From a virus, in the IMG/VR virus record IMGVR_UViG_3300020428_000039, positions 1-35,036 of that record: DNA of 35,036 nucleotides. One strand, given 5' to 3'. Below are positions 1 to 35,036 of the stretch, piece after piece. Positions within the stretch are counted from its first letter, which is position 1. Each line of letters opens with the position of its first letter. The translations under genes were made by a program, and so were the position numbers. Under the pieces are notes generated by a model, which was not told the origin of the DNA, ran no database searches, and was given only the letters and a program-made list of their open reading frames with translations.

Positions 1-1618
1 CTTTACCTTGTGCAATTGCTCCATCTGCAGTAAGTTGAATTTCAGAACTTCCACCCGGCCCTGTTGGACCTGCTGCACCTGCGGGACCGCCTGGGCCTGC
101 TGGACCTGCTGGACCTGCTGGACCTGCTGGACCTCCTGAGGGGCCTGTTGGACCCTGTGCACCAGTACTACCTCCTGGACCTGCTGGGCCCTGAGCTCCT
201 TGAGGACCGGCAGGTCCTTGTATTCCTTGTGAACCTGAAGGCCCTGCTGGACCTGTTCCTCCTGTTGGACCTGTTGGACCTGCTGCACCTGTTGGGCCTG
301 TAGCTCCTCCACCAATTAGAACGGCTGCTCCCATTCCGGAATGATTAGTACAGTAATAGTACAATGCTGGAGTATCTTGCTCTACAACAATTTGTGTATA
401 AGCACCAGAAGAACCCGGAGTTCCAACAGCTGTAACTCCTGTTGTATACTGTGAACTTCCTGCTGCATCTGCTGCAGTAGCAAATCTTAGTGGATGTCCT
501 GAGTTACTTGAATCTGACTGATCAAATCTAAATGTACCACTTTTTATAATTGTAGCAACTTGTTGAACAGTTCCATCTAATGCATACTTATTGCCTCCAG
601 AGTTTACAACTGTAACAAGAACAGTAAAGTGTCCAGAAGAGCTTCCTGCAATTGCACCAGAAACAAAAGCTGTTGTTGCTAGCTGAGTAGTATTTGTGCC
701 TGCAGCTGCAGTTGGTGCTGCAGGAGTACCTGTAAGTACTGGACTTGCCTTTGGCGCAAGTGTTGATAAATCAATTCCACCCAAAGCAGTTTGTACAAAA
801 GCTGTCGTTGCTAGTTGAGTAGTATTCGTACCCGAACTTGCTGTAGGGGCTGCAGGAGTACCTGTAAGTGTTGGGCTTGCAAGAGGTGCTTTTGTTGCAA
901 GACTATTTGTAATTGTAGTACTAAAACTTGCATCATCATTAATTGCTGCAGCTAACTCATTCAAAGTATTCATAGCTGCCGGTGCAGAATCAACAAGAGA
1001 AGTTATTTCTTGTTGAACAAATGCAGTAGTAGCAAGTTGAGTTGTACTTGTACTTCCACTAGCTGTAGGTGCCGCAGGAGTGCCTGTAAATGTCGGGCTT
1101 GCAAGATCTGCTTTTACAGTAAGATCGGGTGGAGTATAGGTAAATACTCCAGTAGTGTTATTATAGGCTAACGCTCCTCCACTTGATGCGGAAGCGCTTG
1201 TTACTGATAAGTCTGTTAGTGCTACAGTTTGAACTTGAGAACCAGTACTACCACTTACTGTTGGAGTTTGCTGTAGGCTTCCGTCTGATGCAACTCCTAA
1301 CTTGATAGTGGTGTTTCCGGTACCAATTGTAACTTCTGGAAGTTGAATACCAGAAGAAGTAGCTGTTATATCTTGTCCTCCAAGATTTATAGAGCTACCA
1401 GAAAGATAAAGGTCTCTCCATTTCTTAGTACTACTACCTAAGTCATAGGTTACATCTGTACTAGGAAGAACATGTTCACCAACAGAGCCTAAATTAATGG
1501 CTGAGCCTGTTGGTGTAGCATCCCAGTATCCTTTTGTTGAATTATATGTATAAGTAGTGGAACCGACTGTTATGGTATCTCCATTACTCGGACTACTTGG
1601 AAAATTAACTGCTGTCAT
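1..1618 (-). CDS. Collagen-like tail fibre with cupredoxin-like domain (3' end outside window)
   Basis: Probable tail fibre or receptor-binding protein; 539 codons are visible from the ATG at 1618 and the frame is still open at the left edge. Order by residue: an N-terminal segment with [14 protein letters not shown]; a [16 protein letters not shown] motif near 60-75, common in phage fibres; a [17 protein letters not shown] module; three [13 protein letters not shown]...[10 protein letters not shown] repeats with a [12 protein letters not shown] linker; a beta-rich domain at about 325-438; a Gly-X-Y collagen-like stalk at about 440-522; then [11 protein letters not shown] at the edge. The 325-438 domain contains H375 in GHPLRF and the run [12 protein letters not shown], giving C423, H426 and M429. 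This is the ligand order and C-x2-H-x2-M spacing of amicyanin-type blue copper proteins. C423 is the only cysteine I see in the visible protein. It follows the 541-residue fibre gene after 12 bases. That it is a fibre is fairly sure; metal binding is inference. Confidence 0.85.
97..132 (-). repeat. Tandem 9-base repeat in collagen-like stalk
   Basis: Four perfect copies of CTGCTGGAC (plus-strand reading) stand in tandem inside the fibre gene. On the coding strand each copy gives a Gly-Pro-Ala triplet. Because the unit is 9 bases, gain or loss of copies would change stalk length without breaking the frame. Confidence 0.85.
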
Positions 1619-1630
1619 TGTTTCTTCCTT

Positions 1631-3256
1631 TTATAATACTTGCGTTAGTCTTACCCATTGTGCAGAGCTACCGTCATTGTAATAAACAAATGTCTTCAAA
1701 TTATCTTCATCTAACCATAGATCTCCTTCAGTCGGAGAACTGGGCGCTGAACCTGAAATCGTAAAAAGTGCTCCAGAAGCTCTTCCGCCAATTGCAAAAG
1801 ATACCCACTGAGAGGAGCTACCGTCATTGTAATAAATATATGGTTGAAGATTAGTGGGATCCCACCATAAATCTCCAGTATCGGGAGTACTTGGAGCTGT
1901 TGCTGAAATATCTATCTTTGCAGAAGTGCTTCCTGCTCCACCAATTGCAAAAGATACCCACTGTGCAGAGCTACCATCATTATAGTAAATATAGGGATGA
2001 AGGTTTGCAGAGTCCCACCATAAGTCTCCCGCTGAAGGACTACTTGGAGCTGTTACTGAAATTGTTACATTTGCAGCTCCTGCCGACAATGCTGATGTTA
2101 CAAAAGCTGTTGTAGCTATCTGCGTATTATTTGTGCCTGATGTAGCTGTTGGAGCTAAAGGAGTACCAGTAAGTGTTGGACTATTTTTAGGTGCTAAGGT
2201 ACTTAGATCAACTCCTGAGACTCTTGATTCAACAAAAGCTGTGGTGGCTACTTGTGTTGTGTTTGTACCCGATGCTGCAGTTGGTGCCGCAGGAGTACCT
2301 GTAAATGTTGGACTTGCAGTTGTTGCAAACGATGTTAAATCTGCAGGAGCAAAACTAAATACTCCCGCATTATTGTATGTTAAAGCGCCTCCTCCTGTTG
2401 CAGATTGTGTAGAAATAGATAAACTATCAAAATCTATTCCTGAAGGGCGATTGAATAAAACCCATTGATTTGATGTTCCGTCATTATAATATACATAAGT
2501 ATTTAAAGCTTCCGTATCAAACCAGAGAGTTCCTGTAGAAGGAGCGCTAGGTGCATTTGTTCCAAAATGTATAGTTGCTCCTGAAGGGCCTGTTGGACCC
2601 GCAGGTCCTTGTCCTCCAAGAGATCCTTGTATACCTTGAGGGCCCTGGCCTCCAGTTGCACCAGTAGGGCCTGTTGGACCTATGGGACCAAGGGGACCTT
2701 GTATTCCTTGTGGTCCTTGTGCTCCAGTTGTACCAGTAGGACCTGCTACACCTGCTGCACCAGATAAATCTGTAGTAAGACTATAAGTGCTCCCATTCCA
2801 AAGATATAATCTTGAATTTTCTGCGTCTTGTACATTTCCAGTATTTATTATTGCAAATTCTCCAGTTGCAATTCCTGAAGGAGTAGTATCTGCAGATAAA
2901 GCTGAAACAGAACTATATGTTTTTGCAATATTAAAACCTAATCCTGTTGCACCAGTTGACCCTTGTATTCCCTGTGGACCTTGTATACCTTGAGGACCTT
3001 GTGCTCCTTGAGGACCTGTAGGACCTACTACACCTTGAATACCTTGAATACCTTGAATACCTTGTGGGCCTGTAGGACCCGTAGGTCCAGTTGGTCCAAC
3101 ATTTGAATATGCCAATGAAGTAAAAGCCGTATTTCCATCTCCTACCTTAAAGGCATCAGTATCAGTAACATAAGCTAACTCACCAACAGCAAGTGTTGGA
3201 TTGTGACTAGTCCAGTTACTAAGAGTATCTCTTCTTATTTGAATTTGTACGGCCAT
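1631..3256 (-). CDS. Tail fibre with Mtd_N-like N-terminus, two collagen-like stalks and fourfold YYNDGSS repeat
   Basis: A 541-residue fibre or receptor-binding protein. Residues 1-50 ([10 protein letters not shown]....[19 protein letters not shown]) match the N-terminal domain of phage major tropism determinants, which usually anchors a fibre to the virion. Collagen-like Gly-X-Y runs lie at about 54-105 and 169-227, mostly GPT, GPQ and GIQ triplets. [18 protein letters not shown] module (about 288-305) and two SPTxTGTPxAPTA repeats follow. Four copies of a roughly 37-residue unit (P-S-x-[19 protein letters not shown]) lie near 233-268, 402-438, 453-489 and 503-540; the last three are 50-51 residues apart. 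I see no C-type lectin variable region. The ATG shares one base with the stop of the gene upstream (TAATG), which suggests translational coupling. Confidence 0.88.
3032..3058 (-). repeat. Tandem 9-base repeat encoding Gly-Ile-Gln triplets
   Basis: Three perfect copies of ACCTTGAAT (plus-strand reading), with a partial fourth to 3064, encode consecutive Ile-Gln-Gly triplets in the first collagen-like stalk of the 541-residue fibre. Repeat slippage here would stay in frame. Confidence 0.85.
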
Positions 3257-5319
3257 TAGTTTGCATTACCTCCATCAAAATGGTGAGTTGCAAGCGTTCT
3301 TGTACTATTTGCAAGTCCTCCGTCCAAATTTGAAGAGCCTCCTCCTCGTGCAACTGCTACTGATACAAATTCTGTTGTTGCAAGTTGAGTTGTTTCTGTA
3401 TGAGCTGCTGCTGTTGGAGCTGTTGGTACTCCCGTTAATGCTGCATTATTAAGAGGAGGAGCAGTGCTTTTTACAAAAGCAGTTGTTGCAACAGTTTGGT
3501 TATTACTCGCTGCAGCAGGCTCTGGAACAGTAACTGTTCCTGTAAATGTAGGACTCGCTATTGGTGATCTTAAATTTATTAAGTCAGTAATACTTGTAAT
3601 AAAATTAGGATCATCATTAATTGCAGCAGCTATTTCATTTAACGTATCTAAAGTTGAAGGTGCAGCAGCTACTAAATTATCAATTGCTGTTTTTACGAAA
3701 GCAGTATTTGCTATCTGAGTAGTGTTTGTTCCTGCTGCTGCTGTTGGAGCTGTTGGTGTTCCTGTTAAATCTGCGTTATTTATTGTACGAGTAGGAGTGA
3801 AAGAAAAAACACCAGTATTGCTATCATAACTTAAACCGCCTGATCCTGAAGTTGCAGATTGATTACTAGCAGATAATGCGTCTAATCCAATCTTTTTTGT
3901 AGTAGTGACATAGGTATCTAAAGTAGTTGTCGTATAAATAAATAATTGTGTTGTACTTACAGCTCGTCCTACTTTTACTTTCCCCAACCCTGCTGTTGTA
4001 GATAAACTACCAATACCATTTATGTAATATTCGTCACCACTAGTCAAACCTGTAAATCCAGATGCAAGACCTGAAATTACTACTGAAATAGTTGTTCCCG
4101 ACGTTATCGAGGAGTCTGTGTTAAAACCTATAAATCTTGAAGGATTTTCAAAGTCACCCGTAGAAATAGATCGAATATTTCCACTATCAACTAAAGCTAT
4201 AGGAGTTGGTCCTGCAAATCTACCATTTCCATCATAATAAAACTCCATTTGCAAAGTAGACGGTCGAGCTGTTGAGGCATATGCTTTATCAAGCTCTGAA
4301 GATGCTAAATTTGATGGAAGAACATTATCTTGTGTTCCAATTGCAGTTTCTGTAGGAAGAACTATACCTCCGGTTTCTGTTGCCGATAAAGTTGCTTCAC
4401 CGATATCAATCGATCCATCTGCAGTTTTAATATGAGCAATATAAGCATTTGCAAAATAATTACTTGGACCACCTAAGTCTGTTCCACTATATTCATATAT
4501 TTTTGCTCCCTGCGGAGTTGTTCCAGTTTGAGTTCGTTTGTAGCCTCGCAATTCTGTTGCACCAAATAATCCAGTAGGAACAGAAGTTTGATCTGTCGCT
4601 GCAGTGGGAATAAGATGCCCTCTTAAAGAAGATGTTCCATCTCCTAAATTTCCAAATTCATTTTGTATCCATGCAGTTGTTGCAATACTTGTATCATTAT
4701 CATTTGTAGCAGCCGTAACACTTTTTGGATTTCCAGTAAATGTTGGGCTTGCAATATTTGCTTTTGGAGTTACTGCAGCATGTACCCATTGTGTATTTGC
4801 TATAATAGTGCTTGAATCATTACTGGGAGGGTTGTAGGTTGATCGTGGTACTCCTGTTAAAGTTGGGTTATTTATAGGAGCATAATTATCTTCAAGAAAT
4901 TTTACATTTACAGCCTTTGCATCATGTGCGCCGCCTGTATTTGTAAATTCTGTAGTTCCTAACTCTGGTATTGTTAAAGTACCTGTATGGGTTGCATTAT
5001 TTATTGTTGCAAAATTGTCTCGAACAAATTTAAAATTTGTTGCATAATTATTATAAATACTGCTTGTAGTCGTTATTAGGTTTGAAATACTTCCAAGATT
5101 TGGAATTTGTACAATACCAGTAAATGTTGGATTTGCAACATTTGCTTTATTTAAGTTTAACGCTACGAAGTTGCTATCTAGTTCCTGATTAGATAACGTC
5201 ACATCTTTATAGGTGTGAGTACCTGCTCTAGGATCGGAGACACCATAAGTTGCGGTGCCTCCTATTGCTCCTCCTAGTTCAGTGACAGAATAGCCGCCTC
5301 GTAATGTTAAATTTGCCAT
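3256..5319 (-). CDS. Tail fibre protein with SPTFTG/ATTAFV repeats
   Basis: A 687-residue fibre-type protein. The first third has spaced repeats of the form [19 protein letters not shown] and NPTLTGVP, about 50-80 residues apart. The middle (about 240-490) is a globular beta-rich stretch without a family I recognise. The last third has [40 protein letters not shown]-type repeats and a [12 protein letters not shown] linker also found in the left-edge fibre. It has no collagen-like segment, unlike its two downstream neighbours. The ATG at 5319 lies 9 bases after the upstream stop, with only a weak purine-rich site (GAGAG). It is probably a fibre or a connector to the collagen-like fibres; its exact place in the tail tip is unknown. 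Confidence 0.8.
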
Positions 5320-5328
5320 AATACTCTC

Positions 5329-6423
5329 TTATGTACCAGTAGTAGCATCCTGAAATTGAATTGACCACGTAATTTGCAAAGTATCATTTACTGTTTTTGT
5401 TACAACAGAAAATGTAGTTCTACATAGCATTGTTTGTTCTCGCAGCGTGGATGTTTTATAAATGTCTAAAGCAGTACCGGTGTTTGTAAGCGTTGTAAAA
5501 GGACTTTGACCGTTAAATACTCCTGCTTCTACAATTTTTAGTTCACTTGCATTTGAAGGTGCATTTGGTGGAAAAACTGCAACAAAAACAAGTCTTTTTC
5601 CAACTTTTTTGTCTTTGTAGTAGTTTTTATAATACATTTCTGAATCTTGTAAATTAGTGTCTCCCATTGTAGTACGCTGTGTTGTTAGAGGCGTTGTATT
5701 AGGAGTGGATGTATCTGTACCCGCATCTAAGTAAGTACCTTCAGCATCTACATAAGTAGTCGCTCCAGAAGTGGTATTTACAGCATCTTTTGCTAAAAGC
5801 GTTCCTGTCACATCTCCTTGATAAATTTCAGTAAGATTTCCAGGAGTTGCATAAGCTGCTGCAAGAGGACTCATGTCAACACGTCCGTTATTTGTATTGT
5901 CGCCATCACTACCATTTGCAAAAGTTGATTGTTGAACTGGAAGATGTGCATCTGTACCTGCTGCTTTTTGAAACTGTGGCTGTACTCCAATGGTTACTTC
6001 TCTTTCTAAGGCCCATTCTTCTCCTAAAAATACATTGCTGTTTCCACTTTGATTAGGTGTTGCATCATTTCCCGAACCGCCCTGAGCCTGACCAATACCA
6101 AGACCCATATATCGCATCATTTTTGGCATAAAATGCTTTCGTCCTGCTTCTGCACGACCTGCACCAGTAAAACCTGCACCAGCTGCTACAACATCTGTTG
6201 TTGCTACTCCCGGTGCCACACCTCCATGCCCATAGTTATAAGCTGTTCCAGCACTAATTTCTGAAGCAGTAGCTTCTGTTTGGTCCATCATCCGACCGAC
6301 GATATGCGCTAAGCCTTGGTTCATGACTTTGTTTCGAACAGTTTTATGTTGTTTAACTCGGCCATCACCATCGCGAAGAACAATATTTAAAGTTCCCATG
6401 ATGTATGAATTGTCAATAAACAT
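5329..6423 (-). CDS. Putative minor tail or fibre-base protein
   Basis: A 364-residue protein. Its N-terminus (MGTLNIVLRDGDGRVKQHKTVRNKVMNQGLAHI) and C-terminus (IVEAGVFN, then CRTTFSVVTKTVNDTLQITW) resemble a group of phage tail proteins in which a conserved beta-sandwich encloses a variable middle. Here the middle (about 60-270) is rich in Gly, Ala, Thr and Asn. A second in-frame ATG (Met9) would give the start usual in that group, but the ATG at 6423 has an excellent AAGGAG-type site about 7 bases upstream, so I keep it. It lies 11 bases after the stop of the 1772-residue gene, in the fibre operon. Function is inferred from resemblance and position only; no enzyme motif is visible. Confidence 0.65.
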   Translation of the reverse strand: MFIDNSYIMGTLNIVLRDGDGRVKQHKTVRNKVMNQGLAHIVGRMMDQTEATASEISAGTAYNYGHGGVAPGVATTDVVAAGAGFTGAGRAEAGRKHFMPKMMRYMGLGIGQAQGGSGNDATPNQSGNSNVFLGEEWALEREVTIGVQPQFQKAAGTDAHLPVQQSTFANGSDGDNTNNGRVDMSPLAAAYATPGNLTEIYQGDVTGTLLAKDAVNTTSGATTYVDAEGTYLDAGTDTSTPNTTPLTTQRTTMGDTNLQDSEMYYKNYYKDKKVGKRLVFVAVFPPNAPSNASELKIVEAGVFNGQSPFTTLTNTGTALDIYKTSTLREQTMLCRTTFSVVTKTVNDTLQITWSIQFQDATTGT

Positions 6424-6434
6424 TCCTTTCTCCT

Positions 6435-9400
6435 TTAGAATTTAATCTCTTCCCCGACGTATGCTTGGCTGAAATGGCCGAAACAATAGTCCTGCACTAC
6501 CACAAATCCTTCGTCGGGGTGTTTTAAAGAACTTGTAATGTTTGGTCGGACTAATTCTTTGTTTAAAACCTCTCCAGCATTTATAAGAGAAGTTTTAGGT
6601 AACTGTGTATTTTTAGCATCTATTACTGCTTGAAGTCTCGTTAAGCTAATATGTATATTTGCTGCTATAATTTCGCTGAGCAGTCCTACATTGCTTATTT
6701 TTGGTTTTGTAACATATTTAGTTTCTATTACTGCTTTTGCTGTTATTTTTGTAAGAGTACTTGTATATTCTTTTGAATAATACTTAAACTCGCGAACAGT
6801 TTTTGCAACATTTTCAAAATGATGAAATCCTACAAAAGCATTACTTTTTGCAGTTGAACTACTAGTTTTATTTGCCGTATAGTAAGTGATTCTTTCTGCT
6901 GTTTTTACAGTAGGTAAATCAGTTAATTCGGTATAATTTTTTTCTAATCTTTTTGATACATTGCTGGCTGTTCTTAATATTAGTGGAAAAATAAACCCTA
7001 CAAAAATATTATTATCCACTACATTTGTAATACTTGAGGCATTTTTTTCAAGTCTTTTTTGAGCTAATTCTATTGCACTTGCTTGATTGAAAATTTGTTT
7101 TAAAAATGCTGGAAGAAATACATCTCGTGTAGTTGTTACAACATTTACAGGATACTTTGCTTTATGTACAAGTACAGGATCTGTTACTGCCTGTGACTTA
7201 TCTATATGTATTTCTTTTTTCGGCTGGACATCCGGTAATGTACTTATATTTATCATTTCCGAGCCTGAGTCAGCAAAAACTTCTCTTGCTGGAGTGCTTA
7301 TATATCTAACACCATTTTCAAATAAGGGATCCCATTTTACTATTTTGCCATAATCTGCATGCTCTGTATCTGTTATTTCTACAAACTCTTTCACCTCTAT
7401 CTCATGAGTAAGCACTGTTGTATTATAATTAATATCAAAATAACTAAGAGTACTATAATGATTGCCGACTATATCTATAGCCATTTGAGTTCCTTGTCCA
7501 AAAACAGATTGTGCAGTAAAGGCTCCTCTTATGGAGTCATTAAATGGAGACGTATTCAAGTTTGTCCACGTTCCAAAATATGGTTTATTAGAATTTCCAA
7601 TTCCATTTACATCAGTATGGGAAGCTCCCAATGTATCTGTATAGTTTACTGGAGCTATTGTATATTGAGTATCGCCCCAAGGAGTTGAGCTTACTTCATA
7701 ATCATTGTTCGTATCCCAATAAGTAGCTGAACCAAGAGATGATGATGATACTTCAACTCCATCGACGTACATAACCCCGGGCCTGCTTCTAGTAAAATAA
7801 TATGGATTTACTCCCATATATGCTATGCCTGCTCCTGCAGCAGCAGTAGTATTAAATTTTGAAAACATTTTTACTTGAAATAGTGCCGCATCTATTCTTG
7901 CGATATTAGTTGGACTACTTCCTACTGAACCCGTGGCATTTCCAGAATAGCTAGGAGTTGGTGAGTTATTATAATTATTACCGCCTCTTGCAAATCCTCC
8001 GGCACCGGCAGTATTTGTTATTGTTCTCCAATAAGGCTCAACAGTAGATGATGTAGGATGTGAGTATTCCCACGTATTTCCAAGAGTGTACTGATGTAAT
8101 CCTTGATTATATCTTGCAACTCTATGTGCTACATGAGTACTCTCAAAAGATGTACGAGCTAAATAAATTTCACCTTGTTCTATAAAATAAGCTGTTTTAC
8201 TTGCAGAGCTTCCTCCTCCTAACGATACCATTGTCGTAACTTGTGTTCTTCTTGCATTACCAGTAATTGCATGAACATCAAGCTCATATTTTAATTTAAA
8301 TCTTTTATAACCTCTACTTGTTGAATATGTCGTATCTTCAACAACTGTAGGTATATAAAGAGATTCTCTCAAGATATTAGTACGATTTGCATTTGTAATT
8401 ACTAAAGCATCTCCCATTAAATCGTTAAAAACATTGTGCGTATTATTTGATATATCATGCTGCTCTCTTGATCCTAAAAAGCTATTTGTTGGAGAGCTTA
8501 CAGTACCGTTTGCCCTCGAAAAATTTGAATTTCCATTTTTTAAAGCTGTCCAATAATCTCCAAACGTAGCATATGCGTTGCTGCCTGAATTTCTCATAGA
8601 CCCTGTAGTTGCAAAAGGAAAATCTTCAAGCACAGTTGTTGTTCTATCAGAATATATTGGATCAGCAATTGTGCTTTCAAGTTTAGTCTTATCTATTTTA
8701 AGCTCTTTTCCGATACTATGTAAAAAATTTACCACATTTCTTGGCATTGGAGCGTGTGCGGGAATAACTATACTTGAGGCTGTGCCAAGAGAATCTGGCT
8801 TTGCTTCTTGCTTAAAAAATATTCTATCAAAAGCAATAGTTACTTTTGATTGTTCAAAATCGTCTGCTTTTCGTTTAAAATACTTTGCAGGAATTGATGT
8901 AGCAGAAAAAGCACTTTCATAATAGTGTCCTTTTGTTACATCTACTTGAGTTCCTGTTGCACTACTCTGTCTTGGAATAAGCATTTGTATAACTAAAGGA
9001 TCTTTTTGAAATCCTACAGTACTAAATGCTGCTATATTTGCATTTTTTGAAATTCCATGATCTACAGTTCCTAAATTACTTCTATATTGTCTACCCTGCA
9101 ATAAAAAAGAAGTTGCAGATGTATTTGATGCTTTAGGAGCTATTAAATTTTTTGTAGGAACTTCCGAAAGCGATGAAAATATAGATGTTTTTTGTCCTGT
9201 AAAATATTTTACGGCAGGTAATGAAGTAGTATTTAATACATCTAAATTTAACTGTCCTTTTATTAAAAAATCTGATAAAGATGTAGTACTTAATTTATTT
9301 CCCGTAAAATATTTTGTATTTATTCCAGAAAGAGACTTAACTGTACTTGTCTTTATTCCTGTAAAATATTTTTCTATTTTTGCAGTCTGTATCTGTGCAT

Positions 9401-11753
9401 TGCTAAACTTTAAGATTCCTTTTATAAATACATCATTTGTTTTAATAGAGTCTGATTTAATTCCTGTAAAATATGTAGTTCTTTCTGCTGTTTTTGATGA
9501 TAAAATTGATTCTGTTTTTTTCGTAAAATACTTTAATATTTTATCTAAGCGAACAATCATAAATTCTGGAACAAATTTTCCAGGAATTACAAATTCACTT
9601 GCTACTCTTGGTTTTGAATATTCATTATCTGTAACCGCATCTGATCCTCTTCTAAACGGAACTGCAGGAACATTTGTAGTAGTTGTTATTGAACTACGGT
9701 ATGTACTAACATTAGTAGTGCTTGATGTAGAATACCAGCTTGCTACATAATTTGGATTAAATGGAGCATTTGTATGATTATAAGTAGTGCCAGTATATAA
9801 TGGATAATTTGTTGGACCTGGAGAGCCAACTGCAATATCATCAGCATGTGGAATTATATAAACTGCAAATCCATAATCATTGGTTCCTCGTGCAGACATA
9901 CCTGTTGTAACTGTATATGGAGCAAGATTATTAATTTGAGTATAAATACTTGCTGGCTGTGTTAAGAATCCATTTGCAATGCCATCATAAGCAGTATTTG
10001 TTAATCCGTTTGCAGATGCAAACTTTCTAAAAAACTGAGTACCAGCAGTCAGAAGGCGATTATTACTTGTTCCTCCTAATGTTGCAAAATCAGGATCTGT
10101 ATTCAACATTAAAAATTGTATATTATTTTGACCATATACAACTGGAGTATCATGTTTTATATACCCATTTCCATCAACATCTAACACTGCTGTTAATAAA
10201 TTTAGTGTGCCAGCCGGGGCTCTATCATCAATTCCTCCTACAAAATATATAGTAGGAGGTTTTGTATAACCAGGCCCTAGTAAATTAGAGGTACTATTCT
10301 GATCTACAAAATGTTGTATTCTCAATAACTCATAGAACTGTCCAGTTGCCGTACTACTTGTAGTATATCCTGCAACTGCAGGAATAGAATTTATTCCCGA
10401 AGTTACTACTCTATGAGAAATTTTATCAACAGTTTTTGGAGTTTCTGCTGTATTAACGTTTGCTGTCGAAAATGCGTTCTTTGTTACTTTTTTAAATATT
10501 TGAATAGTTCTAATAGCTAAAAATTCTCTAATGAGACGACCAGGTATTAAATCTGTATCAAAACTTACACTACTTGTTTTTCCTGCAGTAAATGTTTTTA
10601 GTGGCTCTAGTGCTGTTGTTTGAAAAATATCTCCAAAACCTTTATAAGATTTATCAATATACTTAAATACAGATGAAACTGGATTAATAACTTCTGATGC
10701 TAGTATTCCCTTTATAAACAGCGAATTTAATCCAAGATTGCTTGTTTTTCCTCCAGTAAATGTTTTTAGCGGTTCTAGTGCTGTTGTTTGTGCTGTTCCT
10801 CCAAAGCCTTTGTAAGATTTATTAATATACTTAAATACTTGCTCTACTGGAGTTATTTTTTCTGGAACAAAAGGTCCACGAAGTATTAAATGATTAAAAT
10901 TAACAATATTAGTTATATTAGTATTTCTTATTCTTAGTACTTGTACATAAAGACTTTTTAGGTTTTGAGTTCCTCCTGCCCAGTGGTTGGGTACTCCAAC
11001 TATACTTTTTGTTCGATCTATTTCTCTACGGTAAATAGCCTGGGTAAGAACTTGTTCCGTAAGCCCTACAGCATTGCTTCGAACCGCTCCTATATCAAAT
11101 ACAGGATTTTCGGACGCTAGACTTGCATTTGATACTTTTCCAAGTATTGGGGTAATAAGTGCTAACGAACTAGTTTTATTTTTTGTATTAAGTATACTTC
11201 GTGATGTTGTCTTTTGAGCAAGATCTACCAGTTGTGCAGTATTAAGTAAAGTTTTGCTAACTTTTAAATCATCTAAATCAATTATACTTGTAGCATTTAC
11301 TACACTATTTGCATTAACATACTTGATCCAAACGTGGGCAACAAATCGAATACCTTCTGCAAGAATTTCTTGATACGGTTTCGGATCATTAACTGAAAAC
11401 GCTTGACTTTTTGCTTGTGCAACATATAAAGTTGCTAAGTCTTGTAATGCTATATTCTGTGCTTTTGGACGTTCTAAAATTTTTGGATTATGAACTACTA
11501 CTTTGGTAGGATTAAAACTAAGTTTATAATCAAATAATTTAACATTATTTTCAATAACAGCTTTATCAACCTTAAGCGGTATTGACTCCGTTATTGATTT
11601 TACACTTTTAACTGCTGCATGATTCTCTTTATGAACCGGATGAATTACAGGAGTATCTGTTACAACTGTTTTTACAACAGGAATATTTAACCGTAAAAGT
11701 GATACTTTCGGTCTATTGATAATTAAGGGTTCTACCGCAAACTTAGCAGGCAT
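6435..11753 (-). CDS. Giant repeat-mosaic virion protein (1772 residues), function unknown
   Basis: I cannot name a family for most of this protein. Degenerate repeat tracts alternate with globular blocks. Tract 1 (about 1-430) includes a tandem unit of 56 residues at about 305-394 (FKYI[ND]KSYKGFG then QTTALEPLKTFT). Tract 2 (about 740-900) has four YFTGxK motifs near residues 759, 793, 813 and 847, some followed by FLIKG or VFIKG. Tract 3 (about 1500-1745) has RLEKN and YYTANKTS motifs. The globular blocks at about 440-730 and 920-1490 are rich in Gly, Ser, Thr, Asn and Tyr, with no recognised catalytic motif. The C-terminal DYCFGHFSQAYVGEEIKF resembles, from memory, the DYxxxxYFAEDYVGE ending of large cyanophage structural proteins. 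I saw no signal peptide or membrane segment. Its place between a BppU-like protein and the fibres suggests a baseplate or fibre-support role. Confidence 0.7.
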   Translation of the reverse strand: MPAKFAVEPLIINRPKVSLLRLNIPVVKTVVTDTPVIHPVHKENHAAVKSVKSITESIPLKVDKAVIENNVKLFDYKLSFNPTKVVVHNPKILERPKAQNIALQDLATLYVAQAKSQAFSVNDPKPYQEILAEGIRFVAHVWIKYVNANSVVNATSIIDLDDLKVSKTLLNTAQLVDLAQKTTSRSILNTKNKTSSLALITPILGKVSNASLASENPVFDIGAVRSNAVGLTEQVLTQAIYRREIDRTKSIVGVPNHWAGGTQNLKSLYVQVLRIRNTNITNIVNFNHLILRGPFVPEKITPVEQVFKYINKSYKGFGGTAQTTALEPLKTFTGGKTSNLGLNSLFIKGILASEVINPVSSVFKYIDKSYKGFGDIFQTTALEPLKTFTAGKTSSVSFDTDLIPGRLIREFLAIRTIQIFKKVTKNAFSTANVNTAETPKTVDKISHRVVTSGINSIPAVAGYTTSSTATGQFYELLRIQHFVDQNSTSNLLGPGYTKPPTIYFVGGIDDRAPAGTLNLLTAVLDVDGNGYIKHDTPVVYGQNNIQFLMLNTDPDFATLGGTSNNRLLTAGTQFFRKFASANGLTNTAYDGIANGFLTQPASIYTQINNLAPYTVTTGMSARGTNDYGFAVYIIPHADDIAVGSPGPTNYPLYTGTTYNHTNAPFNPNYVASWYSTSSTTNVSTYRSSITTTTNVPAVPFRRGSDAVTDNEYSKPRVASEFVIPGKFVPEFMIVRLDKILKYFTKKTESILSSKTAERTTYFTGIKSDSIKTNDVFIKGILKFSNAQIQTAKIEKYFTGIKTSTVKSLSGINTKYFTGNKLSTTSLSDFLIKGQLNLDVLNTTSLPAVKYFTGQKTSIFSSLSEVPTKNLIAPKASNTSATSFLLQGRQYRSNLGTVDHGISKNANIAAFSTVGFQKDPLVIQMLIPRQSSATGTQVDVTKGHYYESAFSATSIPAKYFKRKADDFEQSKVTIAFDRIFFKQEAKPDSLGTASSIVIPAHAPMPRNVVNFLHSIGKELKIDKTKLESTIADPIYSDRTTTVLEDFPFATTGSMRNSGSNAYATFGDYWTALKNGNSNFSRANGTVSSPTNSFLGSREQHDISNNTHNVFNDLMGDALVITNANRTNILRESLYIPTVVEDTTYSTSRGYKRFKLKYELDVHAITGNARRTQVTTMVSLGGGSSASKTAYFIEQGEIYLARTSFESTHVAHRVARYNQGLHQYTLGNTWEYSHPTSSTVEPYWRTITNTAGAGGFARGGNNYNNSPTPSYSGNATGSVGSSPTNIARIDAALFQVKMFSKFNTTAAAGAGIAYMGVNPYYFTRSRPGVMYVDGVEVSSSSLGSATYWDTNNDYEVSSTPWGDTQYTIAPVNYTDTLGASHTDVNGIGNSNKPYFGTWTNLNTSPFNDSIRGAFTAQSVFGQGTQMAIDIVGNHYSTLSYFDINYNTTVLTHEIEVKEFVEITDTEHADYGKIVKWDPLFENGVRYISTPAREVFADSGSEMINISTLPDVQPKKEIHIDKSQAVTDPVLVHKAKYPVNVVTTTRDVFLPAFLKQIFNQASAIELAQKRLEKNASSITNVVDNNIFVGFIFPLILRTASNVSKRLEKNYTELTDLPTVKTAERITYYTANKTSSSTAKSNAFVGFHHFENVAKTVREFKYYSKEYTSTLTKITAKAVIETKYVTKPKISNVGLLSEIIAANIHISLTRLQAVIDAKNTQLPKTSLINAGEVLNKELVRPNITSSLKHPDEGFVVVQDYCFGHFSQAYVGEEIKF
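10573..10838 (-). repeat. Direct repeat, two 98-base copies 168 bases apart
   Basis: Copies at 10573-10670 and 10741-10838 differ at about 13 of 98 positions by my count. Both read in the same frame and encode the tandem KTFT[GA]GKTS / SYKGFG unit. High DNA similarity suggests a fairly recent internal duplication in the giant virion protein. Confidence 0.85.
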
Positions 11754-11756
11754 TAC

Positions 11757-12101
11757 TTATCCAAACGCTTCTCTGACTTGTATGGATACAGGATCGAATA
11801 TTGTTTGAAAAGTGGAAGGGCTAGTATCTCCAAACTCAAGCTCTATTTCCCCTTCATAATATCCTTCCGAAACATCACTATGAGTTAAAAATGTACCTAA
11901 ATCAAATATATAGTTATTATTTACTAGGGTTGCTACAACACCTGCACTTGTTGGCAGAACTGTTGTAGTTCCAACTTTTCGAAGACGCATTCTAACTATT
12001 GTTGATCCGCCTGCCTGATATGTTGTCCCTAGATCTTCTCTTACGAGCGTGACCTGAAGATTTGATTTACTATCACCTTTTACTACCGCTACCGTACTCA
12101 T
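11757..12101 (-). CDS. BppU-like baseplate/tail protein (Ig-fold)
   Basis: A 114-residue protein that resembles the N-terminal domain of phage upper baseplate protein BppU and similar small Ig-like tail proteins. It has VVKGDSKSNLQVTLVRED, a central RMRLRKVGTTTVLP strand pair, a GYYEGEIELEFG hairpin, and ends in the typical VREAFG. The family caps or links baseplate and receptor-binding parts. It is the first gene after the consensus promoter at 12158-12186, with an AGGAT site about 11 bases before the ATG. Its stop lies 3 bases before the ATG of the 1772-residue gene, so the two are probably coupled. The family call rests on sequence pattern alone; it could simply be an adaptor for the giant protein. 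Confidence 0.7.
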   Translation of the reverse strand: MSTVAVVKGDSKSNLQVTLVREDLGTTYQAGGSTIVRMRLRKVGTTTVLPTSAGVVATLVNNNYIFDLGTFLTHSDVSEGYYEGEIELEFGDTSPSTFQTIFDPVSIQVREAFG

Positions 12102-12157
12102 AGAATTGGAATCCTGTCGATACTTTACCTAGGGAATTTATTTTCCACTTACTCAGT

Positions 12158-12186
12158 ATTATAACAATAAGAACCTATATTGTCAA
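12158..12186 (-). promoter_or_regulatory. Perfect consensus sigma70 promoter for the fibre operon
   Basis: On the minus strand TTGACA (12181-12186) and TATAAT (12158-12163) are separated by exactly 17 bases; both hexamers are perfect. The likely start is near 12151, about 50 bases before the ATG of the BppU-like gene. Directly upstream is ACTTAAAAATATTTC, an A/T tract resembling a sigma70 UP element and identical to that at the other intergenic promoter near 29382. This 112-base gap is the only sizeable break between the glycosyltransferase and fibre genes. Confidence 0.9.
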
Positions 12187-12213
12187 GAAATATTTTTAAG
12201 TATGTAACTAGCT

Positions 12214-13188
12214 TTAAAGTATAGTTTTTAACCTAGCTATGGTTGTTTCTTTATTATAACACAGATAATTTAAACAATACCATGCTAACCATTTTCTACT
12301 TAATAATTTATTAAACCACGATAAATTATTGATATACTCTTTTATTTTTTGCAAGTGTCGTAAATCTTTAGTAATCCAATGATACTCAGGATAACCATAA
12401 CTTATAATTGGTACATCGTACATCATGCATTCTATTCCAGAGGTACTATTTTCAGTAATTGCAACTTTAGTATGTGGTAGAATATCATGCAAACTTTCAA
12501 AACCAGAAAACACTATTACTCCTTCCTTTTCCCAAGCATCAATAGTTGATTGATAATAAATCCATGCATCTTTTGGTTTTAAGGTAGGATGTATCTTTAG
12601 AACAATATTATAATCTTTTTTTAAAAAATTAACAATTTCTACGACTTTTTGCCAATGACTTCCAAAAGAAAATTTTGTTACTGTTTCATCTCCCGGCATT
12701 TGTCCTAAAATAAGAATATGATCTTTAGGAATATTTTTTACTCTTGAAAACTGTAAATCTTTAGATTCTGACCATTTATTTACTCTTTCTGTTTTGAATT
12801 CTTTAACTTTTGTCTTAAAAAATTTAGTTTCATCTACATCTGTGAATAATGGTTTATTATATGTAATATCTGAAGCACATGCATAACCTTCAATGTCAAG
12901 AGAGAAATAGTCCGGAGTAGGTGCTGTTGGTTTAAAGAATAATGTTTTTTTGCCTGTGTTAAAATTATTTGCTAGTATATCTTCTAAGTAAGTATGATTA
13001 TATAGATAAATATCATCATTAGAATCTATAATTCCTTTTGTAACTTTATAAGGAGTATTAAACTGTAAATAATTGCTTACACAACACTCTATATCAAGTT
13101 CAATAAAAGATGCAATTATTACATTTAAAATACGTTCCCAATTTCCATCTAATGTTTGAAAACGATTTCCACAAATATTAACTTTCAT
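12214..13188 (-). CDS. Capsule-type glycosyltransferase (Caps_synth/KpsC-S-like)
   Basis: A 324-residue protein with the C-terminal half of a GT-B-like fold. ILGQMPGDETVT at about 160-171 begins the second domain. IHPTLKP at 199-205 and ENSTSGIECMMYDVPIISYG at 246-265 match the capsule polysaccharide synthesis family of KpsC and KpsS, whose conserved HP and NSTSGxE motifs take part in binding the CMP-Kdo donor. The N-terminal 130 residues are less clear. The last 35 residues are aromatic and basic and may bind a membrane surface or a partner. The ATG lies inside the end of the oxygenase gene (11-base overlap), so the two are translated together. The sugar and acceptor are unknown; candidates are a fibre protein or host surface glycan. 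The gene looks more AT-rich than its neighbours, as expected for acquired cargo. Confidence 0.75.
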   Translation of the reverse strand: MKVNICGNRFQTLDGNWERILNVIIASFIELDIECCVSNYLQFNTPYKVTKGIIDSNDDIYLYNHTYLEDILANNFNTGKKTLFFKPTAPTPDYFSLDIEGYACASDITYNKPLFTDVDETKFFKTKVKEFKTERVNKWSESKDLQFSRVKNIPKDHILILGQMPGDETVTKFSFGSHWQKVVEIVNFLKKDYNIVLKIHPTLKPKDAWIYYQSTIDAWEKEGVIVFSGFESLHDILPHTKVAITENSTSGIECMMYDVPIISYGYPEYHWITKDLRHLQKIKEYINNLSWFNKLLSRKWLAWYCLNYLCYNKETTIARLKTIL

Positions 13189-13807
13189 TATACCAGCCAG
13201 TTATTGCAACTCTTGCATAAGGAGCTCGCTCACTAACTTCGCTTACAAAATGTGGAACGCCATCATTTTCTAATTGCATAAGTGTTAAGGTATTAAACTC
13301 AGGATATATTACTTGAGGTTCGTCACCAAGAATATGTAAAGCTCCACCATATTCGGGTAACCAATTTGGAGTTAGTTGATATATAAAAGCAACACCGCGA
13401 TTATGATCTTTATGAGTATTTAAAAAGTCTCCAGAAGAATATACAGAGGTAAATGACTCAAAAATATAAGGATTTTTAAAACTACAAACTTCTGAGACTA
13501 GAGTTTTTACTTCTTTTTCAAGATATTGTTTTTTAAAGTTGCACTCATAGCAAGTACAAGTTGGAACGTGAGTAGTACTTCTCCTAAATTTATAGCTAAA
13601 AGCTCCAGTTTGAAAACTATTTGTAACTAAAACGTCTTCTTTCTTACGTTCACTTGTTCCAAATGCAGTATCTGTAAAATATTTGGGTTTTTCTAATCCT
13701 GCATGCTTATAAGCGTAGGACCACCAGTTGCTTGGCGTATTATAAATTGCTGTTGAAATTGCTTTTGCCTCTTGTTCTGGCAAAAAATCTTTGATAATTT
13801 TTATCAT
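13178..13807 (-). CDS. 2-oxoglutarate/Fe(II)-dependent oxygenase, prolyl-hydroxylase type
   Basis: A 209-residue dioxygenase of the prolyl 4-hydroxylase type, which couples 2-oxoglutarate decarboxylation to hydroxylation. Iron ligands are H132 and D134 (THKDHNRG) and H186 (VPHFVSEV). R199 in ARVAITGWY is placed to bind 2-oxoglutarate. All key residues are present, so the enzyme should be active. C84, C86 and C89 (TCTCYECN) with nearby H80 form a cluster that could hold a structural metal. The gene starts 12 bases after the J stop, with an AGGAA site, and overlaps the glycosyltransferase by 11 bases. The substrate is not shown; protein proline or lysine, or a small molecule, are possible. The proximity of collagen-like fibres makes a fibre protein worth testing. 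Confidence 0.82.
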   Translation of the reverse strand: MIKIIKDFLPEQEAKAISTAIYNTPSNWWSYAYKHAGLEKPKYFTDTAFGTSERKKEDVLVTNSFQTGAFSYKFRRSTTHVPTCTCYECNFKKQYLEKEVKTLVSEVCSFKNPYIFESFTSVYSSGDFLNTHKDHNRGVAFIYQLTPNWLPEYGGALHILGDEPQVIYPEFNTLTLMQLENDGVPHFVSEVSERAPYARVAITGWYNES

Positions 13808-13819
13808 TTATTAGTATTC

Positions 13820-16800
13820 CTATTGTGATAAATAACTTCCTGCAAACATCATTTGACAACTAGTTTTTATTAATTGTCGTGCTACTCTGTCGGGATTTGC
13901 ATTCAATCGGTGAGATGTTGAAGCATTCGGAGTTCCACTAACATCCGCATATGCATTGTCAATATTAGGGCTATCGACATGATTCATTGCTCCCGTACTT
14001 TCATTTATTTGTACTAAATTTCCTGCCATAAACATATCTCTACTATTTTGTAATATGGCTCCGTGTAAATTATTATAAGTATAAGTTCTATTTCCATAAG
14101 ATGCATAACCCTCAGCACGATATGATCCACTAATTAAATGTTCCCAAACAAATCCGAGACTATCATCAAGAAGATTTGCATGTGCAAGAGGCATTGACGA
14201 AGGAAACCGTATCATAAGATACTGTTGAGGATCTGTTCCTGGAGCGTAATCACTTGGAAACTTTACTCGTACTGCAAAATGAACTGTTTTGTGCAATACT
14301 TGATACCAGCCATAAACTTGAGCAAGATTAGTGCCTGTAGCAACAGTGGGGCTTGTACCTGTTCCATAAACACTACCAGTATATGCGAAGCAGGAGCCAT
14401 TTGAAAATGCAGTATGACTTGCAAATACTGCATCATAGGCTGCTTTCCAATTTGCTGATGTTCCATCTGAAGAAGTATTTATAAGAGGAGAATTAGTAAT
14501 AGTTGCGTCAGAAATATTACCTCCATGAATCTTATCTCCAGAAATTGCATCATTTGCAATAGCAGTTGTAATACTTGCATTTGCTGTTCCATCAAAGCCT
14601 GAAGCTGTTCCTGTAATAAGTCCTGTAAGAGCAATATCACGTCCTGTTGCTAATGCTGTAGCTGTGGCTGCATTTCCTGTAATATCTGTAACAGGGGTAA
14701 ATGTGAATACACCACTTGAATTATTATAAGAAAGCGCTCCACCGGTTGCATTAGTTCCACCCGTTGCAGATAAATCTGTAAGAGCAATACCACTACCACC
14801 ACTACCAGAAGCTGCAAGAGTGAGAGTATTTCCTGAATCATCATGTGTTGCAGTTACATTTGTACCTCCAACTATAAAGCCTGCTACTAGGTCACGAACT
14901 GCCTCTGTAAGATCAACATTTGCCGCACCATTAAAAGTATGATTAGTACTTCCAACAGTAAAGTTTCTTGCAGTTTCAAGAGTTGTCGCTGTTGCTGCAT
15001 TTCCTGTAATATTTAAGGGCGGTGTATAAGTAAATATTCCCGAACTATTATTATAAGCAAGCCCTCCATCGCCTGCTGCAGATGCTTCTGCACCAACAGA
15101 AAGGTCGCTTAGTTGAATTCCTCCAGATCCACTTCCTACTAAATCAGCTGCGGGCTCCCATCTACTGTTTGAGGCGCTCCACTTTAATACTTTTCCATCG
15201 GCTTTATTAAACTCCGTAACATTAGCAAGATCTCCTAAGTCAACTGCAACATTTTGACTACCATTAAAAGCTTGTCCTGCAATATATCTAGTAGTTTCTA
15301 GAATTGTTGCATCTGCTGCTGTTCCACTAATGTCTATTGCATGAGAATCATTTTTTAAAGCACCTACTGGAATTAATCCTGTAGTGTCTGTTCCTGTTCC
15401 AATTTTTACAGTAGATCCGCTACTAATTTCAAATGTGCCTCCACTTTTTACATCAAGTGTATAACCACTGGTCACATCTAAATTCATGTAATCAATTGTT
15501 GCATCTGTGTTAATTCCACGAATGCCTTGATTTGCAACACCATTGTCAAAAGTTATTCTTCCGCCTCGTACTCCATCACCGTCTATCTTACCATCAGTTC
15601 TTGTAGCACCTCCAACAATTGTAGTAGCACTTGAACCTAAATTAAGAGTACCATTTGTAACAGATAATGTTCCTGCAGAAACTGTTAAAGCTTTACCGCT
15701 TGGAATTGTTACATCTGAAGTATCAAGAGTTCCTCCACCAACCTTATCTGCTGTTATTGCATCGTCGCTTAAACTGAGAGTTGAACTTGCATGAGTTAGA
15801 TTTAAACTATGAGATTGACTTGATTTTAATTCTAAGTTTCCTTCTTTCTTTACAGCATAAGGAGCAGTTGCTGCATCTTGATCTCCTGCCCAAGCTCTAT
15901 ATGTAGCATCTTCTCCGTCTGTTGTAAAACTATTGTTGCCAGTACCAACTGTTTGTTTTCCTACTGAGCTAATTGCTACAGGATCTAACTGTATGGCAGG
16001 ATGTATAAGGGCTGCATTTTTATAAAGATTTCTAACTTGGGCATCAGAGGGTGCATGATTATAAAGCCTAAACTCTTCTAGTTTTCCTGTAAAATTATGT
16101 GTAGTAGATTCTTGTACTGCTGTTGCAAAAGAAGCTGGAGTTCCTCCATCATGATTTAAACCTCCTACTGTTAAACTTGCAGAAGCACTTTGAGGTTGAT
16201 ATGCAGTTGTAGAAGAATTTCTTACTTTACCATCTAAATAATATTTTAGTGTAGTTCCGTCATATGACATTCCTACATGATGCCACTTCTGTAAAACAAC
16301 TTCATCTGACAGTGTAAATGCTAAAGAGCTGGCACTGCTTCCTCCTCCAGAGAAAAATTTTAAATCTTGAAGATTGCTATTCGGCCCTTGAGGAGTACTG
16401 TTTTGATCTAACTGAATTTCCCAAAAGTTTGCGGCATCTCGACTCATTATATCAGCATTTAAATGCCCAGTTGACTGCCCCGTTGTTGATTTAAACCATA
16501 TAAATGCAGCCCATGCACCATTGACTCCAGGACCGCTTGTATCTGTAGTATTTAAGTCCATGTAATAGTCGCCAATTAATTTTAAAGCATTTTCGCGATT
16601 TGTAAAATAAGAGCCAGTGCCCGTTATACTATCTTTTGTGTCAATTCCATAATCTGGAACTGCTCCGGAACCTATACCTGAATTTGATACTGGATTTGGA
16701 CGCGTATCACCAAGAGCATAGTAGTTGTCCATAGTTATTGTTACTAAGTCACCTGCTTTTCTACCTCCTCCAATTATCGCAGGACTTCCTGTTAGTGCTG

Positions 16801-19800
16801 CGTCTAATAGACTAATTTTTTCTCCGTCTCCTGTTAAAGGCCAATAGTGACGAAGACCTAAATCTTTTGGAGGAGTAGGCGCTTCTTGATCCTGGGCTGT
16901 TAAAAAGGATTTAAATTTATAGCCTGTAGATTCTTTCCAAACTGCTGCAATAATTAAATCTTTCTTTGTATCTGGGCGATATTTTATTCGCTGATAAAAC
17001 GAAAAACCACTTGTTACAACAAGTGCAGGACTTTCTAGCTCTAATGAATCATTTGAATTAATTTTTGCCACTTTACCAACAACATAATTTGTAAAAAGAT
17101 CTCCAGAAGAGCCATGAGGTTGCCATGCTCTTTTTATAATATCTCCCGGCTGTAACTCTGTAAGAAAAGCTGAACCACCATAGCTAGAATTAAAAATATT
17201 ATTTGCATCCCCTTTTACAGTTGTACTTCCCTTTGTAACAACTATTGTTCCACTATTTCTGGTGCCGTTACCGTTTTGCCCATTGCTATATGTATCAACA
17301 CCTCCCCAAGCTTGACTTGAACCAGCACTTATTGTTGTACCTCCATCAATTGCATCAAACCAAAATGAAATATTTGGATGACTAGTATCAAATTTAATAA
17401 GTTTTAATTTATCCGTTGAAGAACTTTGATCTAATACTAAATAGTGTACACTTTGTTCAAAATCACTACTAAAAGTAGGTGTGGAAATAGTTGGTAGTCC
17501 ACTAATATCTTGACTCCAATTAGTAGTAGTAAATGTAGTATTAGAAATTGGTTCTACTTTATCATTTGTTGTTCTAACTTCCCAACTTGTTCGATCAAAC
17601 TCAATTCTATTCAAATCACTATTAATCACTAACTCTGCATCTGATTTTCCGTTTATTGGAATTAAATTTGCTGTAGGTGTATCTATAGTAGGTTGAGGTA
17701 GCTGATCGGCGGTTAGTATAAAATTATAATATACAGTTTCTGATCTATTATTACTTTCGGTTGAATTAGTTCTTAAACTAATAGAATACTTTCCGACTAT
17801 AGGGTCTATTTTCAAATCTAGTGACGAAACACTGGCATGGATCGCTTCGTCATCTATAAAAATCATTCCATTTTCTGCAGCAGTTAGACTAAAACTTTTA
17901 GTATTAGTATATACGGGTCTTGTCCAAGATAGCCGCAAGGCTACATTCGTGCCTCGTATTATTTGATGAGATAAATTAGTGGGAGGAGGAACAATATCAG
18001 TTGCTCTAGGGGGTCTATACAAGCCATCATCCGTTGCAGTTGAAAAGTTTTCTTCAATTGTTGAAAATTTTTCGTTATAATGTTCTACAGCTCGTATTAA
18101 AAAATTATTTTTACTATCTTCACTTATTGCAATAATATTATAAGGTTTTGTAGCTGTCGTAGGGGCTGATCCTGAGTAGTTCTCTGAAACTATCCAAACT
18201 GTTTCTGCTTCCGGATTATTAACAAAATCGCTACTAACAGTTATTGAAGTTAGGGTAGCAACTGCAGGACTACCGGAGAAGGATATTCCACTCTTATTTA
18301 AAGGTTGTTGCTCAACTCTTGTATGCTCAGACCAGCTAAGATTTAAAGGAACAGTACTGTTTTGTGTCTCTTTTGCGTTATAGGAATGTTCTTCTAAAGT
18401 AAGCGATTGAGAACTTGAAGGATAATTACCACTTGAATCCGGAATAAATGCTTTTTCTATAAAGTCTCCTCGACTATAAGTAACTCCAGCAATTGTAGCA
18501 GAATCTTGAGCAAGAAATGCTCCAGGCTGAACATGAACAGTACTTACTGTATAAGTATATGCGTTATCGTCTCGAATAGTAATTCCTGAGTCTAATAAAA
18601 GTGTTGTTTTTGTTGAGCCACTTTTTAATCGTCCACTCCATCTTGTACCATGGCGTGCAGAATCTTGAATGTTTATAATATCGCCTGGACGTAAAAAAGA
18701 TGCATTAATTCCTGTACTAAATGAAACAACTTCTGTATTATTAAGAGCTGTCCAAAGTTTCCATCGTCCAAATCGAGTTGCTTGTCCTTGACTTGTACAC
18801 CCAAAAGCTTCTGCTTGTCGACGAATAACTCTACCTGTTTCTATGATATTATCTCTATCTTCTACAATTAATACTTCTCGTTGCCAGTTATTATCAGGAT
18901 TAATCCAAGTAACTAAAAATTGATTTGTTCTTGTTTTGTCACCTGCTGTTTGATAGCTAAAGTTACCGTCAATAACATTTGCTTTAGAAAAGTTATAAAC
19001 TGGATCTTTTGCTTGATCAATAACTGGATGAACTTGACCGTCAATTAAATAAATAAGACCTCTAAAAATAGTAGCCATATCCTTAAGAACTTTATAAGCA
19101 TCTGAAGCTTTTGTAAGGTATAAATTTGCTCTAAAACGGGGTTCAGTACCACCATTTCCATCAGGAACCATTTCATCACAGTATCGTGCAATTCTGTATA
19201 AAGCGAATTTATCTATGTCTTGTTGCTCTAAAAAATCTCCTAGACCATATCTATCATTTAATAGTATGTCGTAATAAATCCATGCTGGATTTGCAGTATA
19301 AACTTTTTGGTCTCTAAAATTTCCGTCCCAAGGCACATAGAGGGTACTGTTTGTGTCGCCAGTAGTAACATTTCTTCTATATTCAGGTATTCCATTGCCT
19401 GACTCTAGTTCTGTAATATAGTTTGAGGGCACAAGTACTTTCATACCCAAACACTCATATGTTCGTTTTGGAAGTTTGCCAAAGTCTTTTGAATTAAATC
19501 CTATTCTTGCGTATGCAGTATAAGGATAAGTTAAATGTTCTGTAAAATATGCAGTAACACCTGTAATAGCAGAACTTGCATTTATCATTCCATTATCAGA
19601 ATCACCTACTTCATCACTACTAGTTCCAATAGCGCTTCCAGAATGAGGAGTAATACGACCAATTATAACTTTAAAGTCTGTAAAAGGTCTGAATTGTTTT
19701 AACGGAATTGTCATTTGAAACGACACACCATCAATTCCGCTTCCTGCATGAACAAGTTCATCTGTAATAAGTAACTCATTACCAAAATTTGCAGAACTTT

Positions 19801-21544
19801 CTGTTTTTAGTGCTATTTTAACGTGATATCTAGCAAATTGAACTTTTAACTCGTTATCTGTACCTCTTCCGTATAATCCATTTGGGTAAGAAATATTAAT
19901 TCGTACCCCATCAATCTCTCTCATTTGTGCTGAACTTAAATTAAATCCATCACTTGAAAGTCCCTGTATAACACTTGGTGCGACAGAACCAGACTGGCTA
20001 GAGTAAGTGGACTGAGTGAGAGCAACTGCAAGAGTAGGTCTTTTAGAGATAGCATCTGTAACAGGTCCTCCCCAATTAAGTCTTGATTGCGTCCGAGTAC
20101 CAGGTTTAAAGCCAACTCCAACACTTCTATATTTTGCACCAACAACATTGTCTAACTCTAAGTCACTTTTTGAAGGGTTTGGACGCTCAAAAAATCTAAA
20201 ATTACATTGTTGAGTAGTTCCTGACCAATTACTTTCTAATTGAAAATAGGTAAGTTCATTTAACTTATAACTAGCTGGGGCAAAAAATTGTGTACCTCCA
20301 AAAGTTGTGTATGCAGTATCTGGGCCTGTGCTATTGTCTCCTGTTTTTCTCCATTTCCAAGTAAAAAAATCGTCTCTAGATCCTTGGGTATAAATAACTA
20401 CAAACGGATAATAAACTCCTGCTTTTAAGTCTATGGGAACACTTTCTTCTTCCGCCTGCTCACCATAGCTTCCAAGGCCATTACGAAGTCCACCCAATAT
20501 TAAGTGAGATTGTAGGGAAAGACTGGTACTGGTCGCAACAGCCGCTTCAAGAGCAGGCTGCCCTATCCACATTCCATTGCCATCATCGCTGTGCGATTTA
20601 AATTGATAATATCCACTTGTTGCAGGTTTAAAATAGCCTATCCATTTAATAGAGTAATATTCGTCACCATCTACTTCTGTAGGAATCGCAATAGAGGTAA
20701 CATTAGCTTTTGCATAAGGAGAGCCTGCATTATCTCCCATATATCGAACATATCCGCTTAGAAGACGTCCATCCTTTACATCCTGTTCTGTAGTATTATA
20801 AGACTTATCGATATATCTAGTTACTTTGCCAGACTCTAAACCTGTACCCGCTCCTGCTCGACCATTAGATGTTATTTTTAAAACAGCATCAGCACGAATG
20901 TTATAAGTAAAACCGTCCTTTTTTCCTAAATCTGTAGCTGGTGCATCATATAGGCCAGCTACCCAAGTAGCTCGTGTACTGCTTTCTACTGAAAGTATTC
21001 GACCTACATATCGTTCTGTTTCTCCCTCTGTACCTGTAAGTTTATAATTAATTTCAATAGGTGAAATAAGTTCAGGTTTTACACCGTCACCATTATTTGC
21101 AGGGTTTATTGGACTTATCATATCAGTCGTAAAGAAAGACGAAGAGGTTGTTATAGTGTGTTCACCGCTGTCGGGGTTACATGGGTAAATGGTAATATTT
21201 GCTGCAGAGCCATGTGCTCCGTTTGCAACAAGAAAGGTAGTTTTATTTTCTCCAACAATAACCGCAAGAGTATCATCTGGAATGTTTGACATGGAAACAT
21301 TAGAGGAACCAGAAGTTAATGTTACTTTTGTATCGTCAGTTCCTTCAAATCGAACTGGCCCGCTTGGTGTTCGCCGTCCAAAATTATTTCCTGGAATTAA
21401 TCTATCATCGTTTAAAAAGATAGATGCTTCTGCCTGAGCAAGACCTTCTATTTCTCCTTCTGAAATTAAATCCGTGACGACAACGTCTTGCGACTGTGTT
21501 CCAATCCTCTGATCTATAAATTCAATTTCTCTTGTTTCAGTCAT
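13820..21544 (-). CDS. J: J-like tail tip / host specificity protein (2574 residues)
   Basis: The central tail tip protein, more than twice the size of lambda J. The N-terminus (DQRIGTQSQDVVVTDLISEGEIEGL) and the core at about 740-970 (YDILLNDRYGLGDFL, VLKDMATIFRGLIYLIDGQ, WINPDNNWQREV, RPGDIINIQDS) are typical of J proteins. Between them, about 250-410, is a PA14/GLEYA-like module (SIKWIGYFKPATSGYYQF, SDDGNGMWIG), a probable glycan-binding beta-sandwich. After fibronectin-like stretches (about 1180-1330) comes a LamG / concanavalin-like module at about 1556-1845 (LRHYWPLTGDG, WHHVGMSYDGTTLKYYLDG, GKLEEFRLYN). Residues 1850-2350 are fibre-like, including GGLAYNNSSGIFTYTP and GGALSYNNSSGVFTFTP modules. 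The last 220 residues are an unrecognised, probably receptor-facing domain. It starts 5 bases after the gpI-like gene, completing the L-K-I-J order. Confidence 0.93.
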   Translation of the reverse strand: MTETREIEFIDQRIGTQSQDVVVTDLISEGEIEGLAQAEASIFLNDDRLIPGNNFGRRTPSGPVRFEGTDDTKVTLTSGSSNVSMSNIPDDTLAVIVGENKTTFLVANGAHGSAANITIYPCNPDSGEHTITTSSSFFTTDMISPINPANNGDGVKPELISPIEINYKLTGTEGETERYVGRILSVESSTRATWVAGLYDAPATDLGKKDGFTYNIRADAVLKITSNGRAGAGTGLESGKVTRYIDKSYNTTEQDVKDGRLLSGYVRYMGDNAGSPYAKANVTSIAIPTEVDGDEYYSIKWIGYFKPATSGYYQFKSHSDDGNGMWIGQPALEAAVATSTSLSLQSHLILGGLRNGLGSYGEQAEEESVPIDLKAGVYYPFVVIYTQGSRDDFFTWKWRKTGDNSTGPDTAYTTFGGTQFFAPASYKLNELTYFQLESNWSGTTQQCNFRFFERPNPSKSDLELDNVVGAKYRSVGVGFKPGTRTQSRLNWGGPVTDAISKRPTLAVALTQSTYSSQSGSVAPSVIQGLSSDGFNLSSAQMREIDGVRINISYPNGLYGRGTDNELKVQFARYHVKIALKTESSANFGNELLITDELVHAGSGIDGVSFQMTIPLKQFRPFTDFKVIIGRITPHSGSAIGTSSDEVGDSDNGMINASSAITGVTAYFTEHLTYPYTAYARIGFNSKDFGKLPKRTYECLGMKVLVPSNYITELESGNGIPEYRRNVTTGDTNSTLYVPWDGNFRDQKVYTANPAWIYYDILLNDRYGLGDFLEQQDIDKFALYRIARYCDEMVPDGNGGTEPRFRANLYLTKASDAYKVLKDMATIFRGLIYLIDGQVHPVIDQAKDPVYNFSKANVIDGNFSYQTAGDKTRTNQFLVTWINPDNNWQREVLIVEDRDNIIETGRVIRRQAEAFGCTSQGQATRFGRWKLWTALNNTEVVSFSTGINASFLRPGDIINIQDSARHGTRWSGRLKSGSTKTTLLLDSGITIRDDNAYTYTVSTVHVQPGAFLAQDSATIAGVTYSRGDFIEKAFIPDSSGNYPSSSQSLTLEEHSYNAKETQNSTVPLNLSWSEHTRVEQQPLNKSGISFSGSPAVATLTSITVSSDFVNNPEAETVWIVSENYSGSAPTTATKPYNIIAISEDSKNNFLIRAVEHYNEKFSTIEENFSTATDDGLYRPPRATDIVPPPTNLSHQIIRGTNVALRLSWTRPVYTNTKSFSLTAAENGMIFIDDEAIHASVSSLDLKIDPIVGKYSISLRTNSTESNNRSETVYYNFILTADQLPQPTIDTPTANLIPINGKSDAELVINSDLNRIEFDRTSWEVRTTNDKVEPISNTTFTTTNWSQDISGLPTISTPTFSSDFEQSVHYLVLDQSSSTDKLKLIKFDTSHPNISFWFDAIDGGTTISAGSSQAWGGVDTYSNGQNGNGTRNSGTIVVTKGSTTVKGDANNIFNSSYGGSAFLTELQPGDIIKRAWQPHGSSGDLFTNYVVGKVAKINSNDSLELESPALVVTSGFSFYQRIKYRPDTKKDLIIAAVWKESTGYKFKSFLTAQDQEAPTPPKDLGLRHYWPLTGDGEKISLLDAALTGSPAIIGGGRKAGDLVTITMDNYYALGDTRPNPVSNSGIGSGAVPDYGIDTKDSITGTGSYFTNRENALKLIGDYYMDLNTTDTSGPGVNGAWAAFIWFKSTTGQSTGHLNADIMSRDAANFWEIQLDQNSTPQGPNSNLQDLKFFSGGGSSASSLAFTLSDEVVLQKWHHVGMSYDGTTLKYYLDGKVRNSSTTAYQPQSASASLTVGGLNHDGGTPASFATAVQESTTHNFTGKLEEFRLYNHAPSDAQVRNLYKNAALIHPAIQLDPVAISSVGKQTVGTGNNSFTTDGEDATYRAWAGDQDAATAPYAVKKEGNLELKSSQSHSLNLTHASSTLSLSDDAITADKVGGGTLDTSDVTIPSGKALTVSAGTLSVTNGTLNLGSSATTIVGGATRTDGKIDGDGVRGGRITFDNGVANQGIRGINTDATIDYMNLDVTSGYTLDVKSGGTFEISSGSTVKIGTGTDTTGLIPVGALKNDSHAIDISGTAADATILETTRYIAGQAFNGSQNVAVDLGDLANVTEFNKADGKVLKWSASNSRWEPAADLVGSGSGGIQLSDLSVGAEASAAGDGGLAYNNSSGIFTYTPPLNITGNAATATTLETARNFTVGSTNHTFNGAANVDLTEAVRDLVAGFIVGGTNVTATHDDSGNTLTLAASGSGGSGIALTDLSATGGTNATGGALSYNNSSGVFTFTPVTDITGNAATATALATGRDIALTGLITGTASGFDGTANASITTAIANDAISGDKIHGGNISDATITNSPLINTSSDGTSANWKAAYDAVFASHTAFSNGSCFAYTGSVYGTGTSPTVATGTNLAQVYGWYQVLHKTVHFAVRVKFPSDYAPGTDPQQYLMIRFPSSMPLAHANLLDDSLGFVWEHLISGSYRAEGYASYGNRTYTYNNLHGAILQNSRDMFMAGNLVQINESTGAMNHVDSPNIDNAYADVSGTPNASTSHRLNANPDRVARQLIKTSCQMMFAGSYLSQ

Positions 21545-21549
21545 CTTAT

Positions 21550-22194
21550 CTATACTCTCTCATAAAGAATCATATCAATATCATTTAACGGATTTACTGC
21601 CGCCATTTTATTCTGACCACTATTTCCTGTTGTTCCCTGTGTTGCAGCACCTTCAAAAGATGCATCTACTGATAAGGGCAGTCCTGGCACTCGTAAATTA
21701 CCATACAATACTGGAACAGGTGCTCCCTCTTTAATATTTTGTTGACCACCATCAAAAAGATAATTTCTATTTTCTTCTTCATCATCAACTGCCGGATCTG
21801 GCATCATCATTTCAGCCATACCATAATTAGCTAATATTGTACCAACTACTAATATAACTTTTCCCAATGTTCCGCCTATAATAAGACCTGCAACCATCAT
21901 AGCAGCACCTACAACTGCTTTTACTGCTCCTGAGCTTCCGGCAGGAACAATAAAAAGAGTAATATTTTTAAGATCTTTGTTCATTGCAACATCTTCTTCG
22001 GAAAGATACTCGCCATCGTCCGTTTCCCATGCAAAATTAATTCCTTTTTCTGCGCACTCGATTAAATAATTTCTAAATGAAGGTTCATTTGCTTGTATAC
22101 ATTTTATAAAATCTAAATAATTATTTGCATTTACAGAATAGCAAGAACCAAAACGCTCTCCTAGATTACCTTGTAAGTAAATATTACACTGCAT
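21550..22194 (-). CDS. I: Tail assembly protein, lambda gpI-like
   Basis: A 214-residue homologue of lambda tail assembly protein I, needed to form the tail tip. The N-terminal 85 residues hold a ubiquitin-like domain (IYLQGNLGERFG...). A Gly/Ala/Val-rich hydrophobic stretch follows at about 88-130. The segment NYLFDGGQQN then GAPVPVLYGNLRVPG at about 152-180 is the hallmark of this family. The ATG lies inside the 3' end of the gpK-like gene (11-base overlap), and J begins 5 bases after its stop. The hydrophobic region could look like membrane segments but is usual here. Role inferred from family and order. Confidence 0.85.
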   Translation of the reverse strand: MQCNIYLQGNLGERFGSCYSVNANNYLDFIKCIQANEPSFRNYLIECAEKGINFAWETDDGEYLSEEDVAMNKDLKNITLFIVPAGSSGAVKAVVGAAMMVAGLIIGGTLGKVILVVGTILANYGMAEMMMPDPAVDDEEENRNYLFDGGQQNIKEGAPVPVLYGNLRVPGLPLSVDASFEGAATQGTTGNSGQNKMAAVNPLNDIDMILYERV

Positions 22195-22879
22195 ATCGAT
22201 AAACTCCTGTTATATACTTGTGCCAAGTTGGATATAAATTTTCTCTGCAGGAAAGACGATTTGCTGCATGATGGTAAAATAAATCATTTCCAATATATAC
22301 TCCACAATGATTTGGAACCATTGAGTATACATTGAAAAGTAACATATCATTCTCTTTCATATTATCTTGAACTTTTTCAAAACTCCATTCATTAATATAG
22401 TCAGTAAAATAATCCAAATTTTTAGTCCACCAATTATCTTCAAATGCTAATCTAGGATTAACAACTAATCCTGTAGACATATAATAGTCTCTTACTGCTT
22501 CAAAACAATCTTGAACTCCAAATTTATACTCTCTTCCATACAAAGGTTTTTCTTTTTTATCTGGATGAAGTAAATACATTTCCATTTCCGGATAACTAAA
22601 TATGTAATAAGGTATTCCTAGAGCATTACAGTTATCAATATCTACCTGACTAGGCTCTGGAGAGGAATCTGGATGACTATGTACAATTCCTGTAATATCA
22701 TACTGCTTTGCTATTGAAATATACTCTTTTGAGTCAAAAATAAAATTTTCTTTTTCTTCTGCTTTATTTTTACAAGGAATCCATTTTAACTTTCCTTTTT
22801 CTACAACCAAAAGACCACAACCCTCACGAGGATACTCTTCTCTAAAATGTTCTTCTATATCTGTAATAAATTTAATCAT
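22184..22879 (-). CDS. K: Tail assembly protein gpK-like: JAMM peptidase plus NlpC/P60 domain
   Basis: A 231-residue two-domain hydrolase. Residues 1-110 form a JAB1/MPN domain with a complete JAMM zinc motif: E19, then H67-x-H69-P, S77 and D80 (HSHPDSSPEPSQVD). Residues 115-231 form an NlpC/P60 domain with catalytic C125 (GVQDCFEAVRDYY) and H191 (NHCGVYIGNDLFYHH). Lambda gpK has the same arrangement and acts in tail tip assembly; the NlpC/P60 half may cut peptidoglycan. The ATG overlaps the stop of L by four bases (ATGA) and the 3' end overlaps I by 11 bases. Both active sites look intact. Confidence 0.92.
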   Translation of the reverse strand: MIKFITDIEEHFREEYPREGCGLLVVEKGKLKWIPCKNKAEEKENFIFDSKEYISIAKQYDITGIVHSHPDSSPEPSQVDIDNCNALGIPYYIFSYPEMEMYLLHPDKKEKPLYGREYKFGVQDCFEAVRDYYMSTGLVVNPRLAFEDNWWTKNLDYFTDYINEWSFEKVQDNMKENDMLLFNVYSMVPNHCGVYIGNDLFYHHAANRLSCRENLYPTWHKYITGVYRYAV

Positions 22880-24564
22880 TTAAATTTGATCGCTGCAGGA
22901 TATGCTCCAAAAGGTAATGCTGCTTGATTATAAACTTCTGACGAAGGTGCTTGATGACTAGAGCCTCTATATTGAGGAATGGCACCATATCTAATTTTAC
23001 AAGATCTTAATGTTTTTCCACAAATATCTCCACGGCTCCAATATCTACTGCTATTTTTCGGTAAGTTTGTAAAACTACTTGTATGTGCAATGGTTGCTAT
23101 CCAAACTGTTCTATGGTCTAATTCTTCTACCGTTCCATCTCCGCTGAGAGCAGCAATTGCAGTACTATTTCCAGTACATGTCCACTCAGCATAAGGTGCA
23201 TTATCTCCGCCAATACTTGAATAATTAGTAGCGTCTTGACTTTCATCAACAGGTAGTGTTCTATATTTTTTTCCTGTAGTTATTAATTTTCTGCTTATTC
23301 TTAGTCCAAATCTTTTATAATCTCCTACTGCAATTGTTTGTGCTTTCTGCCACTCTGACCAAACAAAAACTTGGGTCCAATAAGGCTTTCCTGCATTTGT
23401 TAAAGGGTCATTATTTGTATTCGCATTATTTCTACTTCTCCAGTACGAATAAGCTCCTGCAGAGCCAGTTCTTGCATATGCAGGCTCTGTATCATTGTCT
23501 CGACCACTACTATATGTTTGACTTGCATTCCAATCAATATACTTTACATCTCCAACAACGTTATTGCCAAATAAACTTGCAGCAACAAGAGGAGTATCAT
23601 CTTTGTCAAAATAAAAATTATGAAGAGTACCTGTTGTAGAATTTAGTCGAATAAATCCCGTATCAGCAATATGTGCAGGAACACTTGCAAAACTATGTGT
23701 TGTTCCATCAACATCAATAATTGGAATTTTAATTTCTGTATTTGTTGTTTGTTCAATTTCAAACACTTTTCCATTTAAAGAGTAGTTACTGCCTCCATTT
23801 ATACGTCCAAATGTTACATACTGATTAGCGGCAAAGCCGTGATTATTTCCTACAGCAATTACATACTGATCAGGTGACGTACTCTCAGTAATAGTCTGAA
23901 TTTGCCGTTGTACTATATCACGATATAATCCATCTAATTCCCAATGACAAGCTCCTTTTCGAGGCGTATGATTAAATCCTTGATAAATCCATGAACAGTA
24001 CTTGCCAATAATTTCTCGACGAGGAAGTGTTATTCCTTCTAAATCGTAAGGTGCAACTAACTCATAAGCAACTAATTCTGCAGTTTCGCTACTTATTCTA
24101 TCAATTTTATAACTATGAACTGGAAACTCTATTGGAGGAGCTGTGTTACTACCAGTAGCCAACTGATCTTTAAAAGTTCTTCTTCGTATAATTTTGCATC
24201 GAATTAAGTCTTCGTTTGAGTATTCACCAAGTGCTCCACGAAATATATTACTTAAATTTGCAACTGTTAAACTTGGTCTTGGAGTTACTCCTTCTGCTTC
24301 TGAGGCAATTCCTGTGATATTCATAGGTAACGGAATATATGTTCGAAGTTCGTAGTTTCCCGTCAAAGGATCTTGTTCACGATCTCTAAAAGTTACGCTT
24401 CCATGACTACCTCCAGAATCAAGAGTTCCCGCATGAAAATAAATACGACTAAATTCTGTAGAAAGATGATCTGGAAGTTCTAAAATAAAAAGCTCTACTA
24501 ACTCTGAACCTGCTCCTCCTGCATCTTGCTTTTGTAAGTCACTTGCTATTACATTGTTTGTCAT
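22876..24564 (-). CDS. L: Minor tail protein gpL-like with expanded central insertion
   Basis: A 562-residue homologue of lambda minor tail protein L (232 residues), which binds an iron-sulphur cluster through cysteines in its C-terminal domain. The N-terminal part (SELVELFILELPDHLSTEFSR) and residues 80-210 fit the family. Candidate cluster ligands are C190 (KYCSWIYQG), C206 (KGACHWE), C515 (GDICGK) and C522 (LRSCKIRYG), with the usual LPFGAYPA ending. About 309 residues lie between the second and third cysteines, much more than in lambda; this insertion (about 220-500) is beta-rich with many aromatic and Asn residues. C123 and C463 are extra. The gene overlaps both M and K by ATGA. Confidence 0.88.
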   Translation of the reverse strand: MTNNVIASDLQKQDAGGAGSELVELFILELPDHLSTEFSRIYFHAGTLDSGGSHGSVTFRDREQDPLTGNYELRTYIPLPMNITGIASEAEGVTPRPSLTVANLSNIFRGALGEYSNEDLIRCKIIRRRTFKDQLATGSNTAPPIEFPVHSYKIDRISSETAELVAYELVAPYDLEGITLPRREIIGKYCSWIYQGFNHTPRKGACHWELDGLYRDIVQRQIQTITESTSPDQYVIAVGNNHGFAANQYVTFGRINGGSNYSLNGKVFEIEQTTNTEIKIPIIDVDGTTHSFASVPAHIADTGFIRLNSTTGTLHNFYFDKDDTPLVAASLFGNNVVGDVKYIDWNASQTYSSGRDNDTEPAYARTGSAGAYSYWRSRNNANTNNDPLTNAGKPYWTQVFVWSEWQKAQTIAVGDYKRFGLRISRKLITTGKKYRTLPVDESQDATNYSSIGGDNAPYAEWTCTGNSTAIAALSGDGTVEELDHRTVWIATIAHTSSFTNLPKNSSRYWSRGDICGKTLRSCKIRYGAIPQYRGSSHQAPSSEVYNQAALPFGAYPAAIKFK

Positions 24565-24935
24565 GGCTCAAAAACTCTTCTAAATGTTGCAGTTGCGCTC
24601 CAGTATTCATCATAATCAAATACATGAGAATATGTGTCACAAACTACCTTAATTGCTAATTCACCTCCTCCTGCTGCAGAATCAGGTACAGTAAAAGTAA
24701 AATTATCTGTACCTGCTTTTGAGTCAAGAAAATCTATAATTTTGTCAATTTCTGCTTTTGGTCTTCTTGAAAAATTAACAGTATATATTTCATTTACATT
24801 ATTTATTCCATCTCGAACTCGAAGCTCGTAGCCATCTCCATACTGTGCTAAAAGTACTTTGGGCTTACTGCTTTTTCTCATGCCTTTGTCAGGTATTCTA
24901 TTTACACTGTCTAAAGTTACAAAGCCTATCGCCAT
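24561..24935 (-). CDS. M: Minor tail protein gpM-like
   Basis: A 124-residue member of the phage minor tail protein M family, which joins the tape measure/tail tip complex to the tube. Diagnostic features are LLAQYGDGYELRVRDGINN at about 29-47, the NFSRRPKAEIDKIIDFL helix, and the ending CDTYSHVFDYDEYWSATATFRRVFEP. Length is usual for the family. The start codon shares one base with the tape measure stop (TAATG), and the stop overlaps the start of L (ATGA). Position between H and L agrees with the lambda order. Confidence 0.92.
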   Translation of the reverse strand: MAIGFVTLDSVNRIPDKGMRKSSKPKVLLAQYGDGYELRVRDGINNVNEIYTVNFSRRPKAEIDKIIDFLDSKAGTDNFTFTVPDSAAGGGELAIKVVCDTYSHVFDYDEYWSATATFRRVFEP

Positions 24936-27900
24936 TATGCTACTCCATTAGGGCTTAGTATACCACCCGATCGTTTTTGATTCTGTAATTCTTGCTGAAC
25001 AGCACGTGCTAGTAATTGACCTAATGCTTCTCCCTGCCCAGGATCACCTGAGGTGCTCATGCTTCCATCAGAGTTAACATTTATGGAAACATTCGTAGTA
25101 TCACCGGACTGTGCAGGCATACCTTTCATTTCAACCGGTATTTCACGATTATTTGGTAGTGGAACAACTGCTTCTGTTCCGTGTAAAATAGCAGGATGCC
25201 CTCGAGTGGGGCCACGAGCTACACCTCCGTACTCATAATTTCGTGCTGTTTTAAAAATTCCACCATTTGCAGCATGAATAATTCCTCCATCTTTTTTACT
25301 GAAGATGCTCATGATGCCACCTTGTCCTGATGGACCAAAAAGAGCACGAAGAACTAGTTGCTTTGCAATCATTCGTGTTATGTCAGCTAAAACTGATTTA
25401 GCCATATTTTTAAATGCGTCTTTAAAACTACTTGTTCCTGTCATTAAATCGCCCAATGCTTGACCCATTCCATCTGCCAGAGAATTTGTTGCAGACTGTG
25501 ATAGTTGATTTATATCCATAATCTCTCTTTGTGCTTTTCTAGATCGCTCTATTTGACTATCAATATCCTTTGTCTTGCTCTCGGCATCGTCTTTAACATC
25601 ACCTTTTAGCCCTTCAATTGTTCCATCGTCACCTGATAAACCTTTTTTTGCATCTTGTAATCTAGTAATTAGCTGCTCGATTGCGGCTATTCTGGTAGTT
25701 TCTATATCCCTCGTTTCTTTCAGTAGCTCAAGCTCATTTATTTGCAAATCATACTTTAAGGTAAGCATTTCCTCTTCTCGCGTAAGAGCGTCAAGTTTAG
25801 CTAGTTTTTCTTCTTCGATTATTGATTTTCTTTTCTCAAGTACTGCTATATCTGCCTCTCGATTGATTTTTTCTAGTGCAAATCGTTTTTGAACATCACC
25901 TTTACCTGATAGTTCTACTGCTTGTATATCGTTTGCTCTCTTTCTCTCTTCCTCGGCAATACTTCTATTTAAGTCATTAATTTTTATCTTAGCAATTCTA
26001 CGTTCTACAGATTCGATGGACTCCAGTATTGATAATCTTTTTTGGTCAAAATTAATTTGATCAATATTTTTTCTTGCTAGTTTAACTGATTCTTTATTTT
26101 CTATCGTTAAAAGTTTTAGTGCTTCAGCTACTTGTGCCTCTGATAAATTTAATTGAATTTTCATTTGTTCAATTTTTGAATTTGTTCTTGTTCCGCTTAA
26201 TGCAAACTGTGCATCTTCCTCCTGAGCAATTTGAGCTACTAATTTAAGTTCTTTTGCCTTAGCTATATCATAACTTGATTGTGCTTGAACTCTTGCTTTT
26301 TCAAAAGTCATAGCTTTCCCTAAGGCAATTACTTGCGCTTCTTGCGCTTTTAAAACATTTATATTAATTGCTTCTTCACGAGATTTTATCTCAAGAGATC
26401 TATTTGCTAAAGCTTCAAGTATCTTTGCTCCGCTCATTGATTCAACTTGTAAATCTCCAAGAATTTTTGCTGTACTGGCAAATTCGCTTTCACTAAGTCC
26501 AAAAGCTGCTCTGCCTTTAGATAGTCCATCTCCACCAGCAATAGCTTCTGCGTCTTTTAATAGCCTAATATTAGTACTTATAAGTGTTTGAGTTTTATCA
26601 AATACAGAAGCAGCGCCTCCTTGTGCTTGCATTATCTTATCAAAAGCTTCTGCTTGCTCAATTAAGCCTTGACTAACTTTTTGTGTTGCTACAATAGTTG
26701 AATCCTGTAAGTTCTCCATATCTTGTCTAAGCATGCCTACTGTTAAACCGAACTCACGAAATGCACTATTAAATTTATTCATCCCAGCAATATCTGTAAA
26801 ATCTTTATTTGTATTTATTCTTTCCATTAACTCATCCATCTGTCCTAAAGTAATGGTTGCTCTTTCTAAATCTCTGGCAGCTCCTGTTTCCATGCCTATT
26901 TTGTCTTTTAATAAGGTCATTTGGCTTATAGTATTGCGAGCAATACTTAACTCGATATTCATCAGTTTTAGAAGGTCGTTATTATGGTCTATATCCTCTG
27001 ATCCTCCGGCAAAACCATAAGTTGTGATGGTTCTGCCTGTCCTGCCAAAGTCATCTTGCTCCTCCACGGAACTAAGAACTTTTCCTGCCCTAAAATCTTT
27101 TGCAAGATCCTCAACATTTTTAAAATCTGTTTCTGCAAGAGCCTTGTATCGTACTAGCATATCTTGAAGTGTTCGATTAACAGGTTTGAGACCCATTTCA
27201 TGATAAGTTTCCATGTTAGCTACTAAGGCATCAACATTATCATTTTGCTCCGCAAATATATTTTGTTTTTGTTTTTCTTCGTCTGTCATCTTGAAAATTG
27301 CTGTAAGTTTCTCTATCATCTTTGTGCCTAGAACTGCGTCCATAATCAATACTCCTGCAGTGACTCTCGCTGTAAAGGTTCTAAATATTGTTGCTAGACC
27401 ACTTAGAACAAGCCTTTTTGCACCACCAAGGAGACTTCTGCCTGAATTTGTAAATAGATCCTTAAGTTTTTCTGATATCTTTTTTCCGCCTTGTCCAACC
27501 TTTTCTGAAGCTGATGAGAAAAAATTTCCAAACATCGTTGCTAGTACACCTCCTCCAAACAATGCTCCAACTACGTCACCAAAACTTACAGTGCTAGCTT
27601 CAGCACTTTTAAGTGCATCTGTTAGTCCTTTTGCAACACTTTCAGTTACAGGAGCAAGTTTTCTTTTAACTTCATCCAATAATTCATTTAGAGCTTCTAA
27701 AGCTTTTGATGTTTCATTAACATTATCTCCCATGTCTTGAAACTTATCTCCTCCTTGAGTAAGAACAGCATTTGCAACAGCTTGACTTCTTTCAAATTGT
27801 GTTAGCTCTGTTACTGTTACACCTATTGATGCAGCATACTCTTTCATCACTCGATCAAGACGAATTATAATACCCAATTCATCCAAAAGTTCTGGCTCTG

Positions 27901-28450
27901 CTTTGATAATACCACGAGTAAGACGATTAAAAGAATCTGTTAAATCTCGCCCTAAGGTTATGGAAGCATTTTTTGCAAGAGTTGCAATTTCTTTGAGTTG
28001 TGTTTGAGTTAATCCAGCTGCCGTACCGATTGCAGCAGCTTGAGAAGCTTCACGAAAGCTTATGATACTTCCAGTAGCTTCTTTTATACTGTTTGCTAAA
28101 AACTTCATATTTGTACCGGTATTTAAAGCATAAGCAGCTTGCCCACGTTCAAGTGCGGCTAAGTCACCAATATCTTTTAGAAAACCAAAAACTGCTGTTA
28201 GAGCAAATACGTTTGCAGCAAAAGTTGCATACAAACCAACAAGACCACCCATGCCTTGTCCCATTTTTGAAAAGTTTTTTGTAGCATTTGCAGATGCGGA
28301 AGCAACGCCTTTTATATTTCTATCGGCAGTACGAGAATTCTCGCCCAGCTTACCTACCTTTCGACCGGTTTTTTCGGCAGCATCTCCAAGTTTTCGTATA
28401 TTACCTTTGTCATCGATTATAAAATCAACTCCAATTTTACTCTTCGCCAT
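24935..28450 (-). CDS. H: Tail tape measure protein
   Basis: A 1171-residue tape measure protein, which sets tail length and is threaded through the tube. The N-terminus is basic and helical. Residues 65-110 hold hydrophobic segments (MGGLVGLYATFAANVFAL), and another lies near 350-370. A long charged helical region (about 590-960; EERKRANDI, LEKRKSIIEE) is probably coiled coil. The C-terminal part (SLADGMGQALGDLMTGTSSFKDAFKN; DITRMIAKQLVLRALFG; HGTEAVVPLPNNREIPVEM) is typical of lambda-like tape measures. At roughly 0.15 nm per residue the tail would be about 170 nm long, a rough inference. Its ATG shares a base with the stop of the GT frame (TAATG). Confidence 0.95.
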   Translation of the reverse strand: MAKSKIGVDFIIDDKGNIRKLGDAAEKTGRKVGKLGENSRTADRNIKGVASASANATKNFSKMGQGMGGLVGLYATFAANVFALTAVFGFLKDIGDLAALERGQAAYALNTGTNMKFLANSIKEATGSIISFREASQAAAIGTAAGLTQTQLKEIATLAKNASITLGRDLTDSFNRLTRGIIKAEPELLDELGIIIRLDRVMKEYAASIGVTVTELTQFERSQAVANAVLTQGGDKFQDMGDNVNETSKALEALNELLDEVKRKLAPVTESVAKGLTDALKSAEASTVSFGDVVGALFGGGVLATMFGNFFSSASEKVGQGGKKISEKLKDLFTNSGRSLLGGAKRLVLSGLATIFRTFTARVTAGVLIMDAVLGTKMIEKLTAIFKMTDEEKQKQNIFAEQNDNVDALVANMETYHEMGLKPVNRTLQDMLVRYKALAETDFKNVEDLAKDFRAGKVLSSVEEQDDFGRTGRTITTYGFAGGSEDIDHNNDLLKLMNIELSIARNTISQMTLLKDKIGMETGAARDLERATITLGQMDELMERINTNKDFTDIAGMNKFNSAFREFGLTVGMLRQDMENLQDSTIVATQKVSQGLIEQAEAFDKIMQAQGGAASVFDKTQTLISTNIRLLKDAEAIAGGDGLSKGRAAFGLSESEFASTAKILGDLQVESMSGAKILEALANRSLEIKSREEAININVLKAQEAQVIALGKAMTFEKARVQAQSSYDIAKAKELKLVAQIAQEEDAQFALSGTRTNSKIEQMKIQLNLSEAQVAEALKLLTIENKESVKLARKNIDQINFDQKRLSILESIESVERRIAKIKINDLNRSIAEEERKRANDIQAVELSGKGDVQKRFALEKINREADIAVLEKRKSIIEEEKLAKLDALTREEEMLTLKYDLQINELELLKETRDIETTRIAAIEQLITRLQDAKKGLSGDDGTIEGLKGDVKDDAESKTKDIDSQIERSRKAQREIMDINQLSQSATNSLADGMGQALGDLMTGTSSFKDAFKNMAKSVLADITRMIAKQLVLRALFGPSGQGGIMSIFSKKDGGIIHAANGGIFKTARNYEYGGVARGPTRGHPAILHGTEAVVPLPNNREIPVEMKGMPAQSGDTTNVSINVNSDGSMSTSGDPGQGEALGQLLARAVQQELQNQKRSGGILSPNGVA

Positions 28451-29285
28451 TAGCCTTTCACATTATGAGTATAATTCTTGCCACTCCCTGCCGATTTCTT
28501 TTCAGCTGCTTTTCTTTGCGATTCTTGCTCCTCTGCTCGTTTTTGAACGATTAAACTTTCGTACATTTTCATAAAATAAAATACTTCTCGTCGATCTTCA
28601 ACTTCATATAAGTCAAATATATCATTTAAACATGTCCAGTCTTTTCCTAAGTAGGATCCCGACATTCCTTCCCAGCGATCAGATAAAAGTGCAAATATAA
28701 AAAATGCCACTTGAACTTCTGCAGGAAAATCGGCAGGTTCGAGTGGCATTCTTTCGGGATCTGGCTCCTCTCCGAGCTGTTCACATATAAGTAAGTATTT
28801 ATCTACATCTATTTTACTAGTAGTTTGCTTTACTAATTTTTCAAGTAGAGTTTGTACTTCTCCTACTTGTTCCCAGTAAAATTTTCTAAATCACCTACTG
28901 TCTCTGTTACCCAAGTATCAAACTCTGTTGAGTTCTTCATAAGTAACTCTGCATTCTCTTTAGAATAGAGTAAGGTATCATCCGGATCGTAAGCTGCTAC
29001 ATCTACCAAAAGAAGCTCTTCTAGGTAACGATATTTAAAGCCTGACCAACCTTTAATAACTGCTTTACAATACTCTACAATAAATATTTCTTCGTTCAAT
29101 GACTCTTCGGGCTGACGAGTTTTCTTACTAAACTTTGTTGTAAGACACCTTTTTCGTAGCTTTATTAACTCTTCTCGTGCTAAATGACATAAATCTACAG
29201 TGAAACCTTCATATCCGGGAAAATTAATTGAAATTGTTTTACTTGGAGTCATTAAACTCGCTAAAGAAACAGGGGTGTCGCTCAT
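28450..29285 (-). CDS. GT: Tail assembly chaperone GT fusion made by minus-1 frameshift
   Basis: The reading frame from the end of G to the tape measure has no stop: it is open in the minus-1 frame from the slippery site down to the TAA at 28450. Ribosomes that slip on A AAT TTT add about 142 residues (starting YWEQVGEV) to the first 136 of G, giving a fusion of about 278 residues. This is the lambda G/GT arrangement, in which GT binds the tape measure through its T part. The T part is helical and charged at its end (QKRAEEQESQRKAAEKK). An ATG at 28749 lies inside the T part but has no convincing ribosome site, so I do not treat it as a separate start. Confidence 0.85.
28863..29285 (-). CDS. 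G: Tail assembly chaperone G
   Basis: A 140-residue chaperone, equivalent to lambda gpG, that keeps the tape measure soluble before tube assembly. It begins MSDTPVSLASLMTPSK, with SINFPGYEGFTVDL and a helical middle. I choose the ATG at 29285 because AAAGGA lies 9 bases upstream; a longer frame to a TTG at 29303 would start inside this site. The end (ENFTGNK, then TAG at 28863-28865) carries the slippery heptamer. It is the first gene after the promoter at 29359-29387, so it may be transcribed apart from the major tail gene. Family assignment comes mainly from position and the frameshift. Confidence 0.88.
   Translation of the reverse strand: MSDTPVSLASLMTPSKTISINFPGYEGFTVDLCHLAREELIKLRKRCLTTKFSKKTRQPEESLNEEIFIVEYCKAVIKGWSGFKYRYLEELLLVDVAAYDPDDTLLYSKENAELLMKNSTEFDTWVTETVGDLENFTGNK
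28878..28884 (-). promoter_or_regulatory. Minus-1 programmed ribosomal frameshift site (A AAT TTT)
   Basis: In the G frame the codons read GAA AAT TTT ACT GGG AAC AAG TAG. The heptamer A AAT TTT fits the X XXY YYZ slippery pattern exactly. A slip of minus 1 enters the frame AAA TTT TAC TGG, which is open to 28450. The stop of G follows 12 bases after the heptamer. I did not find a clear pseudoknot by eye. Confidence 0.88.
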
Positions 29286-29315
29286 AACATAGGATCCTTT
29301 CAAATTTAAGTGGTG

Positions 29316-29349
29316 AAGCGGGGGTACTTAGCCCCCGCTTTTATATTTT
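29316..29349 (+). terminator. GC-rich hairpin; plus-strand intrinsic terminator and minus-strand leader hairpin
   Basis: AAGCGGGGG (29316-29324), a 7-base loop and CCCCCGCTT (29332-29340) form a perfect 9-pair stem. On the plus strand it is followed by TTATATTTT, the form of an intrinsic terminator, although no plus-strand gene is visible. On the minus strand there is no T-run, and the hairpin falls about 12-36 bases into the leader of the transcript from the promoter just upstream. It may stop antisense transcripts or stabilise the leader. Confidence 0.75.
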
Positions 29350-29358
29350 CTACTACAT

Positions 29359-29387
29359 AGTATATTTTATTTAAACAAAAAAGTCAA
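29359..29387 (-). promoter_or_regulatory. Sigma70-type promoter upstream of the chaperone/tape measure genes
   Basis: On the minus strand TTGACT (29382-29387) and TATACT (29359-29364) are 17 bases apart, each one mismatch from consensus. The likely start is near 29352, about 65 bases before the ATG of G. The block ACTTAAAAATATTTCTTGAC (29383-29402) is identical to that at the fibre-operon promoter. The site lies in the 100-base gap after the major tail gene. Confidence 0.82.
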
Positions 29388-29403
29388 GAAATATTTTTAA
29401 GTT

Positions 29404-30774
29404 CTATACTCTATAGGTTAACGTTGCGTCGTCTGCTCCAGAAATGGTGGAGGGAAGAGCCGCAAATGTAGTATCCAATGAAATTACATCTTCAATACTG
29501 TGTGTTGGAAGTTCAATATGGGAAGTTGGGCAGTGGATTTCAAGACGTGGGCCACTACCTCCAGCAGCTCCTCCGATTCCAAACTTTAAGTCAAAGTTGT
29601 TTGTAATAACAGTATTTGCATCGATAAGATCCCTGAACAAGTCAGCACTACCATCATTACCTGTATTTAGATAACATGTAAAGTTTCCACCAACATTTCT
29701 ACTTCCTGCTACTGCTGCAAAAGGTTGGTTTACTTCACCAAGTGTTACTGGAGTCAAGTATTCAATATTATTAGACAAAGTAACATTTCCACCAGTAAGT
29801 GTAGCAGTATAAGAACTTGCAAAAGTTGTTGTATCAGCAGGCGTAATTGTAAGTTGCGTAAGACGATTACGAATATAATTGCTTGTTAAACTAATTCCTG
29901 CAGTTATAGTCGGAGTTGGAATAATTGCTTCTGAAATTATTTTACCAAGACCTGACCAGTTAATTTGTGCAATACCATCAACATCAAAATCAATTGAAGC
30001 TTCGTTTACAACACAATTTTCAAGTTTGTACGTTACTGCTCTTTGAAAAGTAACAGCTCCGCCACCTGCAATACCGCCACCCTGTGCAGCTGCAATAGTA
30101 ATTTGAGTTCCACCAGCTGTATTTCCTGTTACTACAGTGGCAGTCTCAGTTACTCCTGAACTATCTCCTGTAAAGAGCATTACATCTCCAGCTGCAATTG
30201 TATTTGCTACTGCAACGGCTCCGTCAAGAGTAATTGTAGTGCCAGTTTGAGCACTGCCTGATGCAACATTATCAGTATGAGTAGATGCAGTATTTGCACC
30301 AAGTGCAAAATAAATATTTGCTTCTCCAAGAGCCGCAGTATTCGACTGAGCAAGGTCAAAAACAGCAGTAGTTCCACTATGTGCTGAATATGCTGTTCCA
30401 CTTGCTGCAGATTTAAACTCATTTGCAGTATTGTCCCAATATGCTTTTCCGTTAAAGAGTCCCCAAAGTACTTCTTCTACAGCATGTACGTTTGAAGAGT
30501 CAAATCCGCTAGAAGCAAAAGGTCGCACATAAGTACTAAAGCTCCACTCTGCGGGAGCATATGAATCATTAAAGTTTCGTCGTCCACGTCTACTTACACC
30601 GGTAGAAGATTCCATCTCTGACAGTGTAATTTCAGTAGCATTTTGAGCTTGGCTAAAGGAGTATCCCTCCAGTACGGGAACTTCCCATATAACACTACCA
30701 GAAGTACTGTTATTAGCCGCGAGAATTTCGATATATACTTTCGTATCTCTACTAAAATATAAATTGTCTGACAT
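29404..30774 (-). CDS. V: Major tail tube protein
   Basis: A 456-residue tail tube protein, the V position in the lambda order. It starts MSDNLYFSRDTKVYIEI, with FSQAQNATEITLSEME at about 39-54 and a WSFSTYVRPF strand, features common in marine siphovirus tube proteins. The middle (about 120-240) is rich in Ala, Gly and Thr and may be a surface-exposed added domain. The end has SIEDVISLDTTFAALP. It is longer than the minimal tube fold (about 200 residues), in line with extra domains. An AGGAG site about 7 bases before the ATG at 30774 suggests strong translation. The 61-base gap upstream shows no promoter I can recognise. Confidence 0.85.
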   Translation of the reverse strand: MSDNLYFSRDTKVYIEILAANNSTSGSVIWEVPVLEGYSFSQAQNATEITLSEMESSTGVSRRGRRNFNDSYAPAEWSFSTYVRPFASSGFDSSNVHAVEEVLWGLFNGKAYWDNTANEFKSAASGTAYSAHSGTTAVFDLAQSNTAALGEANIYFALGANTASTHTDNVASGSAQTGTTITLDGAVAVANTIAAGDVMLFTGDSSGVTETATVVTGNTAGGTQITIAAAQGGGIAGGGAVTFQRAVTYKLENCVVNEASIDFDVDGIAQINWSGLGKIISEAIIPTPTITAGISLTSNYIRNRLTQLTITPADTTTFASSYTATLTGGNVTLSNNIEYLTPVTLGEVNQPFAAVAGSRNVGGNFTCYLNTGNDGSADLFRDLIDANTVITNNFDLKFGIGGAAGGSGPRLEIHCPTSHIELPTHSIEDVISLDTTFAALPSTISGADDATLTYRV

Positions 30775-30835
30775 AATTTTCTCCTATTTTCTTGAAAAGA
30801 CATGGAAGTGAACTTTTGTTCCTGCCAGTTTTTCC

Positions 30836-31300
30836 CTAGTATCGAACTTCTATGAGTATCTCTCCAACTCCTAGAGGCTCTAACGAACCTTCATCTGTAT
30901 CAATGCTGACAATGGTAATTTGCTGAATCTGTTGAAGAACATTTTGTCTATCTAAATACTGCAAGCTACCGTTATCTTCAAGAACCGTTTCAACATCTTC
31001 TATTAATCTATCTAATGCAAGTGCTGCGTTTTCCTGCTTTACATAGCATCGAATTGTTACTGCTAAAAATCGGTCTTTGTATCCTCCTGCCTGATACTGT
31101 CTAGTTTCTGATCCAGCATTCATGTGAATTGCTGGGAACTCGTCTACTTCGTCCCAAAACAATAATCTGCCATGTACATTGTTTCGTACGTCTGTTAAAA
31201 ACCCTGTTTCAGTAGTGCCTGTACCATTAATACCTTTTAACTTAATTACAAGTTGCTCTATTATCGCTTGTCGCCTTGATGTATAAAGTCTTGTACTCAC
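30836..31300 (-). CDS. U: Tail terminator protein (gpU-like)
   Basis: A 154-residue protein in the gpU position, between the neck protein and the tube protein. The gpU family caps the tube and ends its polymerisation. It has an N-terminal helix (RRQAIIEQLVIKLKGI), a central strand region (FPAIHMNAGSETRQYQAGGYKDRFLAVTIRCYV), the helix ALALDRLIEDVETVL, and ends in GVGEILIEVRY, all usual for the family. The start is GTG (31298-31300): it shares one base with the upstream TAG (TAGTG), and AGGAG lies about 8 bases upstream. Homologous GTG starts with coupling are common in such clusters. Confidence 0.82.
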   Translation of the reverse strand: MSTRLYTSRRQAIIEQLVIKLKGINGTGTTETGFLTDVRNNVHGRLLFWDEVDEFPAIHMNAGSETRQYQAGGYKDRFLAVTIRCYVKQENAALALDRLIEDVETVLEDNGSLQYLDRQNVLQQIQQITIVSIDTDEGSLEPLGVGEILIEVRY

Positions 31301-32652
31301 TACTCTCTCCTAGTGTAAAATCTTCCTATAGCAAATTGTGCAGCTATCTCTCGAATAGATTTATCAATTAAAAATCTAGGATCTCTATCTGGTGTTGCCC
31401 AGGGAGCAGAACCTTGCGCACCCATTTCAAATACTTCATACGGATCTTTTTGATATGTATATCCAAAACTTGGATATCCGCGTGGAGTTTGAATTATATC
31501 TGTTAATCTTACACTATTCGCAAAACGTCCTGTTCTATTTACCAGTGCAGGACTTCTCATATTATTTTTTACTACCTCTGGTAGTGCTTTATTTATTAAG
31601 CCAATTAAGTGTAGAGGAGTTGATGCAGTTGTTTCTCCGTCTCCATCTCTTTTCTTTGCACTTACTGCAGGTACTCCTGCTCCCTTGATAATTCCAATTT
31701 TTGTTTTTTGTTGTGTCCTTCCTTTTCGGGTTGCTCTTCCTTTTGATTTTGAAACAGGTGCTGGTCGTTGCCCTTTTTTATGCTTTACTCCTTTTGCTTT
31801 TGTAAGTTGATGAGTAAGTACTTTTGTTACTCCCTCAACCAAAGAATCTGAGCCGTCTTGATCTGGAATATTAGCCAGTTCACCTTCTATTGCATTTCGA
31901 AGAGCTCTTAGAGCCTCTTGTTCTGCTCTTCCTGCTGCCCAATTTTCTGCTGCATCTTCATCAGAAATTAGTGCAGTATAAGTTTTCTTAAATCGTCCTG
32001 TTGATGAAATATGTTGTTCTTGTTTTAGTTCAAGTTCAAGATTTAAAGTTTTCTTATACGTTTGAATATGTTGTTCTATTTTTTGGTATGTTTCTACTGC
32101 ACCATATCTTTTTACAGAAGTTTGAGTTCTCATTATTGCTTGAGCAGAAGAAACTTGTGTTGTTGAAACTGCTTGACCATATTCTCCATGACCAACAGCC
32201 CATCCCGGTGCTTTTGAAGCTTGATCTCCCCCTTGTACACTTCCTGTTACTAATTTTGCTTCTTTACCGGTAAGTTCATTAAACTTTTTTCCAACCAGTC
32301 TTTTTATTTCTTGAACCGATCTGTAGTTTAGAACTGCATAAGCGTCATCTTTTTTTATGTCAAACGTTCCAAAAACTCCTGCTTTAAGATCAATTTTTAC
32401 TTTTTTTAAGCGCTTTCCATCTTTACTGGCTAACATCTTCTTATCTTGTTTTTTTAAACTATCTCTGTATAATCGTGTTAGCTTTCTTACATGGATACCA
32501 TTTCCTGTAAGCTCTGTCATTTTTTTAATAAACTCGTGTTTATGCCATATAAATATTTGTCCTTGCAATCGTAGTACTTTTTCTCTTTGATCTGCCACAG
32601 ATAAGCGTTTAATAATACGCTTTGTCATGTTTGCAAGTCCTCTATTCGCCAT
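31300..32652 (-). CDS. Neck / tail completion protein (gpZ- or gp10-like position)
   Basis: A 450-residue basic protein between the head-tail connector and tail terminator, where lambda has Z and HK97 has gp10. The C-terminal 120 residues carry the pattern I associate with this neck family: MRSPALVNRTGRFANSV, then YPSFGYTYQKDPYEVFE, then DPRFLIDKSIREIAAQFA. The N-terminal half is helical and Lys-rich, with a very basic linker near 285-310 (KHKKGQRPAPVSKSKGRATR) that could touch DNA or RNA. It is much longer than gp10 (about 130 residues), so the N-terminal part is an addition of unknown role. ATG shares a base with the upstream TAA (TAATG). Confidence 0.68.
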   Translation of the reverse strand: MANRGLANMTKRIIKRLSVADQREKVLRLQGQIFIWHKHEFIKKMTELTGNGIHVRKLTRLYRDSLKKQDKKMLASKDGKRLKKVKIDLKAGVFGTFDIKKDDAYAVLNYRSVQEIKRLVGKKFNELTGKEAKLVTGSVQGGDQASKAPGWAVGHGEYGQAVSTTQVSSAQAIMRTQTSVKRYGAVETYQKIEQHIQTYKKTLNLELELKQEQHISSTGRFKKTYTALISDEDAAENWAAGRAEQEALRALRNAIEGELANIPDQDGSDSLVEGVTKVLTHQLTKAKGVKHKKGQRPAPVSKSKGRATRKGRTQQKTKIGIIKGAGVPAVSAKKRDGDGETTASTPLHLIGLINKALPEVVKNNMRSPALVNRTGRFANSVRLTDIIQTPRGYPSFGYTYQKDPYEVFEMGAQGSAPWATPDRDPRFLIDKSIREIAAQFAIGRFYTRRE

Positions 32653-33278
32653 TAGTAATTTTTATATAAGTCCAATACTCGTTTAATGTGATCTGGAAAA
32701 TCACTATTATTTCGCATAGTATTCGATGCCTGGTTCTGTATACTAGCACCCGCAATTGTTTGTCGCGGTTTAGTTTGTTCCTTATAATAATAAGTTATCA
32801 AATCAATAACCGCAAGTTTTAAATCATCAGGTATTTGTGCATAACCTGCATAGTAAACTATTTTAACAGAGCCTGGCCCTCGTGGAAAAAACTTTAATCC
32901 TGTAGTTCCGTCTGTTCTATAAATGGTGTCAGTACTAGCATCAGGATAGTATTCTCCTGCTGTGTTTGTAAGTTGAGTATAACTTTCACTTATTCCAGCT
33001 CTTTCATAGACCTGTAAAGATTTCGATCCGCTATCCGGAGTAGTAATATTCGAAAGAACCAATGGTGCTTCTGATATTTGTACAAAAGATTGATCATAAA
33101 GAATATTAAAATATTCAGTTTTTGCAACCGAATAAAAATCAACAAAACTATTATTACAATAAGTTTTTACTAATTGACTCACAGAATCAGCATATGCACT
33201 TAGAATTTGGTCAGTATTTCCAGAACCTGTTATTCCAAGAACTTGCTTATAGATTGTATGGGATACTAAAAGTGCCAT
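32652..33278 (-). CDS. Head-tail connector (HK97 gp6-like)
   Basis: A 208-residue protein of the gp6-like head-tail connector group, which forms a ring under the portal. It shows an N-terminal helix pair (DQILSAYADSVSQLVKTYCNNSF), a beta-rich middle, and the family ending VKIVYYAGYAQIPDDLKLAVIDLITYYYKEQ at about 139-169. It is the first gene after the capsid and its terminator; the site before its ATG (GGA about 10 bases upstream) is weak, so expression is probably much lower than for capsid. Its stop overlaps the start of the neck gene (TAATG). Confidence 0.85.
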   Translation of the reverse strand: MALLVSHTIYKQVLGITGSGNTDQILSAYADSVSQLVKTYCNNSFVDFYSVAKTEYFNILYDQSFVQISEAPLVLSNITTPDSGSKSLQVYERAGISESYTQLTNTAGEYYPDASTDTIYRTDGTTGLKFFPRGPGSVKIVYYAGYAQIPDDLKLAVIDLITYYYKEQTKPRQTIAGASIQNQASNTMRNNSDFPDHIKRVLDLYKNY

Positions 33279-33293
33279 AATAAGTCCATTAGT

Positions 33294-33327
33294 AAAAACT
33301 TGGGGTGGCGAACCACCCCTCGTTTTT
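33294..33327. terminator. Bidirectional intrinsic terminator after the capsid gene
   Basis: A perfect 7-pair stem GGGGTGG / CCACCCC with a four-base loop (33302-33319) is flanked by AAAAAC (33294-33299) and GTTTTT (33322-33327), which extend the stem past a 2x2 mismatch. Read on the minus strand it is a UUCG-looped hairpin followed by AAGTTTTT; read on the plus strand it is followed by TCGTTTTT. It lies between the capsid stop and the connector start. Confidence 0.85.
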
Positions 33328-33348
33328 ATTAGTAATCGAATTAGCCGC

Positions 33349-34794
33349 CTACGCGTCAGCTCCTCGAGTTAATTTAACAACAGATACATCAGTTGTTCCA
33401 TTATTCGCTCTTAACTGATTAAAGCCAAGAGACTGACTAGCAACAATAACATTGCGCTGGTTTAACACTTCGTAATCCTGCTCAATGGATACTCCACGGA
33501 GACGTGGAATTACGTGGTTTTTAACATTAACAGCATAACCTATAGTATTTCCGGCAGTTCCGTCACCTTCAAGAGCATCGGATATAATTACGGGAGTACC
33601 ATAAATTGCTCCGATTGATCCAGTGATCTTTGTAGCAACATCAGAACCAACATCAGTGATATCTGCAAAAGCAGGATCAGCAATAAGGTCATAATAACGC
33701 TTCTGTGACACAACGTATGCAAGGTCGCCAGGATTAATACCATACTTACCCATCAACTTACGTGCAGCTAAAAACTCTGCTGAAGTTACAGTAGTGTCAT
33801 CATTTGCACTTCCGCTAAGCTCAAGAACATCTACCTTAACTGCAGCTCCATTTTGTGTCGCGAGAGCTTCGAGACCGTTAAAGCCTTGAGTACCGCCAGT
33901 AGTGCCGTTTAGAATTGCATCATCAACTGCGCGAGCGTGAGCACGTGCAACACCTTCAACAAGCATAGGCATTAAATTAACAAGAACTTGTTCATCAATG
34001 TCATTATCCATAAAGGTAGTCGAAACAAGTCGAGTAGCCTTTAGAATTACTTGATTTGCATTATACTGATTTGCATCAATTTGAGGGCGGTTAGTCAAGT
34101 TACCACTAGCTGCAGTATTAGAGCCCCAAGTTGCTGGAAGAGCATCTGTTTGGATTGGCAATACTTGAGTTGCTGAATTGATAGTAATTTCACGGAAAGC
34201 TTGCGCAAGCTTAAGCTCTAGCATGATTTCTTTTTCAATCGCAGCTGAAACACCTTGAGCAATATCAGGAGCACCAGTAGTTACACTACCAAGTCCTGAG
34301 TCCCACTCGAGGCCGGCTTTTTCAAAGATATCTTTTGAATAATCCGTGTTCCATCCTTTTCCAGTATAAACTCCGAGAAAATGGCCATACATGAGTTCTT
34401 TTTGGAATTTAGTTATATCCGCCTTTCCACTTCGACCGGAGAAATCACGCTTGCTGTTTCGCATTGCTTCGAGTTCCTCTGATTTTTCTTTAAGGTCTTT
34501 CTCATACTTTTCGGTGAGAGCTTTAACATCAAGTTCAGTTTGTGCTTTAATCTCTTGCTGAACATCTGCAACGAGCTTTTCTGCACCAGTTTCTATTCCA
34601 GACTTAATAGTGGCCTGAATTTTTTCGGCTTCAAGAGCCTTTGCAGTTTCTACTTCGGCAGCTTTTTCTGCTTCAGCTTTTTCTGCAGCTTTTTGCTCGG
34701 CAGCTTTCATTGCAATTTTAGCAGCAGTTTCATCTGCAACTTTCTTCGCAAAAGCTTCCAAGTCGATTTCGGGAGTTTTTACTTCTTCCGACAT
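33349..34794 (-). CDS. Major capsid protein from nested internal start (HK97 fold, with delta domain)
   Basis: The same frame contains ATG at 34794 (MSEEVKTPEI), preceded by AAAGGAG (34801-34807) with 6-base spacing, a near-ideal ribosome site. It would give a 481-residue capsid precursor. Residues about 15-112 are Ala/Glu/Lys-rich coiled coil, expected of the scaffolding delta domain that the protease removes; cleavage probably falls near 113-125. The HK97-fold part follows (EKEIMLELKLAQAFREITIN; ALPATWGSN; ARAHARAVDDAILNGTG-like ARAHARAVDDAILNGT; YGTPVIISDAL; IEQDYEVLNQRN). Pure capsid protein is needed in large excess over protease, which this start would supply. The start is inferred from sequence. 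Confidence 0.85.
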   Translation of the reverse strand: MSEEVKTPEIDLEAFAKKVADETAAKIAMKAAEQKAAEKAEAEKAAEVETAKALEAEKIQATIKSGIETGAEKLVADVQQEIKAQTELDVKALTEKYEKDLKEKSEELEAMRNSKRDFSGRSGKADITKFQKELMYGHFLGVYTGKGWNTDYSKDIFEKAGLEWDSGLGSVTTGAPDIAQGVSAAIEKEIMLELKLAQAFREITINSATQVLPIQTDALPATWGSNTAASGNLTNRPQIDANQYNANQVILKATRLVSTTFMDNDIDEQVLVNLMPMLVEGVARAHARAVDDAILNGTTGGTQGFNGLEALATQNGAAVKVDVLELSGSANDDTTVTSAEFLAARKLMGKYGINPGDLAYVVSQKRYYDLIADPAFADITDVGSDVATKITGSIGAIYGTPVIISDALEGDGTAGNTIGYAVNVKNHVIPRLRGVSIEQDYEVLNQRNVIVASQSLGFNQLRANNGTTDVSVVKLTRGADA

Positions 34795-35036
34795 ATCTAT
34801 CTCCTTTGAAGAGGAATCTTCCTCGCTTTTAAAAGTTTTCTTGAAATCTTCATAATCCTGCTCAGAATCGAAAGACTTCGCTAATGAAAAAGTAGCTGCT
34901 TGATTGCAAGGTACTGATACAACCGATACCTCAAACAACTCAGCGTCCTTTATCTCTAATCCGTCAGTTTCCTTAATATACTCAGCGTCCTTTACCCGAA
35001 AACCAACGGAAAAAGCTCCAAGGACACCGTCTTTGA
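33349..35036 (-). CDS. Prohead protease-major capsid fusion (5' end outside window)
   Basis: 561 residues are visible and the frame is open at the right edge. The first 50 (GAFSVGFRVKDAEY, EIKDAELFEVSVVSVPCNQAA) are the C-terminal part of a prohead protease of the HK97/S78 type; its active site would be beyond the window. With no stop codon, the frame runs through an acidic linker (SEEDSSSKEID) into the capsid protein. Such protease-capsid fusions are known in some phages. A TTG at 34938 is inside the protease and is not a start. The likely outcome is a minor fusion that places protease inside the prohead and a major capsid form from the internal ATG at 34794. The terminator at 33294-33327 follows. 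Confidence 0.85.
   Translation of the reverse strand, partial: KDGVLGAFSVGFRVKDAEYIKETDGLEIKDAELFEVSVVSVPCNQAATFSLAKSFDSEQDYEDFKKTFKSEEDSSSKEIDMSEEVKTPEIDLEAFAKKVADETAAKIAMKAAEQKAAEKAEAEKAAEVETAKALEAEKIQATIKSGIETGAEKLVADVQQEIKAQTELDVKALTEKYEKDLKEKSEELEAMRNSKRDFSGRSGKADITKFQKELMYGHFLGVYTGKGWNTDYSKDIFEKAGLEWDSGLGSVTTGAPDIAQGVSAAIEKEIMLELKLAQAFREITINSATQVLPIQTDALPATWGSNTAASGNLTNRPQIDANQYNANQVILKATRLVSTTFMDNDIDEQVLVNLMPMLVEGVARAHARAVDDAILNGTTGGTQGFNGLEALATQNGAAVKVDVLELSGSANDDTTVTSAEFLAARKLMGKYGINPGDLAYVVSQKRYYDLIADPAFADITDVGSDVATKITGSIGAIYGTPVIISDALEGDGTAGNTIGYAVNVKNHVIPRLRGVSIEQDYEVLNQRNVIVASQSLGFNQLRANNGTTDVSVVKLTRGADA
34801..34807 (-). promoter_or_regulatory. Internal Shine-Dalgarno for the capsid-only start
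   Basis: AAAGGAG on the minus strand, 6 bases before ATG 34794 and inside the codons for Lys-Glu of the fusion linker. It decides the nested capsid start. Confidence 0.8.

What the first reader, a model, noticed from the sequence alone, without database searches (positions are those of the whole stretch)
300..660. Complete type-1 copper ligand set in a phage tail fibre
In the left-edge fibre, a roughly 110-residue beta-rich domain contains GHPLRF (H375) and [12 protein letters not shown] (C423, H426, M429). In blue copper proteins the ligands are an upstream His and then Cys-x2-His-x2-Met in amicyanin (Cys-x2-His-x4-Met in plastocyanin). The 48-residue step from H375 to C423 is close to the 47 in plastocyanin (His37 to Cys84). 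C423 is the only cysteine in the 539 visible residues, which argues for a ligand rather than a disulphide. I recall similar YYYCxNHSGMG segments in other marine phage proteins, but know of no account of a metal role. A cupredoxin in a fibre could sense redox or copper state, stabilise the fibre, or bind a copper-related receptor.
Basis: partly seen in the sequence, partly recalled or inferred. Interest (0 to 1): 0.85.

Follow-up and report, generated by a model that had tools for sequence, protein, structure and literature searches.

The report
Copper-protein domain on marine phage tails
A tail fibre of this marine phage carries a small domain that is predicted to fold like a blue copper protein and keeps the complete copper-holding residue set, and hundreds of other marine phages, including the baseplates of T4-like cyanophages, carry the same module, so many ocean phage particles may hold copper, although nobody has yet measured it.

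Summary
The fibre at window 1618..2 (- strand) has H375, C423, H426 and M429 as described, and C423 is the only Cys in 539 residues. AlphaFold2 gives a confident beta-sandwich (pLDDT 87.5) whose best PDB matches are all copper-protein domains (rusticyanin, copper nitrite reductase; VIA Z 9.4, 2.6 A). The domain belongs to a large marine-phage family. Of 294 unique copies, 199 have H/C/H/M and 31 have H/C/H/Q (stellacyanin-like axial Gln), always as C-x2-H-x2-M/Q (303 of 303 copies). One sister branch (58 unique sequences) has lost all four together. In the gene after gp9 the same set recurred in domains never used as bait. The C-terminal domain of cyanophage gp9, the baseplate fibre connector, matches copper nitrite reductase by plain sequence search, ligand on ligand. 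Secreted bacterial relatives carry the set too. No paper found in the library describes this. Copper binding, blue colour and function are untested, and ligand distances could not be measured. My leading model is a mobile, copper-stabilised virion module; a redox or copper-docking role is open.

The parts
2..1618 (-). Tail-fibre gene carrying the domain; 539 residues visible, C-terminus beyond the window edge
   Evidence: ORF with open 3' end; PHROGs tail fiber families, phrog_454 E 2.4e-46 and others
659..1126 (-). Fibre shaft repeats ([12 protein letters not shown]...TQLATTAFV), residues about 165-320, just before the domain
   Evidence: PHROGs tail fiber matches to residues 134-281; sequence
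308..631 (-). Cupredoxin-like domain, residues 330-437
   Evidence: AlphaFold2 pLDDT 87.5, pTM 0.82; Foldseek PDB top matches rusticyanin and copper nitrite reductase; VIA Z 9.4, 2.6 A over 99 residues
494..496 (-). H375, first ligand (two residues before strand 58-61 of the model)
   Evidence: Invariant in 71-row alignment A2; 74/74, 51/51 and 31/31 in three families
350..352 (-). C423, thiolate ligand at the end of the penultimate strand
   Evidence: Invariant in A2; only Cys in 228 of 230 unique complete domains
341..343 (-). H426, second His ligand
   Evidence: Invariant in A2; always Cys+3 (303/303)
332..334 (-). M429, axial ligand; replaced only by Gln, in one family
   Evidence: Met or Gln in 303/303 complete copies, always His+3
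29..307 (-). Collagen-like Gly-x-y repeats directly after the domain, residues 438-530
   Evidence: Pfam PF01391 E 4.4e-6, just under its cut-off

Best explanation
The domain is a cupredoxin: an eight-stranded beta-sandwich with a mononuclear type-1-like copper site made of H375, C423 (end of the penultimate strand), H426 and M429 (loop before the last strand), with the short amicyanin-type loop C-x2-H-x2-M. It is a mobile module that marine phages attach to virion proteins (tail fibres, gp9 and the adjacent baseplate protein, a protein encoded near the portal). Here it sits between fibre-shaft repeats and a collagen-like stalk. Shown by computation: the sequence, the family, the predicted fold, and conservation and joint loss of the ligand set. 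Inferred: copper is bound, probably loaded after the fibre leaves the copper-poor cytoplasm, at lysis or in seawater. Also inferred, and least certain (about 0.4): the copper mainly locks the ligand loop and so stabilises a compact surface domain that acts as spacer or weak adhesin. A redox or copper-docking role at the host surface (about 0.35 together) is the main alternative.
For: Model pLDDT 87.5, pTM 0.82, with C104 (=C423) the last residue of one strand and M110 (=M429) just before the final strand. In Foldseek against 350,542 PDB chains all 13 matches at E<=0.001 are blue-copper or multicopper proteins. VIA: HdNIR N-terminal domain Z 9.4, 2.6 A over 99 residues; rusticyanin Z up to 9.0. 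Across families about 25-63% identical to the window domain the only invariant columns are H, P, Y, Y, C, H. gp9 family 51/51 H,C,H,M; P-RSM6 family 31/31 H,C,H,Q. Copies never used as bait, in the gene after gp9, keep H,C,H,M whenever complete. C-x2-H-x2-M/Q in 303/303 copies; one Cys in 228/230 unique domains. A sister family loses all four: 0 of 58 has Cys, H to L/R/K/T/I/V, C to E/D, H to T, M to A/N/S, yet it is clearly homologous (hhalign 98.2%, E 3.2e-14). The gp9 domain hits copper nitrite reductase (E 0.0023), then weakly a second NiR, plastocyanin and amicyanin; in the nitrite reductase alignment H, C, H and M are in register. Relatives match PF00127 (best 5.6e-4), amicyanin and halocyanin models. 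Profile comparison with bacterial pseudoazurin-type sequences 40-66% against below 1% for shuffled or reversed controls. Two secreted bacterial relatives carry the same set.
Against: No metal has been measured. The window protein matches no copper family in Pfam, and relatives score below Pfam's cut-off. Hits of the family profiles to solved cupredoxin sequences are individually weak (E 0.65-1.9). Ligand distances were not measured. One sister family, and a lone copy in phage PSS2, keep the domain without the ligands, so copper is dispensable in some settings. Locus selection partly used motif peptides, although one search gives bait-free copies.
Confidence: 0.78

Rival explanations
1. The domain is an immunoglobulin-like or carbohydrate-binding beta-sandwich of the kind common on phage virions; the Cys, His and Met are conserved for packing or host contact and bind no metal.
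For: Very weak Big_13 (E 0.082) and Big_6 (E 0.13) matches. Such domains are common in phage fibres. The ligand-free sister family matches Ig-like domains, weakly (Z up to 5.4).
Against: The window model matches copper-protein domains first, with Ig domains only from E about 7e-3. Four residues far apart in sequence are kept or lost together. The axial position varies only between Met and Gln, as in type-1 sites.
Confidence: 0.1
2. The site is real but holds another metal in nature, such as zinc, nickel or iron, and has a purely structural role.
For: A Cys/His/His/Met site can bind other soft metals, and seawater offers several. Sequence cannot name the metal.
Against: The fold and the H...C-x2-H-x2-M order are those of copper sites in the closest structural and sequence matches. 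The Met/Gln exchange is typical of type-1 copper sites (established knowledge).
Confidence: 0.12
3. The copper is used at the host surface: either as a redox group that exchanges an electron with a host protein and so senses or triggers, or as bait for copper-uptake proteins, as proposed for iron in the Ferrojan Horse hypothesis. (This is a rival about function; it shares the cupredoxin identification with the best explanation.)
For: The axial ligand, which tunes redox potential in cupredoxins, is conserved as Met or Gln. The module sits on gp9, the fibre connector of the baseplate. Iron-binding HxH fibres are a published precedent (PMC11705849).
Against: The module occurs at many different places, including mid-fibre and a protein encoded next to the portal, not only at receptor-binding tips. 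No host partner is known. The sister family does without it.
Confidence: 0.35
4. The four residues are a chance arrangement in this one protein.
For: Only one copy lies in the window.
Against: 3 of 200,000 shuffles reproduce the pattern. The set is invariant in hundreds of homologues.
Confidence: 0.01

Closest known systems
Rusticyanin (1rcy, 2cak) and the N-terminal cupredoxin domain of Hyphomicrobium nitrite reductase (2dv6)
   Same: Beta-sandwich fold (Z up to 9.0 and 9.4); ligand order His, Cys, His, Met (established knowledge)
   Different: 11-14% identity; those are soluble or periplasmic electron-transfer proteins, this is a domain inside a phage fibre; copper not shown here
Amicyanin / pseudoazurin / plastocyanin family (PF00127)
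   Same: Ligand order; amicyanin's C-x2-H-x2-M spacing; the gp9 relative aligns to amicyanin and to a nitrite reductase chain with an amicyanin-like CTPHPFM stretch; relatives match the Pfam model weakly
   Different: Window domain has no PF00127 match; longer stretch between first His and Cys in many members, with YTTGVT...[12 protein letters not shown]; no signal peptide, embedded in a virion protein
Secreted small cupredoxin-like proteins of a proteobacterium (loci L345/L346)
   Same: 28% identity over the whole domain, same four ligands, same HPF...GVTNNG...HYNCxNHxxMNG pattern
   Different: Stand-alone proteins with apparent signal peptides; no Pfam family
Iron-binding HxH phage tail fibres (Ferrojan Horse hypothesis; T4 gp37, Alteromonas phage R22Y)
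   Same: Proposed metal centres in tail fibres of marine phages (PMC11705849)
   Different: Different ligands (paired His, HxH), iron rather than copper; no HxH in this protein

Membership tests
Cupredoxin superfamily | Greek-key beta-sandwich of about 8 strands | tested here: met
   Predicted model only: 9 strand segments, pLDDT 87.5; best PDB matches all cupredoxin domains
Cupredoxin superfamily | Type-1 ligand set His...Cys-xn-His-xn-Met in order, Cys at end of the penultimate strand, Met just before the last strand | tested here: met
   Positions and strands; conserved in families
Cupredoxin superfamily | The four ligand side chains surround one metal position | not testable with these tools
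   Model coordinates are not released by the tool
Blue (type-1) copper protein | Binds copper, absorbs near 600 nm, narrow EPR hyperfine splitting | not testable with these tools
   Needs purified protein
Pfam PF00127 Copper-bind | Score over the curated cut-off of 21.2 bits | tested here: not met
   Window domain has no match; best relatives only E 5.6e-4
HxH iron-binding phage fibre | HxH motifs in the fibre | tested here: not met
   No HxH among the four His of the 539 visible residues
Bacterial Ig-like (Big) domain | Pfam Big_x match over its cut-off | tested here: not met
   Big_13 13.8 bits against cut-off 27; Ig rows rank below cupredoxins in the structure search

The most novel reading that the evidence does not exclude
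Type-1 copper centres are a standard component of open-ocean phage particles: T4-like cyanophages carry them in two neighbouring baseplate proteins (gp9 and the roughly 1,380-residue protein beside it), and the copper is redox-active and takes part in host recognition or in the trigger for sheath contraction.
Probability: 0.15. Interest if true: 0.95.

Novelty: new variant of a known kind. Interest (0 to 1): 0.76.

Why it matters
Type-1 copper sites are known from electron carriers and copper enzymes. Finding complete, conserved sites in structural proteins of hundreds of marine phages would add a metal to the phage particle, tie phage stability or infection to seawater copper, and make marine viruses a possible carrier of bound copper. 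It can be tested directly: ICP-MS on purified Synechococcus phages, or one expressed domain in a spectrophotometer.

Tried and rejected
Sequence search of the single window domain against solved structures gave nothing useful, and Pfam gave no family. Alignment A1 could not be used for structure prediction because it held rows from the annotated phage collection, and it was too divergent to seed a genome scan. The genome-contig scan with the window domain returned nine contigs that I did not examine one by one; several may be phage contigs in bacterial bins. The ligand-free sister family was modelled as a control: the model is poorer (pLDDT 71) and matches Ig-like domains and cupredoxins only weakly (Z up to 5.4). 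This supports the specificity of the window result but does not prove that the sister family kept the cupredoxin fold. Chance, a disulphide and an HxH iron site were considered and rejected. Ten literature searches found no account of cupredoxins in phage virions (for iron); the library omits most subscription journals, so absence is weak evidence. The host of this phage could not be named: capsid and tail-tip proteins are only distantly similar to known phages.

Full report
WHAT IS THERE. The window is a 35,036-base virus record, a linear piece of a tailed phage with genes for capsid, tail tip and fibres on the - strand. The finding lies in the left-edge fibre, ORF 1618..2 (-), 539 residues, open at the window edge. 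H375, C423, H426 and M429 are present exactly as described, and C423 is the only Cys. The domain (residues 330-437) follows fibre-shaft repeats and precedes collagen-like repeats. The pattern is not expected by chance in this protein (3 of 200,000 shuffles).

FAMILY. The domain has no Pfam family but is widespread: at least 593 viral contigs and 246 phage records at E<=0.01, 371 at E<=1, almost all of Synechococcus, Prochlorococcus, Pelagibacter and Methylophilales phages. It occurs in tail fibres, in a protein encoded near the portal of S-TIM66, in gp9 of T4-like cyanophages (N-terminal T4_gp9_10_N, E 5.7e-8; 329 phage records) and in the gene after gp9.

LIGAND CONSERVATION. In the fibre family all 74 unique sequences have the four residues. 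That sample was fetched partly with motif peptides, so I tested other branches. The gp9 family has H,C,H,M in 51/51. A family from P-RSM6 has H,C,H and Gln at the Met position in 31/31. The gp9 loci contain a second domain in the following gene that was not used as bait, and several P-RSM6-type loci contain a further copy; every complete one has H,C,H,M. In an alignment of 71 sequences the only fully invariant columns are H, P, Y, Y, C, H. Over all 303 complete copies the spacing is always C-x2-H-x2-M/Q, the H-to-C distance varies from 43 to 75, and 228 of 230 unique domains have a single Cys. One sister family, in a structural protein upstream of a putative short tail fibre, has lost all four: no Cys in 58 unique sequences, H replaced by L/R/K/T/I/V, C by E/D, H by T, M by A/N/S. 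It is nevertheless clearly related (hhalign 98.2%, E 3.2e-14). A lone copy in phage PSS2 also lacks the site. Loss as a unit is what a shared metal site predicts.

FOLD. AlphaFold2 with the 71-row alignment gives pLDDT 87.5 and pTM 0.82. The first His lies two residues before a strand, the Cys ends the penultimate strand, and the Met directly precedes the last strand. Foldseek against the PDB returns rusticyanin, copper nitrite reductase and multicopper oxidases as all 13 matches at E<=0.001. VIA-align gives Z 9.4 (2.6 A, 99 residues) for 2dv6 and Z up to 9.0 for rusticyanin. As a control, the ligand-free family, modelled less well (pLDDT 71), gives Z up to 5.4 with Ig-like domains at the top and no Foldseek match below 0.001.

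INDEPENDENT SEQUENCE LINKS. The gp9 domain alone matches copper nitrite reductase 2vmj (E 0.0023), with HPF on HNV and CTIHSQM on CTPHPFM, followed at weaker E-values by a second nitrite reductase, plastocyanin and amicyanin, among a few unrelated chains. Of 24,736 Pfam families, Copper-bind and At5g54830-like are the ones most often hit by family members. NCBIfam's amicyanin and halocyanin models also appear. A profile of 14 bacterial pseudoazurin/plastocyanin-type sequences fetched here aligns with the Cys and second His in register at 40-66% probability, against below 1% for ten shuffled or reversed controls; the first His is a few residues out of register in that alignment. One proteobacterial genome encodes two adjacent secreted stand-alone relatives with the same ligands, a plausible picture of the cellular source.

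MECHANISM. Shown: a conserved, predicted cupredoxin domain with a complete type-1 ligand set on virion proteins. Inferred: copper binding. The axial residue varies only between Met and Gln, as it does among real type-1 sites (Met in plastocyanin, Gln in stellacyanin; established knowledge), which favours copper over a generic structural metal. The role is open. The module appears at many positions and in one family survives without ligands, so I favour a portable beta-sandwich whose copper stabilises the loop and the surface. A redox or copper-docking role, especially for gp9 where the tail fibre joins the baseplate, is not excluded and would be the most interesting outcome. The only published metal parallel found is iron in HxH tail fibres (PMC11705849).

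NOVELTY. No paper in the library couples cupredoxins with phage fibres or blue copper with baseplates; the single hit for cupredoxin and cyanophage and the hits are, by title and abstract, on other subjects. Automatic superfamily labels for some phage proteins in databases I could not query may exist. I rate it a new variant of a known kind: a known fold and metal-site type in a setting where it has not, to my knowledge, been described.

Noticed in passing
window 12214-13807 (-): A 2OG-Fe(II) oxygenase gene (PF13661, E 8.7e-14) and a capsule-synthesis-like gene (PF05159, E 8.6e-6) lie just downstream of the tail-tip gene, in a phage whose fibres have collagen-like repeats; modification of the fibres by hydroxylation or glycosylation is a guess.
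   Followed up: partly
window 1631-3256 (-): The neighbouring fibre has a Major tropism determinant N-terminal domain (PF18454, E 6.7e-13) plus collagen repeats (E 2.1e-14).
   Followed up: no
window 22184-22879 (-): One tail protein joins a JAB-type protease domain and an NlpC/P60 domain.
   Followed up: no
L088:1096-1425, L347:702-6080: In T4-like cyanophages both gp9 and the roughly 1,380-residue gene between gp9 and gp8 carry the domain with all four ligands; T4 gp9 is 288 residues, the cyanophage one 410, and the C-terminal 110 residues of the latter are this domain.
   Followed up: partly
L179-L216: A family from P-RSM6-type phages has Gln in place of the axial Met in every copy, with WCHHHTGQG around the site.
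   Followed up: partly
L217-L296: A structural protein upstream of a putative short tail fibre in cyanophages keeps a related domain but has lost all four ligand positions.
   Followed up: yes
L345, L346: Two adjacent secreted bacterial proteins with the same domain and ligands match no Pfam family: possibly an undescribed family of small cupredoxin-like proteins.
   Followed up: partly
BFVD A0A481Z6J5, A0A481Z7Q7, A0A481YVH3: Giant-virus 'beta-sandwich proteins' (Pithovirus, Marseillevirus) match the model with TM-scores of about 0.66-0.71; their ligands were not checked.
   Followed up: no

Follow-up and report, generated by a model that had tools for sequence, protein, structure and literature searches.

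A near-invariant block abutting the −35 hexamer marks a promoter class in a large uncultured clade of T5-like phages

Introduction

The early promoters of phage T5 are read by the host (E. coli σ70) polymerase and have a common discriminator motif; how T5 keeps its pre-early, early and late transcription apart with a single σ70 polymerase is described there as unknown (PMC7472727). UP elements are placed at about −45 to −37 and −58 to −45 (PMC2613000), and the α C-terminal domains can use either of two UP subsites, proximal or distal, one turn apart (PMC2613000; PMC4390567). In rrnB P1, the adenines at −43, −42 and −41 are the most important ones (PMC4390567). Among the papers listed for promoters of T5 (including late ones), T5-like (including marine) phages and Demerecviridae, for UP elements and for the string TTCTTGACA, none was seen to report the motif described below.

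The DNA analysed here, hereafter the window, is an entire viral record of 35,036 bases, i.e., a fragment, from an uncultured bacterial virus. It stems from a T5-like siphovirus: the large genes of the window lie on the minus strand and code for a siphovirus tail and head module, and approximately 30 to 36% identity to T5-like phages was found for both the tape measure protein and the major tail protein.

Results

Two promoters of the window, here referred to as P1 and P2, share an upstream block. The relevant features are as follows.

6435-11753, minus strand: 1772-aa ORF of the tail-fibre region, following the 114-aa gene on the same strand together with tail-fibre genes
11757..12101, minus strand: gene for a 114-aa protein, first after P1, no family match
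12158..12163, minus strand: P1 −10 hexamer TATAAT, preceded by TGn, with a predicted transcription start near 12151
12181..12186, minus strand: P1 −35 hexamer TTGACA
12187..12197, minus strand: P1 block AAAAATATTTC, −46 to −36, proximal UP-like module
28863..29303, minus strand: tail assembly chaperone gene, first after P2, with a probable start ATG at 29286
29316..29340, minus strand: GC-rich hairpin in the predicted P2 5′ leader, approximately 10 bases into the predicted transcript
29359..29364, minus strand: P2 −10 hexamer TATACT
29382..29387, minus strand: P2 −35 hexamer TTGACT
29388..29398, minus strand: P2 block AAAAATATTTC
29404..30774, minus strand: major tail protein gene, directly upstream of P2

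The first-pass annotation had pointed to an identical 20-mer, ACTTAAAAATATTTCTTGAC, at 12182-12201 and 29383-29402, and the window indeed contains exactly these two copies, both on the minus strand. A search allowing up to 3 mismatches still returned two matches, compared with a mean of 0.02 in shuffled sequences and two matches in 0/100 shuffles. P1 proved to be the perfect σ70 consensus that had been claimed (TTGACA-17-TATAAT, 12186 to 12158) and is the sole exact TTGACA-N15..19-TATAAT of the window; since at least one such site arose in 12/100 shuffles, the P1 core by itself is not beyond chance. P2 (TTGACT-17-TATACT, 29387 to 29359) begins 1 base past the major tail gene, ahead of the tail chaperone gene. 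Measured against TTGACA, 17±1 bp and TATAAT, P1 matches at 12/12 positions and P2 at 10/12.

The flanks differ, as had also been noted: the identity is limited to 20 bases and ends abruptly on both sides, and the spacers are dissimilar. These features speak against recent duplication or gene conversion of the promoter DNA, which would deprive the identity of special meaning, and so do the conservation of the block across contigs and its presence in the separate contigs L001 and L003, each time ahead of that contig's own −10. Such an event would suit the leading ACTT, which both copies share and which lies outside the class logo (the class consensus covers only the 16 bases AAAAATATTTCTTGAC); altogether we regard it as very improbable.

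The neighbourhood of both promoters has features of its own. The 1772-aa ORF had no match in PHROGs or Pfam, and a capsule-synthesis-like protein and a 2OG-Fe(II) oxygenase are encoded at 12214-13807 (minus strand), between a J-like fibre gene and P1. The P2-type leaders of L010, L011, L014, L015, L017, L118, L195 and L198 keep a hairpin, though one made of other bases, and those of 5 relatives (L100, L114, L173, L187 and L199) lack it. In several relatives it is followed by a T-run, like a terminator right behind the promoter.

Exact copies of the block were found in four IMG/VR contigs, namely, L002 and L004, which are near-identical phages, and L001 and L003, which are other T5-like contigs. 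Among 272 promoter-like sites, drawn partly from loci fetched by the block itself, 29 matched AAAAATAGTTC ahead of the −35 with up to 2 mismatches and only 2 with 3, while the background peaked at approximately 8. A fairer test used 81 sources unselected for the motif, i.e., the window and 80 loci retrieved via the major tail protein. Here, the block preceded 8/8 non-redundant intergenic promoters with up to 1 core mismatch and, with up to 2 core mismatches, 11/17 intergenic sites vs 1/89 within ORFs. Many genic copies devoid of a −10 element, which the first-pass annotation had named as evidence to the contrary, were not seen: in the same 81 sources, a −10 accompanies 38 of the 40 near-copies of the 16-mer. 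Its proposal of a phage-wide promoter class is thus upheld, and the class reaches well past the source phage. In a large uncultured T5-like clade, AAAAATAnTTC immediately 5′ of TTGACA thus constitutes a promoter module.

In records of 88 to 105 kb, exact copies numbered 7 in G001, 6 in G002, 8 in G004 and 7 in G005, with 0 for the reversed control; the same count gave zero copies in G009 and G012. The sister contigs L004, L007 and L008 carry a third copy, with 2 mismatches, ahead of the portal region. Late copies recur at the same sites, namely, upstream of the homologs of T5.153 and T5.156 and, at the P2 position, downstream of the major tail gene, and replication-side copies sit ahead of ligA, ligB and primase, among others. 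A late-specific signal was rejected, as the block with at most 1 mismatch was present at 81/112 early vs 26/36 late promoters, counts with some bias, as the motif had been used to fetch many of the loci; 77/225 promoters of this set were without an assigned module. In the Vibrio T5-like phage PG07, the block was found at 0/11 promoters with up to 1 core mismatch. The sequence of the block, its fixed spacing, its distribution and its gene context are hereby established.

We then scanned all IMG/VR viral contigs with the pattern AAAAATAnTTCTTGAC-N17..19-TATAnT. At least 120 stretches contained the block with a −10, and 105 of the 120 listed had T5 or PG07 homologs. A permuted block yielded 10 stretches, none of them (0/10) T5-like, and a control preserving the A-tract yielded 59, of which 24 had any T5 or PG07 homolog. 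That the block is a chance product of AT-rich intergenic DNA, as the AT-rich genome and the occurrence of the core hexamers in shuffles might suggest, has practically no probability left: the idea is refuted by the block shuffles, the permuted control, the bimodal mismatch distribution and the syntenic conservation.

Matches in cellular sequences comprised at least 117 stretches, mostly from Clostridia, with a T5 or PG07 homolog in 16 of the 117 listed. A general host motif was unsupported, as whole cellular genomes seldom carry the full pattern: it occurred in 2/117 genomes of the order of G015 and in 1/229 of the class of G021, seeds included, and two control patterns occurred in 0/117 and 1/117 of the former genomes vs 2/117 for the block. 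Several of the matching stretches (L258, L276, L221/L238, L253 and L285) carry T5-like phage genes, though they are filed in bacterial or archaeal assemblies, including Parcubacteria, Euryarchaeota and Halieaceae; they are probably misbinned phage.

Whether and where a promoter carries the block seems to reflect the stage of the infection programme to which it belongs. In the three mapped genomes (G001, G002 and G004), block-less promoters cluster beside a homolog of dmp, in T5 the first gene of the pre-early terminal repeat; the block was present at 39/49 strong promoters outside this zone vs 1/20 inside (p=7e-9). By synteny of dmp with T5, the zone would be pre-early; in Pfam, the dmp-like protein has just a sub-threshold phosphatase match. 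G005, in which no dmp homolog was found, was excluded from these counts; it carries the block at 5/11 promoters with up to 1 core mismatch, and its other block matches accompany TTGACT or TATACT cores. The same pattern emerged from 80 loci fetched by the dmp protein, blind to promoters, of which 78 were used (two extra copies of one phage were omitted). Allowing up to 2 mismatches, the block occurred at 11/109 promoters within 3 kb downstream of dmp and at 31/63 elsewhere, the latter set still including loci that are not T5-like.

Zone promoters on the dmp strand had their best block match exactly 10 bp further upstream in 19/51 cases and at the usual place in 14, whereas 1000 shuffles gave a mean of 0.4 at the 10-bp offset and never more than 5, whatever the offset. 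The 47 minus-strand promoters in the zone logo revealed no 10-bp shift; this logo covers loci up to L466, i.e., 51 plus-strand and 47 minus-strand promoters of the 109. Because TTC before TTGACA is common to all classes, to a lesser degree, the class-specific part is the A-tract at −46 to −40. Minus-strand zone promoters, e.g., those of L424, L437 and L446, combine perfect cores with G/C-rich discriminators (cggcgcg, gggtgggg), and such G/C-discriminator promoters occur several per kilobase, unlike in the rest of the genome.

Early and late block promoters also differ after the −10. An AT discriminator was present in 25/30 early vs 0/12 late block promoters of the three genomes (p=6e-7) and in 85/112 early vs 9/36 late promoters across all loci. 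The rule is imperfect, since these 9 late promoters and P2 itself have an AT discriminator.

Discussion

The first-pass annotation had left open whether the block is an UP element or the binding site of a phage activator; our data favour the former, and the latter is less supported. We consider it likely that P1 and P2 are host-σ70 promoters of the late module, that the block is a proximal UP element and general strength module, and that promoter class is given by discriminator and position. Contact with α as well as activity and timing at block promoters are what we infer. In this model, AAAAATATTTC-TTGAC would combine a proximal UP element of near-invariant sequence with an extended −35 (TTCTTGAC), one α C-terminal domain would contact the A-tract at −46 to −42 in the minor groove, and P1 would drive the tail-fibre genes and P2 those for tail assembly. 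Early and late promoters would be told apart by a discriminator that is AT-rich in the former and usually not AT in the latter. Promoters beside dmp would mostly do without the proximal block, many of those in the dmp direction having a similar element at the distal UP position, 10 bp upstream.

Several observations argue for the UP element. P1 and P2 carry AAAAATA at −46 to −40, within the proximal UP subsite (approximately −46 to −37); the −35 is intact; replication and structural promoters use the block alike; a similar element lies one helical turn upstream beside dmp; and the A-tract is equally placed in T5 early promoters. Related phages have the module at their early (replication) promoters too, which suggests a general strength module rather than a late signal. 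On the other hand, UP elements are usually less strict than the block, in which T-41, A-40, T-38, T-37 and C-36 are nearly fixed, and although P1 and P2 have A at −43 and at −42, they have T at −41, an adenine position in rrnB P1. A pure strength role would suit pre-early promoters too, yet 98/109 zone promoters are without the block (up to 2 mismatches). The lack of a shift on the other zone strand, the imperfect discriminator rule and the rarity in cells are further points against the proposed model.

The strictness and fixed spacing, the depletion at zone promoters (11/109; 1/20) and the rarity in cells would suit a site for a phage-encoded pre-early factor that either switches on early and late promoters or protects them when host and pre-early transcription is shut off. 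However, activator-dependent phage promoters of the MotA or Mor type have an activator site in place of a poor or missing −35, and known activators that appropriate the −35 region accompany poor −35s. The −35 hexamers of P1 and P2 are of the consensus type, and with a full-consensus −35 and −10 an activator is unneeded. The element one turn upstream and the A-tract of T5 early promoters fit α, and no candidate protein was identified. We rate such a factor as rather unlikely, although the strictness of the block and its depletion beside dmp make it the foremost alternative.

Returning to the UP element, its geometry might even set temporal class: the α-CTD element would be distal in the pre-early class, early and late promoters would have it one turn closer, the discriminator would split early from late, and a phage-altered polymerase would switch the working position. 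We offer this extension as speculation that is more probably wrong than right. If it were true, a change to the polymerase made by the phage, e.g., a modified or blocked α, would switch the programme via which position works. Irrespective of this, a large uncultured T5-like clade displays class separation in its sequence, in the form of block, block position and discriminator. These three are defined, swappable promoter parts, and the block is a marker for T5-like contigs, including those binned into bacterial or archaeal assemblies.

Of the known systems, rrnB P1-type UP elements resemble the block in having an A-tract between −46 and −40 beside a consensus −35 and a distal alternative one turn upstream. 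Unlike them, the block is a nearly invariant 11-mer with a fixed TTC before the −35 and is repeated across a phage clade. T5 early promoters of the PN25 and PH207 type belong to a T5-like phage, have the A-tract in the same place (AAAA starts at −45 in 26/35) and share an early discriminator starting with AT (AT type in 24/35). In contrast, their −35 is mostly TTGCTW, a form that neither P1 (TTGACA) nor P2 (TTGACT) has, and the bases after the A-tract differ. The T5 late promoters PJ5 and PG25 likewise combine TTGACA or TTGATA, 17 bp, TATACT or TATAAT and an upstream A-tract with structural genes. Each of the two differs from the block by 3 mismatches, and PJ5 precedes the major tail gene, whereas P2 follows it.
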